64,000 nucleotides of DNA from Nitrospirota bacterium (GCA_021789595.1 JAJYJJ010000002.1:1-64000), one strand, 5' to 3'; numbered from the stretch's first letter, positions 1 to 64,000 are shown. A program made the numbers and translations. The notes: generated by a model not told the origin, from the sequence alone.

Positions 1-88
1 TCTTAGCAAGCCCTGCCTGTGTAAGACCCAATCTTTTTCTGAGTGCCCTTACTTTAAAGCCTATCTCTTTTCTCAAGGCCTCTTCCAT
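1..88 (-). CDS. XRE-family HTH regulator, N-terminal fragment (runs off window)
   Basis: Reading leftward from an ATG at 88-86, the frame is open to the window edge and encodes 29 residues beginning MEEALRKEIGFKVRALRKR and continuing LGLTQAGLAK. The segment RALRKRLGLTQAGLAK is the start of a Cro/C1-type helix-turn-helix (helix 1, then the LTQ..LA turn). The rest lies outside the window, so it cannot be said whether this is an antitoxin of the HigA type, a phage-type repressor or a stand-alone regulator. An insertion sequence lies immediately upstream and a good promoter-like sequence spans the junction (98-126). The call rests on a short motif, but the fit is good. Confidence 0.6.
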   Translation of the reverse strand, partial: MEEALRKEIGFKVRALRKRLGLTQAGLAK

Positions 89-97
89 AGATTAAAA

Positions 98-126
98 AGT
101 GTATATTTTTCAAGCCCTTTTGTCAA
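98..126 (-). promoter_or_regulatory. Promoter of the XRE gene, -35 possibly supplied by the IS end
   Basis: On the minus strand a perfect TTGACA (126-121) is followed by a 17-nt spacer and TACACT (103-98), with the ATG of the XRE gene 9 nt further on. The TTGACA coincides with the outermost bases of the insertion sequence, so this looks like a hybrid promoter: -35 from the element and -10 from the host DNA. The spacing would put the transcription start only about 3 nt before the ATG, implying an almost leaderless message. Confidence 0.5.
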
Positions 127-1552
127 CTGTAACGCCAACATGATAATGTCCTAATATACCAAAATGAAAATGTCCTAATTGGAACTGCTAAACTGTCTCC
201 TTTTAAGAGGAGGAGACAGCATGAGCAGAAAGGACATAATCATGATAAGGCAGAAGGAATTAAAACGGTTGCATGTAATTCACAGAGTATTAAATGAAGA
301 GATAACGCAAGCTGAGGCATCGGAGATACTCTCATTAAGTGAACGGCAGATAAGGCGAATAGTGAAACGTATAGGACAGGAAGGAGACATTGGCATAGTT
401 CACAAATCACGGGGCAAGGAATCCAACAGGAAACTGCCCAAGAAACTCACCGAGCGAGTAGTATATTTGTATCAGCAGAAGTATCAGGGATTTGGACCAA
501 CACTGTTTAGCGAGAAACTTGCAGAGTTAGAAGACATACACATCAGTGATGAGACAGCCAGGAAGTGGCTGATAGAGGCAGGGCAGTGGGAGAAAGGGAG
601 GAAAAAGAGGCAGCATCGTCAGTGGAGACAGAGAAAAGAGCATTATGGAGAGATGGTACAGATGGACGGTAGCCATCATGACTGGTTTGAAGGCAGGGGG
701 CCTGAATGCGTGCTCATGGCGTATATAGACGATGCAACAAACAGAGTTTATTGCAGATTCTATGAATACGAGGGAACTATTCCTGCAATGGACAGCTTTA
801 AGAGATACATCAGGAAATATGCAATACCCATGAGCATATATTTTGACAGGCATACCACATATAAATCAACAGCAGAGCCAACTATAGAAGAGGAGATAAA
901 CGGAGAGGAGCCGTTAAGCGAATTTGGCAGGGCATTGGAAGAACTTGGGGTAAAGAGGATATATGCCTATTCACCGCAGGCAAAGGGCAGAATAGAGAGG
1001 CTATTTAAGACCCTTCAGGACAGACTTATTAAGGAGATGAGACTTATGGGAATAAAGAGTGTAAAAGAAGCAAACAAATTTCTGAAGACATATCTGCCGA
1101 AATACAACAAGAAATTTTCATTGAAGGCACATAAACCAGAAGACCTTCACATGCCTGTGCCTGAAGGGATAGACCTTAATACAATACTCTGCATAAAGAC
1201 AGAGAGGGCAGTCAGGAATGACAACACGATAACCTATAAGAGGGAACTCTATCAGATTGAGGAGGTGATGGCTGGAAAGCGTGTGACAGTAACAGAGCGG
1301 ATAGACGGCAGGATGCGGATACTTTATCAGGACAGGAGCTTAAAGTTCAGACAGATAGACATTCGTCCTGAACAGCCACAGAAGCAGAAAGTGAAGACAA
1401 AGAGAAGGACAGCCTATATACCACCAGCGGATCACCCATGGAGGAAGTTCAAAATAGGCAGGAACGCCTCCAAAAATATAACGGAGGTGGCAGCGTAGAA
1501 ACCGGACATTTTCATTTTGGTGAAAACAGGACATTTTTATTTTGGCTTGACA
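121..1552 (+). mobile_element. Insertion sequence, ISNCY/IS1202-like, complete
   Basis: The element carries one transposase gene between complex ends. Both termini read TGTCAA inward (121-126; complement of 1547-1552). Inside each end are two copies of a CCAAAATGAAAATGTCC-type motif: 135-151 and 159-175 on the left, and in inverted orientation 1504-1520 and about 1529-1545 on the right. The inner pair is a perfect 17-bp inverted match. The left end has about 7 extra bases between TGTCAA and the outer motif. I could not find a flanking target duplication, so the exact boundaries are inferred from the terminal hexamers. Confidence 0.7.
221..1498 (+). CDS. ISNCY/IS1202-type DDE transposase
   Basis: This 425-residue transposase catalyses movement of the surrounding element. 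An N-terminal helix-turn-helix (about residues 10-50, TQAEASEILSLSERQIRRIVKR) precedes an RNase-H-like integrase core. The likely catalytic triad is visible: Asp in QMDGSHHDW (about 149), Asp in YFDRHTTY (about 209) and Glu in AKGRIERLFKTLQDR (about 259). The MDGS..DWF and SPQAKGR(V/I)ER signatures are typical of the ISNCY/IS1202 group. I chose the ATG at 221 because AGGAGGAG lies at 207-215; an upstream in-frame TTG at 179 overlaps the terminal repeat and has no ribosome-binding site. The frame is intact with no internal stop, so the copy may be active. Confidence 0.85.
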   Translation: MSRKDIIMIRQKELKRLHVIHRVLNEEITQAEASEILSLSERQIRRIVKRIGQEGDIGIVHKSRGKESNRKLPKKLTERVVYLYQQKYQGFGPTLFSEKLAELEDIHISDETARKWLIEAGQWEKGRKKRQHRQWRQRKEHYGEMVQMDGSHHDWFEGRGPECVLMAYIDDATNRVYCRFYEYEGTIPAMDSFKRYIRKYAIPMSIYFDRHTTYKSTAEPTIEEEINGEEPLSEFGRALEELGVKRIYAYSPQAKGRIERLFKTLQDRLIKEMRLMGIKSVKEANKFLKTYLPKYNKKFSLKAHKPEDLHMPVPEGIDLNTILCIKTERAVRNDNTITYKRELYQIEEVMAGKRVTVTERIDGRMRILYQDRSLKFRQIDIRPEQPQKQKVKTKRRTAYIPPADHPWRKFKIGRNASKNITEVAA

Positions 1553-1569
1553 CAGGCGTATTTCGGCAA

Positions 1570-1599
1570 TTGATTCCATCAGCTATTATGTGATATATT
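1570..1599 (+). promoter_or_regulatory. Possible promoter upstream of first GT9 gene
   Basis: TTGATT (1570-1575) and TATATT (1594-1599) are separated by 18 nt, about 50 nt ahead of the ATG at 1650. The match is fair rather than strong and no operator is obvious. An outward-facing TTGACA from the IS lies at 1547-1552 but has no good -10 at 16-18 nt. Confidence 0.3.
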
Positions 1600-1649
1600 G
1601 TATTTTTCAAAGTACATGGGAAGACCTTCAGATTACTGCCATCTAAATT

Positions 1650-2816
1650 ATGACCCATACCTTTAGAGACATAGAAAAAATCCTCGTCATAAAGCTCCGC
1701 CACATCGGAGATGTCCTTCTTGCTGTGCCTGTATTCAGGGCATTGAAAGAGACATTTTCCGATGTGTCTCTGTCGGCACTCGTAAACGCAGGCACAGAGG
1801 AAGTGCTACAGGGCAATCCTCTGATAGATGAAATAATAACCTTTGAAAGAAAAGTAAAAACCCTCTATCCCATAAGGCGTTATCTTAAAGAGCTTGGATT
1901 TCTAGGCAGCATCAAGGCAAAAGGTTTTGATATGACCGTTGATTTAACAGGTGGCGACAGGGCTTCGGTCATATCCCTTATATCGGGCGCAAGATACCGT
2001 CTTGGCTGGAAATCTGAAAAAGGCTTTATAGGGAAAAAATATGCCTATACCCATTTATCAGAGCCTGATGGTAATAAACATATGGTATTGCAGAATCTCG
2101 ATGTTGTCAGCCAGCTTGGAATAACCACAAATGATCTGTCAGTAAATTTTTATATTCCAGATGAGGACAAAATCTTCATTAGAGAGCTTTTAAAGAAAAA
2201 CGTGGAGGAAAAAACAAATATCGTACATATACACCCAACATCAAGATGGCTTTTTAAGTGCTGGAAGGATGAATATATGGCAGAAGTGATATGCTGGCTT
2301 ATTGAACAGAGAATAAAGGTAGTAGTGACTTCCTCGCCTGATAAAAAGGAAATCGAGAAGGCAAAGAGGATACTGTCTCTTGTCAGCTATCAGCTATCAG
2401 CTATCAGCTATCAGCTAATTGACCTGTGTGGCAAAACAACCATTAAACACTTAGGTGCAATATCAGAGCTATCTGATTTGTTTTTTGGTGTCGATTCAGC
2501 ACCGATGCATATAGCAGCAGCGGTTGGAACGCCTGTGATTGCCCTTTTTGGGCCAAGCGGCGCCTTCCACTGGGGGCCGTGGGACAATAGCTACAGCTCG
2601 GAGTTCGGAGTTCAGAGTTCAGAGTCCAAAAATCCTTACAATCAAAAGAATGGAGTGCAAACTTTTGGAATGCACACTGTTATCCAGAGGGATTGGGATT
2701 GCATACCCTGTGGAAAGGATGGGTGTGATGGGAGTAAAATGAGTAAATGCCTTGATGATATAAAACCAGAGGAAGTTATAGAAATGATAAGGGATAAATT
2801 AAAAGCCAAAGGATAG
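1650..2816 (+). CDS. Glycosyltransferase family 9 (heptosyltransferase-like)
   Basis: This 388-residue protein is of the RfaF/RfaQ type, cytoplasmic enzymes that add ADP-heptose (or a related sugar) to lipopolysaccharide core. The N-terminal Rossmann signature KLRHIGDVLLAVPVFRAL is at about 14-31, an HPTSRW donor-site segment near 196, and the C-terminal nucleotide-binding motif GVDSAPMHIAAAVGTP near 280. A C-terminal cysteine cluster (CIPCGKDGC) is common in this subfamily. Two heptanucleotide tandem arrays lie inside the gene (2383-2417 and 2600-2627) and add the peptides SYQLSAISYQL and SSEFGVQSSES, apparently in loops, without breaking the frame. The acceptor sugar cannot be told from sequence. 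A 31-bp palindrome follows the gene. Confidence 0.85.
   Translation: MTHTFRDIEKILVIKLRHIGDVLLAVPVFRALKETFSDVSLSALVNAGTEEVLQGNPLIDEIITFERKVKTLYPIRRYLKELGFLGSIKAKGFDMTVDLTGGDRASVISLISGARYRLGWKSEKGFIGKKYAYTHLSEPDGNKHMVLQNLDVVSQLGITTNDLSVNFYIPDEDKIFIRELLKKNVEEKTNIVHIHPTSRWLFKCWKDEYMAEVICWLIEQRIKVVVTSSPDKKEIEKAKRILSLVSYQLSAISYQLIDLCGKTTIKHLGAISELSDLFFGVDSAPMHIAAAVGTPVIALFGPSGAFHWGPWDNSYSSEFGVQSSESKNPYNQKNGVQTFGMHTVIQRDWDCIPCGKDGCDGSKMSKCLDDIKPEEVIEMIRDKLKAKG
2383..2417 (+). repeat. Heptanucleotide tandem repeat, 5 x TCAGCTA
   Basis: Five perfect copies of TCAGCTA lie inside the GT9 coding region. Because seven is not a multiple of three, three units encode a seven-residue period (SYQLSAI). The reading frame stays open in all units. 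Confidence 0.9.
2600..2627 (+). repeat. Heptanucleotide tandem repeat, 4 x (G/A)GAGTTC
   Basis: The units are GGAGTTC, GGAGTTC, AGAGTTC and AGAGTCC, inside the same GT9 gene as the TCAGCTA array and about 180 bp downstream of it. Confidence 0.85.
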
Positions 2817-2839
2817 AACATTATTTATTATATCATGAT

Positions 2840-2870
2840 TGTAGGGGCGAGGCGGCGCCTCGCCCCTACA
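2840..2870. repeat. 31-bp perfect palindrome (REP/MITE-like)
   Basis: The left arm TGTAGGGGCGAGGCG and its exact complement are separated by one G. It sits in the 159-bp gap between the GT9 gene and the toxin-antitoxin pair. Part of the arm is repeated just after it (CCCTACAAAAG twice, 2865-2885). The form is that of dispersed extragenic repeats seen in many bacteria. As RNA it would form a very stable hairpin, but no T-run follows, so it is not a standard terminator. Confidence 0.8.
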
Positions 2871-2940
2871 AAAGCCCTACAAAAGTACCTTATCGTGTTC
2901 TCCTTCTGAGCATTATATTTTATGTTAATATACTGTTACA

Positions 2941-2975
2941 TTGATAATATCATTAAAAATGATGTATAAAATAAC
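2941..2975 (+). promoter_or_regulatory. Toxin-antitoxin promoter with palindromic operator
   Basis: TTGATA (2941-2946) and TATAAA (2965-2970) are 18 nt apart. Between them lies the inverted repeat ATCATT-AAA-AATGAT (2949-2963), a placement expected for autorepression by a ribbon-helix-helix antitoxin. The ATG follows the -10 by 5 nt, so transcription would start at or next to the start codon (leaderless). No ribosome-binding site is visible. Confidence 0.45.
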
Positions 2976-3236
2976 ATGCGTGCATTAAAGAAAAAACCTA
3001 TACAGATTTACTTACAACCTGACCAGGACAGGGCGCTTGAGATAATCTCCAAAAACAAGGGTATCTCAAAGGCGGCAATTATAAGATTGAGTCTTGACAA
3101 GTATTTGGAAAAAATTCCTTTAGAAGATGACCCCGCATTAAGAATTATAGCCCTCGGCAAGTCCGGTAAGGGAGATCTGGCAGAAAGACACGATGATTAT
3201 ATAGCCAGGTACTCGCTCATAAAAAAGAAAAAATAA
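2976..3236 (+). CDS. Ribbon-helix-helix (CopG-type) antitoxin
   Basis: This 86-residue protein has an N-terminal ribbon-helix-helix: strand PIQIYLQP (about 8-15), helix DQDRALEIISKNKG, turn and second helix ISKAAIIRLSLDKYLE. The charged tail (residues 50-86) is the expected toxin-binding region. It overlaps the downstream PIN gene by one base (TAATG), the usual antitoxin-first order of VapBC-type pairs. It should neutralise the PIN nuclease and repress the shared promoter through the inverted repeat at 2949-2963. It could equally be a regulator of a PIN protein with another role, but the pairing makes antitoxin the best call. Confidence 0.8.
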   Translation: MRALKKKPIQIYLQPDQDRALEIISKNKGISKAAIIRLSLDKYLEKIPLEDDPALRIIALGKSGKGDLAERHDDYIARYSLIKKKK

Positions 3237-3652
3237 TGTTAACAGAAAGTATATTTGTTGACACAGGTGCATGGGTTGCCCTTGCTGATAGTGATGATGC
3301 ATATCACCACATAGCAAAAGGAATATATCCTGCTCTCCTTAAAAGATATAAAACCCTTTTCACCACAAATCTTGTTATTGCAGAAACATATATCTTGCTT
3401 CTCAAGGCATTGGGGCATAAAGGGGCTTTAGAATTTCTTGAAAATATCAATGCCAGTCCAAGAATTGCAAAGTTATACTCTACAGATGATATAGAGAATG
3501 AAGCACTGACGATTCTCAGAAAATACCATGACCACGATCTTAGTTATACAGATGCTGTTAGTTTTGTGGTTATGAAAAGGCATGAGACAAAAAAAGCATT
3601 CACTTTTGATAACCACTTTACAGTTATGAAGTTTACGAGAATTCCTGAGTAA
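3236..3652 (+). CDS. PIN-domain ribonuclease toxin (VapC-like)
   Basis: This 138-residue single-domain PIN protein is expected to be a Mg-dependent RNase. Acidic active-site residues are visible: Asp in FVDTGAWVAL (about 9), Glu in VIAETYILL (about 47), Asp in LSYTDAVSFVV (about 103) and Asp in FTFDNHF (about 122). It follows the RHH antitoxin with a one-base overlap. Only 8 bases separate its stop from the start of the glycosyltransferase-deacetylase fusion, so the TA promoter may also feed the polysaccharide genes. Confidence 0.85.
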   Translation: MLTESIFVDTGAWVALADSDDAYHHIAKGIYPALLKRYKTLFTTNLVIAETYILLLKALGHKGALEFLENINASPRIAKLYSTDDIENEALTILRKYHDHDLSYTDAVSFVVMKRHETKKAFTFDNHFTVMKFTRIPE

Positions 3653-3660
3653 AAATTTGG

Positions 3661-4491
3661 ATGCTCACCATACTCCATACAGAGTCTTCAGAGGGATGGG
3701 GAGGCCAGGAGATAAGGAGTCTTCTGGAATCAAAGGAACTCATAAAGCGAGGCCACAGGGCAATAGTCTTAATGTATCACAATATCGGGATACCACCAGA
3801 AGACGCTGAAATGAGGGGCCTGTATGTAACACCACGCATGTTCGGATTTCAGATGTGGTACCTGAAAGTTGCGGGGTTCAGGGTTGTTTCATTGAAGGAA
3901 ATAGTGCGTTTTATAAAGGGAGAAAGCGCTGATAAAAAACTGGTTGCAATAACCTTCGATGACGGCTACCAGGACTTCTATGATAATGCTTATCCCGTAT
4001 TGAGGATGTATAATTATCCGTCAACGGTCTTTATCGTATCCGATATGGCAGGGAAAGAGAACATATGGGACTCCGAGCGTCTGAAAGTCAGAAAGCGGCT
4101 CCTTGACTGGGACAGGATTCTGGAGATGAAGGACAATGGTGTTGTTTTCGGTTCTCACTCAAAAACCCATCCATCCCTTGTCAGGTCCTCTGCAGAAGAA
4201 CTTGAAGATGAGACGAGAGGTTCAAAGACAGTCATTGAGGAGAGATCGAACTGCCCTGTTGAATTTTTCTGTTATCCTTATGGTGATTATGATGACAGGG
4301 TACTTGATGCAGTCGGACAGGCAGGGTACCTTGCAGCAGTTACTACCAAAAGAGGTTATGTGTACAGGGATGATAATCCGCTTGAAATAAGGAGGATATC
4401 TATTAAATTGACCACACATCCACTATCGTTTTTATATAAGTTGCACTTCAATTCTAAGACTCAAGATGGGTTAAAGGTATGCATATCCTGA
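3661..4491 (+). CDS. Polysaccharide deacetylase fused to a GT4 N-terminal stub
   Basis: Residues 1-36 (MLTILHTESSEGWGGQEIRS...HRAIV) copy the N-terminus of the GT4 at 5588, about 82% identical over 105 nt by hand alignment. From residue 36 onward the protein is a carbohydrate esterase 4 deacetylase: VLMYHNIG, the metal and base motif TFDDG (98-102), SHSKTHP (165-171) and FCYPYGDYD (about 257-265). The nucleotides GTCTTAATGTATCAC at the junction also occur in the deacetylase at 6651. Because that deacetylase directly follows the GT4 at 5588, the simplest origin is a duplicated GT4-deacetylase module that lost most of its GT4. The deacetylase part keeps all motifs and should be active; the stub has no glycosyltransferase function. 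Confidence 0.8.
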   Translation: MLTILHTESSEGWGGQEIRSLLESKELIKRGHRAIVLMYHNIGIPPEDAEMRGLYVTPRMFGFQMWYLKVAGFRVVSLKEIVRFIKGESADKKLVAITFDDGYQDFYDNAYPVLRMYNYPSTVFIVSDMAGKENIWDSERLKVRKRLLDWDRILEMKDNGVVFGSHSKTHPSLVRSSAEELEDETRGSKTVIEERSNCPVEFFCYPYGDYDDRVLDAVGQAGYLAAVTTKRGYVYRDDNPLEIRRISIKLTTHPLSFLYKLHFNSKTQDGLKVCIS

Positions 4492-5588
4492 TATTAAATG
4501 CAGTGAAAGGATGGAGCGGTATAGGCTCGCACAGCATTGAACTTGCCTTGGCATTGAGGGAAAGAGGTCATAACGTAATCCTGTGCTCAACGGAAGTTAA
4601 TATTAAACACGCTGCAGAAAAGTTCGATCTACCTATAAGGGAAATTAAACTAAAGAATCTGGCAGACATCAGGGCTGTATTGAAAATTATAAAGGTAGTA
4701 TTAAAGGAAGACATTAAAGTCATCATAACAAACCTTGGGAAGGAATACTGGCCAGCGACCTTCGTGGCAAAACTCTTAAGATTGAAAATAATCGTTGTCA
4801 GGCATCAGACGAACAGGCTCAAGAGGATTACCTGCTGGCTTCTTGCCAGGCATGTGGACAGGGTCGTGGCTGTAAGCAATGCTGTAACAGGTGCACTGAT
4901 AGCCGGCGGGATACCTGTTGAAAAGATAGATGTAATCCATAACGCGATTAATCTGGAAAGGTTCAATCCCTTCGCTATTGACAGGGATGAAGTCCGAAGA
5001 GAACTTGGCTTAGGAAATAACGATATAGTCGTTGGCACGGCCGGAAGGCTTTATCCTGAAAAAGGCGGATTAGAACTCCTTTATGCCATACATGGCCTTA
5101 TCAGAGAATACCCTTCGCTCAAACTGATGTTTGTCGGTGAGGGGCCGTACAGGGTGACCCTCGAAAGAGAGGCGCAGAGATTATCAATAAACGACAGTGT
5201 CATCTTTACAGGTTTGAGGAAGGATATGGAGCGAATGTATGCTGCTATGGATATATTTGTCCTTCCTTCTACCTGCAAAGAAGCATTCGGTATGGTGCTT
5301 ATAGAGGCGATGGCAATGATCAAACCTGTTATTGCAACATCTGTGGGTGGTATACTGGAGATAATCACCCGTGAGACAGACGGTATTCTTATACCTGCAG
5401 GAGACCATGCTGCTATTGCTAACGCTATAGCCAGAGTTATTAATGACAATGCACTTTCCAAAAGAATTGCTCTGGAGGGCCGCAGGACAGTTCAGTACAA
5501 ATTTTCTGAGAAGGCTATGGGAGACGGTTTTGAAAAGGTACTCAGGGAAATTTTTAATCCTTCCTTGAGGGGAGATAACTGTTTATAA
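4479..5588 (+). CDS. GT4 glycosyltransferase
   Basis: This 369-residue GT-B retaining glycosyltransferase has an N-terminal acceptor domain starting MHILILNAVKGWSGIGSHS with a glycine-rich loop. Its C-terminal donor domain holds GTAGRLYPEKG (about 186-196), FVGEGPYR and the E-x7-E pair E268/E276 in CKEAFGMVLIEAM. The hinge segment VVAVSNAV...VIHNAINLERF is standard for the family. It overlaps the fused deacetylase by 13 nt and the next GT4 by one base, so it belongs to a tightly coupled operon. It probably adds a sugar to lipopolysaccharide or an exopolysaccharide; donor and acceptor are not deducible. Confidence 0.88.
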   Translation: MHILILNAVKGWSGIGSHSIELALALRERGHNVILCSTEVNIKHAAEKFDLPIREIKLKNLADIRAVLKIIKVVLKEDIKVIITNLGKEYWPATFVAKLLRLKIIVVRHQTNRLKRITCWLLARHVDRVVAVSNAVTGALIAGGIPVEKIDVIHNAINLERFNPFAIDRDEVRRELGLGNNDIVVGTAGRLYPEKGGLELLYAIHGLIREYPSLKLMFVGEGPYRVTLEREAQRLSINDSVIFTGLRKDMERMYAAMDIFVLPSTCKEAFGMVLIEAMAMIKPVIATSVGGILEIITRETDGILIPAGDHAAIANAIARVINDNALSKRIALEGRRTVQYKFSEKAMGDGFEKVLREIFNPSLRGDNCL

Positions 5589-6670
5589 TGCTTACTGTAC
5601 TGCATACAGAGTCCTCAACAGGCTGGGGAGGTCAGGAGAACAGAACACTTCAGGAATCAAAGGAGCTCATCAAGCGAGGGCACAGGGCAATAATACTGTG
5701 CCAGCCTGGAAGCGGCCTTGCAAAAAAGGCAGGGGAAACAGGCATACCAACATCTGTTGTGAGAATGCGGAACAATTTCGACCCGGTTGCAATAAATTTT
5801 GTAAGAAGACTGATAAGGAAAGAGAACATCAATATAATCAATACACACAGCTCTAAGGATAGCTGGATTGCAACCATCGGTGCAAGGCTTTCAGGCAGAA
5901 GACATGCGATTGTCAGGACGCGGCATCTTGCCATAGGAATAAAAAAAAGCCTTACCTACACCCTGCTGCCCGATAAAATAGTCACCGTGAGTGAATTCGT
6001 AAGAAGGCTTTTCATCGAGCAGGGAATACAACCTGATAAGGTTGTTACGATTCATAGCGGCATAGACCTACGGGAATTCGATCCTTTAAAGACCGATAAC
6101 ACATTACGAAAAGAGACAGGCATAAGTTCAGCGGCTCCAGTAATAGTGATGGTTGCAATCCTCAGATTTGACAAGGGGCATTACTATTTCGTCCATGCAG
6201 CAAAAAAGGTTCTTAAGAAATTCCCCGATGCTAAATTCTTGATTGTCGGTGAAGGCCCGCAGAGGGCAAATATAGAAGGGTATATTAATGAGTTTGGACT
6301 TAATGGTAATGTGTTGATGCTCGGGCTGAGAGGAGACATACCCAGGATACTTGCATCCGCCAACCTCTATGTCATACCCTCTCTCCGCGAGGGCATGGGA
6401 CAGTCAACAATGGAGGCAATGTCAATGGGGCTCCCTGTGATTGCAAGTAATGTTGGAGGGCTTCCTGAACTCGTTATAGACAATCAAACAGGCATCCTCA
6501 TTCCCCCAAAGGATATATCTGCCCTTGCAGAAGCAATTATCGAACTGCTCTCTGATAAAGAAAAATCAGAAAGGCTTGCCAGATGCGCCCAGCAATCTAT
6601 TAAAGACAACTATGCGATTGAAAAAACTGTTGACAGAACACTAAATCTATATGCTGAATTACTTCAATAG
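5588..6670 (+). CDS. GT4 glycosyltransferase
   Basis: This 360-residue GT-B glycosyltransferase starts MLTVLHTESSTGWGGQENRT, the same opening as the truncated stub at 3661. The donor domain shows MVAILRFDKGHYYF (about 188-201), IVGEGPQR (about 219-226) and the E-x7-E pair E268/E276 in REGMGQSTMEAM. The end overlaps the deacetylase at 6651 by 20 bp. The pair GT4-deacetylase probably acts on one glycan: the transferase adds an N-acetylated sugar and the deacetylase removes the acetyl group (inference from adjacency). Confidence 0.88.
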   Translation: MLTVLHTESSTGWGGQENRTLQESKELIKRGHRAIILCQPGSGLAKKAGETGIPTSVVRMRNNFDPVAINFVRRLIRKENINIINTHSSKDSWIATIGARLSGRRHAIVRTRHLAIGIKKSLTYTLLPDKIVTVSEFVRRLFIEQGIQPDKVVTIHSGIDLREFDPLKTDNTLRKETGISSAAPVIVMVAILRFDKGHYYFVHAAKKVLKKFPDAKFLIVGEGPQRANIEGYINEFGLNGNVLMLGLRGDIPRILASANLYVIPSLREGMGQSTMEAMSMGLPVIASNVGGLPELVIDNQTGILIPPKDISALAEAIIELLSDKEKSERLARCAQQSIKDNYAIEKTVDRTLNLYAELLQ

Positions 6671-7490
6671 AGAGTGCCCCATTCCTGTCTTAATGTATCA
6701 CCATGTCAATCCCCATAAGGGGGATATGGTTACTGTAACGCCAGAGGTCTTTGAAGGGCAGATGAAGTATCTTCATGAATCAGGATATAGGACCTTAAAG
6801 ATCGATGAGCTGTTATCCTATATAGCCGGAGGATTGACCTTAAAAGGAAAGGCGGTTGTTGTCACCTTTGATGACGGCTGGCTTGATAATTATATTTATG
6901 CATTCCCTGCAATGAAAAAATATAAAATCAACACAGCCATATTCATAATCACCGATAGAACGGAAAGGGCATCCGCAATTAATCCCCCTGCATCCCCCCT
7001 TAAACTAAGGGGGGAACAGAGGGGGGTTACTGTCGTGCCGACCCATAAGGAATCAAAACTGCTGATAGAGAAAAATGAGGATTATAAAGTTGTGCTTAAC
7101 TGGGAACTCATAAAGGAGATGTCAGACAGCGGCCTTGTGGAATTTTACTGTCATACGAAAAGCCATGCAAAGTGTAACGGTCTATCAGAAAATGAGCTTT
7201 TGAAGGAACTCGGAAAATCTAAAAAGATTATCGAAGAGAAGCTAAACAAACCATGCCCATACCTCTGCTGGCCATACGGCAAATACAGTGATGTTGCCGT
7301 AGAAATCGCAAAAGATGCAGGCTATAAAGCTATATTCACCACAAACCCTGGTATTGTAAAAATAGGCTCTGATCCCCTAGCAATTAATAGAATAGTGGTT
7401 AAAGATAATGTTGCATGGTTCAAAAAAAGGATGTTAGTATATACTAATTCAATTTTCTCAGGGTTTTATCTAAGAATAAAGAAAAAATGA
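6651..7490 (+). CDS. Polysaccharide deacetylase (CE4) with repeat-derived insert
   Basis: This 279-residue NodB-fold deacetylase has IPVLMYHHVN near the start, metal/base motif TFDDGWLD (about 76-83), the histidine motif CHTKSHAKC (about 168-176) and CWPYGKYSD (about 203-211). It would remove acetyl groups from an N-acetylated sugar. Residues about 108-125 (INPPASPLKLRGEQRGV) are encoded by a G/C-rich nested inverted repeat (6979-7027) that looks like an in-frame insertion between the second strand and the histidine motif. It overlaps the GT4 upstream (20 bp) and the GT9 downstream (ATGA). There is no signal peptide, so it may act on lipid-linked intermediates in the cytoplasm. Confidence 0.85.
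   Translation: MLNYFNRECPIPVLMYHHVNPHKGDMVTVTPEVFEGQMKYLHESGYRTLKIDELLSYIAGGLTLKGKAVVVTFDDGWLDNYIYAFPAMKKYKINTAIFIITDRTERASAINPPASPLKLRGEQRGVTVVPTHKESKLLIEKNEDYKVVLNWELIKEMSDSGLVEFYCHTKSHAKCNGLSENELLKELGKSKKIIEEKLNKPCPYLCWPYGKYSDVAVEIAKDAGYKAIFTTNPGIVKIGSDPLAINRIVVKDNVAWFKKRMLVYTNSIFSGFYLRIKKK
6979..7027. repeat. G/C-rich nested inverted repeat inside a coding region
   Basis: The inner hairpin is CCCCCCTTA (6994-7002), loop AAC, TAAGGGGGG (7006-7014). Outside it AATCCCCCT (6981-6989) pairs imperfectly with AGAGGGGGGTT. The form is that of the AATCCCCC...GGGGGATT dispersed repeats found in several environmental phyla. It is in frame and translated. Confidence 0.75.
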
Positions 7491-8599
7491 GAATAAATAC
7501 CATCGATGGCATTTTGTTTTTGTCCATGAAGTTTTTGAAATCCCTCGACAGAAGACAAACTGATTTAAAATATTTTAACCCTAAAAATGTCAAAAATATC
7601 TTAGTGGTTTCATCTACTGCAATAGGAGACACACTGCTTTCAACGCCTGCAATCAGGGCAGTGAGAGAAAGTTACCCCCATGCAAAGATAATTGCACACT
7701 TCAGTATTAAGAACATGGAGCTTTTTGAAAACAATCCCCATATAAACGGAATAATCCCCTACTATGGCGGATATAAAAGCTTCTTGAGAACCATCATGGA
7801 ATTCAGAAGACAGAAGTTTGATCTTGTCCTGATATTCCATGGCAATGAGCCGGAGGCTACACCGATGGCTTATCTCTCCGGGGCACAGTTTATAATAAAA
7901 TTACCCAATACAAGCAAAAACAGATTTTTATTATCCAACAGGAATCAGGTGCTTTCATGGAACGATTTTGCACATGGCGTGGAACAGAGGCTGAAGGTAG
8001 CGGAGCTGGCAGGCTGCAAGGCACTTGATAAGAGGATGTTCCTGCCACTGCGTGAGGAAGGAGAATTTGCAGTCGGTGAATTTCTGGGAAATAATGGCAT
8101 CGGCAGTTCAGATACCGTCATCGGTTTTCAGGTGGGAGCATCAACGCTTAGCAGGATGTGGTTTGCTGATAGATTTGTTGACCTGGGCAAAAGACTCATT
8201 GCCTCTCATCCTGAAGTAAGGATAGTTATCACAGGCTCAATACAGGAATATGCCTATTGCAGAAACATCGCAGATGAAATAGGTGAAAGAGTAATTGTAT
8301 CCGCAGGCAAGATTCCTTTAAAATATATTCCGTCGCTCATAAAGCAATTTAAGGCATTGGTGACAGGTGATACGGGAATCATGCATGTGGCAGTTGCTGT
8401 AGGCACGCCAGTTGTTGCCCTCTTTGCAGTAGCAGATGCAAAAAGGTCTGGACCCTATTATGATCTGGGAAAACATGTTGTGATACAAAAAGAGAGGACC
8501 TGCGAGCCATGTATAAGTAAGAAGTGTGCGTATCAGAAGTGTATGGAAAATATAAGTGTGGACGAGGTTAAAAAAACCATAGAAAAACTTTTAACGTAG
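7487..8599 (+). CDS. Glycosyltransferase family 9 (heptosyltransferase-like)
   Basis: This 370-residue protein has an N-terminal extension of about 35 residues before the GT9 core. The core shows VVSSTAIGDTLLSTPAIRAV (about 40-59), the donor segment GFQVGASTLSRMW (about 209-221) and GDTGIMHVAVAVGTPVVALF (about 296-315). A cysteine cluster CEPCISKKCAYQKC near the C-terminus resembles those of other GT9 proteins in this window. It overlaps the deacetylase by 4 bp (ATGA). The true start could be internal, for example ATG 7526 (MKFLKSL), but the ATGA coupling favours 7487. Confidence 0.83.
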   Translation: MRINTIDGILFLSMKFLKSLDRRQTDLKYFNPKNVKNILVVSSTAIGDTLLSTPAIRAVRESYPHAKIIAHFSIKNMELFENNPHINGIIPYYGGYKSFLRTIMEFRRQKFDLVLIFHGNEPEATPMAYLSGAQFIIKLPNTSKNRFLLSNRNQVLSWNDFAHGVEQRLKVAELAGCKALDKRMFLPLREEGEFAVGEFLGNNGIGSSDTVIGFQVGASTLSRMWFADRFVDLGKRLIASHPEVRIVITGSIQEYAYCRNIADEIGERVIVSAGKIPLKYIPSLIKQFKALVTGDTGIMHVAVAVGTPVVALFAVADAKRSGPYYDLGKHVVIQKERTCEPCISKKCAYQKCMENISVDEVKKTIEKLLT

Positions 8600-8609
8600 T
8601 GGAGGAGCA

Positions 8610-9776
8610 TTGAAGATAGGTATTGTTTGGGAAAACGGTGTTTCAAAGTGGTCAACTCAGATGTTTGAGCCACTTATGGACATATCTGATATAGATATTT
8701 CTGTATTCATCGGAGAACGCAACAAATACGATATTACTGATGTACTGCTAAAAAAGAATTTCTTATCCCACAAAAAAGAGATACTTTTGGGTCTGAGATA
8801 CTTTCCTGGGTCTGTCATCCGGTTAGCACGGTCTCCATTTAAAAGAATGGATTTCTATTACAATTCGCTCAATAGATATCTGGAGGGTTATGACATTGTC
8901 GAATGCCCTGATAGTAGCAGGTCTCTCTATACCATATCATCTTTAAAACAACAGAAACAATTTAAACTAATCGTCAGTTATGTCGAGAACATTCCTTACA
9001 GACAGGTGTTTGATAACAAAACAAATTACATAAAACATGCCGCATGCGGCATGATAGACCATTTCATCCCATGGTGCGAGACTATAAAAAAAGTACTCAT
9101 ACTGGAGGGAATACCAGAAGAAAGAATTACAACAATCTATACCGGAATTGATACAAACCTCTTTAAGTCTGAGCCAAAAGATACAGAACTGCTTAAAAGA
9201 TACGATCTTGCTGATGATGTTTTCATTATCTCATATGTAGGAAAACTGGTATCATGGAAGGGCATACATAATCTTGCTTACGCAGCAAAGGCATTACTAC
9301 AGAATGGATATAAAAAATTTTGTTTTCTGGTTACAGGCAAGGGGGCTCAACTTGAGAATTTAGAAAAAATTATCTCAGAGGCAAAAGTAGAAAAACATTT
9401 CCGTTTTACTGGTTTCCTACCCTATAATCAAGTCCGAAAGTTGTACAATCTGGCCGATGTTTTTGTCCTTCCGAGCTATCCCGCAATGACCTTACAAGAG
9501 CAGTTCGGTATGGTTTTAATTGAAGCCATGGCTTGCAGCAAACCTGTTATTTCTACCACGGTCGGATCAATTCCAGAAATTGTTGGCGATGCCGGTATTC
9601 TGGTGCCGCCGGGAGATTTTTTTAAATTGGCACAGGAAATAGCTCATTTTATGGACAATGCTAATCTTCTAACAGAATTCGGTAAAAGAGGCAGACAGCG
9701 TGTTATCGAACATTTCGACGCACGAAAAAATGCTATCAGGCTTTACGAGGTGTATAATAGGGTTTTGGATAGATAA
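8610..9776 (+). CDS. GT4 glycosyltransferase
   Basis: This 388-residue GT-B enzyme probably starts at TTG 8610, because GGAGGAG sits at 8601-8607 and no nearer ATG fits. The donor domain contains SYVGKLVSWKGIHNL (about 210-224), the TGKGAQLENL segment and an E-x7-E pair in LQEQFGMVLIEAMAC (about 294-308). The acceptor domain is less conserved. The sequence is AT-richer than the later dcw genes, as is common in polysaccharide loci. Donor and acceptor are unknown. Confidence 0.85.
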   Translation: MKIGIVWENGVSKWSTQMFEPLMDISDIDISVFIGERNKYDITDVLLKKNFLSHKKEILLGLRYFPGSVIRLARSPFKRMDFYYNSLNRYLEGYDIVECPDSSRSLYTISSLKQQKQFKLIVSYVENIPYRQVFDNKTNYIKHAACGMIDHFIPWCETIKKVLILEGIPEERITTIYTGIDTNLFKSEPKDTELLKRYDLADDVFIISYVGKLVSWKGIHNLAYAAKALLQNGYKKFCFLVTGKGAQLENLEKIISEAKVEKHFRFTGFLPYNQVRKLYNLADVFVLPSYPAMTLQEQFGMVLIEAMACSKPVISTTVGSIPEIVGDAGILVPPGDFFKLAQEIAHFMDNANLLTEFGKRGRQRVIEHFDARKNAIRLYEVYNRVLDR

Positions 9777-9793
9777 AGCTGGTACGCCTGGAA

Positions 9794-9898
9794 ATGAGAT
9801 ACCTATGGTTTTACTACCCCGTGCTATTCATGATTAAAGCGCTAATTCCATACGGCATAGTGTCACCCTGTGCAATAAAAATGACCGGCAAAATCTAA
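9794..9898 (+). CDS. Small hydrophobic ORF of unknown origin, possible gene remnant
   Basis: In the 127-bp gap between two GT4 genes an ATG frame encodes 34 residues beginning MRYLWFYYPVLFMIKALIPY and ending in MTGKI. The aromatic and aliphatic start followed by prolines looks like the N-terminus of a membrane-associated protein. I do not recognise the family with any confidence. No clear ribosome-binding site precedes it. It may be a leftover 5' end of a lost gene, a short membrane peptide, or chance. Confidence 0.25.
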   Translation: MRYLWFYYPVLFMIKALIPYGIVSPCAIKMTGKI

Positions 9899-9903
9899 AT
9901 TCT

Positions 9904-11106
9904 ATGAAAAGGATTCTCATCCTTGATACAGGCAAAGAATGGGGGGGCGGAACAAACAGCCTCCTCGAGCTCCTCAAAAGAATTGATAAAACCAGGTATC
10001 ATTTTACTGCCCTGTTTTACAACAACTACAAAAAGGGTGATGAGTCTGATATAAAGTCCGAGATAGAAAAGCTCGGAATAGACTTTTTGCTCTTAGAGCA
10101 AAAAAAGCAGCCGGCTATTGCAAAAACACTCAAAGAACTATTCAGGGCATTGTTTTTCTTCGGCAGACAACTCAAAAAATATATGGTATTCATTATCGAT
10201 TACCAATTTAGAATCAAACGCAATGCAAAGAAAATTGCGCATGCTTTAAAGGACTTAAAAATAGATTTGCTTTATATGAACAACCAGCCATCGTCAAACC
10301 TTGAAGGCATTATTGCCTCAAAAATAACAGGCCTCCCTGCATTACAGCACAGCAGAATAGAGACAAGGCTCAATCCCTTTGAGGTCAAAACTGCCAACTT
10401 ATGGCTAAAAAAAATGATATGCGTTTCTCAGGGTGTTAAGAATACATTCGTGAGGCAAGGCATCGATGCTGAGAAATGCGTAGTAGTGCATAACGGAATA
10501 GATCCTGAAACAAAACCGTCAATGCCTCCTCATGAGATAAGAAAAAAATGGGGAATATCAGAAGACGACATCCTTATAGGAACAGTCGGCTCTCTTATTA
10601 AAAGAAAGAGATTAAATGATTTGATTGAAGCCATATCTATAGCTGCAAACAAAAACGGCCATACTATTATTAAATGTATAATAATTGGTGAAGGCCCAGA
10701 AAGAGAAAATTTAGTGGATTTGGTAAAGAGGAAAAATCTTCATGATAAAGTTATTTTTACGGGCTTTCAACTTGATGCTGTCTCGTATATAAATGCAATG
10801 GATATATTTGTTTTAACCTCTGAAAAAGAGGGGCTTCCAAGGGTTATACTTGAGTCAATGCTTATGGGGAAACCCGTTGTAGCCTCAAATGTGACAGGCC
10901 CGGCAGAGCTTGTTGTTGATGGCGAGACAGGGTTTCTTGTCCCAGTGCGGCATCCTGAAGTCTTTGCTGATTGTGTTTTAAAATTAATTGAAAATCATGA
11001 ATTAAGAGAACAGATGGGAGAAAAGGCAAGGAGACGGGTAATTGAAAATTTTTCTATTGAAAAATATGTCGCTGGAGTTGAGAATGTTTTTGGGGGAGTT
11101 TGGTAA
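9904..11106 (+). CDS. GT4 glycosyltransferase
   Basis: This 400-residue GT-B glycosyltransferase opens MKRILILDTGKEWGGGTNSL with the family's glycine-rich loop, coded here by a run of seven G (9941-9947). Donor-domain motifs are GTVGSLIKRKRLNDLIEA (about 221-238), IIGEGPERENL and the E-x7-E pair in SEKEGLPRVILESML (about 306-320). A basic stretch (residues 60-115) lies between the two halves of the acceptor domain. It sits 3 bases before the methyltransferase gene, so the two are co-transcribed. Confidence 0.87.
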   Translation: MKRILILDTGKEWGGGTNSLLELLKRIDKTRYHFTALFYNNYKKGDESDIKSEIEKLGIDFLLLEQKKQPAIAKTLKELFRALFFFGRQLKKYMVFIIDYQFRIKRNAKKIAHALKDLKIDLLYMNNQPSSNLEGIIASKITGLPALQHSRIETRLNPFEVKTANLWLKKMICVSQGVKNTFVRQGIDAEKCVVVHNGIDPETKPSMPPHEIRKKWGISEDDILIGTVGSLIKRKRLNDLIEAISIAANKNGHTIIKCIIIGEGPERENLVDLVKRKNLHDKVIFTGFQLDAVSYINAMDIFVLTSEKEGLPRVILESMLMGKPVVASNVTGPAELVVDGETGFLVPVRHPEVFADCVLKLIENHELREQMGEKARRRVIENFSIEKYVAGVENVFGGVW

Positions 11107-11109
11107 GTA

Positions 11110-11784
11110 ATGTTTGAGAAGGAAATGGAAAATCTACAAGGCTCAATAGCATGGAGCGAAGTTAAACTAAAGCGCGAAGAGCTAAAGTCTTTCTATCCTA
11201 CCATTTTAAAAGTGCCCATAATTTATGGAACAAAAAAACAAATTATCCGCAATCTGTTGATTAATAAGACAAGAAAACAAAAAAAGATACTTGATATCGG
11301 CGCTGCCGATAGATTTGTCAAAGAGATTTGCTCAGATATAAACAATGAAATAGAATATAAAAGTATGGATACGGATCGGTCAAGATTTCACGATTACTAT
11401 TCCCTTGATGAGATTCAAGAAAGGTTCGATATTATTTTACTTCTCGATGTAATAGAGCATTTACCATTGCCAGAAGGCAAAACATTGCTGCTTAAATGCA
11501 GTCATTTGCTTAACCCTGAAGGGGGAATTGTGATAACCATCCCGAACAATTGCCATCCGTCAGCTTTTTCAGGAGATTGTACTCACATAACATCATATCG
11601 CTACCATGATATAGGGGGATTGCTGTTATCTGCTGGATTCGAAGGACTTCAAATATTCAGGATTTCTGCAAAAAGAAAACTAAAGCATCGACTGCTGGCG
11701 TTAATTCTAAAACCCTTTCTGAAATTCCTCGATATAGACTTTGCTGCAGGTATTTTAATCACTGCAAAGAAAGCGACTCAATAA
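11110..11784 (+). CDS. Class I SAM-dependent methyltransferase
   Basis: This 224-residue Rossmann-fold methyltransferase has motif I as ILDIGAADRFV (about 59-69; the usual DIGCGxG is altered to DIGAADR), the acidic loop MDTD (about 90-93), motif IV as LLLDVIEHLP (about 115-124) and NPEGGIVITIPN (about 137-148). The order matches UbiE/Coq5- or Methyltransf_23-type enzymes. In a polysaccharide locus it may O-methylate a sugar, for example to cap a glycan chain, but this is inference. It lies between a GT4 (3 nt upstream) and a GT9 (4 nt downstream). Confidence 0.78.
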   Translation: MFEKEMENLQGSIAWSEVKLKREELKSFYPTILKVPIIYGTKKQIIRNLLINKTRKQKKILDIGAADRFVKEICSDINNEIEYKSMDTDRSRFHDYYSLDEIQERFDIILLLDVIEHLPLPEGKTLLLKCSHLLNPEGGIVITIPNNCHPSAFSGDCTHITSYRYHDIGGLLLSAGFEGLQIFRISAKRKLKHRLLALILKPFLKFLDIDFAAGILITAKKATQ

Positions 11785-11788
11785 AAGC

Positions 11789-12919
11789 ATGTTTTACATT
11801 CTACTAACATATTTAGTAAGCCCCGTATTATATCTGTTACTCTTTTTCCGTCAGAGGGATGATGTCAAGAAAATCTTGATAATTCAAACAGCAAAAATAG
11901 GGGATTTAATCTGTTCGACTCCCGTTTTCAGAGCGATAAAGAGAAGATACCCGCATGCTCATATAACAGTAATGGTGAATCCTGTTACAGAGGAATTACT
12001 GGAACATAATCCGCATGTAAATGAAATCATAACTTTGAGAAACGCAGACTATAAAGGACTATCAGGAAAATTGAGGCTGTCTAATTTGATACGAACGGGA
12101 AAATATGACATTGCAGTCTGTCTTAACCCTAATGTACCTTTTGCAGTTGCAACATTCTGGGGACTGGTTCCAATAAGACTATCTGTTATGCCTAATTTTG
12201 CTGGGATTACTTTTAAACTCGCATCAGTATTTTTTACCTATCTGGAAAAACACGTTGAAGGACAATTGGTTATTGAAACCTACTTAAAAATGCTGAAATT
12301 CATCGGTATTGAAAGTAATAATTTAATCAAAGAGGTCTATAAATCAAAAGATGCAGACCAAAAGGCACAACAAATTATAGGAAAAATTGATAAGCCGTTG
12401 ATTGGCATTGCAGTAAGCAGTGGCAATAAGCTAAAGGAATTGGGAGCAGAGAAGATTATTAGACTTATAGATATGCTATTAGATAATATTGACGCATATG
12501 TAGTGCTTATCGGCTCTGAGCAGGATAAAAACACTGCCAATATAATATTAGACGCTGCCAGCAAAAGAGATAGAATCGTTAATGCCACAGGAAAGTTAAG
12601 CCTGAAAGAGCTTCCAGCGCTCATCGAAAGGTTATCCCTCTTTATTGGTGTGGATACAGGGATAACATATATGGCTGATGCGCTATCCATTCCACTCGTC
12701 AATATTGCAGGGCCTGCTGACATGGAAGACCAGAGGCCAACCGGTAACAAAATTGTGATAATTCAAAGAAGAGATTTGTCATGCGTTCCATGCTCCCATG
12801 CCTTTAGAAGCCCGTATAGCTGCAAGCTAAATACCAGAGGATGTATAGAGTCTGTTACAGTAAACGATATAGCTGAAGCAGCAGAAATACTGATGGAATT
12901 ACCATGCCGAAAAAGATGA
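11789..12919 (+). CDS. Glycosyltransferase family 9 (heptosyltransferase-like)
   Basis: This 376-residue GT9 protein has an N-terminal hydrophobic helix (LLTYLVSPVLYLLLFF, about 5-20), then LIIQTAKIGDLICSTPVFRAI (about 29-49), a degenerate donor segment GIAVSSGNKLKEL, and GVDTGITYMADALSIPLVNI (about 289-308). The usual histidine of the GxDTGxxH motif is replaced here by tyrosine (TGITYMA), so activity may differ from canonical heptosyltransferases. The stop overlaps the ATG of a truncated GT9 start (12916) in an ATGA arrangement, showing that another GT9 gene once followed directly. Confidence 0.82.
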   Translation: MFYILLTYLVSPVLYLLLFFRQRDDVKKILIIQTAKIGDLICSTPVFRAIKRRYPHAHITVMVNPVTEELLEHNPHVNEIITLRNADYKGLSGKLRLSNLIRTGKYDIAVCLNPNVPFAVATFWGLVPIRLSVMPNFAGITFKLASVFFTYLEKHVEGQLVIETYLKMLKFIGIESNNLIKEVYKSKDADQKAQQIIGKIDKPLIGIAVSSGNKLKELGAEKIIRLIDMLLDNIDAYVVLIGSEQDKNTANIILDAASKRDRIVNATGKLSLKELPALIERLSLFIGVDTGITYMADALSIPLVNIAGPADMEDQRPTGNKIVIIQRRDLSCVPCSHAFRSPYSCKLNTRGCIESVTVNDIAEAAEILMELPCRKR

Positions 12920-12993
12920 AAAAAATCCTTTTCATACGCCACGACAATATTAGTGACTGTCACTTTACCAAATGCAATTACTTTTGCATTTAG
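12916..12993 (+). pseudogene. 5' stub of a GT9 gene cut off by the DUF4143 cassette
   Basis: ATG 12916 overlaps the previous stop (ATGA) and encodes MKKILFIRHDNISD, the exact opening of a GT9 protein, then runs into unrelated sequence (CHFTKCNYFCI) and a stop at 12991-12993. About 43 nt of it (12916-12958) align at roughly 79% with the beginning of the GT9 frame at 14168. The rest of this gene has been lost or displaced by the adjoining ATPase gene. Confidence 0.6.
12970..12991. repeat. Inverted repeat just upstream of the DUF4143 ATPase
   Basis: AAATGCAA (12970-12977) pairs with TTGCATTT (12984-12991) over a 6-nt loop, 11 nt before the ATPase start codon. It may be an operator, or part of the left end of a mobile cassette. 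Confidence 0.45.
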
Positions 12994-13002
12994 TAGCACT
13001 CT

Positions 13003-14160
13003 ATGCTAACATACCCCCATATGATTCAAAGGGGATTCTGGCTTAAAAAGATAAAGCAGGCGTGGCAGAGGCATTCTGTAGTCTGGTTATGTGGGGTAAG
13101 GCGGGTTGGTAAGACATTTCTATGTAAGAGTCTTCCTGAAGTGGAATACTTTGATTGTGAACTGCCACGGGTGCGGAGGATGATGGAGGAGCCTCAATCC
13201 TTCCTCGACGATTTAAAGGGACGCAAGGTGGTGCTTGATGAAGTCCATCGCCTTGAGAATCCTTCGGAATTGCTTAAAATCGCAGCTGACCATTATCCTG
13301 ACATTCAAATCTTGGCCACAGGCTCATCTACGCTCGGTGTCTCTACAAAATTCCGTGACACACTCACAGGACGTAAGTCAGAGGTATGGCTAACACCTAT
13401 AACCCCGGAGGATATGGCTGATTTTGGCAATACTGACCTGAAACATCGCCTTCTTTATGGAGGGCTTCCTCCATTGTTTTTATCAAAGAGCCTTCCAGAG
13501 CGAGATTTTCAGGAATGGATGGATGCCTACTGGGCCAAGGATATTCAAGAGCTATTCAGATTAGAAAGAAGACACTCTTTTTTGAAGTTTACAGAACTTC
13601 TGATAACTCAAAGCGGTGGTATATTTGAGGCGAATAAATTTGCCCGTCCATGTGAGGTTAGCCGTTCAACAATCTCTAATTATCTGTCTGTGCTTGAGGC
13701 AACTTATGTTGTGCATATTGTAAGGCCATTTAGTTCGCATCGCCCTACAGAGATAGTTTCGGCCCCTAAGGCATATGCCTTTGATACAGGGTTTGTATGT
13801 TATTATCGGGGATGGCATGAACTCAGACAGGATGATCTCGGAAGCCTCTGGGAACATTTTGTATTAAACGAAATACATGCCCATACGCAGTCCCGTAGAA
13901 TCTTATACTGGAGAGATAAGCGAGGTCATGAGGTTGATTTTATACTGGTTAAAAGGCCGTCAGAGCCTACAGCAATAGAATGCAAATGGTCTTCATCGGA
14001 ATTTGACCCGACAAACATCAAGGCATTTAGAAGACAATATCCTCATGGAGACAATTATGTAGTCTCAGCAGATGTAATGAGGAGTTTCTTCAGGACATAC
14101 GATAATATCTCTGTGAGATTTTTAAGCCTGAAGGGACTGATAGATGCTGTGAGGGTTTAA
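13003..14160 (+). CDS. AAA+ ATPase with C-terminal DUF4143 nuclease-like domain
   Basis: This 385-residue protein has Walker A GVRRVGKT (31-38), Walker B KVVLDEVH (75-82, D79/E80), sensor LATGSSTL (about 104-111), then a winged-helix segment (SRSTISNYLSVLE, about 222-234). The C-terminal DUF4143 part has a PD-(D/E)xK-like core: YWRDKRGHEVDFIL and AIECKWS, giving the D-x(n)-E-x-K pattern. These proteins are widespread and of unknown role; some behave as accessory or mobile genes. It is out of place within glycosyltransferases, and GT9 start sequence is present on both sides, which suggests insertion. No partner gene accompanies it. Confidence 0.85.
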   Translation: MLTYPHMIQRGFWLKKIKQAWQRHSVVWLCGVRRVGKTFLCKSLPEVEYFDCELPRVRRMMEEPQSFLDDLKGRKVVLDEVHRLENPSELLKIAADHYPDIQILATGSSTLGVSTKFRDTLTGRKSEVWLTPITPEDMADFGNTDLKHRLLYGGLPPLFLSKSLPERDFQEWMDAYWAKDIQELFRLERRHSFLKFTELLITQSGGIFEANKFARPCEVSRSTISNYLSVLEATYVVHIVRPFSSHRPTEIVSAPKAYAFDTGFVCYYRGWHELRQDDLGSLWEHFVLNEIHAHTQSRRILYWRDKRGHEVDFILVKRPSEPTAIECKWSSSEFDPTNIKAFRRQYPHGDNYVVSADVMRSFFRTYDNISVRFLSLKGLIDAVRV

Positions 14161-14161
14161 A

Positions 14162-15187
14162 CTGACGATTAACAAGGTCCTTTTCATACGCCGCGACAAT
14201 ATAGGCGACCTTATCTGCACAACGCCTGCCATACATGCTGTAAGGCAAAAGTATCCTAATGCAAAAATAGGAATACTGGTCAATAGCTATAATGTTGATG
14301 CGATAATGAACAATCCTGACATTGACGAAGTATATATCTATGAAAAAGCAAAGCATGTTCCAGAAAAAAGCAAACTTCCAGTATGGTGGAATAATTTCAA
14401 AGTCTTAAAAAAAATAAGAAATGAAAAATATGATGTAGCTATTGGCTGTGGCTCCTACTCTCCAAGGCTGGCAAGATACACATTTTTGACTGGGGCAAAG
14501 ACAAGAATCGGCTATTTGCAAAAAGGCATGAAGAAATCAAAATTTTATAACATACCTCTATACGAGCCTGAAGTTCCACTTCATGAGGTTGAAAGGGTTT
14601 TTAATTTACTCTCCCAGCTTGGCATAAATGGATCTCCTTCTTCATTAAAGGTTTTCCCATCCGAAGACGAAGTTAAGAAGGTCAGAGATCTTCTGGATAG
14701 CTCATCAGGTAATAACAAAAAATACCTGATAGCCTTTCATATAAGCAGCAGGCGCCCGGAGAATAGATGGCCTGCTGATAGTTTTATAGAACTTGCAAGG
14801 CTTATTGCCATCCGATATGATGCCAGCATATTGCTTTTATGGTCTCCAGGAAGCGAGAAAAATCCATACCACCCGGGTGACGATGAAAAGGCAGAGATCA
14901 TTATAAACTCAATGAAAACAAACATGGTTGCCTATAAAACGACTCAATTAAAAGAACTCATCGCAGCCCTGAGTCTTGCAGATATTGTTGTTTGCTGCGA
15001 CGGAGGGGCAATGCATATCGCAGCAGCATTAAAAAAACCCATTGTTACAATATGGGGCTTTACAAATCCTGACAGATGGAGGCCATGGGGCACGAGCTAT
15101 ATCATCCTGAAAAACGGCATGGATGCCTCTATGGTGTCTGTGAACGATGTAATCGCTGCTATAGACGCAATGCGTGCAGAGTTGTAA
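14162..15187 (+). CDS. Glycosyltransferase family 9, start codon unusual or lost
   Basis: The GT9 fold begins well before the first ATG (14306): KVLFIRRDNIGDLICTTPAI is encoded from 14174. In frame upstream only CTG (14162) and ATT (14168) are available before a stop at 14150. GAGGG at 14151-14155 lies 6 nt before the CTG, so CTG is the best start and gives 341 residues, the normal length. Later motifs are FHISSRRPENRW (donor site) and CCDGGAMHIAAALKKPIVTIWG. If the CTG is not used, ATG 14306 would drop the first Rossmann strand and probably inactivate the enzyme. The gene directly follows the DUF4143 ATPase. Confidence 0.7.
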   Translation: MTINKVLFIRRDNIGDLICTTPAIHAVRQKYPNAKIGILVNSYNVDAIMNNPDIDEVYIYEKAKHVPEKSKLPVWWNNFKVLKKIRNEKYDVAIGCGSYSPRLARYTFLTGAKTRIGYLQKGMKKSKFYNIPLYEPEVPLHEVERVFNLLSQLGINGSPSSLKVFPSEDEVKKVRDLLDSSSGNNKKYLIAFHISSRRPENRWPADSFIELARLIAIRYDASILLLWSPGSEKNPYHPGDDEKAEIIINSMKTNMVAYKTTQLKELIAALSLADIVVCCDGGAMHIAAALKKPIVTIWGFTNPDRWRPWGTSYIILKNGMDASMVSVNDVIAAIDAMRAEL

Positions 15188-15237
15188 AAACATGCATCAT
15201 TTCCAACTGTCGTCTGTAAAATTTATTAGATGTCAGG

Positions 15238-15250
15238 TATACTATGACCA
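15238..15250 (+). promoter_or_regulatory. -10-like box abutting the MNT gene start
   Basis: TATACT (15238-15243) touches the ATG at 15244. With a weak TGTAAA 17 nt upstream, transcription would start near 15250, where a second in-frame ATG lies. This would make a leaderless message beginning MATDTYKRL. Evidence is limited to this hexamer. Confidence 0.3.
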
Positions 15251-15609
15251 TGGCTACAGACACCTATAAGAGGTTAGCAAACCCATCCGAGATTATTGCC
15301 CTGGAAAAGATAGCATTGTCTTTATCAGGGCTTTCTGGCGTTGAGAAGGTAGTATTTTTCGGCTCACGCTCACGCGGAGACTTCGGGGGTTCGTCTGATC
15401 TGGACTTACTGATTGTCATTACCGATATAGGGATAAAGAATGTTTTAATAAGAATCCTTCATGATATAGAGCTTGACTATGATGTGCCGATATCTCCTGT
15501 TATATTTACAGGCAAGGAATATGAGATAAATAAAAGGCTCAAGAGCAGTTTCATAGAAAATGTCGAGAGAGAAGGAGTAGTGCTTTATGACCTTAAACAT
15601 AGAGGATAA
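15244..15609 (+). CDS. MNT-type minimal nucleotidyltransferase (antitoxin of MNT/HEPN pair)
   Basis: This 121-residue DNA polymerase beta-like minimal nucleotidyltransferase carries the core FFGSRSRGDFGGSSDLDLLIVI: G40-S41, then D52 and D54 as metal ligands. The third acidic residue is probably in LDYDVPISPVIF (about 80-91). In characterised pairs the MNT protein AMPylates its HEPN partner to neutralise it; here this is inferred from family and order. It overlaps the HEPN gene by 23 bp. Starts at 15244 or 15250 (MATD) are both possible. Confidence 0.8.
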   Translation: MTMATDTYKRLANPSEIIALEKIALSLSGLSGVEKVVFFGSRSRGDFGGSSDLDLLIVITDIGIKNVLIRILHDIELDYDVPISPVIFTGKEYEINKRLKSSFIENVEREGVVLYDLKHRG

Positions 15610-15991
15610 GATTGAACTCTCCCGTTACAGGATAGAGAAGGCAAAGAGGCTTCTTCAGGATGCTTCAATACTCTTTGATAGCGGCTCTTACGAGTCTTCC
15701 ATAAATAGGAGTTATTATGCAATATTAACTGCTTCGAGGGCGTTGTTAATTCTACGGGGGATAGACCCTGAGACCCATGAAGGAGTAAAGACGATGCTTT
15801 CGAAAGAGTTTATACGGACAGGACTTCTGCCTAAAGACTCTGGAGAAACCTTCAGGGGTATTCAGGCAAGAAGGATAGATTCAGACTATGGGGACTATAT
15901 AGAAATAGGGCAGGATGAGGCATCTGATTCTCTAAAGCGTGCACAGGATTTTGTTGAAAGGGCTGAAGGCATATTAAATAGATTAATCTGA
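15587..15991 (+). CDS. HEPN-domain protein (partner of MNT nucleotidyltransferase)
   Basis: This 134-residue all-helical HEPN protein has KAKRLLQDASILFDSGSYES (about 16-35), INRSYYAILTASRALLIL (about 37-54) and the terminal helix ASDSLKRAQDFVERAEGIL. The typical YYAMFHAARALL motif is present, but its histidine is replaced by threonine (YYAILTASR), and I see no Rx4-6H ribonuclease motif elsewhere. It may therefore be a non-nucleolytic member, or toxic by another mechanism. The 23-bp overlap with the MNT gene shows the two are translated together. Confidence 0.78.
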   Translation: MTLNIEDKIELSRYRIEKAKRLLQDASILFDSGSYESSINRSYYAILTASRALLILRGIDPETHEGVKTMLSKEFIRTGLLPKDSGETFRGIQARRIDSDYGDYIEIGQDEASDSLKRAQDFVERAEGILNRLI

Positions 15992-16068
15992 AATCAGATG
16001 TGATAAGTAAGGGCATTATTTCAGGGGACAATACTTGCCACTATATTCTGTGTGGAGAAATATAAGGG

Positions 16069-17376
16069 ATGATCGATTCTCTAAGAAGCGGTGAAAAGGT
16101 GATTGCTGTTGTAGGCCTCGGGTATGTCGGCCTTCCTCTATCAGTTGAGTTTGGAAAGGCCATAGGCAAAGTTATAGGCCTCGATGTCAAGAGGCAGAGG
16201 GTCGAGGAGCTGTCGCATGGTATAGATGCCACAGGTGAGGTTGCCTCTGAAGATCTGAAAAAGGCCCGTATAGATTTTACAACAGACCCAAAAAGGCTTA
16301 AAGAGGCATCCATAATCATAGTGGCTGTCCCGACACCTATAGATGGGCATAAGATGCCGGATCTAAAACCCCTCGAGTCTGCATCGAGGGCTGTTGGAGA
16401 GAATCTTCAGAAAGGCGCTGTTGTCGTGTATGAATCCACTGTATACCCAGGGCTGACAGAGGATTTTTGTGTGCCTATTCTTGAAAGGTATTCTAAATTG
16501 CGATGCGGAAAGGACTTTAAGATAGGCTATTCGCCTGAGAGGATAAACCCTGGAGATAAGCTCCACAATCTCCCCAATATAACAAAAATAGTTGCAGGCG
16601 GAGATAAAGAGACAACAGAACTGCTTGCCAGGGTATACGGCCTTGTTGTAAAGGCAGGGATACACACGGCTCCGGATATCAGGACTGCCGAGGCTGCAAA
16701 GGTTATAGAGAATATACAGAGGGACCTCAATATCGCCCTTATCAATGAACTCGCTATTATATTCCATAAACTTGGACTGGATACGAGGGATGTCCTGAGC
16801 GCTGCATCAACAAAATGGAACTTCCTTAAATTCGAGCCTGGACTTGTAGGCGGACACTGCATAGGGGTTGACCCATATTATCTGACATTCAAGGCCCAGT
16901 CCATAGGCTATCATCCAGAGGTAATCCTCTCTGGAAGGCGCATTAATGACGGCATGGGCAAATACATTGCAGAGCAGACCATAAAACATCTCATAAAATC
17001 AGGCAGGGCAGTAAAGGGCAGCAGGATCCTCATCCTTGGATTCACCTTCAAGGAAGACATAAAAGATATAAGAAATACAAGGGTGATAGACATATACAAT
17101 GAGCTGAAGGAATACGGTGTTGAGCCATTTATCCACGACCCCCATGCCTCCAACGATGAGGTGTTAAAAGAATACGGAATCAAGCTCATACAGATGCCTG
17201 AAGATGAAAGTCCCTTTGACGGCGTGATTGTTGCTGTCAGGCACAGGGCATACACAGATTACCCTATTGAATATCTTAAAGGGCTCTGTAATGGCAATTC
17301 ATTTCTGATAGATATCAAGGGCATATACAAAAAGGATGAGGCGCTGAGTGCAGGCCTGAACTACTGGAGGCTTTAG
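16069..17376 (+). CDS. Nucleotide-sugar dehydrogenase (TviB/WbpO-like UDP-HexNAc 6-dehydrogenase)
   Basis: This 435-residue enzyme of the UDP-glucose/GDP-mannose dehydrogenase family oxidises C6 of a UDP-sugar to a uronate using 2 NAD+. It has the N-terminal Rossmann motif VVGLGYVGLPLS (about 14-25), VPTPID (about 89-94), ESTVYPGLTE (about 122-131), NIQRDLNIALINELA (about 215-229) and the catalytic cysteine in GLVGGHCIGVDPYYL (about 260-274). The C-terminal domain includes GFTFKEDIKDIRNTRV. NIQRD and GHCIGVDPYY are typical of the Vi-antigen TviB/WbpO group, so UDP-GlcNAc or UDP-GalNAc is the likely substrate. It is preceded by a 77-bp gap without clear signals. Confidence 0.88.
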   Translation: MIDSLRSGEKVIAVVGLGYVGLPLSVEFGKAIGKVIGLDVKRQRVEELSHGIDATGEVASEDLKKARIDFTTDPKRLKEASIIIVAVPTPIDGHKMPDLKPLESASRAVGENLQKGAVVVYESTVYPGLTEDFCVPILERYSKLRCGKDFKIGYSPERINPGDKLHNLPNITKIVAGGDKETTELLARVYGLVVKAGIHTAPDIRTAEAAKVIENIQRDLNIALINELAIIFHKLGLDTRDVLSAASTKWNFLKFEPGLVGGHCIGVDPYYLTFKAQSIGYHPEVILSGRRINDGMGKYIAEQTIKHLIKSGRAVKGSRILILGFTFKEDIKDIRNTRVIDIYNELKEYGVEPFIHDPHASNDEVLKEYGIKLIQMPEDESPFDGVIVAVRHRAYTDYPIEYLKGLCNGNSFLIDIKGIYKKDEALSAGLNYWRL

Positions 17377-17411
17377 CAGGGTTTGAGGATAGGGATAAAC
17401 ACCCTCCACAT

Positions 17412-19550
<2,139 letters not shown>

Positions 19551-19560
19551 GAGGTTTAAC

Positions 19561-20976
19561 ATGGATATATATGCGATAATCCTTGCAGGTGGAAGCGGCA
19601 CAAGGTTCTGGCCCTTGAGCAGGGAAAGCTGCCCAAAGCAGATGCTGAGGATTATGGGTGATGAGACATTGATAAATCAGACCATTGCCCGCTTCACAAG
19701 CATTATGCCCCATGAAAATATCCTTGTCGTAACAACGAGGAGGCAGTCAAAGGACATAGACCTTCATATAAATCCGACAAAGAAAAAAGACCAGAAAAAA
19801 ATAAAAATTATTGCGGAACCTTTTGGAAGGAATACAGCAGCAGCCATTGGCCTTGCAGCAGCCTACCTGAACAAGGCATCTCAAAAATCCATAATGATTG
19901 TCTCGCCTTCTGACCATGCCATAGGCGACGGCAGGGCATTCTCAGCCACAATAAAGGCTGCTGCTAAAGGCGCAATGCAGGGCTATCTGGTCACCATAGG
20001 GATTAAACCAACAAGGCCTGAAACCGCCTACGGCTATATAAAGACAGGCAAGGTCTTTAAGAAACCACTATACCATGTCCATAGATTTGTTGAAAAACCT
20101 GATATGGACATCGCAAAGAAATACATAGAAGACGGGTATTTTTTCTGGAACAGCGGCATATTTGTATGGAGGACATCTGACATCCTGACAGAGTTAAAGA
20201 GGCATATGCCCCACCTGTATTCTGGCATTGAGAGGATAAGGAAGGCTATTGGCACAGAGAACGAACAGGAGATAATAGAGGCGGTCTATTCAAGGCTTGA
20301 CGACATCTCAATAGACTACGGCGTGCTCGAGAAGAGCAAAAATACGCTGACAATCCCATCGGATATGCAATGGTCTGATGCAGGAAGCTGGAATGCCCTT
20401 GATGACATCGTAGAGAAGAATAAAGACGGCAATATCATAAAGGGCAATGTCATTGACATCGGGAGCAATAACTCCATCATCTTTGGCGAGGACAGGCTTG
20501 TAGCTACCATAGGGCTAAAAGATATAATTGTTGCAGACACAGCAGATGCAACGCTCATCTGTCCGAAAGACAGGGCGCAGGATGTAAGACAGATTGTTAC
20601 AGAGCTGAAAAGGAGGGGAGCAGATGAATACCTGATCCACAGGACAGTAGAAAGGCCATGGGGCAGTTACACAGTGCTCGAGAAGGGAAAGGGCTTTAAG
20701 ATAAAACGCATAGTCGTAAATCCTGGTGGGAAATTAAGCCTCCAGGCGCACTATCACAGGAGCGAACACTGGGTTGTTGTCTCAGGCACGGCAAGGGTCA
20801 CACGGGGGGATGAGATAATAGATGTCCACACAAACGAGAGCACATACATCCCAATGTCAACAAGACACAGGCTTGAAAATCCTGGACTGATACCGCTGCA
20901 GATGATAGAGGTCCAGAGCGGCGAGTACCTCGAAGAGGACGATATAGAGAGGTTCGAGGATGAATACGGGAGATAA
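19561..20976 (+). CDS. manC: Mannose-1-phosphate guanylyltransferase / mannose-6-phosphate isomerase
   Basis: This bifunctional 471-residue enzyme makes GDP-mannose. The N-terminal pyrophosphorylase domain shows ILAGGSGTRFWPLSRESCPKQ (about 6-26), FGRNTAAAIGLAA, SPSDHAI and FVEKPD. The C-terminal cupin (type II phosphomannose isomerase) shows RPWGSYTVLEKG, LQAHYHRSEHW and the metal-binding histidines. ATG 19561 is preferred because GAGG lies 6 nt upstream; a TTG at 19549 is also in frame. It supplies GDP-mannose to gmd and to the mannosyltransferase-like GT4 proteins on either side. Confidence 0.92.
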   Translation: MDIYAIILAGGSGTRFWPLSRESCPKQMLRIMGDETLINQTIARFTSIMPHENILVVTTRRQSKDIDLHINPTKKKDQKKIKIIAEPFGRNTAAAIGLAAAYLNKASQKSIMIVSPSDHAIGDGRAFSATIKAAAKGAMQGYLVTIGIKPTRPETAYGYIKTGKVFKKPLYHVHRFVEKPDMDIAKKYIEDGYFFWNSGIFVWRTSDILTELKRHMPHLYSGIERIRKAIGTENEQEIIEAVYSRLDDISIDYGVLEKSKNTLTIPSDMQWSDAGSWNALDDIVEKNKDGNIIKGNVIDIGSNNSIIFGEDRLVATIGLKDIIVADTADATLICPKDRAQDVRQIVTELKRRGADEYLIHRTVERPWGSYTVLEKGKGFKIKRIVVNPGGKLSLQAHYHRSEHWVVVSGTARVTRGDEIIDVHTNESTYIPMSTRHRLENPGLIPLQMIEVQSGEYLEEDDIERFEDEYGR

Positions 20977-20978
20977 TA

Positions 20979-22121
20979 TTGCCGATGCGTGTTATTTTTA
21001 ATACCAAAACACTTTTAGTCAAAAAGACGGGGATCGGATACTATATCTATAATCTCTACAGAGAACTTCTTCGATCAAAAGAGGTTGAGGTATATCCAAC
21101 TGTTAACATTGATAAGCCAATAGGGAGTGTTCTCCGGTTTATGGTTAGTGCTGTATCGGTTAGTAGAAAGGTGCTTGGAGATTCGGCGCTTAAGTTTGTC
21201 ACTTCTGTCGGGGATTTTCTCATATCAAAAATATCGGGAAGAAAAAATAAAGCGCTGGATGCTGAAATATACCATGAGGCAGCTTATGATATTATACCAG
21301 ATGGCAAATGGAAATCGGTTGCTAATATCTATGACCTTAGTTTTTTGAAACACCCTGAATGTCTACCAGAAAGAATATTACATAAGTGCAGATTAAATCT
21401 AAACAATATACTGAGGGCCGACAGGCTCATTGTTAATACAGAGGCAATTAAAAACGAGGTAATGGTATTATTGAAGATTCCAGGAGAACGAATTGATGTT
21501 ATCCCCCTTGCTCCATCAGGGGCATACCATCCTGTTAATAGAGGCTCTATGGAGGGAAAAAACATTGTTAATAGATATACGGACAGAGAATATATCCTTT
21601 ATGTAGGCACAATTGAACCGAGAAAGAACATCCCTGTGCTGTTTAAGGCATTCAGTCTCATCAGAAAAAAGCGTCCCGTAAAGTTGATTTTAGCTGGCGG
21701 GAAAGGATGGCTGTATAAGGACATACTGAAGATGCCGCACGAACTCGGCATCGAGGACGATGTTGTTTTTACAGGTTATGTGGATGAACAGACCATTTTA
21801 TACCTCTATAACTATGCTTCTGTTTCTGTGTATCCTTCCATCTATGAAGGCTTTGGCCTTCCTGTTATCGAGGCCATGTCGTGCGGCACGCCTGTGATAA
21901 TCTCAGATATTCCTTCACTCAGAGAGGTTGCAGGGGATGCAGCAATGCTCTTTAATCCTGAAGACCACAAGGAACTTGCTGATACGATTGAGAAGGTTTT
22001 ATCTTCAGAACCTCTAAGATTGCAACTCGGGCAGAAAGGTCTGTATAGGGCGGCTGAATTTTCATGGAAAAAGGTAGCTGCATCAACTATCCAGACATAT
22101 AAAAAGGCATTGGAGGGTTAA
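20979..22121 (+). CDS. GT4 glycosyltransferase (mannosyltransferase-like)
   Basis: This 380-residue GT-B enzyme has KKTGIGYYIYNLYREL near the start (about 16-31), the HEAAYDII and NIYDLSFLKHPE segments typical of WbaZ/WbdA-type mannosyltransferases, VGTIEPRKNI (about 208-217), ILAGGKGW and the E-x7-E pair in SIYEGFGLPVIEAMS (about 287-301). TTG 20979 has GGGAG 6 nt upstream, while ATG 20985 (MRVIFNTK) has a more usual codon but poorer spacing; both are possible. Mannose as donor is inferred from family resemblance and from manC next door. It is the last gene of the plus-strand polysaccharide unit. Confidence 0.85.
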   Translation: MPMRVIFNTKTLLVKKTGIGYYIYNLYRELLRSKEVEVYPTVNIDKPIGSVLRFMVSAVSVSRKVLGDSALKFVTSVGDFLISKISGRKNKALDAEIYHEAAYDIIPDGKWKSVANIYDLSFLKHPECLPERILHKCRLNLNNILRADRLIVNTEAIKNEVMVLLKIPGERIDVIPLAPSGAYHPVNRGSMEGKNIVNRYTDREYILYVGTIEPRKNIPVLFKAFSLIRKKRPVKLILAGGKGWLYKDILKMPHELGIEDDVVFTGYVDEQTILYLYNYASVSVYPSIYEGFGLPVIEAMSCGTPVIISDIPSLREVAGDAAMLFNPEDHKELADTIEKVLSSEPLRLQLGQKGLYRAAEFSWKKVAASTIQTYKKALEG

Positions 22122-22178
22122 AGATAAGAGGAAATCCAGCCTGCAAGATTTTAAGCAAAAGCACAGGTGCCTGTAATC

Positions 22179-24029
22179 CTATAATGGCTCATCCCAGATC
22201 GTAGACTTATTAGAATCATAATACAGTATCCTGTCTGCCAGTCTACCAACATAAACCCCATCCCATTCAGATTTAACATGGGGGATGCCTTTCCATGGAT
22301 ACTCATCATTGTGATTGGAGAGTGAATTGGCAATAAACCTCAGGAACTTTCTACCATGGCACATAGATAGATCTGATAAAAGTAGATATCCTTTACCTGT
22401 TGCATGTATCCCACTTTTTTTGTCATTAAATACTGGATGACGATTGCTGCTGCCATCTAAGGCATAATGACCAAATCGGTTAGAGGCAATAAATATCCCA
22501 CCGTTAACAACCCAGGCATTAATCTTCTTTACAGTGCTATCCTGCATATATTTACCGTACAGGACAACCAGGAAACGATATCTGTCCAGGGCGTCATCAC
22601 TAATCATATTTTCGTCTATCAGGTCGAAATCCACCAGATTCCTCATCTGGCCGCACAGATGATAACTCCTTAAGATAGCTGCAGGGTCAATAACAATCGA
22701 GGTATTCGGGAATAAAACTGCAAGCTCAATAATGGGCTGAGAAAGCTGCAGGTAATGTAAATTCTTTACCAGATTAGATGCCCCTTCGGTCTTCTCGCCA
22801 ATATTTGACTTCTGCCCTGTGCATACATCTTTTCCCAGGCCAATTAGGCCCTTAAAATAAACCTCATCAGGGCCTGAAGTTGCTACATCAAAGATGCGCA
22901 TCATTATCCCTTTGGGTGAATTAACCAATGCCTCCTCTGTTGAAAAATAGGTATTGTAAAATCTGCTCGCTGATGAGACAAGACGGCTTACTGCAAAACT
23001 TCTCGGATAGTCATCTGTTAAATTTGTTATCCTTATGCCTGCATTATATCTTGAAGCAACCTTAACCTGTGCTGAAAAATCAGCCCCCAATACTGGATTG
23101 CCATCTCCACCTGTTGCAATGTATATCTTATGGGATGGAAAGTAATTCCGTGCTGTTTTCAGCCAATAATCTGTCCATTCAGTCATAGAGGTTACATACC
23201 ACTGCACAAAATCCATCCATTGCCGATGTTGTTTTTCATTAATCATATGGGCATTACTCTTAAGGCATTCTTTCTTTATCCAAATAAAATCTCTTATTTC
23301 AGGCGCTAACGGCTTTATCAAATATGATATAGCCTTATATACATATCTTGCAATGCCGAGCAAGAATGCATTCGCACCAGGTTTGGCTTTGAGAGGCGGC
23401 ATTTTTATCTCGCTATAATCTTTAAAATCAGCACCCCATGCAGCATTCAGGTCTTTTAATGAGGTATACTGGCTGGCAATATGCTCCTGGAAACTTTTAA
23501 CAACATACCTATCTCCGCACCACCATCCAGGATGTGTATGAAACCCTCCATAGAAACAACCCGTTGCAGGGTAAAGGGCCTCGCCCCAGTTGCCACTGAT
23601 TCCCAGGATGATGCTCCCTAATGCATCGGACCTGCAATAATGTTCTGACACTAATCGTAGAAATCTGTCTATATATTTTGGCAGGTAAGGATTCCAGATA
23701 GACTGAATCTTACTTTCCTGCCCATGCTCCATACATCTTGCAAACACACTCTCTTCAGATGCCTGAAACCATTGCGGAGTTGCATAGTATGGACCAAGGA
23801 TAAGGAAGGGAACCCACTTGAGGCCATGCCTTCCCAATTTCTCTACCAAAACATCGTATGTGTCAAAATTGACCATGCCAGGCTCTTTTTCGATCTCTGC
23901 CCAAAGGACATAGGACTGCAGAGCTGTTATTCCGATGGCCCTGCATTGTTCAAAAACCTTGTCTTCTAAGAGTTTTGGGTGAACCTGGCCTATATATTGC
24001 CACTGCTGAATAACTTCAGGTCTTTCCAT
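22179..24029 (-). CDS. GH42/GH14-like glycoside hydrolase
   Basis: This 616-residue protein has an N-terminal TIM-barrel region: FEQCRAIGITALQSYVLWAEIEKEPG with FDTYDVLVEKLGRHGLKWVPF, the pattern of clan GH-A enzymes (W..iE..pG...F...D). A likely acid/base glutamate is in GISGNWGEALYP (about 146-157). A Rossmann-like module follows (LRSYHLCGQMRNLVDFDLI...RYRFLVVLYG, about 455-515), resembling the GH42 trimerisation domain. There is no signal peptide, so it would be cytoplasmic. It is the last gene of the minus-strand polysaccharide unit, 13 nt after the GT4. The family assignment is approximate and the substrate unknown. Confidence 0.65.
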   Translation of the reverse strand: MERPEVIQQWQYIGQVHPKLLEDKVFEQCRAIGITALQSYVLWAEIEKEPGMVNFDTYDVLVEKLGRHGLKWVPFLILGPYYATPQWFQASEESVFARCMEHGQESKIQSIWNPYLPKYIDRFLRLVSEHYCRSDALGSIILGISGNWGEALYPATGCFYGGFHTHPGWWCGDRYVVKSFQEHIASQYTSLKDLNAAWGADFKDYSEIKMPPLKAKPGANAFLLGIARYVYKAISYLIKPLAPEIRDFIWIKKECLKSNAHMINEKQHRQWMDFVQWYVTSMTEWTDYWLKTARNYFPSHKIYIATGGDGNPVLGADFSAQVKVASRYNAGIRITNLTDDYPRSFAVSRLVSSASRFYNTYFSTEEALVNSPKGIMMRIFDVATSGPDEVYFKGLIGLGKDVCTGQKSNIGEKTEGASNLVKNLHYLQLSQPIIELAVLFPNTSIVIDPAAILRSYHLCGQMRNLVDFDLIDENMISDDALDRYRFLVVLYGKYMQDSTVKKINAWVVNGGIFIASNRFGHYALDGSSNRHPVFNDKKSGIHATGKGYLLLSDLSMCHGRKFLRFIANSLSNHNDEYPWKGIPHVKSEWDGVYVGRLADRILYYDSNKSTIWDEPL

Positions 24030-24042
24030 AAAACTATTATAT

Positions 24043-25179
24043 CTAACCTTTACTCATTAATGCCCTGTTGAATACCTTGAGCATGTCTTCACCAAATCTA
24101 TCCCAGCTAAGATTTCCCTTTACCCATTTTGCACGCCATTCAGCCATTTCCTTATACTTATTGGGATTTTGGTAGACATCTAAAACAGCTCCAGCATAGT
24201 TACTCGTTACAATCCCAAGGTTTTCTTTTTTAACAATGTCCGATGCTGTCATTTCTTCAGAAACTACAATTGGTTTGCCTGCACACAGCGCCTCAAAAGG
24301 CGATAACCACCCGCCCTGTGATTTTATTGGATGCAGCACAACATCGCAGGCATGGAACAGGTCCCTTAGGTCTTCCTTATTTAAATGGCCAACAAATAAT
24401 ACATTTTCTTTTAAATTATTATCGCGCACATAGTTTTCTAAAGGTGCCCTATCTCTTTCTTCCCCCCAACCTACCAACAGCAGTTTTATATGTGGAATCT
24501 TATCCCTTAATTGCTGAGCTGTCTTGATGCTCTCAATCTGATTTTTAAAAGGGTTTAGCATGCTTACATGGACAACCACAAAATCATCAGACAGTCCGAA
24601 TCTATCCCTGGCCTTTTCAGGTTCTCCCTGACCGAAGAACTCATAGTCGATGCCGTAATGAATAATATCGGGTGTTATACCGTATAACCGTTTAAATCTA
24701 TCGGCATTGAACCTGTCGGCTACAACAACGCGTTTCATATAATTTTTTACGACAAATCTCTCAAAAGAAAATAACAGCCTGAAAAATAATCTTAATCGAA
24801 AAGATAGATCAGGGAGTTGGGTAATTAGATACAGCTCTGGTTCATTGCACATCCACACTACAGGCTTATTACTTGCAAATGCTGAAAACTCAGATGGATA
24901 ATTGTGGACATTGATCAGATCAAAATCATTTATATATTTCTTTACACTTTTACATAAAAAAACTGGAAATTTTATACTCTCCATTAAGCCTTTAGAGGTT
25001 TCCCTTTTTTCAATTAATATATCTGTGCCCTTGAACTCCCTCTCTACTTCTGGAATTATTGAAGTAGTTAAAAGTGTATTTTCAACGCCTTTCTGGGAAA
25101 GGTAATTACAAAGTCTAACCAGCAAAAGCTCGGCGCCACCATATACATATATCCTTGGATAAACAATTAAGACCCGCAT
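24043..25179 (-). CDS. GT4 glycosyltransferase
   Basis: This 378-residue GT-B glycosyltransferase opens MRVLIVYPRIYVYGGAELLL (GGAE loop). The donor domain has VHVSMLNPFKNQIESIKTA (about 195-213), LLVGWGEERDR (about 226-236) and a donor site in KSQGGWLSPFEALCAGKPIVV (about 277-297), where the usual first Glu of E-x7-E is replaced by Gln/Gly-rich sequence and only the second Glu (PFEAL) is clear. It overlaps the SPASM radical-SAM gene by 13 bp, indicating translational coupling. The role in the glycan is unknown. Confidence 0.82.
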   Translation of the reverse strand: MRVLIVYPRIYVYGGAELLLVRLCNYLSQKGVENTLLTTSIIPEVEREFKGTDILIEKRETSKGLMESIKFPVFLCKSVKKYINDFDLINVHNYPSEFSAFASNKPVVWMCNEPELYLITQLPDLSFRLRLFFRLLFSFERFVVKNYMKRVVVADRFNADRFKRLYGITPDIIHYGIDYEFFGQGEPEKARDRFGLSDDFVVVHVSMLNPFKNQIESIKTAQQLRDKIPHIKLLLVGWGEERDRAPLENYVRDNNLKENVLFVGHLNKEDLRDLFHACDVVLHPIKSQGGWLSPFEALCAGKPIVVSEEMTASDIVKKENLGIVTSNYAGAVLDVYQNPNKYKEMAEWRAKWVKGNLSWDRFGEDMLKVFNRALMSKG

Positions 25180-26474
25180 TGTTTATGATCCATTTGCTCA
25201 TGGACATCCCATATCCCGTATTCTTTTATCCGATGCTGGGTTCTATATGCCCTACATCCTACACAGATCTTAGGGACAGGCGCACATGGGTCAACTATCA
25301 TTCTGCGGAATCTGGAATAATATTCATTTCTCCAGATTTCTTTAAAATCTTTTTCAAATACATTGCCAAACGAATATTTACGGAGAAAGGGTCTTCTGTT
25401 TGACATTAGAACAGCACAGCATGGAAGGACATATCCAGGCATCATGATGTAGGGCTCCATCCATGCATTACAGCATTCGATGGGAGGGTTCCGTAATTCT
25501 TCAGCGTGTGAAAAAAGAAATTCAACGCCGCCTCTCCTTTTCAAAAGCCCATCAATAATATGCCTTGGAATCTCACTTACATAATGTGGGTATATCTCAG
25601 GGAAATACAGCAAACCTGTGAATTCAACATAGGATGACGAACCTCCCCATTCGGATGGTTTAGCGATAGAGTTCAGCAAATCCAGAAATAATGCCATCTC
25701 ATGCATGTTTTCTTTCAAAATAACATAGCGGAATGACAGATGGGGAAATGGTGTCCATTTTCTTCGCTTATATTCGGTGATGGATTTTAAGTTATTAACG
25801 ACATTCTCAAATTTACATCCTATCTTAATAGACTCATATGTCTGTTTTGTCGCTGCATCCATGGAAACATAAAGCCCATGAATATACGGGAATACCTTTT
25901 CTTCCAATGTTTCAATGGTAACATCACTCAAATGGTCAACTAACCATATGGAGGTTCTATGTTTTTCCCAAAGGTATTTAAGCATCAAGGTATAATCTTT
26001 GTTGAGAAAAGAAGAGCCCTCTCCTGTGAGATTTGCCCATCTAATAACAGGAAATTGACCTATAACATGTTTAAATTCTTCAATAGACATATGTCTTTTT
26101 ATCTGTTCGCCTTCCGGCCAATAAATGTATTCGCAGATAAAACATCTCTTATTGCAAACTGTTGTAGTCTCCATCTCAAAAAATCGGGGTAATGGTACCC
26201 TGTCGGGATATTTTTGAATTAATCTGGATAGTCCCAAACGGTAAAACAGTGCCTGTGAACCTTCTCCTGTCGGGACTAATGTCTTGGTGTAAAAGAAATC
26301 AAAAAACTCTTTCATCTTAAAGTGCTTTAGCAGATAATAGAGGCTTCTAAAATCCCGCGCAAGCCTCTTAAAATAAATCTTTCTCATATAGGAAGAACCA
26401 AATATTTCGTTATTTAAATCAGATAATCCCGTAGTGGAATTCTCTATCTCTTTCTCTATTAATTGATTAAACAT
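25167..26474 (-). CDS. Radical SAM / SPASM-domain protein
   Basis: This 435-residue radical SAM enzyme binds its [4Fe-4S] cluster through CNKRCFIC (CxxxCxxC, about 109-116), with LTGEGSSFLNKDY as the SAM-contacting region. A C-terminal SPASM-like cysteine set is visible (ECCNAWMEPYIM, VLPCCAV, DPCAPVPKICVGC), for auxiliary clusters. It resembles radical SAM proteins found in polysaccharide and cofactor loci and may modify a sugar or lipid intermediate, but the substrate cannot be predicted. It lies 34 nt downstream of the B12-type radical SAM gene and overlaps the GT4 after it. Confidence 0.83.
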   Translation of the reverse strand: MFNQLIEKEIENSTTGLSDLNNEIFGSSYMRKIYFKRLARDFRSLYYLLKHFKMKEFFDFFYTKTLVPTGEGSQALFYRLGLSRLIQKYPDRVPLPRFFEMETTTVCNKRCFICEYIYWPEGEQIKRHMSIEEFKHVIGQFPVIRWANLTGEGSSFLNKDYTLMLKYLWEKHRTSIWLVDHLSDVTIETLEEKVFPYIHGLYVSMDAATKQTYESIKIGCKFENVVNNLKSITEYKRRKWTPFPHLSFRYVILKENMHEMALFLDLLNSIAKPSEWGGSSSYVEFTGLLYFPEIYPHYVSEIPRHIIDGLLKRRGGVEFLFSHAEELRNPPIECCNAWMEPYIMMPGYVLPCCAVLMSNRRPFLRKYSFGNVFEKDFKEIWRNEYYSRFRRMIVDPCAPVPKICVGCRAYRTQHRIKEYGIWDVHEQMDHKQCGS

Positions 26475-26508
26475 TCTTAAATCTTCCCATATAATTGGAT
26501 ATTGTCAT

Positions 26509-27987
26509 TTAGTTGCTTTTATCAATCCCAAATATACATTTAGCACCTAAATAAATGTTCCTAAAGTGATAGGGCTTGAAATCTTCAAGGAACATCCAGA
26601 TTTCTCTTCCCAAAACATTTAAAGGATCATGTTTTGCAAAGAGTCTTGTATTAATAAATGACAGCGTATGACCGTTAAGCCTATAGTTCCAGCCTTTTTT
26701 TACCATTGTCTTTATAAGATACTCATCCATCCTGGCGATATCTTCAGCGGTGACATTATCTTTTATTATTGTAGGGTTGCGTCTGTCATGGACATCATCC
26801 CACGATTTCATGTTTAAATAGCCACCATGCAATGCATCGAGATAGTATTGAGTTCCAGGATTAGGCGTTGCTATATGAAAATGACAATAAAATACGGGTA
26901 ATTCTGAAGCCAGATCGATGGTTTCCTCCATCTCTTCAAGTGTTTCACCAGGACTGGCCATCATCCAGAAAGCGCCGGCCCTGATTTTCAATCTATAGCA
27001 ATTGTTTACAAAATCAATGATGTTCTGGACAGTTGTTTTTTTATCCATTATTTCTTTCAATACCCTATTGTTGCCAGACTCTGCACCAATGGAAATCGCA
27101 TCAAACCCTGATTCCTTCATTAACTTTAAAAGTTCATAGTCAAGTAGATTGGCCCTGCCGAGACAGCTCAATGATATATCTCGTTCTTTTTTTATTTTCT
27201 TCAATTCCTGACAGAATTCTATTATCCATTTCTTGTTTATACCTATATCATTGTCATAAAACGAGAAGTACCTAGCATTGAATTCCTGTTGAAGATATTT
27301 GATTTCATTTATAACGTTCCCGACAGAGCGTTGCCGCCATGGCCCTGCAATCTTTCTCATAGCAGGCTGACACATTTTGCATGTAAAAGGACAAGAACGG
27401 GCTGACATTAAGTGCCAGGTAGTAGGCATGGCCAGCAACCTTTCAATCAGCCTAGTTTGATATTTCCTGTCGGTAAAGAAAGTGCGGTCTGAATAAGGTA
27501 TGGAGTCCAAGTCTTTTATAAATGCACGTAGTTCGTTCTTGACTATTTCATCTTTTTCATTTTTGTACCATATACCTTTTATGCCTTCTAAGGATTCCCC
27601 CCCCCTTAAACTGTCAGCAACTTCAACAATAGTCTCTTCACCTTCACCTATTACGATTATATCTACATTATTGTCGGTAATCGATTCTTCGGGCATTAAG
27701 GTTACATGAGGGCCTCCAAATACTATTTTTGCGTTATAATTTCTAGATTTTATGAATTTTGCAAGTCTAAAAGCCTCTGAAATAGTCATAAAAGTAACTG
27801 TAATACCAACAAGAACATCTTTCCCACTATAGTCGACAGTATAAGGATTATCTCCTTTATCAGGATCTATGTCATAAATATTTGCGTATCCGTGATTTTT
27901 TAAAACAGTAGCAAGTATCTGTAACCCTAAAGGGGGAGATTTGAAATTAGCACCCTTAGTTTTGGGTTGGATTAAAAATATTTTCAT
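26509..27987 (-). CDS. B12-binding domain radical SAM protein
   Basis: This 492-residue protein has an N-terminal cobalamin-binding Rossmann domain (KSPPLGLQILATVLKNHGY, FGGPHVTLMPEE, VIGEGEETI, residues 1-140), then the radical SAM core with CPFTCKMC (about 198-205), and a long C-terminal region. Such proteins carry out methylation or other radical chemistry at unactivated carbons. I prefer ATG 27987 (MKIFLIQPK), as GAGG lies 7-8 nt upstream; an ATG at 27999 is in frame. A run of nine G (complement of 27597-27605) lies in the coding sequence at SLRGGES and could slip. Confidence 0.83.
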   Translation of the reverse strand: MKIFLIQPKTKGANFKSPPLGLQILATVLKNHGYANIYDIDPDKGDNPYTVDYSGKDVLVGITVTFMTISEAFRLAKFIKSRNYNAKIVFGGPHVTLMPEESITDNNVDIIVIGEGEETIVEVADSLRGGESLEGIKGIWYKNEKDEIVKNELRAFIKDLDSIPYSDRTFFTDRKYQTRLIERLLAMPTTWHLMSARSCPFTCKMCQPAMRKIAGPWRQRSVGNVINEIKYLQQEFNARYFSFYDNDIGINKKWIIEFCQELKKIKKERDISLSCLGRANLLDYELLKLMKESGFDAISIGAESGNNRVLKEIMDKKTTVQNIIDFVNNCYRLKIRAGAFWMMASPGETLEEMEETIDLASELPVFYCHFHIATPNPGTQYYLDALHGGYLNMKSWDDVHDRRNPTIIKDNVTAEDIARMDEYLIKTMVKKGWNYRLNGHTLSFINTRLFAKHDPLNVLGREIWMFLEDFKPYHFRNIYLGAKCIFGIDKSN

Positions 27988-28037
27988 TCTGAACCTCATT
28001 CTATAGTAGTATTGTTAAAAGTTGAAAATCAAGTTAC

Positions 28038-28157
28038 CTAAGCGTAAGGCTTACGGGTTTCAATAGAGTATTTCTCTTTAATCATTAAAGATGCCCTTGC
28101 TCCAATAGCAACCAATTTGGAGCTGAACCTACTTTTTAGACTTCGAATAACATTTGT
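28038..28157 (-). pseudogene. C-terminal remnant of a GT4 glycosyltransferase
   Basis: The 224-bp gap between the flippase and the B12 radical-SAM gene contains an open 39-codon stretch with VIRSLKSRFSSKLVAIGARA followed by SLMIKEKYSIETR. This is the usual ending of a GT4 protein (...G.rAr..i.ekYs.e...). No start codon or upstream body is present; a stop precedes it at 28158-28160. It is probably the tail of a deleted glycosyltransferase. The rest of the gap shows no signal I recognise. Confidence 0.45.
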
Positions 28158-28223
28158 CTATCAGACCTTGATTACGCTACAATAAGCGTACATCTTTCCT
28201 TCCATCAATATTAAGTTTGTCTT

Positions 28224-29654
28224 CTAAAGATTCCATAATTTTCTATACAGCGCATCCTGGATCAACCTTAAATCGTTCCTTGTTATCCCTTTTATAAAGT
28301 AAAGGAATATTGCATAAATGAATATCCCTCCAAACATTAGAAAAAATATATTTAAATTTACCAAAAATTTTAGAAATACGCCCATTATTGTAGCTGCAAA
28401 TAGAGGTCTAACAATATAATTGTGAATAGGCACATTAACCACTTTATTAAACTGCCAGTAGTAAAAAGGGAACCCAAAAAGCTCTGATGAAACCGTGCTT
28501 ATAGCAGATCCAACTATTCCTAACTCAGGGATTAAAATAAAGTTTAACAATATATTCACTATAGCCTGTGCACTAACTATTTTTAAGAATACGCCTTGTT
28601 TATTACATGCCCACATCCCTTTTGCATAAATCGTATTTAAATAGATCAAAGCTACAGCCCAGATCAAAATCTGAAAGGCAATTATTCCATTATTATATTT
28701 AGGGCCATAAAGTAGGTTCATTATAGGCTTGGATAGAATAGTTCCCCCAACTGCCAATGGTAAGGCAATAATTACCATGAGTTTAGCAGTATAAGATTGG
28801 AGTTTTTTAAGTGAATCTAAAGAGGTCTTATAGTATTTAGCGGTTATAGGAAAGATCGCATCAAAGTAAACAGCACCAACCATAATGAGTGGGAGGATGA
28901 TTTTATAGGCAGCATTATAGTAACCAATTTCAGCATTGCTTCTCATAAAACCAAGCATTACTGTATCAATATTGTAGATTAGCTGTATCATAATGATAGA
29001 AATCCCTATGGGTAAGGCTTGCATGAAGACCTTCTTCCAAGAACTCACATTAAATCTAAATCTCGGCTTGCCAAATTTCTTTATAAAAATAGAAAATAAA
29101 AGCCCAGCAGCAATAAGATTCCCAATAACTTGGAAAGGGGGAATAAAAAGTAATTGGTTAGAGCTTTTTATAAAAGATACGATCAATCCGAGGTAAATTC
29201 CAATGGATAGGATGCGCCCTATTCCGATGTACTCCATCTTTTCAACACCCTGGAATGCCCAGTCAAGCAATAGAGCAGAAGGAATCAATCCTAACCCATA
29301 AAGGACAATCAGATACTTGATCTCAATGGGCTTGTTAAGAAAATAGGTCATCACGGCAAGAAGTCCGAAACTAAAAAAAGATAGGCATAGACGCATGGTT
29401 AATATATCTCCTGCATAATTAATGACTTTTCCTCTATCTCCTGCTATCTCACGTATGCCTAACAGAGGCAATCCAAAATCTGCAAGCAGCATAAAGTAGG
29501 CAATTATGGCAATGGCAAAGTTTATCTTGCCAAAGTCTCCTGGCCCTAAGACCCGTGCCAGATATACCATGACAACAAAACCTATTAGCTGGGAAACTAT
29601 TCCTGAAAATAATAAAGAGGCGGTATTCTTTACAATCCGTTGTGCTGTATTCAT
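28224..29654 (-). CDS. Wzx-type oligosaccharide flippase
   Basis: This roughly 476-residue polytopic membrane protein of the MOP/polysaccharide-transporter family flips undecaprenyl-linked repeat units across the inner membrane. The N-terminus MNTAQRIVKNTASLLFSGIV, then YLARVLGPGDFGKINFAIAI (about 34-53), is the family signature, and some twelve hydrophobic segments follow to the C-terminus. I prefer ATG 29654; an upstream in-frame start at 29693 would overlap the nucleotidyltransferase gene by 26 bp. The gene is AT-rich. No Wzy polymerase is nearby, so chain assembly must use a polymerase elsewhere or a single-unit glycan. Confidence 0.88.
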   Translation of the reverse strand: MNTAQRIVKNTASLLFSGIVSQLIGFVVMVYLARVLGPGDFGKINFAIAIIAYFMLLADFGLPLLGIREIAGDRGKVINYAGDILTMRLCLSFFSFGLLAVMTYFLNKPIEIKYLIVLYGLGLIPSALLLDWAFQGVEKMEYIGIGRILSIGIYLGLIVSFIKSSNQLLFIPPFQVIGNLIAAGLLFSIFIKKFGKPRFRFNVSSWKKVFMQALPIGISIIMIQLIYNIDTVMLGFMRSNAEIGYYNAAYKIILPLIMVGAVYFDAIFPITAKYYKTSLDSLKKLQSYTAKLMVIIALPLAVGGTILSKPIMNLLYGPKYNNGIIAFQILIWAVALIYLNTIYAKGMWACNKQGVFLKIVSAQAIVNILLNFILIPELGIVGSAISTVSSELFGFPFYYWQFNKVVNVPIHNYIVRPLFAATIMGVFLKFLVNLNIFFLMFGGIFIYAIFLYFIKGITRNDLRLIQDALYRKLWNL

Positions 29655-29667
29655 AACAACATACTGC

Positions 29668-30387
29668 TCATCTGAAAAACCCTTCTGCCACAAGGATATC
29701 TTCTTTGGAGTTTATATTTGTATACCTGTCACAGACGATAAACGACCTGACTGTCTTACCGTCATCAATCGCACATTGTATGAGGTCTGGAAGTTCCTTC
29801 TCTTTCCTTTCATGATGTATGGGAGTAAATTCTATGTAGTTGAATATCTCGTTTTTAAACACACAATCGCCTGTCCCCATAAAGTTGTTTAAAGGATTCC
29901 TTGGTTTTTCAATAAGCCTGTAAATTACATTGCTGTTATCTTGGACGATGCTGTATGTCCTTTTGATGAGACTCCTATCCTCAACCTTTAGCACTCCGCA
30001 AAGTGCAAAAATGTCATTATTTCTAAATTCATTTATGAGTTCCTGATGTCTTGGATTTAACAGGATCTCATCCCCCAATAAAAGCATAAAATCATCCCCA
30101 TTTATTATCTCCTGAGCGCATTCAATTGCATGCACCAGCCCTTTTTGTTCCTGTTGGACCACATATTTTATTTGTTTATTTTTATATTGTGTGCCATAAG
30201 TATTTATAATCTCCTCTGCCCTGAATCCAACTACAATGATTATCTCTTCAACATCTGCATTTGATGCACAATCGAGGCTATACTCAATAATAGGCCTGCC
30301 ATTAACCTCTAACATACATTTATTCTTCTGCATGGAAAGCTCATCCAAACGCTTCCCCCTCCCACCTGCCAGGATTAAAGCCTTCAT
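29668..30387 (-). CDS. NDP-sugar nucleotidyltransferase (RmlA/RfbF-like)
   Basis: This 239-residue protein activates a sugar-1-phosphate (or related phosphate) with an NTP. The signature MKALILAGGRGKRLDELSMQ with a downstream lysine (KNKCMLEVNGRPIIEY) is at the N-terminus; LLLGDEIL (about 99-106) holds the metal-binding Asp, and LIEKPRNPLNNFMGTG follows. It is shorter than RmlA (about 290) and closer to RfbF/choline-phosphate cytidylyltransferase-like enzymes. With a CDP-paratose-epimerase-like neighbour 6 nt upstream, a CDP-sugar product is a reasonable guess but not shown. Confidence 0.82.
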   Translation of the reverse strand: MKALILAGGRGKRLDELSMQKNKCMLEVNGRPIIEYSLDCASNADVEEIIIVVGFRAEEIINTYGTQYKNKQIKYVVQQEQKGLVHAIECAQEIINGDDFMLLLGDEILLNPRHQELINEFRNNDIFALCGVLKVEDRSLIKRTYSIVQDNSNVIYRLIEKPRNPLNNFMGTGDCVFKNEIFNYIEFTPIHHERKEKELPDLIQCAIDDGKTVRSFIVCDRYTNINSKEDILVAEGFFR

Positions 30388-30393
30388 GGGATG

Positions 30394-31437
30394 CTATTTC
30401 TCCTCTTTAACAAAAGATTCTCTATTCTCATGTATCCAGTTAATCAGCCTTTCAATCCCTTCCCGCGGCATAATTTTAGGAGACCATCCGAGTTCTCTTA
30501 CAGCCTTAGTTATATCACATATAAAATACCTCAAATCACCGTGCCTATCTGGAGCAAACCTAACCTCAGGGCTTTTCTTATTGATAGATTCTATAATATC
30601 TATGCATTCGAGCAGCGATATCGCAGTCTTAGAACCTCCGCCAATATTGTAGATTCCAGGTTTTCTTGTTTTATAAAATGCATCAAAGGCTTCGCACACA
30701 TCAGTCGCATATATAATGTCCCTAACCTGCTTACCTGTCCCAAATATCGTAATTGGCCAACCCAGCACGCTGCGGATAGAGAAATTAGCTACCCATCCGT
30801 GGTCCTCCCCGCCGAACTGTCTTATCCCGTATATCCCTGTAAGCCGAAAACTTGCAGCCTCAATATTATAGGTGTCAATATATGTCCTGACATAGATATC
30901 ACCTGCGGCCTTTGAGGCGTGCAGGGGAGTTAATGTGCCTTCCAATGTCGGATGATTTTCATCTATCCCTTCAGGCTCTCTGACATAGCGTTTATCTCCT
31001 TCTTTTAATGTCTCATTAATCTTATTACCGTAAACATGAACTGTTGCACAACTTGCAACTGGCACTTTAAGTCTCCGCGCCGTCTCTAACACATTGAATG
31101 TGCCTAAGACATTGGAAGTGATATCCAATTTTGGGTCTTCCCAGCTTATGGTCATTGCAGGCTGGGCTGCTGTATGGATTATGTAATCGCATCCCTGTGC
31201 ATTATCAATCAACTCTTCAAAATTTCTAATATCGGCCTTGACCATCTTAACGCCAATACCTTTTAGATAATCCCAGTTATAACCCCTTGCTGCCTCTGTT
31301 GCAAAGCCTGTCCTCTCTAATTCATGCTTGGTCATATTGTCATAAGAGAAGACCTCATCACCTCTTTTTGCATAGAATTCACACACATGAGAACCCAAAA
31401 AACCGCAGCCACCTGTCACTAATACCTTTTTACCCAT
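30394..31437 (-). CDS. NAD-dependent epimerase/dehydratase, CDP-paratose 2-epimerase-like, catalytic Tyr missing
   Basis: This 347-residue extended SDR has the NAD-binding motif VLVTGGCGFLGSHV (about 5-18), HTAAQPAMTISWEDP (about 88-102), IYGIRQFGGEDHGWVANF (about 197-214) and GTGKQVRDIIYATD (about 227-240). The RQF..D.GWV.F and GKQVRD segments are those of CDP-tyvelose/paratose 2-epimerase (RfbE). The catalytic YxxxK is not present: the aligned segment is TPLHASK, with Leu172 where Tyr is expected and Lys176 kept. The gene is otherwise intact. It may catalyse a different reaction or bind its sugar without oxidising it. It is the first enzyme gene of the minus-strand unit. Confidence 0.8.
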   Translation of the reverse strand: MGKKVLVTGGCGFLGSHVCEFYAKRGDEVFSYDNMTKHELERTGFATEAARGYNWDYLKGIGVKMVKADIRNFEELIDNAQGCDYIIHTAAQPAMTISWEDPKLDITSNVLGTFNVLETARRLKVPVASCATVHVYGNKINETLKEGDKRYVREPEGIDENHPTLEGTLTPLHASKAAGDIYVRTYIDTYNIEAASFRLTGIYGIRQFGGEDHGWVANFSIRSVLGWPITIFGTGKQVRDIIYATDVCEAFDAFYKTRKPGIYNIGGGSKTAISLLECIDIIESINKKSPEVRFAPDRHGDLRYFICDITKAVRELGWSPKIMPREGIERLINWIHENRESFVKEEK

Positions 31438-31488
31438 CGCCTTTATTCTCCCTTTTGATTTTTGCCCCTCATAGCCTCAAGAGTTTTA

Positions 31489-32094
31489 TCATCTTGCAAA
31501 TATAATCCTTATGTCTTTCTTATCCACCCCGTTACTGAGGAGTTCCATGTAAATGCTCTCCCGTTTAAGATATGATGTAACCACAATACAGTCATAGCTC
31601 ATGTCATCAATAGCGCCTATCGGGCTTATGTAACTTCCAAAAAATTTCTTGCCAACCCTGTCTACATCCACCACTCCTGTCAGTTTCATATCTGTTTCCT
31701 GGAGGGTTATGTATGCTATCTCTGCGACCTCATCTGCACCGGCAAACACCAACTCTCTTACGCCATCAATGCTCAGTTCATTAAATAATTTCTTCAGATT
31801 CTCTCTTGCCTCGCGATAGATCCTCGTGTAGTCCTGAAGCAGATGACAGGTAAGGCGGCTCTTTTCAGCAAGGCCTTTTGGGGTCAGGAGATACGCATAA
31901 CGTTTTGGCGGTATGGACTTTACCGTTATGTAGCCTTTTGATGCGAGATTCTTGATGTATGAATTAACAAGACCAAGGGCAAGACCGAGACGCTGGCTGA
32001 GATTCCTCTGCGTCAGGGATTCATTGTTGGAAAGCTCATCAAGTATTTGCAGGGATTTGTATTGGTCAATCTCTGACAATCTATTGTTGTTCAT
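31489..32094 (-). CDS. Winged-helix regulator of polysaccharide genes (MarR_EPS-like) with Rossmann-like C-terminus
   Basis: This 201-residue protein has an N-terminal winged helix (LQILDELSNNESLTQRNLSQ, RLGLALGLVNSYIKNLASKG, about 14-53; wing YAYLLTPKGL) like the EPS-associated MarR family. Its C-terminal half looks nucleotide-binding or sensor-like (LVFAGADEVAEIAYITL, VVDVDRVGKKFFGSYI, IVVTSYLKRESIYMELL). ATG 32094 is used; the upstream extension to 32160 is hydrophobic and has no homologous look. As the first gene of the minus-strand unit, 51 nt before the epimerase gene, it probably regulates that operon in response to a sugar nucleotide or similar ligand (inference). Confidence 0.75.
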   Translation of the reverse strand: MNNNRLSEIDQYKSLQILDELSNNESLTQRNLSQRLGLALGLVNSYIKNLASKGYITVKSIPPKRYAYLLTPKGLAEKSRLTCHLLQDYTRIYREARENLKKLFNELSIDGVRELVFAGADEVAEIAYITLQETDMKLTGVVDVDRVGKKFFGSYISPIGAIDDMSYDCIVVTSYLKRESIYMELLSNGVDKKDIRIIFAR

Positions 32095-32206
32095 ATATTG
32101 AACATACCATTGTTCTATTATACAAGTCAAGTATAAAGTCAAATATACTTTAAACGCCAAACTTCTTATAGAATATTATTTGAGGTCAGGACAATACAAC
32201 GCCAAT

Positions 32207-33841
32207 CTAAAGATCTCCAATAGCCTTTCTATACTCCTCAATGAGCTTTTCCTTTGTTATGCCGCAGTCAATGAAATCCCAGGGCAGGACCTCGTCAACA
32301 GGCCTCTGCCTTAAGGCATAAAAGGCAGGGTCTATCCCTGCATTAAGGCACACCTTCAGCCAATCCCCATTGTCTAACATATTCTCAAGTGCATAGGAGA
32401 CCTGTCTGTCTCCCCTTGACAAAAACCCCTGCATATATGCCCACTTCGGCACATCGTGAAGCACCCTTACACCTCCGACATCCCTGAGTCCAGACTTTAT
32501 CAGCTTCAGCCTATGCTTGAGGGTATCCACATCCTCCATCTTAACCCATTGAAACGGGGTAAACGGCTTTGGGACAAATGAGCTTATGCTCAGTGTGACC
32601 CTGCCTCTTTTTGAGGTACGCCGGATATTCTTTGCAAGTTCAACAATCTGGATGATATCATCCTCTGTCTCTGTTGGAAGGCCTATCATGAAATAGAGCC
32701 TCAAGTTTTCAATGCCTGCCTCAAGGACCGTCCTTGATGTCTCCAGTATATCCTCCTCTGTTATCCTCTTGTCTATTACATCCCTCAGCCTTTTTGAACC
32801 TGCCTCTGGTGCAATGGAAACGCTTCTTCTGCCTTTCAACAGGTGAACAAGGGCAACAGACCGTTTGGATGCCCTCAGGGATGTAATGGAAAAATCAACA
32901 CCTGGGATGTTTAGAACCTCTGCAATATCTGAATAATCAGAAAGCGACGGCCCGACAAGCCCAACCCTGTCAGCAGAAGAAATGCTGTCTTTTATCTCTG
33001 CCTTCAGGGCCTCGATATCCTTTTTCCTTGAGGGTTTATAAACATAGCCTGTCACGCAGAACCTGCATTTCCACGGACATCCCCTCATTGCCTCTATAAC
33101 CGCCATGTTGCTGAATTCTGTATTGGGCGTGTATATGCATGAGACAATCCTGTGCGAGCTTATATCCTTTATCCACCTCTTCTTTATAACCTGAGGCCCA
33201 CCTTCTCTTGCAATCCTATCCCTTATGGTTTTATCTTCATTATAGATGACATCATAAAATTGAGGGACATAGATGCCTTCTATCCCTGTTATATCCTTAA
33301 GTATCTCCCTTCTGTTTCTACCATGCCTATAGCTTCCCAGGAACTCTTCTATAACCTCCTCTCCCTCGCCAATGAATACGGCATCAAAAAATTCCGCAAT
33401 GGGCTCAGGATTAAAAAAGGCACAGATGCCGCCAAAGGCTATCATGGGAAAGGACTCATCCCTATCCTTGGCCCTGAATGGTATCCTGGCAAGCCTGAGG
33501 ATCTTTAAGATATTCGGGTAGTCATTTTCAAATGATACGGAGAAGCACAGGATATGAAATCTCTTTACAGGCCTCTGGGACTCGATGGAGAATAACTCCG
33601 TATCTGTCCTCTGGTATTCCTCCATATCCTGCTCATCCGGAAGGAATGCCCTTTCGCACAGCACATCATCCCTCTTATTCAATATCCCGTAGATGGCCTG
33701 AAATCCAAGGTTTGACATGCCAACATGGTATGTATTCGGATAGATAAGGCAGATATTTATCCTCCCACCAGGGTCTTTGTATATGGTTCCCCTTTCGGCC
33801 CTTAGAATGGCCTTTGCCTTATCAATAAGTCTGCGGCTCAT
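32207..33841 (-). CDS. TIGR03960-like radical SAM protein
   Basis: This 544-residue protein has an N-terminal B12-binding-like region (INICLIYPNTYHVGMSNLGF, AFGGICAFFNPEPIAEF, VFIGEGEEVIEEFL) and a radical SAM core with CPWKCRFC (CxxxCxxC, about 255-262), followed by VGLVGPSLSDY and SIAPEAGSKRLRDVI. The family often accompanies or is fused to DUF2344 proteins and is of unknown reaction, with proposed links to tRNA or cofactor modification. No DUF2344 domain is seen here. The gene lies 13 nt from xerD, with which it shares direction. It is separated from the regulator gene by only 46 nt (32161-32206 by the longer start) with no visible terminator. Confidence 0.72.
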   Translation of the reverse strand: MSRRLIDKAKAILRAERGTIYKDPGGRINICLIYPNTYHVGMSNLGFQAIYGILNKRDDVLCERAFLPDEQDMEEYQRTDTELFSIESQRPVKRFHILCFSVSFENDYPNILKILRLARIPFRAKDRDESFPMIAFGGICAFFNPEPIAEFFDAVFIGEGEEVIEEFLGSYRHGRNRREILKDITGIEGIYVPQFYDVIYNEDKTIRDRIAREGGPQVIKKRWIKDISSHRIVSCIYTPNTEFSNMAVIEAMRGCPWKCRFCVTGYVYKPSRKKDIEALKAEIKDSISSADRVGLVGPSLSDYSDIAEVLNIPGVDFSITSLRASKRSVALVHLLKGRRSVSIAPEAGSKRLRDVIDKRITEEDILETSRTVLEAGIENLRLYFMIGLPTETEDDIIQIVELAKNIRRTSKRGRVTLSISSFVPKPFTPFQWVKMEDVDTLKHRLKLIKSGLRDVGGVRVLHDVPKWAYMQGFLSRGDRQVSYALENMLDNGDWLKVCLNAGIDPAFYALRQRPVDEVLPWDFIDCGITKEKLIEEYRKAIGDL

Positions 33842-33854
33842 ATATTATTGAAGG

Positions 33855-34742
33855 CTATCCCCTTGGATGAAATTCCTTTATGACCTTCTTCAGGGTTTCG
33901 GAGGATACCTTTGTATATATCTGTGTTGTTGATATATCGGCATGGCCGAGCATCTTCTGGACAGAGCGCAGGTCAGCCCCGCCTTCAAGCAGATGGGTTG
34001 CAAAGGAATGCCGCAGTGTATGCGGAGAGACCTCAATCCCTATCTTCCTGCCATAGCCCTTCATAGCCTGCCAGAACCTCTGCCTTGTCATCGGCCTTCC
34101 GCCCTGGGCAAGGAACAGATAAGGCGAAAACCTGCCTTTAATTATCTTCGGCCTTGCATCTGACAGATACCTATTAATCTTCTTAATGGCAATGTCATTG
34201 ACAGGGACAACCCTCTGCTTTGAGCCCTTACCCGTGACCGTTAAAAAGCCTGCCTCGAAATTTATATCTCCTGTGTTTAACGATACAAGTTCGCTTACCC
34301 TAAGGCCTGAAGAATACAGGAGTTCAAGCATTGCAGCATTCCTTATCTCAACAGGCTTTTCCCCGGGCGCAGAAAGAATACCCTCCACTTCTGTCTTACT
34401 TATGGCCTTTGGAAGCCTCTGCCATCTCTGCAGGGTCTGCAGGTCTTCTGTCGGGTCTTCGTCTATTGCCTTTTCTATCTGAAGGAACCTGAAAAGACCC
34501 CTTATAGATGCAAGGCATCGTGCTATAGAGGGACTGCTGTAATTGGATTCCCTTAGAAACCCTATGAAGCCCACGATGTCAGAGCGTTTCAGATTCAGGA
34601 TGTCCTTGCTATCTTCTGTTATAAATTTAGTGAATTTCCCGATGTCTCTTTTATATGCCTCCAGTGTGTTTTTTGACAGGCCCTTTTCCACAATAAGGTA
34701 ATCCAGGAATCTCTCTATATGACTCATAAGATAATTTAGCAC
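33855..34742 (-). CDS. xerD: Tyrosine recombinase XerD
   Basis: This 295-residue site-specific recombinase resolves chromosome dimers at dif with XerC and FtsK. The N-terminal SAM-like DNA-binding domain (IERFLDYLIVEKGLSKNTLE) is followed by the catalytic domain: Arg in YSSGLRVSELVSL (about 145-157), Lys in GKGSKQRVVPV, H-x-x-R in SPHTLRHSFATHLLEGG (about 241-257), and LGHADISTTQIYT with the final His and the nucleophile Tyr. I list GTG 34742 (AGAGG 3 nt upstream); ATG 34727 (MSHIERF) is an alternative. It is divergent from the dcw promoter. Confidence 0.88.
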   Translation of the reverse strand: MLNYLMSHIERFLDYLIVEKGLSKNTLEAYKRDIGKFTKFITEDSKDILNLKRSDIVGFIGFLRESNYSSPSIARCLASIRGLFRFLQIEKAIDEDPTEDLQTLQRWQRLPKAISKTEVEGILSAPGEKPVEIRNAAMLELLYSSGLRVSELVSLNTGDINFEAGFLTVTGKGSKQRVVPVNDIAIKKINRYLSDARPKIIKGRFSPYLFLAQGGRPMTRQRFWQAMKGYGRKIGIEVSPHTLRHSFATHLLEGGADLRSVQKMLGHADISTTQIYTKVSSETLKKVIKEFHPRG

Positions 34743-34848
34743 ATACCTCTTACTTCTTGCTTAACTGTGAAACTATATCTATATTTAGGGCAAATTGATA
34801 ATCTATGCCACATTATATTGTATAGTTAAATTTTTTTTCGATTTCCTC

Positions 34849-34877
34849 TTGACAAGTCCTTTTTCCTCTAATATACT
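34849..34877 (+). promoter_or_regulatory. Consensus sigma-70 promoter of the dcw cluster
   Basis: TTGACA (34849-34854) and TATACT (34872-34877) are separated by exactly 17 nt. The first MraZ box begins at the next base, so the transcription start lies within the operator. This is the best promoter in the window by sequence. Confidence 0.85.
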
Positions 34878-34901
34878 GTGGTAAAAAGTGGAAGAAAGTG
34901 G
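34878..34901 (+). promoter_or_regulatory. MraZ operator: three GTGG boxes with 10-bp period
   Basis: GTGG occurs at 34878-34881, 34888-34891 and 34898-34901, each unit ten bases apart with A-rich spacers. This matches the known arrangement of MraZ-binding repeats (TGGGN or GTGG boxes on one helix face). The last box runs into the mraZ ribosome-binding site GGAGG (34900-34904). Confidence 0.75.
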
Positions 34902-34909
34902 AGGGAAGC

Positions 34910-35362
34910 TTGTCTGGTTTTTCAGGAAAATACTATTACACCTTAGACCCCAAGGGAAGAATCATAATCCCTGCCCCTTTCAGAGAGATTATTTCCTCTA
35001 ATTATAGCCCAATCCTTGTCTTTGTCAATGATGCCTTTGACAACTGTCTGAATGCCTTCCCTGCCGAGGAATGGAACAGACACATTGAAAAGGTAAGGGC
35101 CCTCCCACGGAGCAAAGAGGCTGTGAGTTATTACATGAAGAGGGTTGTTGGTTCTGCTACAGAGTGCGAGATGGATAAACAGGGCAGGGTCTTAATTCCG
35201 TCCTCTCTCAGAGAGGATACAGGCCTTAACAGTGAGGTCGTAATCGTGGGTCAGATAGACAGGATAAGTATCTGGGACAAAAAGGAATGGTCATCTGTGA
35301 CAGACCCATCAAAGATAGACAGGAAGGGCTACATGGATGACCTATCAGGCCTTGGTGTTTAG
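34910..35362 (+). CDS. mraZ: Transcriptional regulator MraZ
   Basis: This roughly 150-residue AbrB-like DNA-binding protein autoregulates the dcw operon. Two MraZ repeats are visible: FSGKYYYTLDPKGRIIIPAPFR (starting about residue 4) and GSATECEMDKQGRVLIPSSLR (about 80-100); the D-x-K/Q-G-R-(I/V)-x-I-P core is present in both. I chose TTG 34910 because GGAGGGA (34900-34906) is correctly spaced. The alternative GTG 34898 lies inside the third MraZ box and upstream of that ribosome-binding site. Its stop overlaps the GTG of rsmH by one base. Confidence 0.88.
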   Translation: MSGFSGKYYYTLDPKGRIIIPAPFREIISSNYSPILVFVNDAFDNCLNAFPAEEWNRHIEKVRALPRSKEAVSYYMKRVVGSATECEMDKQGRVLIPSSLREDTGLNSEVVIVGQIDRISIWDKKEWSSVTDPSKIDRKGYMDDLSGLGV

Positions 35363-36237
35363 TGGCAGCAATAACCCATGTCCCAGTTCTTTTAAACGAG
35401 GTTATCGAAGGTCTTGACCCTAAAAGGGGAGGCATCTATGTGGATGGGACAGTTGGTCTTGGAGGACATGCTGAGGCTGTCCTCAGCAGGATTTTACCTG
35501 GAGGGATTTTGATCGGCATAGATAAGGATGGGGAGGCGCTTTCCATAGCAAGGGATAGATTAGGCGGATATGGGAAGGCCGCATATCTGATAAAAGGGGA
35601 TTTTTACAGGATGGCTGAGATTGTAAGGAATACGGGCTTTGCAGAGGTTGACGGCATACTCCTTGACCTCGGTGTGTCCTCCCTGCAACTGTTTTCAGAA
35701 GACAGGGGTTTCAGCTTTAGAAGCAGTGCACCCCTTGATATGAGGATGGACAAGGCACAGGATTTAACAGCATGGGATGTGGTGAATAAATATCCTGAAG
35801 GGAGGCTTGAGGAGATTATAAGGGCATATGGAGAGGAGAGATATGCACGGAGGATAGTTAGGGCTGTTGTTAGAAACAGGCCCATTGATACCTGTTTACA
35901 GCTTTCTGCACTTATTGATGGGCTGGGGATAAGGTCAGGGAGGATTCATCCTGCCACAAGGACATTCCAGGCACTGAGGATCGAGGTCAACATGGAACTT
36001 GATAATCTGTCATCCTGCATGTCAGAGGGGGTTGGGATACTTAAAAAGGGTGGCAGGTTCTGCGTTATCTCCTACCACTCCCTTGAAGACAGGGTCGTAA
36101 AAAATTCCTTCAGGGACACGGCAAAACAGGGGATCATGAAGTTGATAACAAAAAAACCCTTAAGGCCAACCCGAGAAGAGCTTGGTATAAATCCTTCATC
36201 AAGAAGCGCCAGGCTCAGGGTTGCAGAAAGGATGTGA
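35362..36237 (+). CDS. rsmH: 16S rRNA (cytosine-1402-N4)-methyltransferase
   Basis: This 291-residue SAM-dependent methyltransferase (MraW) methylates N4 of C1402 in the 16S decoding centre. HVPVLLNEVIEGL near the N-terminus, motif I YVDGTVGLGGHAEAVL (about 27-42), GIDKDGEAL, GILLDLGVSSLQL (about 99-111), RGFSFRSSAPLDMRMD and CVISYHSLEDRVVK (about 234-247) are all characteristic. The start is GTG, overlapping the mraZ stop (TAGTG). Length is normal for the family. Confidence 0.95.
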   Translation: MAAITHVPVLLNEVIEGLDPKRGGIYVDGTVGLGGHAEAVLSRILPGGILIGIDKDGEALSIARDRLGGYGKAAYLIKGDFYRMAEIVRNTGFAEVDGILLDLGVSSLQLFSEDRGFSFRSSAPLDMRMDKAQDLTAWDVVNKYPEGRLEEIIRAYGEERYARRIVRAVVRNRPIDTCLQLSALIDGLGIRSGRIHPATRTFQALRIEVNMELDNLSSCMSEGVGILKKGGRFCVISYHSLEDRVVKNSFRDTAKQGIMKLITKKPLRPTREELGINPSSRSARLRVAERM

Positions 36238-36241
36238 TACT

Positions 36242-36595
36242 ATGAGGAGGAAAAAGAGGGGACTGCTTTCCTACATTATTATACCTTTGTATTTTATCCT
36301 CATCCTTTTTGGTCTCTTCTCAGTCGTGTGGCTGCGTACAGAGATTGTCAATGCAGAGTATAGGCTGGGCAGGCTTGAAAATACAATGACCGATGTTTTA
36401 AAGCAAAGAAGGTCCCTTTTTGCTGAGAAGGCAGAACTGTGTTCTCCGAGCCGCCTTGAAAATGTTGCAACCCAAAAGCTCGGTCTGACCACCCCTGAAA
36501 GAGAAAAGGTCTTTGTCGTAAAGAGAAGCAGTGCACCGAGCACATATAAGGCAGGCTGGGATGTAAAAACGGATTCTCTGAGAAAGGAGTATTGA
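36242..36595 (+). CDS. ftsL: Cell division protein FtsL
   Basis: This roughly 117-residue bitopic membrane protein has a basic N-terminus (MRRKKRG), one transmembrane helix (LLSYIIIPLYFILILFGLFS, about 8-27) and a short coiled coil (TEIVNAEYRLGRLENTMTDV, KQRRSLFAEKAEL). The segment RLENVATQKLGLTTPEREKV is typical of FtsL/DivIC. It forms the FtsQLB scaffold in the periplasm. ATG 36242 is chosen as the start because the upstream MQKGCDT extension lies within rsmH. Identification rests on topology, position between rsmH and ftsI, and the short motif. Confidence 0.8.
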   Translation: MRRKKRGLLSYIIIPLYFILILFGLFSVVWLRTEIVNAEYRLGRLENTMTDVLKQRRSLFAEKAELCSPSRLENVATQKLGLTTPEREKVFVVKRSSAPSTYKAGWDVKTDSLRKEY

Positions 36596-36632
36596 TATAG
36601 AGGGATTCAGAAATCCATTGGAGGGCACTGTT

Positions 36633-36667
36633 TTGAACAGCTTGAACCGTTTAAACTGTCTGGATTG
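36633..36667 (+). repeat. Degenerate 9-bp tandem repeat before ftsI
   Basis: Successive units TTGAACAGC, TTGAACCGT, TTAAACTGT and CTGGATTGT fill most of the 77-bp ftsL-ftsI gap, ending next to the ftsI start. No promoter is obvious here. Confidence 0.5.
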
Positions 36668-36672
36668 TATGG

Positions 36673-38382
36673 ATGATGGATAAAAAAAGAGTCACCATAC
36701 TGACAAGCATCATACTCTTCTGTTTTATAGCCGTGTTATTCAGGCTTGCGGATATAATGCTTGTTCGTCACAGAGAGCTTGCAAAAAGAAGCAGGACGCA
36801 GTATCTGATAGTCCAGGATATAAAACCCAAAAGAGGCACTGTATATGATAGAAAGGGTAGAGAACTGGCAGTCAATTTAGAGCTTGACTCTCTTTACGGC
36901 ATCCCCTCAGAGGTGGAGGATGCAAAGGATACAGCCCTTAAACTATCCTCTTTAATCAAGGTGTCTGACAGCACGCTTGAGCATAGATTATCCAGGGGCG
37001 GCGATTTTGTCTGGATCAGCAGAAAGCTTGATCCAAAAATCACAAACAGGATAAAGGAAATGAACCTCCCTGGCCTTGAGTTTCTGCCCGAGACAAAAAG
37101 GGTATATCCAAAAGGCACACTTGCCGCGCATGTGCTCGGTTTCTGCGATATAGATAATAAGGGCATCGAGGGCATAGAACTGAAATACGATAATTACATC
37201 AAAGGCCGGAGCAGAAAACTCATGCTCGGCAGGGACGCCTTTGGAAAGAACCTCTCCACAGGCTCTATCCCGGAGATAAGCGGAGATAATATCGTTCTCA
37301 CCATAGATGAAGACCTCCAATACATTGTTGATAAAGAGCTTGATAAGGCCATGCAGGAGACACATGCCAGGGCAGCAGTAGCTGTGATGATGAATCCAGA
37401 AACAGGAGAGATACTTGCCATGGCTGACAGACCTGCTTATGACCCAAACAACCCATCTGCCTTTTCTCCAGCAGACAGGAGAAACAGGGCTATCACAGAT
37501 TGTTATGAACCAGGCTCGGTCTTTAAGGCAATACTTGTATCAGGGGTAATACAGGAGAATATATTTCCACTGTCGCAGACCTTTGATTGTTCAAAAGGAA
37601 GCATAGAGGTAGGAGGCAGGATTATACATGATGCAGAAAGACATGGGGTCTTAACACTTACCCAGGTTGTCCAGAAATCATCAAATGTCGGGGCAATACA
37701 GATAGGCATGAGGTTTGGCAAGGAGAGGTATTATAAATACATAAAGGCATTTGGCTTTGGCGAAAAAACAGGCATAGATCTGCCTGGCGAGGTCTCAGGC
37801 ATGTTAAAAGAACCCAGCAGGTGGTCAGGGGTCTCGATTGGCTCTATATCAATAGGGCAGGAGATTGCGGTAACACCGCTACAGCTTCTGAGGGCATATT
37901 GTGCCATAGCCAATGGCGGATATCTATTAAAACCATATATTGTATCAGAGATAACAGACGCCGAAGGCAAGCCTGTTAAGGTCTTTGGCCCCCAGAGGAT
38001 AAGACGCGTAATCTCAGAAAGGACATCGCGGATTGTCACAGATATCCTCACTACAGTTACAGAGGACGGTGGCACTGCGGCAAAGGCAGCCCTCGACGGC
38101 AACCCTGTAGCAGGCAAGACAGGCACAGCCCAGATGGTTGACCCAGAAACCAGGAGATATTCACACAGTAAATATGCAAGTTCATTCATTGGCTTTGTGC
38201 CGGCAGACAAACCGAGGATCGCCCTTATAGTTGTTATCTTTGAACCAAAAGGCGAGCATTATGGCGGTCATGTAGCAGGCCCTGTATTCAAGAGGATAGC
38301 TGAACAGAGTCTCACATATCTCAATATCCCTATAGAGAAGGACAATCACCTCCTGTTAGTAGAGCACGATGAAGATAGATGA
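36673..38382 (+). CDS. ftsI: Peptidoglycan D,D-transpeptidase FtsI (PBP3)
   Basis: This 569-residue class B penicillin-binding protein cross-links septal peptidoglycan. One N-terminal transmembrane helix (VTILTSIILFCFIAVLFRLA, about 6-25) is followed by the pedestal domain (IKPKRGTVYDRKGRELAVN) and the transpeptidase domain. Active-site motifs are SxxK in EPGSVFKAI (about 280-284), SxN in KSSNVGAI (about 338-340) and KTG in VAGKTGTAQM (about 480-482). It lies after ftsL and overlaps murE by 14 bp. Start ATG 36673 or 36676. Confidence 0.93.
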   Translation: MMDKKRVTILTSIILFCFIAVLFRLADIMLVRHRELAKRSRTQYLIVQDIKPKRGTVYDRKGRELAVNLELDSLYGIPSEVEDAKDTALKLSSLIKVSDSTLEHRLSRGGDFVWISRKLDPKITNRIKEMNLPGLEFLPETKRVYPKGTLAAHVLGFCDIDNKGIEGIELKYDNYIKGRSRKLMLGRDAFGKNLSTGSIPEISGDNIVLTIDEDLQYIVDKELDKAMQETHARAAVAVMMNPETGEILAMADRPAYDPNNPSAFSPADRRNRAITDCYEPGSVFKAILVSGVIQENIFPLSQTFDCSKGSIEVGGRIIHDAERHGVLTLTQVVQKSSNVGAIQIGMRFGKERYYKYIKAFGFGEKTGIDLPGEVSGMLKEPSRWSGVSIGSISIGQEIAVTPLQLLRAYCAIANGGYLLKPYIVSEITDAEGKPVKVFGPQRIRRVISERTSRIVTDILTTVTEDGGTAAKAALDGNPVAGKTGTAQMVDPETRRYSHSKYASSFIGFVPADKPRIALIVVIFEPKGEHYGGHVAGPVFKRIAEQSLTYLNIPIEKDNHLLLVEHDEDR

Positions 38383-39832
38383 GCTGATAAGAGATATAAG
38401 GGTTAAGAATATTTATGGAACAACAGAAGGGGATGTAAAGGGTATCGCCTATGATTCAAGGCTTATAAAGGAAGGTTATCTATTTGTTGCAATAAAGGGG
38501 GAACATACCGATGGACACAGGTATATAACTGATGCTATAAAAAAAGGGGCAAGCGTGATAATAGGCGAGGATGTCTCCTATTTCAGAAATGCTGCAACAT
38601 TCATTGAGGTTGCAGATTCAAGGGAGGCGATTGCCATTGCATCGAGGAACTTTTATGGCAACCCCTCGGGTCGGATAAGCCTCATTGGTATTACAGGCAC
38701 CAACGGCAAGACCACAACATCCTTCCTTATAAAAAACATCCTTGAGACATGGGGTAAGGCAGTTGGCCTTTTGGGGACTATTCATTATATAATAGGGCAG
38801 AAGAGTTTTGATGCGCCCCACACTACTCCAGAATCCCTGGACCTGCAGGCATATCTTAATGATATGGTTACTGAAGGAGCGGGTTATGCAGTGCTTGAGG
38901 TCTCCTCGCATGCATTATACCTCAAAAGGGTAGAAGGATGCAGGTTCGAAGTGGCAGTGTTCACAAACCTTACCCGTGACCACCTTGACTTCCATGGAAC
39001 AATGGAGAGGTATTTTGGGGCAAAGAAGCTCTTATTTAACAGGTATCTAAAGGACAATGGGGTATCTGTCATAAATGTGGACGATCCATCAGGCAGGATA
39101 CTTTCCGAGGGAATCAGGGGGAATGTTATTTCCTACGGCCTCAGCAGTAAGGATGCAATGGTAACAGCCACAGATATAGAAAAAAGCATGGACGGATTGA
39201 GATTCAAGGTCAAGACAGATATGAATGAATTTATGATTACATCTTCCCTTGTTGGGATGTTCAATGTCTATAATATCCTGTGCTCTGTTTCAGCAGCGAT
39301 TGCCCTCGGTGTGGACAGCGAGACAATAAAAAAGGGGGTTGTGGATTTTAATCCCCCTCCTGGCAGATTTGAGAGGATTACACTTGGACAGGATTTTATG
39401 GTTGTTATTGACTATGCACACAGCGAGGATGCACTTGAGAGGCTTATAACAACCGCAAGGGAGCTTACAAAAAACAGGGTTATAACACTTTTTGGCTGCG
39501 GTGGCGACAGGGACAGGGGCAAAAGGCCGAGGATGGGACATACTGCGACTGACATCAGCGACTTTGTCATAATCACCTCTGATAACCCGAGGGGTGAGAA
39601 TTCCCTCTCCATAATAAAAGAGATACAGGAAGGGATAACAAAGGAGAACTATTATATCATTCCAGACAGGACAGAGGCGATTCGGAAGGCTATTGAGATT
39701 GCCAATACAGGCGATATAGTCCTGATAGCAGGGAAAGGACACGAGGAATATCAGGAGATTGATGGTGTTAGATATCCATTCAAGGACAGATCAGTAGTAG
39801 AAGATGCCATTAAGGAGAGGCTTGGTGTTTAG
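38369..39832 (+). CDS. murE: UDP-MurNAc-tripeptide synthetase MurE
   Basis: This 487-residue Mur ligase adds the third amino acid to UDP-MurNAc-L-Ala-D-Glu in the cytoplasm. ATP-binding loop GITGTNGKTTTSFL (about 107-120), HTTPESLDLQAYL, VLEVSSHAL and the C-terminal SDNPRGEN (about 405-412) are visible. The DNPR sequence is the known marker for meso-diaminopimelate rather than lysine. The gene overlaps ftsI at its start and murF at its end. Confidence 0.94.
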   Translation: MKIDELIRDIRVKNIYGTTEGDVKGIAYDSRLIKEGYLFVAIKGEHTDGHRYITDAIKKGASVIIGEDVSYFRNAATFIEVADSREAIAIASRNFYGNPSGRISLIGITGTNGKTTTSFLIKNILETWGKAVGLLGTIHYIIGQKSFDAPHTTPESLDLQAYLNDMVTEGAGYAVLEVSSHALYLKRVEGCRFEVAVFTNLTRDHLDFHGTMERYFGAKKLLFNRYLKDNGVSVINVDDPSGRILSEGIRGNVISYGLSSKDAMVTATDIEKSMDGLRFKVKTDMNEFMITSSLVGMFNVYNILCSVSAAIALGVDSETIKKGVVDFNPPPGRFERITLGQDFMVVIDYAHSEDALERLITTARELTKNRVITLFGCGGDRDRGKRPRMGHTATDISDFVIITSDNPRGENSLSIIKEIQEGITKENYYIIPDRTEAIRKAIEIANTGDIVLIAGKGHEEYQEIDGVRYPFKDRSVVEDAIKERLGV

Positions 39833-41213
39833 CACAGGGGATATATTAAAGGCAACAAACGGCAGACTGCTCTGGGGAAAGGATATTACATTCTCAGGGG
39901 CATCTATAGATTCAAGGACAATAAGGGAGGGTGAGATATTCTTTGCCTTGAGAGGACAGAGATTCGATGGCCACGACTTCCTTGATTATGCACTTAAGGC
40001 TGGTTCAGGGGCAGTGGTAAACTTTCCGCCACCCGTGCCTCCAGAAGGCAAGGTGATAATCCATGTAAACAATACCCTTCAGGCGCTTCAGAGACTTGCA
40101 AGCTATCAGAGGGATAAGAGGGACATACCGGTTATCGGCATCACAGGAAGTAATGGAAAGACAACTACAAAGGAGCTTATAGCCTCTATCATGGGGATGA
40201 GCAAAAAAGTGCTCAAGAATGAAGGGAATCTAAACAACAATATAGGGCTTCCTCTGAGCCTGCTCAGGCTGCAGGATGAGGATGTTGTTGTCCTTGAGAT
40301 GGGCATGAATACAAGGGGTGAGATAGCAGAGTTATGTAGGATTGCAAGACCGACATACGGCCTCATAACCAATATAGGTCCTGCACATCTTGAGAATTTA
40401 GGGGGCATGGATGAGGTTAGAAAGACAAAGCTTGAACTCCTGAATACTGTGGATACTGTTGTCGTTAATGCGGATGATACATTCCTGATGGAGGGCTCAT
40501 CCGACTTCAAAGGGAGGGTGCTGACCTTTGGCATAGAAAGGGATGCTGATGTCAGGGCAAGCGACATCCTTCTTAATGGCGGAAACAGATTCAGGATCAA
40601 CTTTAATGGCCCCTTTGCCAGGACCGAGATAGATGTCCACATGCCAATCCATGGCAGATTCAATATATCCAATGCCCTTGGAGCCTCTGCCATGGCCATG
40701 CTCATTGGCGCTACAGTAAAGGACATAAAGGACGGACTTGAGTCGTATACAGGCTTTCCAATGAGGCTTGAGGTAATAGATATGGATGGCATCAGACTTA
40801 TAAATGATGCCTATAATGCAAATCCAGCCTCAATGGAGGCAGCACTAAGAGAGCTTGTAAGACAAAGGGACAGAGGCAAAGCCATAGCAATCCTTGGAGA
40901 TATGCTTGAACTGGGAGAGTCATCCGAGATGCTCCACAGGCAGATAGGCAGATTGATGTCTGAGATTGGTGTGGATATATTTATCGCAGTCGGCCCTATG
41001 ATGGCAATTGCAGCAAAGGAATTCTCTGGTGAATCCCATATTGCTACGGACATCGACAATGCCGGCAGCCTTGTTAAGGACATACCCTCAGAGGGAGATA
41101 CTGTCCTTCTAAAGGGTTCAAGGGCGATGGGCATGGAGAGGCTGGTTTCTATGATTTCCAAAAAGCCGCAAGACCTCTCTGGTCATCCTGAAGGGGGCAT
41201 TCATGCTCTATAG
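39825..41213 (+). CDS. murF: UDP-MurNAc-tripeptide:D-Ala-D-Ala ligase MurF
   Basis: This roughly 462-residue ATP-dependent ligase adds D-Ala-D-Ala to the UDP-MurNAc-tripeptide. Visible are [20 protein letters not shown] (about 24-43), the ATP loop [14 protein letters not shown] (about 105-118), [26 protein letters not shown] and [15 protein letters not shown] (about 327-341). I prefer GTG 39825 with AAGGAGAGG just upstream; an ATG at 39804 would overlap murE by 29 bp. Family length is normal. Confidence 0.93.
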
Positions 41214-42285
41214 CATCCTTTATAATCTGCATGTGTATTTTTCACCATTTAATGTCTTCAGGTATATTACCTTCAGAACCGCTGTTGCAGTAATAACAGC
41301 CTCTATACTCAGCCTATTGTTTGCCCCATTTGTAATTGATAGACTGAAAAGACTGAGCCTTATCCAGCAGATAAGGGATGACGGGCCAAAGGCCCACTAT
41401 GATAAGGCAGGGACCCCAACCATGGGTGGAATCCTTATACTTGGCTCCATCGTCCTTACATCTCTGCTATGGTCTGATTTGAAGAACAAGTATGTCTGGA
41501 TAATGATTATGGCTACTATAGGTTTTGGCCTTATCGGATTCTTAGACGACTACTTAAAGATTAGACGGAGAAATTCAAAGGGCCTTAGGCCGTGCTATAA
41601 GTTTGCAGGCCAGATAGTGCTTGCATTAATCATAGGGGTTATCCTCTATTACGATGCTAACGACCCGTATCCATCCATACTGAGCATCCCTTTCTTCAAG
41701 AAGTGGCTTATAGACCTCGGCTGGTTTTATATCCCCTTTTCGATAATTGTGATAATAGGCTCCTCTAATGCCGTAAATCTTACCGACGGTATAGATGGTC
41801 TTGCCATAGGCCTTGTCGGCATAGCCGTTGCAGCAAATGGGGCACTTGTATATATTTCAGGCCATTCGGGATTTGCGCATTATCTGCAGGTTCTCTATCT
41901 CCCTGGCACAGGCGAGCTGACCGTGTTCTGCGGCGCAATGCTTGGCGCATCACTTGGTTTTCTCTGGTATAATGCCTATCCTGCAGAGCTCTTTATGGGC
42001 GATGTCGGTTCCCTTGGTCTTGGCGGCGCACTTGGCACACTTGCCGTGATAACGAAGCATGAGATAGTGCTTGCGGTCGTTGGCGGCATCTTTGTCTTGG
42101 AGGCCACATCTGTTATCCTGCAGGTTATCTCTTTCAAGCTCACCGGGAAGCGGATCTTCAAGATGGCACCGCTGCACCACCACTTTGAACTGAAGGGCTG
42201 GCCTGAACCAAAGGTAATAGTAAGGTTCTGGATTGTGGGCATAATGCTTGCGCTTTTAAGCCTTGCAACCTTAAAGCTGAGGTGA
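41203..42285 (+). CDS. mraY: Phospho-MurNAc-pentapeptide transferase MraY
   Basis: This 360-residue integral membrane enzyme forms lipid I on undecaprenyl phosphate. About ten transmembrane segments are apparent. Signature motifs: GTPTMGG (about 66-72), FLDDYLKI (about 112-119), [15 protein letters not shown] (about 189-203) and [13 protein letters not shown] (about 325-337). It overlaps murF by 11 bp and the following carboxypeptidase by 4 bp (ATGA). Confidence 0.95.
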
Positions 42286-43403
42286 AAATGAAACAGTCAT
42301 TAATTGTTAGTCGTCGGTTATCGGTTACAACAAAAAAACAGTTGTTTCTTATTATGGTCTTTTCCCTATTCACCGTTTACTGTCCGGTTTTCACTGCCTC
42401 AGCTCAGGACATTACTGCAAGGGGTGCAGTTGTGATGGAGGCATCTACAGGCAGGATACTATACGCCAAGAATCCAACCCTGAGGCTTGCGCCTGCGAGC
42501 ACCACAAAGGTGATGACAGCTATCCTTGTTATAGAGAAGGCCAATCTGAATTCAAAAACAACCATAAGCTATAGGGCTGCCCATGTTGCGCCGCACAAGA
42601 AGAATCTAAAGGCAGGGGATAGCTTTACCATAGAAGACCTGCTTTATGCCGCACTTATGGAGTCTGCAAATGATGCTGCTGTTGCCCTTTCCGAGGCAGT
42701 GTCAGGGAGCGAAGAAGAGTTCGTTAAGGAGATGAACCTGAAGGCCATAGAGATAGGGGCATACAACACCCATTACATAAACGCAACCGGTCTGCCTGGG
42801 AAGGGGCAGTATATAACAGCCTATGACCTTGCAAAGATAATGCGATACGCAATGAAAAATCCCACCTTCAGGGAGATTATCTCTACAAGAGAGAAAGAGA
42901 TAGTCTCCAGTAGCGGTTGTCATATAGCCCTGAAGAATATAGACAAATTACTATGGAAGGACGATGAAGTGATCGGTGGCAAGACAGGTTTTACCTTCAA
43001 GGCAAGGCACTGTTTTGTCGGCAATGCCGGTAATGAAGGTAAAGAGGTTATTGTATCTCTCCTCGGCAGCTCAAGCAGGTCCAACCTCTGGCATGAATCT
43101 GAGGAACTAATAGATAGGGGTTACAGGGTAATCGCAATGCAGGAGGAACCAGAAGTATATATCAGCAGAGCAGGCGATGAGCATGAAGCTTATGGGGGGA
43201 CTATTAAAAAGGTTTCTTATCACAAAGTGGCAAATCCCCACCACACATACCATAAAAAGATTAAGTCCATACATAAAAAAGTTTATAAAAAGAAGGTTAT
43301 TGCCAAAGAGAGGGTCGGTAAAAAGAAGACTATAGTTAGGAGACATCGGTTGCCCAAGAGGTCGAGGTTAGCAAGGGTTAAGGATGATGGAAATAAAGGG
43401 TAA
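42282..43403 (+). CDS. dacA: D-alanyl-D-alanine carboxypeptidase (PBP5/DacA-like) inside the dcw cluster
   Basis: This 373-residue exported serine peptidase trims the terminal D-Ala of peptidoglycan pentapeptides. A signal sequence ([20 protein letters not shown], cleavage near ASA-QD at about 41) precedes SxxK in APASTTKVM (S73, K76), SxN in ESANDAA (about 128) and KTG in GGKTGFTF (about 232). The PBP5 amphipathic C-terminal anchor is replaced by about 65 residues rich in Lys and His ([30 protein letters not shown]), which could bind the anionic wall or outer membrane. Its position between mraY and murD is atypical. The first codons carry a short heptamer-like repeat. It overlaps mraY by 4 bp and murD by 20 bp. 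Confidence 0.88.
42306..42327 (+). repeat. Short heptamer-like repeat in the dacA signal region
   Basis: The segment reads GTTAGTCG followed by TCGGTTA TCGGTTA. Only two units are perfect. It codes VSRRLSV just ahead of the hydrophobic core of the signal peptide. Confidence 0.4.
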
Positions 43404-44781
43404 AAAGGTATTGGTCATGGGACTTGCAAGGAGCGGGCTTGGGGCATCAAATATCCTTGCCAAACTTGAGGCAGAGGTCACTGTAACAGACATAAAGCCC
43501 ATTGAGGCTGTAGAAGGGTATGTGAAACGATTACTGCCCTCTGTAAGGCATGTCCTTGGCGGACATCCAGGAGAGTTATTCAGGGAAACGGATATGATTG
43601 TATTAAGCCCTGGCATATCACTTGACAATCCACATCTACAGGATGCGATTAAGCTTGGTATGCCCATAATCAGCGAGCTTGAGCTTGCCTATGGATTAAC
43701 AGATGCCCCGTTTATCGCCATAACAGGCACCAATGGAAAATCTACCACAACAACCCTTGTGGCAGAGATGCTTAAGCTTGATGGCCGCAATATCATCCTT
43801 GGCGGCAATATAGGAAACGCATTAACAGAAGAGATATACATGGCAGTCAACACTCAAAAGACAATCGACTTTATTGTCGCTGAGGTGTCGAGTTTTCAGC
43901 TTGAGACAATAAAGGAATTTCGGCCAAAGATTGCAGCCATCTTAAACATAACACCTGACCATATGGATAGATACCACTATATGGATGCCTACATAAAGGC
44001 AAAGGAAAGGATATTTGAAAATCAGACCTCTGATGACTTTCTTGTGCTTAATGCCGATGACCCGGAGATAAATGAGGTAAGAAGTAAGAAGTTAGAAGTA
44101 AGAAGTGTAAAACCACAAATACTTTTCTTTAGCCGCTTTAAAGAAGTTAAGGGTGTATATTTTAAGAATGGAGTTGTCTATTGCAATATCCCTGACCTTT
44201 CATTTCCCGGTCATCTCCCACTTATAGATGCTGATGATATAAGGATTAAAGGCGTCCATAATCTCGAAAATGCTATGGCGGCATCCCTGATTGCCATTCT
44301 GTGCGGATGCCGCATCAAGGCAATCAGAGATACCCTTGTGGATTTCAAGGGTCTTGAACACCGGCTTGAATTTGTTGATGAGATGGACGGCGTGACTTAC
44401 ATAAATGATTCAAAGGGTACAAATATCGGGGCTGTGATGAAGTCCCTGGAAGGCTTTGAAAGCCCTATCATACTTCTTGCAGGCGGCAGGGACAAGGATG
44501 GTGATTTCTCCCTCCTCAGAGGGCTTGTGGAGAAAAAGGTAAAGACCCTGATCCTTTTTGGCGAGGCAAAGGATAAGATATCAAAGGCCATTGGAGATGC
44601 GACAGATACCATCATGGCGGATACCCTCAAGGATGCAGTTGAGATTGCAAGGAATCAGGCAGAAAGGGGCGATGTTGTATTGCTTTCGCCTGCATGTGCA
44701 AGCTTTGATATGTTCAGCGATTTTGAGGACAGGGGAAGAAAATTCAAGGAGATAGTGAGGGGACAGAGGGTTCGGAGTTGA
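43384..44781 (+). CDS. murD: UDP-MurNAc-L-alanine:D-glutamate ligase MurD
   Basis: This 465-residue Mur ligase adds D-Glu to UDP-MurNAc-L-Ala. The N-terminal Rossmann domain [19 protein letters not shown] (about 6-24), ATP loop ITGTNGKSTTTTLV (about 114-127), AEVSSFQLE, NITPDHMDRY and NDSKGTNIGAV (about 341-351) are present. A heptamer array (44077-44104) inserts EVRSKKLEVRSV after LNADDPEIN, in the central domain and probably in a surface loop. It overlaps dacA by 20 bp; ATG 43384 or 43387. Confidence 0.93.
   Translation: MMEIKGKKVLVMGLARSGLGASNILAKLEAEVTVTDIKPIEAVEGYVKRLLPSVRHVLGGHPGELFRETDMIVLSPGISLDNPHLQDAIKLGMPIISELELAYGLTDAPFIAITGTNGKSTTTTLVAEMLKLDGRNIILGGNIGNALTEEIYMAVNTQKTIDFIVAEVSSFQLETIKEFRPKIAAILNITPDHMDRYHYMDAYIKAKERIFENQTSDDFLVLNADDPEINEVRSKKLEVRSVKPQILFFSRFKEVKGVYFKNGVVYCNIPDLSFPGHLPLIDADDIRIKGVHNLENAMAASLIAILCGCRIKAIRDTLVDFKGLEHRLEFVDEMDGVTYINDSKGTNIGAVMKSLEGFESPIILLAGGRDKDGDFSLLRGLVEKKVKTLILFGEAKDKISKAIGDATDTIMADTLKDAVEIARNQAERGDVVLLSPACASFDMFSDFEDRGRKFKEIVRGQRVRS
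44077..44104 (+). repeat. Heptanucleotide tandem repeat, 4 x GTAAGAA, within murD
   Basis: The units are GTAAGAA, GTAAGAA, GTTAGAA and GTAAGAA. The array is in frame and translated as part of EVRSKKLEVRS. Confidence 0.88.
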
Positions 44782-44819
44782 AGAGGGCACAAGATTTTTT
44801 AAGGCACAAAGAGGAAGGC

Positions 44820-46109
44820 ATGCCATACTATAATGAGCCGGTAATGCGTGAACCGCAGCAGCAGAGCCTTACCTACATGTATCCTCAGAGCGCTGACAGG
44901 GTAATTATAGTAGCAACCCTGTGCCTTATAGGGGTTGGCGTATTGATGGTCTATAGCTCTACAGCAATACTTTCCATGAAGAAGTATGGAACAAGCTTCC
45001 ATTACCTGAAGAATCAAATCCTGACCGCTGCCCTTGGCATAGTAACAATGGTGACCTTCGCAAAGATTAATTACATGCGTATGAGAAGGTTTGCCATCCC
45101 GCTTCTATGCCTTTCATTTATCCTCCTTTTACTCGTGTTTGTCCCCCATATAGGCATATCCGCAGGAGGCGCAAGGAGATGGCTCAGACTATGGCCGTCA
45201 ACCTTTCAGCCGTCCGAACTTGTAAAGATAGCAATGGTTATATTCCTCTCTGATTATATGGCTAAAAGACAGGAGGACATGAAAACACCTGTCAAAGGCC
45301 TTATCATCCCGATTGCTATAATGGGCATCTTCCAGATAGTCCTGCTGAAACAGCCTGACCTGGGCGCCATAATAAGTCTTGGGCTTCTTACCATTTCTCT
45401 GCTCTTCATAGGCGGAGTCAGGCTCAGCCATATTCTGGGGCTTTTGCTTTTATCAGTCCCAATCCTTTACAAATTGATGCTGTCTGTGCCTTACAGAAGG
45501 AGAAGGATAATGGCCTTCCTCGACCCGTGGCAGGACCCGCTCGGCAGCGGCTTTCAGCTTGTACAGTCCTTACTCGCACTGGGCAATGGCGGGCTTACAG
45601 GGGTCGGCCTTGGTCAGAGTAAGGAGAAGCTCTTTTTCCTTCCTGAACCCCATACTGATTTTATATCATCTCTTATAGGTGAAGAGTTAGGATTTATAGG
45701 GATCTCACTTGTCATTCTGCTGTTTATCATAATCTTCATAAGGGGTGTAAGGATTGCATCAAGATTGAAGGAGCCCTTTGGTGCCTATCTATGTTTTGGC
45801 CTCACACTTATGATAGGCATCCAGGGAGTAGTCAATTTCTCGGTTGTTTCCGGGCTTATGCCTACGAAAGGCCTGCCTCTTCCATTTGTAAGCTACGGCG
45901 GTTCTTCTCTTCTTATAAACATGATGGCCGTTGGTCTCTTGCTGAATCTCTCAAAGACAATCCCCCGTGAAGAATGGAAGCCAGAGGTCAACAAGAAAAG
46001 AAGGAGAAGGGTTACGAGAACAGACAGGGCTTCTCAGTTCTCCCTCCCGTTCGGCAACAACTCTCCTACATCGATATTTAGCAAAGGGGGACATGGGGGA
46101 ACTTTATGA
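44820..46109 (+). CDS. ftsW: Peptidoglycan glycosyltransferase FtsW
   Basis: This roughly 429-residue SEDS-family polymerase works with FtsI at the septum and has about ten membrane helices. LMVYSSTAILSMKKYGTSFH (about 40-59), GGARRWLRL, PSELVKIAMVIFL, FQLVQSLLALGNGG, EPHTDFISSLIGEELGFIG and LPFVSYGGSSLLINM are characteristic. I chose ATG 44820 with GAGGAAGG just upstream; the TTG at 44778 overlapping murD has no spaced ribosome-binding site. The last residues SPTSIFSKGGHGGTL look derived from a G-rich dispersed repeat and overlap the murG start. Confidence 0.93.
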   Translation: MPYYNEPVMREPQQQSLTYMYPQSADRVIIVATLCLIGVGVLMVYSSTAILSMKKYGTSFHYLKNQILTAALGIVTMVTFAKINYMRMRRFAIPLLCLSFILLLLVFVPHIGISAGGARRWLRLWPSTFQPSELVKIAMVIFLSDYMAKRQEDMKTPVKGLIIPIAIMGIFQIVLLKQPDLGAIISLGLLTISLLFIGGVRLSHILGLLLLSVPILYKLMLSVPYRRRRIMAFLDPWQDPLGSGFQLVQSLLALGNGGLTGVGLGQSKEKLFFLPEPHTDFISSLIGEELGFIGISLVILLFIIIFIRGVRIASRLKEPFGAYLCFGLTLMIGIQGVVNFSVVSGLMPTKGLPLPFVSYGGSSLLINMMAVGLLLNLSKTIPREEWKPEVNKKRRRRVTRTDRASQFSLPFGNNSPTSIFSKGGHGGTL

Positions 46110-47203
46110 GGATAATGATAGCAGGCGGAGGCACAGGGGGACATATATTCCCTGGTATTGCTATAGCAGAGGAGTTTAAGCTCAGAGAACCAATGGCAGA
46201 TGTATTGTTTGTCGGAACAGAAAAGGGGATAGAATCAAGGCTCGTGCCAAAAGAAGGTTATGCGATAAGGTTTATAAGGTCAGAGGGCATTGTTGGTGTC
46301 GGCTCAATCAAGGGCATCAAGGCAATGTTGAAGGTCCCTCTCTCTCTGAAGGACTCCCACAACATCCTTGAGAGGTTCAGGCCTGATATTGCTATCGGCG
46401 TTGGTGGATATTCCTCAGGGCCTCTTGTCTTAACTGCATTCCTTATGTCCATACCAACCCTGATACACGAACAAAACTCCGTGCCTGGGTTGACCAACAG
46501 GCTGCTGTCAAATGTTGCAAGGGGCATTGCTGTGACATATCTGGACAGCATGGAGTTCTTCCCAAAGGAAAAGACATTCCTTACAGGTAATCCAATAAGA
46601 TCTGGTATTACCAGGGGAGACAGGCAAAGGGCATACAGGATGTTCGGGCTTCACAGTGGGCTCTTTACTGTTTTTGTGTTTGGAGGCAGCAGGGGTGCAC
46701 ACAGTATAAATATGGCTGTGCTTGAGGCATCGGGCTATTTAAGCGACTTAAGGGAAAAACTCCAGTTCCTCCATCAGACAGGTGAAAAGGACTACGAAGA
46801 GGTAAAAGACTTTTATCGCTCAAGGGATATAAAGGGGACCGTATTGCCTTTTATCTTTGAGATGCCTGAGGCATATGCTGTTTCTGATTTAGTCATATCA
46901 AGGGCAGGCGCATCAACACTTGCAGAGATTACTGCATGCGGGAAGGCATCCATATTGATACCATATCCATTTGCCGCAAGAAACCATCAGGAGATAAATG
47001 CAAAGAAACTATGGGACCTTGGGGCAGCACAGCTTATCCTCGACAGAGAGCTTAAAGGGAAAAACCTGTCAGAAATTATAAGGCATCTCTTTGAAAACCC
47101 GGATGCCGTCTCTGACATGGAGAAGGCAAGCAGATCCCTCGGCAGGCCGGATGCAGCACAGAGGATTGTTGATCTGGCAATGGGACTGATAAGGAATAAA
47201 TAA
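46106..47203 (+). CDS. murG: UDP-GlcNAc:lipid I GlcNAc transferase MurG
   Basis: This 365-residue GT28 enzyme makes lipid II on the cytoplasmic face. The N-terminal IAGGGTGGHIFPGIAIAEEF (about 4-23), GVGGYSSGPLVL (about 94-105), IHEQNSVPGLTN, VFGGSRGAHSIN and SRAGASTLAEITACGKASI with PYPFAARNHQ (about 269-305) are classical. It overlaps ftsW by 4 bp (ATGA). Confidence 0.95.
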   Translation: MRIMIAGGGTGGHIFPGIAIAEEFKLREPMADVLFVGTEKGIESRLVPKEGYAIRFIRSEGIVGVGSIKGIKAMLKVPLSLKDSHNILERFRPDIAIGVGGYSSGPLVLTAFLMSIPTLIHEQNSVPGLTNRLLSNVARGIAVTYLDSMEFFPKEKTFLTGNPIRSGITRGDRQRAYRMFGLHSGLFTVFVFGGSRGAHSINMAVLEASGYLSDLREKLQFLHQTGEKDYEEVKDFYRSRDIKGTVLPFIFEMPEAYAVSDLVISRAGASTLAEITACGKASILIPYPFAARNHQEINAKKLWDLGAAQLILDRELKGKNLSEIIRHLFENPDAVSDMEKASRSLGRPDAAQRIVDLAMGLIRNK

Positions 47204-47207
47204 ATGG

Positions 47208-48629
47208 ATGGCAGGCATGTTTAAACGTTATAAGGTAATACACTTTGTTGGCATAGGAGGTATAGGCATGAGCGGCATAGCAGAGGTTCTGAATAATCTC
47301 GGCTATGAGGTAACAGGCTCCGACTTAAAGGAATCAGATACGGTGGCAAGGTTGAGGTCTCTCGGCATAAAGGTGATGATTGGCCATAGACCTGAAAATA
47401 TAGGCAATGCGCATGTGGTTGTAATCTCCTCTGCAGTTGACAGCGGCAATGCAGAGGTAAGTGCTGCAAAGGAAAGGCTTATCCCTGTTATCCCAAGGGC
47501 AGAGATGCTTGCAGAGCTTATGAGGCTTAAATACGGCATTGTTGTTGCAGGCGCACACGGTAAGACAACCACCACATCCCTTATTGCTGCTGTTACTGCC
47601 AGGGCAGGGCTTGACCCAACGGTTGTCATAGGCGGCAAACTAAAGGGGCTCGGCAGCAATGCAAAGCTCGGCCAGGGACAATACATGGTGGCTGAGGCTG
47701 ATGAGAGCGACGGCTCTTTCCTGAAACTTACGCCGACCATCGCAGTTGTCACCAACATAGACAGAGAACACCTGGAGTACTTCAAGAGCCTTGGAGCCAT
47801 TAAGGACGCCTTTGTCTCCTTTATCAACAAGATTCCATTTTATGGGCTTTCAGTCCTGTGTTACGACAATGAGCATGTGAGAGAACTTATCCCGCTTGTC
47901 CGTGGAAGATATATGACCTATGGCCTTACAGGGGGTTCAAAGCTCAGTGCAAGGAATATAAAGCCTCTATCTTCAGGAGGCATAGGCTCTGGTTTTGATG
48001 TCTTTTACGAGGGCAGTTATATGGGATATTTTGAGGTTCCGCTCCCAGGGTTCCACAGCGTTTCAAATAGCCTCGCTGCCATTGGCGTTGCCATTGAACT
48101 TGAGATCGATATGGCCGTCGTGAGAGAGGCGTTACAGTGTTTTGAGGGGATTCAGAGGCGGTTTGAGTTCAAGGGCGAGGCAAAAGGCATAAGGGTCTTT
48201 GATGACTACGGCCATCATCCCACAGAGATAAAGGCAACCCTCAAGGCAGCAAAGTCTGTCTTAAGGAGGGAAGGACAACGGCTGACTGTCCTGTTCCAGC
48301 CTCACCGCTACACAAGGACAAGAGACCTGTTTGATGACTTCCTGTCAGCATTCGATGATGCTGACAGGGTTATTCTGATGGACATATACCCTGCAGGTGA
48401 ACGGCCTATTAATGGCATCAGCTCAAGCAATCTTTATAAAAAGATGAAAGAGACAGGCCAGGTAGATGTCGTTTATAAGAGTGACAGGGATGAGATAATT
48501 ACAGGACTGTCAGATGAGCTAAAGCAGGGTGATGTCTTATTTACAATTGGCGCTGGTGATGTCTGGAAGATGGGCGAGGAGGTCTTAAGGAGGCTGAGTA
48601 TTGACAATAGGAGACAACGCCATGGATGA
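47208..48629 (+). CDS. murC: UDP-MurNAc:L-alanine ligase MurC
   Basis: This 473-residue enzyme catalyses the first Mur ligase step, adding L-Ala to UDP-MurNAc. HFVGIGGIGMSGIAEVL (about 12-28), ATP loop VAGAHGKTTTTSLI (about 112-125), AEADESDGSFL (about 161-171), NIDREHLEYF, DDYGHHPTEI (about 329-338) and FQPHRYTRTR (about 364-373) are all present. ATG 47208 or 47217 (MFKRYKV) could start it. It overlaps murB by 8 bp, using the preferred murB start. Confidence 0.95.
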   Translation: MAGMFKRYKVIHFVGIGGIGMSGIAEVLNNLGYEVTGSDLKESDTVARLRSLGIKVMIGHRPENIGNAHVVVISSAVDSGNAEVSAAKERLIPVIPRAEMLAELMRLKYGIVVAGAHGKTTTTSLIAAVTARAGLDPTVVIGGKLKGLGSNAKLGQGQYMVAEADESDGSFLKLTPTIAVVTNIDREHLEYFKSLGAIKDAFVSFINKIPFYGLSVLCYDNEHVRELIPLVRGRYMTYGLTGGSKLSARNIKPLSSGGIGSGFDVFYEGSYMGYFEVPLPGFHSVSNSLAAIGVAIELEIDMAVVREALQCFEGIQRRFEFKGEAKGIRVFDDYGHHPTEIKATLKAAKSVLRREGQRLTVLFQPHRYTRTRDLFDDFLSAFDDADRVILMDIYPAGERPINGISSSNLYKKMKETGQVDVVYKSDRDEIITGLSDELKQGDVLFTIGAGDVWKMGEEVLRRLSIDNRRQRHG

Positions 48630-49548
48630 AAGAACATGGGAGGAGATATTTACATCAGAATTCTTTGACGGAGAGGTAAGATTTAAAGAGTCTATGAGAG
48701 ATTATACATCCTTAAGGATCGGCGGACCTGCAGATATCATAGCCATGCCAAAAGACCCGATGTCAATGAAGAATATCTTTATTGTGGCAAAGAAAAGGGA
48801 CATACCTGTTTTCCCTATCGGCTCAGGGACAAACCTCCTTGTCATGGACGGCGGTATTGAGGGTATCGTCCTTTCCCTTAAGTTTTTTAAGCGAATTGAT
48901 GTGTTAGAGGATGAAGGTGAAGTGGTTGAACTCTTTGTTGAGGCAGGCAGCCCTTTACAGGGCCTTGTATCATTTGCAAAAGAAAAGGGCTATGCAGGCA
49001 TCGAGGCCCTTGCAGGCATACCTGGCAGCGTTGGCGGAGCGATATTCATGAATGCAGGTGCATTTGGTGTAGAGATGAAGGATGTCATAAAATCTGTGGC
49101 TGTAATGGATAAAAATGGCATGTTGAACAGGCTTGACAGGGATGAGATAGGCTTTTCCTACAGGCAGAGCAGCATACCGCAGGGCTCTGTCATCCTGAGC
49201 GCAAACATAATCCTCAAGAAGGCTGATAAGACATATGTGGAGGAAAAGACAAGGCAGTATATGGATAAAAAAAGGCAGAGCCAGCCCCTTAAAGAACACA
49301 GCGCAGGCTGTGCCTTTAAAAATCCCGCAGGCGATTCTGCAGGAAGGCTTATTGAGTTAGCAGGCTGTAAGGGTATGAGGGTTGGTGATGCAGAGGTCAG
49401 CCATATCCATGCAAATTTCATTGTTAATAAAGGCAATGCCACGGCAAAGGATTTTCTCAAACTAATGGAGATCGTGAGGTCAAGGGTAAAGGATGCATCT
49501 GGAGTTTTGCTTGAACCTGAGATAAGGATTGTAGGGAAAAATGATTAA
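48622..49548 (+). CDS. murB: UDP-N-acetylenolpyruvoylglucosamine reductase MurB
   Basis: This roughly 308-residue FAD enzyme makes UDP-MurNAc from the enolpyruvyl ether. [15 protein letters not shown] (about 23-37), [18 protein letters not shown] (about 63-80), [18 protein letters not shown] (about 132-149), SYRQSSIP and [18 protein letters not shown] (about 228-245) are visible. The proton-donating residue, Ser in E. coli, is Cys here (GCAFKNP), a substitution known in other MurB proteins. ATG 48622 with AGGAG upstream is preferred to TTG 48601. Confidence 0.93.
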
Positions 49549-50464
49549 TCTGCTAACAGGACAACATATAGGTGTTCTTATGGGAGGCATATCCTCAGAG
49601 CGGGGTGTTTCACTCAGGAGCGGCAATGCCATATACGAGGCCCTGAAGAATAAGGGTTACGATGTTGTTCCAATAGATGCAGACAGGGATATAGCAGATG
49701 TCCTTAGAAAGGAAACGATTACCCTGGCCTTTCTTGCCCTTCATGGAGGCTTTGGAGAAAACGGTGCCATACAGGGGATGCTTGAGGTCATGGGTATACC
49801 ATATACAGGCTCTGGTATCCTGGCCTCTACCCTTGCCATGGATAAGGCGGCATCAAAGAAGGTATTTATCTACCACGGCATTCCTGTGCCGCCTTTCAGG
49901 ATTGTAACACATGAGAAATTCAGTGCAAAGATAGATGTAGATTTTTCTTTCCCTGTAGTTGTTAAGCCGTCTGCCGAGGGTTCAAGCATTGGTGTAACTA
50001 TCGTCCATAACGCTGATGGCTTAAGGCATGCACTTGATTCTGTCTTTAGATACGGCAATAAGGCCGTTGTTGAGCATTATATAAATGGGAAAGAGGTCCA
50101 TATAGGGATACTCGGCAACAGGGTTTTAGGAGGGGTTGAGGTCAGACCTTCCCTTGAATTCTACAGCTTTGAGGCAAAGTACACTGAGGGCATTACACAA
50201 TACATAATACCTCCTGAGATAGATGACAACACATATCAGAAGGCAAAGGATATTGCCCTTGCTGCCCACAATGCCCTTGGATGTTCTGGCGCAACAAGGG
50301 TTGACCTGATAATAGATGCCATCGGAAACCCATTTGTCCTTGAGATAAATACACTTCCAGGTATGACCACAACGAGTCTTCTGCCAAAGATAGCCAGAAG
50401 CGCAGGTTTAGGTTTTGATGACCTTGTAGAGGAGATATTGAGGCTTGCACTGGAGAGAAGATGA
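49541..50464 (+). CDS. ddl: D-alanine-D-alanine ligase
   Basis: This 307-residue ATP-grasp ligase makes the D-Ala-D-Ala dipeptide used by Mur[17 protein letters not shown] (about 13-28), [32 protein letters not shown] (about 87-102), [13 protein letters not shown] (about 139-151) and [21 protein letters not shown] (about 265-285) match the family, including the ligands E-x-N. Overlaps murB by 8 bp and ftsQ by 4 bp. Confidence 0.94.
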
Positions 50465-51300
50465 AGCCAATGAATGATAGGACATTAAAAAAACGCTCTG
50501 CCTACTGGCGGGGTGAAAGGAAGTGGATCTTCCTTAGACGCATCCTTTTTGTCGCTGTTATTTTAATCGGGATAGCCGCACTCATCGGCTCATACTCAGT
50601 TCTCAGGGGGGTTTTTCTTATAAAGGATATCTCTATCTCAGGGAATACGAGACTTGCTGCTGATGACCTCAAAAACATTATGGGGATAAAACAAGGTATA
50701 TCATTGCTGGGGATCTCTCTTGGAGATCTGAGGAAAAGGCTCATGAGATCCCCCTGGATTAAGGACGCCTCCCTGAGAAAGGATTTTCCAACAAGGCTGC
50801 AGGTGATGATAAAAGAGGCTGTACCAGAGGCACTTCTTGACTACAACGGCAATCGCTTCATCATAGACAACAATGGCCGCATCCTCGATGAGTTGAAAGG
50901 GGAGAGGACACCATTCCTTCCTGTGCTTTCCAATATGGACCCTGTAAGGGATATTGACACGGTCAAAGAGGCATTAAGGCTTGTAGAGGCCTTAAAGAAA
51001 AAGGACATCCTCTCAAAAGAGAATCTTGTAGAAATAACAGCAACAGGCTCTAACGGCCTTACTATGAATATGGATGGAATAATTGTAAAAATGGGTATTG
51101 GCGGATATGATGAAAAGCTTTCGAGATGGGATGAGCTTAAAAAAGAGATTAAACGGCTTGGGATAAAGATCAACTATATAGACCTCAGGTTTTCAAATCG
51201 GGTGATAGTAAAACCTACAAAGGAAGTAATCGAGGGGAATCCAAACCCTCCCCGAACCTCCTTCGGTAAAGGGATGGCTAGATTTAAAGGTGCGCAATGA
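50461..51300 (+). CDS. ftsQ: Cell division protein FtsQ
   Basis: This 279-residue bitopic protein has a basic cytoplasmic head ([18 protein letters not shown]), one membrane helix ([20 protein letters not shown], about 28-47), a POTRA domain ([20 protein letters not shown], about 52-71; [20 protein letters not shown]) and the FtsQ beta domain ending [17 protein letters not shown]. It recruits FtsL/FtsB in the periplasm. The C-terminal tail [20 protein letters not shown] is low-complexity and may derive from a repeat. Overlaps ddl and ftsA by 4 bp each. Confidence 0.88.
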
Positions 51301-52520
51301 GGAGATCAAGACTCATAGTAGGCCTTGATGTTGGCACAACAAAGATATGCGCTATTGCCGGTGAAGTGAAGGACAGCAGGGTTGATGTGATTGGCGTTGG
51401 AAGCCACCCATCAAAGGGCCTGAGAAAGGGGATGGTCGTAAATATCGAGGCCACAGTAGATTCGATAAAGGCTGCTGTAAAAGAGGCAGAGCTTATGGCA
51501 GGTATTGAGATAAAGGCGGTGTATGTAGGCATTGCAGGTGGACACATAAAGGGCTTCCACAGTCATGGGGTAATTGCAGTTAAGGAAAGGGAGATAACAG
51601 AGAGCGACATAGAACGGGTCATTGACGCTGCAAAGGCAGTGGCTATCCCTCTTGACAGGGAGATACTTCATGTCATCCCAATGGGTTATATACTTGACGG
51701 TCAGGACGGAATAAGAAATCCCATAGGCATGACAGGGGTAAGACTTGAGACCAATGTCCATGTAGTGACAGGCGCAGTTACATCTGTACAGAACCTCATA
51801 AAGTGCTGCCACATGGCAGGCCTTGAGGTGATTGATATTGTGCTTGAGCCCCTTGCCTCTGGGGAGGCAACCCTGACTCAGGATGAAAAGGACCTCGGTG
51901 TCGGCATTATAGACATCGGTGGTGGCACAACAGATATAGCCCTTTTCCACGATGGAAGCATATGTCACACAGCAGTTCTCGGCATAGGCGGGAATCATTT
52001 CACAAACGATATTGCTGTTGGTTTGAGAACACCGCTACCCGATGCAGAAAAGATAAAGAAGAGATATGGATGCACGATGCTTACAATGATAAACGATGGT
52101 GAAGAAATAGATGTGCATGGCATTGGTGGAAGGCCGTCCAAAACACTGCCAAGAAAATATCTCGTTGAGATAATCCAGCCAAGGGCAGAAGAGCTATTTA
52201 CTCTTATATCAACCGATATTAAACATGCAGTATGTTCTGAGCTTATTGCCTCAGGAATAGTGCTTACAGGCGGCGCTACACTCATGGAGGGCATGAGGGA
52301 AATGGCAGAGGATACCCTTGAGCTTCCAACAAGGATAGGCATGCCAACAAACATAGGAGGCCTTACAGATATTGTGAGCAGCCCCATCTTTTCTACGGGT
52401 GTAGGCCTTGTGCTTTACGGCGCAAGGTTTGAAGGGATAGGCAGAGGTTTCCAGGAGGATAACCTATTTACAGGCATACTGGGCAAGATGAAGGAATGGG
52501 TTAGTGGAATCTTTAAATAA
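51297..52520 (+). CDS. ftsA: Cell division protein FtsA
   Basis: This 407-residue actin-like ATPase tethers FtsZ to the membrane. [19 protein letters not shown] (about 5-23), the 1C domain ([20 protein letters not shown], about 62-81), [20 protein letters not shown] (about 200-219), [12 protein letters not shown] (about 321-332) and the C-terminal amphipathic helix ([12 protein letters not shown]) are all seen. It starts with the ATGA overlap of ftsQ and ends 26 nt before the ftsZ start. Confidence 0.95.
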
Positions 52521-52546
52521 TTCATATAATGAAAGGAGGATGTAGA

Positions 52547-53698
52547 ATGTTTGAGATTGAGGAGTCAAAGGGTCTTACAGCAAGGATTAAGGTTATTGGC
52601 ATTGGAGGTGCAGGAGGCAATGCAGTAAACAACATGATAACCGCAGGTCTGCAGGGTATAGAATTCATTGTTGCCAATACAGACCTCCAGGACCTTGAAC
52701 TCTCGCTCGCACCCCAGAGGGTTCAGATAGGAGCGAATCTCACAAGGGGACTTGGCGCAGGAGCCAACCCTGAGATAGGCAAACAGGCAGCCATGGAGGA
52801 TCGCGATACCCTTTCAGCGGCTATGAACGGTGCTGACATGGTGTTCATAACAGCAGGTATGGGTGGAGGCACAGGCACAGGCGCAGCCCCTGTTGTTGCC
52901 TCCATTGCAAGAGAGCTGGGGCTGCTTACCGTTGCCATTGTCACAAGGCCTTTCATATTTGAAGGCAGAAAAAGAGGGAAGAATGCAGAGGAGGGTATAA
53001 AAGAATTAAAAAACTATGTTGATACGGTGATTACCATACAGAACCAGAGACTCCTCACAATGGTTGACAGGAATACGCCGATGAGGGAGGCATTTGTTGT
53101 AGCGGATGATGTCCTTAGGCAGGCTGTGCAGGGCATATCAGATGTGATATTAACCCCTGGTCTTGTCAATGTGGACTTTGCAGATGTAAAGACTGTGATG
53201 GCATGTATGGGAAAGGCAGTAATGGGTACAGGTATATCCAAGGGAGACAACAGGGCAGTTGAGGCCGCAAAAAAAGCCATCTCAAGCCCACTTCTTGAGG
53301 ATGCAACCATCGAAGGCGCAAGGGGCGTCCTTATAAACATCACAGGCAGCCAATCCCTTTCCCTCTATGAGGTAAATGAAGCATCAAGCCTTATCCAGGA
53401 AACAGCGCATGAGGATGCCACTATAATCTTTGGTGCTGTTATAAATCCTGCGCTCAGGGACGAGGTCATGGTCACTGTTATAGCCACAGGCTTTGATGAG
53501 CCAAAGGAAAGGATAGAGCTTCCAAGCTATAAGAAGTGGAAACCTATGGATGAGCCCATAACCCTGAGGGGCTCAGAAAGGATACTCTCAAAGGAACTTA
53601 TAAGAGATGCTATAGAGTTTGTCCCAGAGGATGACCCGCTTGATATCCCCACCTTCCTCAGGAAGTCCCCATCAAAGGAACCGCAGAAGGTCTTATGA
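52547..53698 (+). CDS. ftsZ: Cell division protein FtsZ
   Basis: This roughly 383-residue tubulin-like GTPase forms the division ring. [17 protein letters not shown] (about 13-29), the tubulin signature [15 protein letters not shown] (about 105-119), [11 protein letters not shown] and the C-terminal peptide DIPTFLRKS for FtsA binding are present. I chose ATG 52547 because AAAGGAGG (52532-52539) lies 7 nt upstream; the ATG at 52529 lies ahead of that ribosome-binding site. It is the last gene of the cluster and is followed by a terminator. Confidence 0.96.
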
Positions 53699-53710
53699 CC
53701 CCCCCACTCC

Positions 53711-53747
53711 AAGGGGTGTCCTTAGAAAGGACACCCCTTATTTTTTT
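53711..53747 (+). terminator. Rho-independent terminator of the dcw operon
   Basis: A perfect 13-bp stem AAGGGGTGTCCTT (53711-53723) / AAGGACACCCCTT (53727-53739) with a 3-nt loop AGA is followed by A and seven T. It lies 13 nt after the ftsZ stop. Confidence 0.92.
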
Positions 53748-53748
53748 C

Positions 53749-53775
53749 GGATATATCGGATATAATGGATATTTA
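53749..53775 (+). promoter_or_regulatory. Three 9-bp direct repeats with TATAAT upstream of the SufR-like gene
   Basis: GGATATATC, GGATATAAT and GGATATTTA follow each other without gaps. The middle unit contains TATAAT (53761-53766), a perfect -10. No strong -35 is visible. The repeats could be an operator for the regulator encoded 33 nt downstream. Confidence 0.4.
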
Positions 53776-53807
53776 CAAATTCCTCCTATTATGCTAAGTT
53801 TTTAAAG

Positions 53808-54440
53808 ATGCACATCAGCGAAGAACATCAGACCAGGCAACAGATAATCGTCCTTTTAAGGAAAAACGGGGTCATGTCTATCGAAGGCATGAGCAAAAGC
53901 CTTGGCATAACGCCTATGGGAGTAAGACAGCATCTCATCGCCCTTGAAAAGAAGGGCATTGTTACATATGAAACAAGGCGGCAGAGCATTGGCAGACCAG
54001 GCTTCCTGTATCAGCTTACAAAGGAAGCAGATGACCTTTTTCCAAAGGCATACTATAAATTTGTAAATGGGCTTCTCAAAGACATAGAAACACATTATGG
54101 CAAACAGAAGATAAAAAAACTCTTTCAATGGAGGGCACAGCGGATATTATCCGACAGGGAAAATGCCCTTAAAGGGAAGCCTCTTAACTCAAGGATCAAT
54201 GCCCTTATTGCGATGTTAAATGAAGAGGGTTATTTAGCAGAGTATAATGAGACAGCAGATGGCTTTGTAATAAAACAATACAACTGCCCAATATACAGGA
54301 TTGCATCTGAATTCCCTATAGCATGCAAATACGAGATAGATATCTATAAAAAACTGCTTGGAATAAATATCACAAGGGTTAGCTGCATAAGTAGAGGGGC
54401 AACTGCCTGTGAATACCTTGTTCCCAAGGGCATGAACTAA
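53808..54440 (+). CDS. SufR-like Fe-S-sensing winged-helix regulator
   Basis: This 210-residue regulator has an N-terminal DeoR/ArsR-type winged helix (TRQQIIVLLRKNGVMSIEGM, SKSLGITPMGVRQHLIALEK, about 9-48; wing RRQSIGRPGFLYQLT) and a C-terminal domain with C160, C173, C193 and C201. The spacing C-x12-C followed by YEIDIYKKLLGI is that of the SufR family, where cysteines bind an Fe-S cluster and control suf genes. No suf genes are adjacent, so its targets may include itself or distant genes. It is read away from ftsZ after the terminator. Confidence 0.75.
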   Translation: MHISEEHQTRQQIIVLLRKNGVMSIEGMSKSLGITPMGVRQHLIALEKKGIVTYETRRQSIGRPGFLYQLTKEADDLFPKAYYKFVNGLLKDIETHYGKQKIKKLFQWRAQRILSDRENALKGKPLNSRINALIAMLNEEGYLAEYNETADGFVIKQYNCPIYRIASEFPIACKYEIDIYKKLLGINITRVSCISRGATACEYLVPKGMN

Positions 54441-54459
54441 GTATCCTTTTAAGCTACTG

Positions 54460-54651
54460 TTATAGCATCTTTCCTCTTCTTGTGAAGAATTCGCTCAAGG
54501 CAAGCCTTATGACCGCTCCCTTTGACCATCGTTTTCCTGTCTCCCTTTCAAAGTCCCTTGAGAGTTCCTTAAGGGCATCAATGACCTCCTCCTCAAGTAG
54601 GACTGTCAGCCTCTTTAATGGCTCCTCTGCCCTTTGTTTGGTTTTCCCCAT
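54460..54651 (-). CDS. Small ribbon-helix-helix-like protein
   Basis: This 63-residue protein has a basic N-terminus (MGKTKQRAEEPL), a strand KRLTVLLEEE, then helix EVIDALKELSRDFERETG, a turn KRWSKGAVIRLALSEFF and a basic tail. The strand-helix-helix layout and the SKGAVIRLAL second helix are typical of CopG/MetJ-type DNA-binding proteins. No toxin gene accompanies it. It ends 20 nt from the convergent SufR-like gene and starts 26 nt after mqnD, so it may be the last gene of the mqnD unit. Confidence 0.6.
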   Translation of the reverse strand: MGKTKQRAEEPLKRLTVLLEEEVIDALKELSRDFERETGKRWSKGAVIRLALSEFFTRRGKML

Positions 54652-54677
54652 CTTCTCACCACCTCTTTCCCCGATCT

Positions 54678-55484
54678 CTAAAGCCCTGCATCAGCAGCCC
54701 TTTTTATAAGCTCATCTATTGCCCTCTGCCCATCTTCACCAATATCTATGGAGTAGTTATTGACATAGAGGTCTATATGCTGCCCAATGACATCATCCGA
54801 TAGCTCCTGGGACTGTTCCTTTATGTATCCCATCGGCTCTTCCCTGTGGCTCAGGGCATATTCAACACTTTTTCTGATAAGGCCGCCGATCTCCCTTATC
54901 TTATTATCTCCGAGTGAGAGCTTTGCAAGGACACAGCCCAATGGGATAGGAAGGCCTGTCTCGTTTTCCCACCATTTGCCAAGGTCTATGACCTTTTTGA
55001 GGCCATACAGGGGATAGGTAAACCTGCCTTCATGGATGATCAGGCCTGCATCCACATCTCCATTTTTCACAGCCCCCATTATCTTATGGAAGGGCATAAC
55101 AGCAATATTTTCCTTGAAAGATGGATTATAGAGCTTCAGAAGCAGGAAGGCCGTTGTGAGCCTTCCGGGAATAGCAATCTTTTTACCGATTAAATCCTTC
55201 ATCTCATAGCTATCCGTTGCAACTATCAAAGGACCGCATCCCCTTCCAAGAGCGCCTCCAGAGCGGAGAAGGCAGTATCTGTCACGGAGAAACAGAAAGG
55301 CATGGTAAGAAACCTTTGTTATGTCGAGCTTGCCGCCAAGGGCCAGTTTATTTAAGCCCTCAACATCCTCAAGGATTTCCTTGAATCTAAGATCACCTGT
55401 ATCTATCCTGCCGTGTGTAAGTGCGTAGAAGATGAATGTGTCGTTGGGGCATGGCGAATAGCCGATTGAAAGGGGATTCATCAT
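54678..55484 (-). CDS. mqnD: 1,4-dihydroxy-6-naphthoate synthase
   Basis: This roughly 268-residue enzyme of the futalosine pathway releases 1,4-dihydroxy-6-naphthoate for menaquinone synthesis. MNPLSIGYSPCPNDTFIFYAL at the N-terminus (just after the start), LDITKVSYHAFLFL, LGRGCGPLIV (about 77-86), AIPGRLTTAFLLLKL and GLIIHEGRFTYP (about 140-151) are the family motifs of this periplasmic-binding-protein fold. The start at 55484 is supported by AAGG about 8 nt upstream and by its position 5 nt after the zinc-ribbon gene; the longer frame to 55556 would overlap that gene. Other mqn genes are not in the window. Confidence 0.9.
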   Translation of the reverse strand: MMNPLSIGYSPCPNDTFIFYALTHGRIDTGDLRFKEILEDVEGLNKLALGGKLDITKVSYHAFLFLRDRYCLLRSGGALGRGCGPLIVATDSYEMKDLIGKKIAIPGRLTTAFLLLKLYNPSFKENIAVMPFHKIMGAVKNGDVDAGLIIHEGRFTYPLYGLKKVIDLGKWWENETGLPIPLGCVLAKLSLGDNKIREIGGLIRKSVEYALSHREEPMGYIKEQSQELSDDVIGQHIDLYVNNYSIDIGEDGQRAIDELIKRAADAGL

Positions 55485-55489
55485 TAATG

Positions 55490-55681
55490 TCACCTTCTTA
55501 CTGTTAGAGCTTCTTTGTCTTCCATCTCTCGTAGTGTCCTGTTGCATGTCGGACACTCTTCCTCAAGACTACCATCTTCCCAGGAGATTATCTTCATAGA
55601 ACTCCAGCATACAGGGCATAAGATCCAGGAAACCTCTCCAAGGCCTTTCTGAGGGTCAAACTTCAGTATAGAATCCTTCAT
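55490..55681 (-). CDS. Small zinc-ribbon protein upstream of mqnD
   Basis: This 63-residue protein carries two CxxC knuckles: CPVC (about 22-25) and CPTC (about 43-46), separated by 17 residues, the pattern of a zinc ribbon. The N-terminus MKDSILKFDPQKGLGEVSW is unremarkable. It lies 5 nt before mqnD and is surely co-transcribed. Its function is unknown; it could be a metal-binding accessory protein or a nucleic-acid-binding ribbon. Confidence 0.65.
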   Translation of the reverse strand: MKDSILKFDPQKGLGEVSWILCPVCWSSMKIISWEDGSLEEECPTCNRTLREMEDKEALTVRR

Positions 55682-55787
55682 CCAATATCCCTTTGTCGAC
55701 CTGACCTATTTTACATCTATATTCTACCATAAAAACCAGCCAGCATATCCCCCTCCCATTAATCCCATCCCACCAACATTTTGCTAC

Positions 55788-55820
55788 TTACTAAAATTTC
55801 TTAAACAATGCTATTATAAA
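55788..55820 (+). promoter_or_regulatory. Possible promoter of the PhoB/PhoR-like pair
   Basis: TTACTA (55788-55793) and TATTAT (55812-55817) are 18 nt apart, just ahead of ATG 55828. The match is moderate. The 146-bp divergent gap (55682-55827) shows no clear PHO-box-like repeat. Confidence 0.3.
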
Positions 55821-55827
55821 TGAGAAA

Positions 55828-56529
55828 ATGGTGCCTAATAAGAAAATCCTTGTGGTCGATGATGAGGCAGACCTTGTTGAGCTTGTCTCATATAACCTTG
55901 AAAAAGAAGGCTTTGCTGTAGATTCAGCATTTAACGGAGAGGATGCCCTTGTAAAGGTGAAAAAGGGTAACTTTGACCTTCTGATACTTGATCTCATGTT
56001 ACCAGAGATTCAGGGCATGGAATTGTGCAGACTCATTCGCAATGACCCTAAAACAGCAATGCTGCCAATCATAATGCTTACAGCAAAAGGAGAGGAGATG
56101 GACAGGGTTGTCGGCATTGAGATGGGCGCTGATGACTATGTGACAAAGCCGTTCAGCCCAAGAGAACTTGTTGCAAGGGTCAGGGCCGTCCTCAGGAGGT
56201 CCATGGGAAGACCCATCACTGAAAAGATACTAAGGATAAAAGGACTTGAGATAGATAGAGAGAGATATGCTGTTTCAGTAAATGGCAGGCCTATTAAACT
56301 GAGCGCTATAGAATTTAAACTCCTTCTTTATCTTGCTGAAAGAAGGGGTAAGGTCTTCGGTAGAGAACAGATCCTTGACGCTGTGTGGCATGACGAGGCA
56401 TTTGTCGAGCCAAGGACTGTGGATGTGCATATAAGGAGATTACGATCTCAGATAGAGGAAGACCCTGCAAACCCTGACTATATAAAGACGCTTCGAGGAA
56501 TCGGATATTACATGGATGAAGGAGCTTAG
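55828..56529 (+). CDS. OmpR/PhoB-family response regulator
   Basis: This 233-residue regulator has a receiver domain (KILVVDDEADLVELVSYNLE; phospho-acceptor Asp in LLILDLMLPEIQG, about 54; Thr in MLTAKGEE; Lys in YVTKPFSPRELVARV) and a C-terminal winged helix (about 135-230; IEFKLLLYLAERRGKVFGRE, VDVHIRRLRSQIEEDP, RGIGYYMDE). PhoB is the closest well-known type by overall layout, but no phosphate genes are near. It overlaps the histidine kinase by 14 bp. Confidence 0.9.
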   Translation: MVPNKKILVVDDEADLVELVSYNLEKEGFAVDSAFNGEDALVKVKKGNFDLLILDLMLPEIQGMELCRLIRNDPKTAMLPIIMLTAKGEEMDRVVGIEMGADDYVTKPFSPRELVARVRAVLRRSMGRPITEKILRIKGLEIDRERYAVSVNGRPIKLSAIEFKLLLYLAERRGKVFGREQILDAVWHDEAFVEPRTVDVHIRRLRSQIEEDPANPDYIKTLRGIGYYMDEGA

Positions 56530-57781
56530 CCCGTTGTTTATCGTCATCGCCCTGATCCTATTGTTGGTTATCGCTATCCTTTATTTACGGATAAGAAGAT
56601 TCAATCTTGCCATGGATAAAATAGTAACATTTGCCAATTCCTTTCTATCAGGAGATTTCAAAAGACTGTCCCTCCCAGAGGACATAAATGGCAGGGTCTC
56701 ATCGGCATTAAATGCAATGGCCTCAGACATAACAAACAGGATCAGTGAGACAGCAGAGGAGCGAGGCAAGATAGATGCCGTTTTAAAGTGCATGACAGAC
56801 GGCATCCTTATAACAGATACAAAGGCCAGGGTCATTCTCGCCAATCCAGCCATTAAAACACTCCTTAATATAAAAACAGACATAATTGGCGAATCTGTGA
56901 TTGTGGCAACAAGGGTCACAGATATCCATAACATCGTGATGAAGGTTATTGAAACTGAGGATGTAGTCTCTGAGGAAATAGATATTCCACTTCCAAATGA
57001 ACTCTGTCTTATGGCCACTGCTGTCCCCCTTCACTCTTATGAGGTGAAGGAAGGGATTTCGGGGGTAGTCCTGTCTCTCCACGATATTACAAGGCTCAAA
57101 AGGCTTGAGACGATAAGGAAGGATTTTATTGCAAATGTATCACACGAGCTAAAAACGCCCATAACTGCGATAAGGGGCTTTGCAGAAACACTTCTCATTG
57201 GCGCCCTTGAGGACAGAGAGAATGCCATGAAGTTCCTTAAAACAATAAAGTCGCATAGTGAAAGGCTCAACAGCCTTATAGATGACCTCCTGACCCTTTC
57301 AAAGATAGAACTGGAGGTGACAAGGATAGAGAAAAAGACTGTGGATATGAACGAGGTTATTGATGTGGTATTTACAACCCTTGCTGACAAGGCTGCATCC
57401 AAAGGGCTTTACCTGAGGAGATCAGTAATTCAAGAGCCTGCAATGATTTCTGCTGACAGGGACAAGCTCATACAGATACTCCTGAATCTTGTGGACAACG
57501 GCATAAAATTTACAGAGACAGGCGGTGTGACAGTTGTGATGGGGAAAAGGGATGATAAACTGATGCTATTTGTGGAGGATACAGGGGTCGGGATACCCAA
57601 AAACCACATTGAGAGGCTCGGTGAGAGATTCTACAGGGTTGACAGGGCACGGTCAAGGGAACTGGGAGGCACGGGGTTAGGGCTCGCTATTGTGAAACAC
57701 CTCGTTAAGGCACACGGCTGGAATATGAGTATAGAGAGCATCCTGGGCAGCGGAACAACAGTAAAGATATTGATATTATAG
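56516..57781 (+). CDS. PhoR-like sensor histidine kinase
   Basis: This 421-residue kinase has an N-terminal membrane helix (LFIVIALILLLVIAILYLRI, about 7-26), a HAMP-like linker (about 30-80), a PAS domain (about 83-190), HisKA with the phospho-accepting His in FIANVSHELKTPITAIRG (about 206-223) and HATPase_c with NLVDNGIKF, DTGVGIP and GGTGLGLAIVKHL. It has no large periplasmic sensor domain, so the signal may be cytoplasmic or membrane-borne. It is coupled to the response regulator by a 14-bp overlap. Confidence 0.88.
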   Translation: MKELSPLFIVIALILLLVIAILYLRIRRFNLAMDKIVTFANSFLSGDFKRLSLPEDINGRVSSALNAMASDITNRISETAEERGKIDAVLKCMTDGILITDTKARVILANPAIKTLLNIKTDIIGESVIVATRVTDIHNIVMKVIETEDVVSEEIDIPLPNELCLMATAVPLHSYEVKEGISGVVLSLHDITRLKRLETIRKDFIANVSHELKTPITAIRGFAETLLIGALEDRENAMKFLKTIKSHSERLNSLIDDLLTLSKIELEVTRIEKKTVDMNEVIDVVFTTLADKAASKGLYLRRSVIQEPAMISADRDKLIQILLNLVDNGIKFTETGGVTVVMGKRDDKLMLFVEDTGVGIPKNHIERLGERFYRVDRARSRELGGTGLGLAIVKHLVKAHGWNMSIESILGSGTTVKILIL

Positions 57782-57911
57782 CTCTATGATCTTAGTTCTA
57801 AGGACAAGGATTTCCATCGCTATGGACGCCATGTTTTACTAATTACTAAGGAGTTCAGAGGTATGGAGACATTCTTATAAAATCCCTCATTCTTAAAGCA
57901 TGTCATCTTAC

Positions 57912-57947
57912 CTATGTACCTCTTACTAATGCCTCGCCGAGTTTCAT
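57912..57947 (-). pseudogene. Micro-ORF coupled to pilR, possible gene remnant
   Basis: An ATG overlaps the pilR stop (ATGA) and reads MKLGEALVRGT then stop. The opening resembles the N-terminus of GspE/PilB-type ATPases (MKLGExLV...). It may be the leftover start of a lost operon gene. The remainder of the 162-bp gap to the histidine kinase gene (57782-57911) has no recognisable feature. Confidence 0.25.
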
Positions 57948-59302
57948 TGCATCTTATACTTGCTCAGCCTGTGCCTGAATGAACGGAAGGAGATGCGAAG
58001 AAGCCTTGCAGCCTCTGTTTTTACTCCACCTGCTTTTTCTAAGGCGTTTGCAAGATACCTCTTCTCTATATCTTCTATGATCCTGTCAATATCCACACCT
58101 TCCTGGGGTATGTCTGTAGGTATTGCCAGTATCCTCGGTATCTTTATCTCATCAGGTATGTCATCGATATCAATATTTTCGCTGTCGCTCATGACTACCA
58201 TACGCTCTACGGTATTTTCAAGTTCTCTCACATTGCCCCACCACGGATAATCCATCAGTATATCCATCGCCCTTCCGGTAATAGTCTTGTTTGTATTGAG
58301 TTTCCTCAGGAAATGCTCAATAAGCAGCGGGATATCCTCCTTCCGCTCCCTGAGCGGAGGGATTGTAAGCGGTATAACATTGAGTCTGTAGAAAAGGTCT
58401 TCCCTGAAGGAACCATCGCTCACCGCCGTCTTGATATTCCTGTTTGTTGCCGAGATTATCCGTACATCTGTTTTTATATCCGAGATGCCCCCAACCCTCC
58501 TCATGACCCCGTCTTCTATAACCCTCAACAGTTTTGGCTGAAGCCCTTGCGGCATATCAGCTATCTCATCGAGGAATAATGTTCCACCACTTGCGAGCTC
58601 AAAAAGCCCTTGTTTGTTGGATACAGCACCTGTAAAGGAGCCCCGCATATGACCAAAAAGCTCTGATTCAAGCAGTCCTTCAGGGATCGCTGCACAGTTT
58701 ATAGCCACAAAGGGCTTGTCTTTTCTGTCGCTAAGGTTGTGTATAGCCCTCGCAACAACTTCCTTCCCAGAACCGCTTTCGCCCATTATGAGTACTATAG
58801 CATTGCTTGCGGCAATCTTTGGTATGGCTGAAAAAATGTTCTGCATCTGGGGACTTTTGCCTATAATATTTTCGAGGGAATATCTCTTTTTAACCTCCCC
58901 CCTCAAGAGGGCTACCTCTTTCCTGAGTTTGTGCCTTTCTAAGGCATTCACGACAACTATCCGCATCTCATCCATCTTGAATGGTTTCTGTATGTAGTCA
59001 GAGGCGCCAAGCTTCATTGCCTCTATGGCAGATTCCATGGTTCCAAAGGCGGTTATAATTATCACCCCAGTATCAGGCGATATCTCCTTTGCTGCCTTGA
59101 GTATATCAATACCGCTTACCTTCGGCATCTTCAGGTCAGTTATAATAAGGTCATAGATCTCTTTCTTTATGGCATCAAGCCCTGATTTTCCACCATCAGC
59201 AACATCGACCTGGTAGCCCTCGGTTTCAAGAAAGATAGAGAGAAGCTCCCTCATGCTTCTCTCATCATCCACTACAAGTATCTTATCCTTGGGTCTTTCC
59301 AT
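57944..59302 (-). CDS. pilR: Sigma-54-dependent response regulator PilR
   Basis: This 452-residue NtrC-family activator has a receiver domain (KILVVDDERSMRELLSIFLE; phospho-acceptor Asp in DLIITDLKMPKVSG, about 54), an AAA+ domain with Walker A GESGSGKE (about 173-180), the sigma-54 contact loop GSFTGA (about 223-228; GSFTGA is common in PilR), Walker B GGTLFLDEIADMP, and a Fis-type helix-turn-helix (KTEAARLLRISFRSFRHRL) at the C-terminus. Adjacency to pilS/pilC supports PilR, which activates pilin transcription. Overlaps pilS by 20 bp. Confidence 0.88.
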   Translation of the reverse strand: MERPKDKILVVDDERSMRELLSIFLETEGYQVDVADGGKSGLDAIKKEIYDLIITDLKMPKVSGIDILKAAKEISPDTGVIIITAFGTMESAIEAMKLGASDYIQKPFKMDEMRIVVVNALERHKLRKEVALLRGEVKKRYSLENIIGKSPQMQNIFSAIPKIAASNAIVLIMGESGSGKEVVARAIHNLSDRKDKPFVAINCAAIPEGLLESELFGHMRGSFTGAVSNKQGLFELASGGTLFLDEIADMPQGLQPKLLRVIEDGVMRRVGGISDIKTDVRIISATNRNIKTAVSDGSFREDLFYRLNVIPLTIPPLRERKEDIPLLIEHFLRKLNTNKTITGRAMDILMDYPWWGNVRELENTVERMVVMSDSENIDIDDIPDEIKIPRILAIPTDIPQEGVDIDRIIEDIEKRYLANALEKAGGVKTEAARLLRISFRSFRHRLSKYKMQ

Positions 59303-60857
59303 CTCTCTTCAAAAAAACCTTAAATGTTGTTCCTGCACCAGGCATGCTCTTGACCGAAATCCTTCCTCCATGCTCCTCGACAATCCTGTAGGCGATTGCA
59401 AGACCAAGGCCTGTGCCTTTTTCCTTTGTGGTAAAAAACGGTAGGAATATCTTACCAATATCCCCCTTAGGGATTCCTATGCCAGAGTCTTTGAATATGA
59501 CCTCAGTCTCGCTGCCGTCAGATCGGGTAGAAACCATAAGCTCATCACCATCGGTCATTGCATCTATGGCATTAATCCCAAGATTCCAGAAGACCTGTCT
59601 AAGCTGCTCCTCATCGCCCTTTATACGGAGATCTCCATTGAAGTCATGCGTAATCTTAACAGATTCTCCTGCTGAATTTCTCAGAAGCGTGAGGGTCTCT
59701 TTCAGGATGCTATGCACATCAACCTCCCTGCTGTTTAACGGCCTCGGCCTTGCGTATATAAGGAAATCCGTTATTATATTATTGAGCCTGTCCATCTCCC
59801 TCAGGGCAATATCCATAAGCCTACGATTATGTTCATTATCGATACGGCCCTCTCTGAGCATCTCGATAGAACCCCTAAGGGATGCTATGGGATTTCTCAA
59901 TTCGTGTGCAATCCAGGCTGAGAGCTCTCCAATAGTTGCCCATTTTTCTTTCTGCTTCATCTCTGCTTCTATATGCCTTAATTTTGTAAGGTCCTGGAAT
60001 GTGCCTATCTTTCCAAGGAGATTGCCTCTTCCATCTTTAAAGGGACAAAGGGTCATGCCTATTATCCTCTCACCCCTGCTGGTCTCTATAATACCCTCTA
60101 TCCTCCCCTCTACAGAGGCAGTGGCAAAGGGGAATACCTCATCTACCATCTTACCCTTTGTCTCATGATAGCCTATCCCTGTTATATCCTCTGCTGTTCT
60201 GTTAAAGGTAAGTATCCTTCCGTTAAGGTCGGTAGTGAAAAGCCCGCTCGGTATATTTTCTACGACCTCCTCACTGAATGCCTTGAGGTCCATAAGGCTG
60301 ATGTCCATCTCCTTGAGCCTGGCCTCAACCTTTTTTTCCCTCTCTGAAAGATAACCGCTGAGGTATGCGGTAAGGTAGAAGGCAGATGTATTTACAAGAA
60401 GGTAATAGAAGTATTGTCCCTCCATTATTACACTGCCGGAAGATAGTATCCCAAAGACCTGCAGGTTTATAAGTATGCCGTAAAACAGAGTGCTCAAGGT
60501 GGCGGTTATATAGCCGCCACGCCTTCTCAGGATTATACTTGCAGAGATGATTGTCAGTAGAAAGGTAAAGGAAAAGATACTGCCGATTCCTCCTGTCATA
60601 TATATAAGAATGGTCTCCGTAACAACATCTATTCCGTGCTGGAGATATGCAAAGGCCGTCACGGCCTTCACCCTGCTGAGAATCAGGGCATAGATTATTG
60701 TCAGCATATAGATGATGGCTACGAGGTAGGCGATAGAAACGGGGTATACGGATTTTTCTTCTCTTATCTGTAAGGCATACAGAGAGCCCAAAAGGAAGGT
60801 AACGAGGATAAACCTGAGGATTATAAGAAATTTAAGTTTTCTTCTTGTCTCCTCCAT
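59283..60857 (-). CDS. pilS: Sensor histidine kinase PilS
   Basis: This 524-residue membrane kinase has about six N-terminal transmembrane helices (residues 8-165), a PAS domain (ENIPSGLFTTDLNGRILTFN, about 196-215), HisKA with His in SAWIAHELRNPIASLRGSIE (about 313-332) and HATPase_c with FWNLGINAIDAM, DSGIGIPKGD and GTGLGLAIAYRIVEEHGG. The six-helix sensor plus PAS layout is that of PilS. It is 1 nt from pilC and overlaps pilR, forming one operon. Confidence 0.87.
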   Translation of the reverse strand: MEETRRKLKFLIILRFILVTFLLGSLYALQIREEKSVYPVSIAYLVAIIYMLTIIYALILSRVKAVTAFAYLQHGIDVVTETILIYMTGGIGSIFSFTFLLTIISASIILRRRGGYITATLSTLFYGILINLQVFGILSSGSVIMEGQYFYYLLVNTSAFYLTAYLSGYLSEREKKVEARLKEMDISLMDLKAFSEEVVENIPSGLFTTDLNGRILTFNRTAEDITGIGYHETKGKMVDEVFPFATASVEGRIEGIIETSRGERIIGMTLCPFKDGRGNLLGKIGTFQDLTKLRHIEAEMKQKEKWATIGELSAWIAHELRNPIASLRGSIEMLREGRIDNEHNRRLMDIALREMDRLNNIITDFLIYARPRPLNSREVDVHSILKETLTLLRNSAGESVKITHDFNGDLRIKGDEEQLRQVFWNLGINAIDAMTDGDELMVSTRSDGSETEVIFKDSGIGIPKGDIGKIFLPFFTTKEKGTGLGLAIAYRIVEEHGGRISVKSMPGAGTTFKVFLKRDGKTQG

Positions 60858-62069
60858 TCATTTGCCTACAAGGGCTCCAAACTTGAATATTGGTAGATAC
60901 ATGGCAACGACTATAAAGCCGATTGCCGTTCCGAGGAATATCATCAGCATAGGCTCCAACATGGCAGTAAGGTTGGCAACCGCCACATCAACCTCCTCGT
61001 CATAAAAATCTGCGATCTTGCTGAGCATTGCATCAAGGGCGCCTGTAGACTCGCCAACAGCGATCATCTGTGTAACCATGGACGGGAATACCTTTGCCTT
61101 CGTAAGGGGCTCCGCCAGGGTCTTACCCTCTGAAACTGCCTGCCTCACAGCATATACGGCATCCTCGATTACCTTGTTCCCTGCTGTCTTGGCTGTAATA
61201 TCAAGTCCATCGAGGATCGGAACACCACTGCTTACCAATGTCCCGAGGGTCCTTGTAAATTTTGCCACAGCAACCTTTCTAATAAGAATGCCTGCTATAG
61301 GCAGTTTGAGAAATATGGCATCGGTAATCTTTCTGCCCTTTTTACTCCTGCGGAACTGGACAAGGAAAACAGCCAGTGCTATAAGGCCTATAAGTATAAC
61401 GAGTCCTCCCTTGCCTGCAATAAAATGGCTTACGGCTATCACCAATCTCGTCGGTCCTGGAAGGACGCCGCCAAAGGATGAGAATATCTTTGCAAATGTT
61501 GGGATAACCCAGACCATAATAATGGTAAGAACTATGGCAGCAACCGATGTAACAATCGCTGGATATACCATGGCACTTTTTATCTTCCTCTTTAGGTTCA
61601 TGGCCTTTTCTATATATTGGCCAAGACGGGCAAGGATTGTATCAAGGATGCCGCCTGTCTCACCGGCAGCCACCATGTTGACATAGAGCTCATTAAATGC
61701 CTTTGGATATTTTTTAAGGGCATCGGCATAGGTTGAACCGCCCTCTACATCGGTTTTAACATCGCCGATTATCTTTGCGAGCGCCTTGTTGTCTGTCTGT
61801 TTCGCAAGGATATCAAGTGCCTGTACAAGAGGCAGCCCTGCATCTATCATAGTGGCAAACTGCCTTGTGAATATGACAATATCCTTGTCCTTTATCTTAG
61901 CACCGAAGGATATGGCCATCTTCTTTTTCACCTTCTGGGTAACAATTGTAGGCGTAATATTCTGCCTTCTTAACATTGAGATGACTTCTTCTTTTGTATT
62001 GGCAGTCATCTCGCCTGATTGGATAATTCCCCTGACATTCTTCCCTGACCACTGAAATACCATTGCCAT
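60858..62069 (-). CDS. pilC: Type IV pilus inner-membrane platform protein PilC
   Basis: This 403-residue type II secretion F-family protein has two GspF domains (about 70-195 and 275-395) and three membrane segments. DIVIFTRQFATMIDAGLPLV (about 63-82) and AKFTRTLGTLVSSGVPILDG (about 268-287) are the paired family motifs, each followed by a GES/GET turn (AAGETGGILD, AVGESTGALD). It couples the PilB/PilT motors to the pilus. It ends one base before pilS and overlaps pilT by one base. Confidence 0.92.
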   Translation of the reverse strand: MAMVFQWSGKNVRGIIQSGEMTANTKEEVISMLRRQNITPTIVTQKVKKKMAISFGAKIKDKDIVIFTRQFATMIDAGLPLVQALDILAKQTDNKALAKIIGDVKTDVEGGSTYADALKKYPKAFNELYVNMVAAGETGGILDTILARLGQYIEKAMNLKRKIKSAMVYPAIVTSVAAIVLTIIMVWVIPTFAKIFSSFGGVLPGPTRLVIAVSHFIAGKGGLVILIGLIALAVFLVQFRRSKKGRKITDAIFLKLPIAGILIRKVAVAKFTRTLGTLVSSGVPILDGLDITAKTAGNKVIEDAVYAVRQAVSEGKTLAEPLTKAKVFPSMVTQMIAVGESTGALDAMLSKIADFYDEEVDVAVANLTAMLEPMLMIFLGTAIGFIVVAMYLPIFKFGALVGK

Positions 62070-63154
62070 TATCCCCTCCTACTTGTTGCAGGAGCCTTCT
62101 GCATCATTGGCAGAAGCTCATCCGGTATAGGAGAACGACCCAAGGCGTCCTCGTAGGATATAAGCCCTTTACTATAAAGATCAAACAGGGACTGATTCAT
62201 AGTCTGCATGCCATAGCGGGCCTGACCTGTCTGCATCATGGAATATATCTGATGAACCTTATCCTCTCTTATAAGGTTTCTTATGGCAGGGTTGGGCACA
62301 AGTATCTCTATTGCCAGGACCCTGCCCTGCCCGGTCTTCTTAGGGATAAGCTGCTGTGCCATAATTGCTTCAAGCACAAAGGAAAGCTGCACCCTGACCT
62401 GCTCCTGCTGGTTCGGTGGAAAGACATCTATTATCCTGTTTATTGACTGTATTGCAGAATTTGTATGAAGCGTGGCTAATGTAAGGTGCCCTGTCTCCGA
62501 CACAGTCAATGCCGCCTCTATTGTCTCAATGTCTCTCATCTCGCCTATGAGCACAACATTGGGGTCCTGCCTTAAGATATATCTGAGTGCAGCCTTGAAA
62601 GAGGCTGTATCTGCATTTACCTCCCTTTGGTTGACAACACACTTTTTATGACCGTGAAGGTACTCTATGGGATCCTCAACGGTTATTATATGCTCCTGCC
62701 TTTCTGCGTTTATCCTGTCTATCATCGCAGCCAAGGTGGTGGACTTACCACAACCTGTCGGCCCGGTAACAAGGATGAGACCCCTCGGCTTTTTCACAAG
62801 CTCATTGACTATCTCAGGAAGTCCAAGCTCCTGGAAGGTCATTATGTGAAACGGGATCGTCCTGAATGCACCTGCCACTGCACCCCTCTGCATAAAGATA
62901 TTTGCCCTGAAACGGCTGAGGCCTTTTAGCCCGAATGAAAGATCAAGCTCGTTGTTTTCCTCAAACTTGTGCTTCTGCGCATCTGTGAGGATGCTGTAGC
63001 AGAGCGACTTTGTGTCGGTAGGTGTAAGCTGCGGCTCGTTAAGGGGAACCAGCTTTCCGTCAATCCTCAATCTGGGCGGGCTCCCTGTTGTAATATGGAG
63101 GTCTGATGCCCCCTTTTCTATCATCGTCTTTAACAAGTCATAGAGTGTTGCCAT
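62069..63154 (-). CDS. pilT: Type IV pilus retraction ATPase PilT
   Basis: This 361-residue hexameric ATPase drives pilus retraction. GASDLHITTGSPPRLRIDG (about 14-32), Walker A GPTGCGKSTT (about 130-139), the Asp box ITVEDPIEYLH (about 156-166), Walker B NVVLIGEMRDIETI (about 194-207), the His box GHLTLATLHTNSA and the PilT-specific AIRNLIREDKVHQIYSMMQT (about 290-309) are present. It follows pilB by 8 nt and overlaps pilC by one base. Confidence 0.95.
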   Translation of the reverse strand: MATLYDLLKTMIEKGASDLHITTGSPPRLRIDGKLVPLNEPQLTPTDTKSLCYSILTDAQKHKFEENNELDLSFGLKGLSRFRANIFMQRGAVAGAFRTIPFHIMTFQELGLPEIVNELVKKPRGLILVTGPTGCGKSTTLAAMIDRINAERQEHIITVEDPIEYLHGHKKCVVNQREVNADTASFKAALRYILRQDPNVVLIGEMRDIETIEAALTVSETGHLTLATLHTNSAIQSINRIIDVFPPNQQEQVRVQLSFVLEAIMAQQLIPKKTGQGRVLAIEILVPNPAIRNLIREDKVHQIYSMMQTGQARYGMQTMNQSLFDLYSKGLISYEDALGRSPIPDELLPMMQKAPATSRRG

Positions 63155-63162
63155 TGTCCTCC

Positions 63163-64000
63163 TTAATCACCGAATGTTACCCTTAATACCTCTTCCACAG
63201 AGGTTACCTTTCCCTTTACCTTGTTCAATCCCGCACGCCTGAGGGTATTCATCCCCAACTTTGCCGCTGTCCTCTTAATCTCAAGCGGAGATGCACCCTC
63301 GAGGATTAATTCCCTTATCTCATCAGATATGGGCATGACCTCATAGAGTGCAACACGGCCCTTATATCCTGTATTGTTGCACTGGCTGCAACCCTTGCCT
63401 CTGTAACAGACAACTGTCTTTGCCTCATCCTCTGAAAAACCTACATCCACAAGCGTCTTTGCAGGAAGCTTCTCTACCTCTTTACAGCTCTGGCATATCT
63501 TTCTGGCAAGCCTCTGTGCAAGGATAATAATCACAGATGAGGAGACGAGGAACGGCTCAATACCCATATTCAGCAGCCTGCTTATTGTGCTCGGCGCATC
63601 GTTTGTATGAAGAGTGCTCAATACGAGATGTCCTGTAAGGGCTGCCTTGACAGCTATCTCAGCGGTCTCAAAATCCCTGATCTCACCTACCATTATGATA
63701 TCAGGGTCCTGTCTTAAAAAAGACCTCAGTGCTGCGGCAAAGGTAAGCCCTATATCCTCCTTTACCTGAACCTGATTAATACCCATCAGATTATACTCTA
63801 TAGGGTCCTCAACAGTTATTATATTGGCCTCTGTCTTGTTCAGTTGTGTGAGGGCAGAATAAAGGGTTGTTGTCTTACCGCTGCCAGTTGGTCCTGTCAC
63901 AAGAACCATGCCATAGGGCTTTGAGATAGCCTCCATAAAATCCTTCAGCGCCTTTTCTTCAAAACCAAGTTTTGTAAGGTCAAGCTGAAGGTTTGACTTA
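63163..64000 (-). CDS. pilB: Type IV pilus assembly ATPase PilB (C-terminal part, runs off window)
   Basis: The C-terminal 279 residues or so of the extension motor are present; the frame stays open to the window edge (SNLQLDLTKLGFEEKALKDF ahead of MEAISKPYGM). Walker A GPTGSGKTTT, Asp box ITVEDPIEYN, Walker B DIIMVGEIRDFETA and the His box GHLVLSTLHTND are clear. A tetracysteine zinc site (CQSC ... CSQC) follows, separated by about 31 residues, then the C-terminal ALYEVMPISDEIRELI. The ATG at 63936 is internal, not the start. Confidence 0.93.
   Translation of the reverse strand, partial: KSNLQLDLTKLGFEEKALKDFMEAISKPYGMVLVTGPTGSGKTTTLYSALTQLNKTEANIITVEDPIEYNLMGINQVQVKEDIGLTFAAALRSFLRQDPDIIMVGEIRDFETAEIAVKAALTGHLVLSTLHTNDAPSTISRLLNMGIEPFLVSSSVIIILAQRLARKICQSCKEVEKLPAKTLVDVGFSEDEAKTVVCYRGKGCSQCNNTGYKGRVALYEVMPISDEIRELILEGASPLEIKRTAAKLGMNTLRRAGLNKVKGKVTSVEEVLRVTFGD

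Follow-up and report, generated by a model that had tools for sequence, protein, structure and literature searches.

The ATPase gene and its neighbours

The window is the whole stretch of DNA analysed here (64,000 nt, from a Nitrospirota bacterium). It includes an exopolysaccharide gene cluster. The features considered are listed in order of position.

11789..12919, + strand: GT9a glycosyltransferase, upstream neighbour (PF01075, E=5e-20). The GT9a-GT9b order is also found in the relative L027.
12915..12957, + strand: left copy of a GT9 gene start, a remnant, MKKILFIRHDNISD. Direct repeat D1, 81% identical to 14167-14209; its position is that of the GT9b start in L027.
12966..13025, + strand: promoter/operator travelling with the ATPase gene, conserved upstream of the gene at 98 aligned homologous loci (86 non-redundant).
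13021..14160, + strand: AAA_14-DUF4143 ATPase, 379 aa (Pfam; PADLOC PDC-S01, E=2e-62; 70-row alignment; AlphaFold2, pLDDT 88.6).
14162..15187, + strand: GT9b glycosyltransferase; the ORF is full-length but has no standard start codon (PF01075, E=2e-33).
14167..14209, + strand: right copy of the GT9 gene start, INKVLFIRRDNIGD. Direct repeat of 12915-12957.

The GT9a stop overlaps the left copy at ATG 12916 (ATGA). From this ATG, 14 codons (MKKILFIRHDNISD) are recognisable before similarity to GT9 is lost, and the frame is closed by TAG 12991-12993. The right copy begins 7 nt past the ATPase stop and continues as GT9b to 15187. As the earlier note, made from the sequence, had stated, a GT9 start thus stands on both sides of the DUF4143 ATPase gene: the two copies form a direct repeat of 43 nt, identical at 35 of 43 positions (81%). 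No other repeat of such strength is found across the ATPase stretch (43.7 bits; runner-up, about 24 bits). The ATPase gene is the only gene inside the repeat-bounded stretch. Target direct repeats (tens to hundreds of bp, on both sides of the unit) are represented in the window by these 43 nt.

In place of the ATG of the left copy, the right copy has ATT, as does the relative L025. The GT9b start has no ATG, GTG or TTG (in-frame reading: CTG ACG ATT AAC AAG GTC). To judge from this reading, GT9b would be either initiated at CTG/ATT behind the ATPase stop or impaired. It is 64-70% identical to relatives that have no ATPase gene upstream. A MNT/HEPN pair follows GT9b in the window; no flanking repeats were found around it.

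The ATPase start is placed by homology at ATG 13021 and not at 13003; the stop codon is 14158-14160. The protein carries both domains of the AAA_14-DUF4143 family: AAA_14 (PF13173, E=7e-19) and DUF4143 (PF13635, E=5e-34). Walker A (GVRRxGKT), Walker B (DE), the TGSS sensor and the GRK motif are near-invariant in a 70-sequence alignment, as are E304/D306 and E320-C-K322 (numbered from Met 13021) in the PD-(D/E)xK-like domain. Judged by these residues, the ATPase and nuclease motifs are intact. The AlphaFold2 model (pLDDT 88.6, pTM 0.88) can be divided into an AAA+ module, a winged-helix-like part (about 184-236) and a nuclease-like part (250-378), the domain names being our reading of the model. 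Its best Foldseek matches are archaeal Cdc6/Orc1 and RuvB-type AAA+ proteins (E=6e-7 and 6e-6, low global TM-score). It resembles them in having an AAA+ module followed by a winged helix, and differs from them in global TM-scores of 0.2-0.4, an extra PD-(D/E)xK domain and about 15% identity. A sequence search for relatives with a solved structure gave none.

PADLOC matches the protein to PDLC04789 (PDC-S01) over residues 1-357 of 379 (E=1.6e-62), which is nearly a full-length match. In the passages of a 2026 survey that concern it, PDC-S01 is a single-gene defence candidate in which an ATPase is fused to PD-(D/E)xK, and ranks fourth in frequency among the defence systems of prokaryotes; candidates of this type are catalogued there by association, validation pending for most (PMC12988326). 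The window protein resembles PDC-S01 in this fusion and in its nearly full-length match to the model (E=2e-62). The earlier statement that DUF4143 ATPases have no settled function must therefore be qualified: the family is catalogued as a defence candidate. The window gene is regarded here as a candidate single-gene defence cassette.

The promoter/operator upstream of the ATPase gene

Nearly all members of the subfamily share an upstream block, TACYAAACGCAA-n6-TTGCATTTAGTAgcACTATATGCTAnnaTa, then TTGCATATGGT across the start codon; it is found upstream of almost all of the about 90 close homologues. The block has the layout of a sigma-70 promoter, in which a 17-nt spacer separates TTGCAT from TAnnnT and the start codon falls at about +1. 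The boxes of the window are TTGCAT (-35, 12984-12989) and TAACAT (-10, 13007-13012). Alternating half-sites, ACYAAAYGCAA and its reverse complement, overlie the promoter. In the window they are ACCAAATGCAA (12967-12977), TTGCATTTAGT (12984-12994) and ACTCTATGCTA (12998-13008); a degenerate fourth half-site covers the ATPase start codon. Across the 86 non-redundant loci, information content is about zero to the left of TACYAAACGCAA and high through TTGCATTTAGTAGCACTATATGCTA to ATGG. Since it is nil outside the block and high inside it, the cassette has a sharp left boundary.

An inverted repeat, AAATGCAA-n6-TTGCATTT, lies within this block at 12970-12991 (0 matches in 100 shuffles). To judge from its placement, it belongs to the promoter/operator and not to the end of an element; a transposon end was rejected because the promoter spacing is canonical and the repeat has no partner on the right. 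The upstream hairpin that the earlier note proposed to look for at other DUF4143 genes is shared by nearly all close homologues, and its role is that of a promoter/operator. A common right boundary, which the note proposed to look for as well, did not appear: no common sequence follows the ATPase stop codon across homologous loci.

The operator arms pair better within sequences than between them (0.644 versus 0.603 +/- 0.010), as does the second palindrome (0.674 versus 0.644 +/- 0.010). The arms therefore seem to have changed together, although kinship of the sequences can add to the difference in pairing. The half-sites with co-varying arms cover the -35, the -10 and the start codon, and helices and strands of the model fit a winged helix, for which binding is predicted. 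These features suggest that the ATPase gene is probably autoregulated, its winged helix acting on the alternating half-sites.

The operator core is present in 8 of 148 Nitrospirota genomes, once in each (reversed control: 0). Seven of the eight cores sit directly upstream of an ATPase homologue. The eighth (L238) stands alone at the site occupied in L041/L042: the ATPase gene is cleanly absent and both flanks align.

Distribution of the gene and flanking repeats of homologous loci

A scan of 84,980 species genomes gave 80 loci from about 18 phyla, the encoded proteins being 62-74% identical; many loci are contigs of metagenome bins. Within Nitrospirota, the ATPase subfamily is patchy: 19 of 296 genomes have it, with one copy each. 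On the protein tree, 33 changes of phylum have to be assumed, against a minimum of 17; the phylum labels used are imperfect for metagenome bins. Two origins were rejected. Virus: the best phage homologue among 50,697 phage records is 29% identical, and no PHROGs match was obtained. Plasmid: identity in plasmids is below 60%.

Direct repeats of at least 45 bits were found in 22 of 93 ATPase loci (1500 nt compared on each side) and in 4 of 360 random control segments. Inverted repeats in the same comparison were found in 1 of 93 loci and 2 of 360 controls. The random controls came from five genomes of the window's phylum, and a within-locus control was therefore added: with 600-nt flanks, direct repeats are present in 14 of 85 loci versus 2 of 214 controls (p=7e-7). 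The window, at 43.7 bits, falls under the cut-off of this count. An 862-nt repeat at contig ends (L115), which may be an effect of assembly or circularity, is included in the count of 22/93 and excluded from that of 14/85, on which the argument is based. All counts are of loci and not of independent events; L103 and L108 may represent one insertion. In L104 and L106, the repeats on the two sides are members of dispersed repeat families.

At a threshold of at least 40 bits, 19 of 89 non-redundant loci have repeats, and in 7 of them the right copy starts -1 to 26 nt past the ATPase stop. The copied sequence varies and is often a gene end: the 3′ end of uvrA (L103, L108), of uvrB (L047), of a LOG-family-like gene (L132), of an acyl-CoA synthetase-like gene (L055) or of a tRNA-like sequence in which ARAGORN calls no tRNA (L075); the start of a divergent gene (L139); and, in the window, the GT9b start. 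Names other than UvrA and UvrB were judged by eye from translations. A short target site duplication of a classical transposon was rejected, because the copies measure tens to hundreds of nt and are variable in length. Distant DUF4143 genes also have flanking repeats (8 of 35 loci). About 80% of ATPase loci have no detectable flanking repeat, which may be because of age, short duplications or another mode of insertion.

Toxin-antitoxin (TA) genes are found beside the ATPase gene in some intervals bounded by wider repeats: PIN and a possible RHH (L055), PemK (L118), PIN_3 with a weak MazE-like match (L045). An HTH protein is found in the same situation in L053. TA modules are also found in Nitrospira where no such ATPase is present: the 3′ end of uvrA is duplicated around VapBC-type pairs in G351 (L197) and G202 (L212), and around a Phd/ParE pair with another gene in G320 (L193/L220). 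These modules, too, are enclosed by uvrA and a fragment of it, so such duplications can arise without the DUF4143 protein.

Probable insertion at the GT9a/GT9b border

Gene starts compared between different GT9b homologues show 64-90% identity, and that of L023 is 86% identical to the left copy of the window; an identity of 81% is therefore in itself no proof of a recent copy. The argument for insertion is drawn instead from a syntenic empty site and from recurrence at other loci. In L027 (G016), homologues of GT9a (57% identity) and GT9b (58%) overlap by four bases (GATTGA) with no ATPase gene between them; this is a single target arrangement, and at 57-58% protein identity the comparison is not with a close relative. 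Because GT9a directly overlaps GT9b there, the left fragment of the window is most likely the former GT9b start. The comparison with relatives lacking the ATPase, which the earlier note had called for, thus agrees, together with the recurrent flanking duplications, with its proposal that a cassette was inserted at a GT9 start and doubled it. A doubled start fits better than its other proposal, replacement of the body of a GT9 gene.

The best explanation, with a probability of roughly two in three, is that a stand-alone PDC-S01 gene with its own promoter/operator was gained from elsewhere and placed where GT9a meets GT9b, in the manner of a long target duplication. The gene would have arrived by horizontal transfer, and the cassette would have entered a gene border, where recombination or repair by the host would duplicate or bring along a gene end. 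Host recombination or repair, and not a transposase of the cassette, is the most likely driver. A second GT9b start (about 43-47 nt) would be left in the exopolysaccharide operon, so that the neighbouring gene would not be destroyed; the target gene would survive because one copy remains complete or nearly so. The ATPase gene would be expressed from the promoter that it carries, where the winged helix of the protein would probably act as repressor. Several observations speak against this reading: most homologous loci (about 80%) show no flanking repeat, some of the repeats belong to dispersed families, and the copies of the window are no more alike than the starts of different GT9b homologues.

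Long target duplication has been described for restriction-modification (RM) genes (Nobusato et al. 2000; Furuta et al. 2010, both as cited in PMC3874152 and PMC1643837); PMC3031569 is cited in the same connection. The ATPase loci resemble these cases: the unit has no transposase or integrase, the direct repeats are long (order of 100 bp) and variable, and the target gene is kept. They differ from them in that one gene, for an AAA+ ATPase/PD-(D/E)xK protein and under a conserved operator, makes up the unit, and in that the copies have diverged (about 75-95%). Type II TA modules (VapBC, ParE/Phd, PemK) are similar in being small and stand-alone, in lying between uvrA and its fragment (L197, L212, L193) and in adjoining the ATPase gene inside some repeat-bounded intervals; unlike them, the ATPase is encoded by a single gene with no visible antitoxin partner. 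The conserved ends on both sides and the encoded transposase or integrase of a transposon or integron-type cassette were not found: the left region is conserved, the right side is without a motif, and the ATPase gene is the only gene of the repeat-bounded stretch.

The gene end may instead have come with the donor, an explanation to which clearly less weight is given. An incoming operator-ATPase-GT9b segment (or a gene end with its module) would have recombined with the resident GT9 gene, and the two copies would be the resident and donor alleles. The copies of the window, as unlike as separate homologues and differing by ATT (right, as in L025) and ATG (left), are consistent with this. So is G202: the fragment beyond VapBC is 89.7% identical to the end of uvrA in a sister species, and the intact end 83.9%, although the uvrA bodies match at 92.5%. 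Displacement of the native end by one from a donor would give such a pattern; the tree grouping of the fragment with the sister species has moderate support (0.86), and the ends of uvrA change at a higher rate than the rest of the gene. In G351, however, the fragment is closest to the uvrA of its own genome (91.4%), as in-place duplication would predict. Moreover, the copied sequences vary by locus and match the local gene, which would require many separate donors.

That the ATPase gene simply happens to stand between two GT9 genes, of which one has decayed, is unlikely. GT9 arrays hold many similar starts, and those of different genes are conserved enough to reach 80%. Against this, the left copy overlaps the GT9a stop exactly as GT9b does in L027, and flanking repeats recur around homologues in unrelated genes (the 14/85 versus 2/214 count).

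Self-mobilisation, suggested in the earlier note, in which the ATPase with its nuclease-like domain would recognise the operator, cut, and paste the cassette with a long target duplication, is the least probable explanation and is unproven and not required: the almost invariant catalytic motifs, the conserved palindromic left region, the family-wide flanking duplications and the one-gene cassette are compatible with it, but there is no shared right end, the duplications range from tens to hundreds of nt, each genome has one copy of the subfamily, TA modules without such a protein insert likewise at uvrA, and the operator overlaps the -35, the -10 and the start codon, as is expected of a regulatory site.

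On the preferred reading, insertion of a stand-alone gene with a long target duplication, the habit would be common to relatives across many phyla; earlier examples were mainly restriction-modification genes. According to the survey, few defence candidates of prokaryotes are as common as PDC-S01/DUF4143 genes; its passages on PDC-S01 mention neither an operator nor an insertion habit (PMC12988326). A literature search on the spread or regulation of these genes found almost nothing. Two rules are suggested. The subfamily would carry a conserved operator, probably bound by its own product (predicted binding), that marks its left edge. The genes would enter with copies of local gene ends, as RM and TA modules do, and could therefore settle in operons while sparing the neighbouring gene. 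The flanking copies provide a simple handle for recent insertions and losses, and for distinguishing whether the copies originate from the protein or from the host.

Doubled gene starts in the exopolysaccharide cluster

The doubled-gene-start pattern of GT9b is found again in the same cluster, without an ATPase, at a GT4 gene. The start of this gene at 5588 (about 35 codons) has a second copy at 3661 (3661-3765 versus 5588-5692, 82% over 105 nt), which is fused in frame with an ORF resembling polysaccharide deacetylases (3661-4491). Another GT4 gene lies between the two copies.

GT9b itself lacks a standard start codon, positions 14162-14170 reading CTG ACG ATT; the gene may need coupling with the stop codon of the ATPase, or it may be in decay. 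Directly 3' of GT9b is a nucleotidyltransferase and HEPN gene pair (15244-15991), the nucleotidyltransferase of which matches PADLOC PDC-S09. Flanking repeats (direct repeats of host DNA) were looked for around this pair and none were found.

Repeats at other loci

In several Nitrospira genomes, toxin-antitoxin modules have the intact uvrA on one side and, on the other, a fragment copied from the uvrA 3' end (L197, L212, L193/L220). Two such insertions seem to lie one behind the other at the uvrA 3' end in the Nitrospira genome G202. Another uvrA 3' fragment is present in G092 (L219).

The ATPase-bearing contig L115 (4470 nt) carries near-identical 862-nt direct repeats at both ends (1-862, 3609-4470). 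A circular molecule, an assembly effect and a recent duplication are alternative explanations.

Operator variants

In two Poribacteria loci (L057, L073), the operator half-sites upstream of the ATPase gene are multiplied, with several TAGTAGCACTATATGC-type repeats in tandem. An intact solo promoter/operator, from which the ATPase gene is cleanly missing, is found in L238 (about 1480-1560), adjoining a tRNA-Ser gene, at the site where the ATPase is present in L041/L042.
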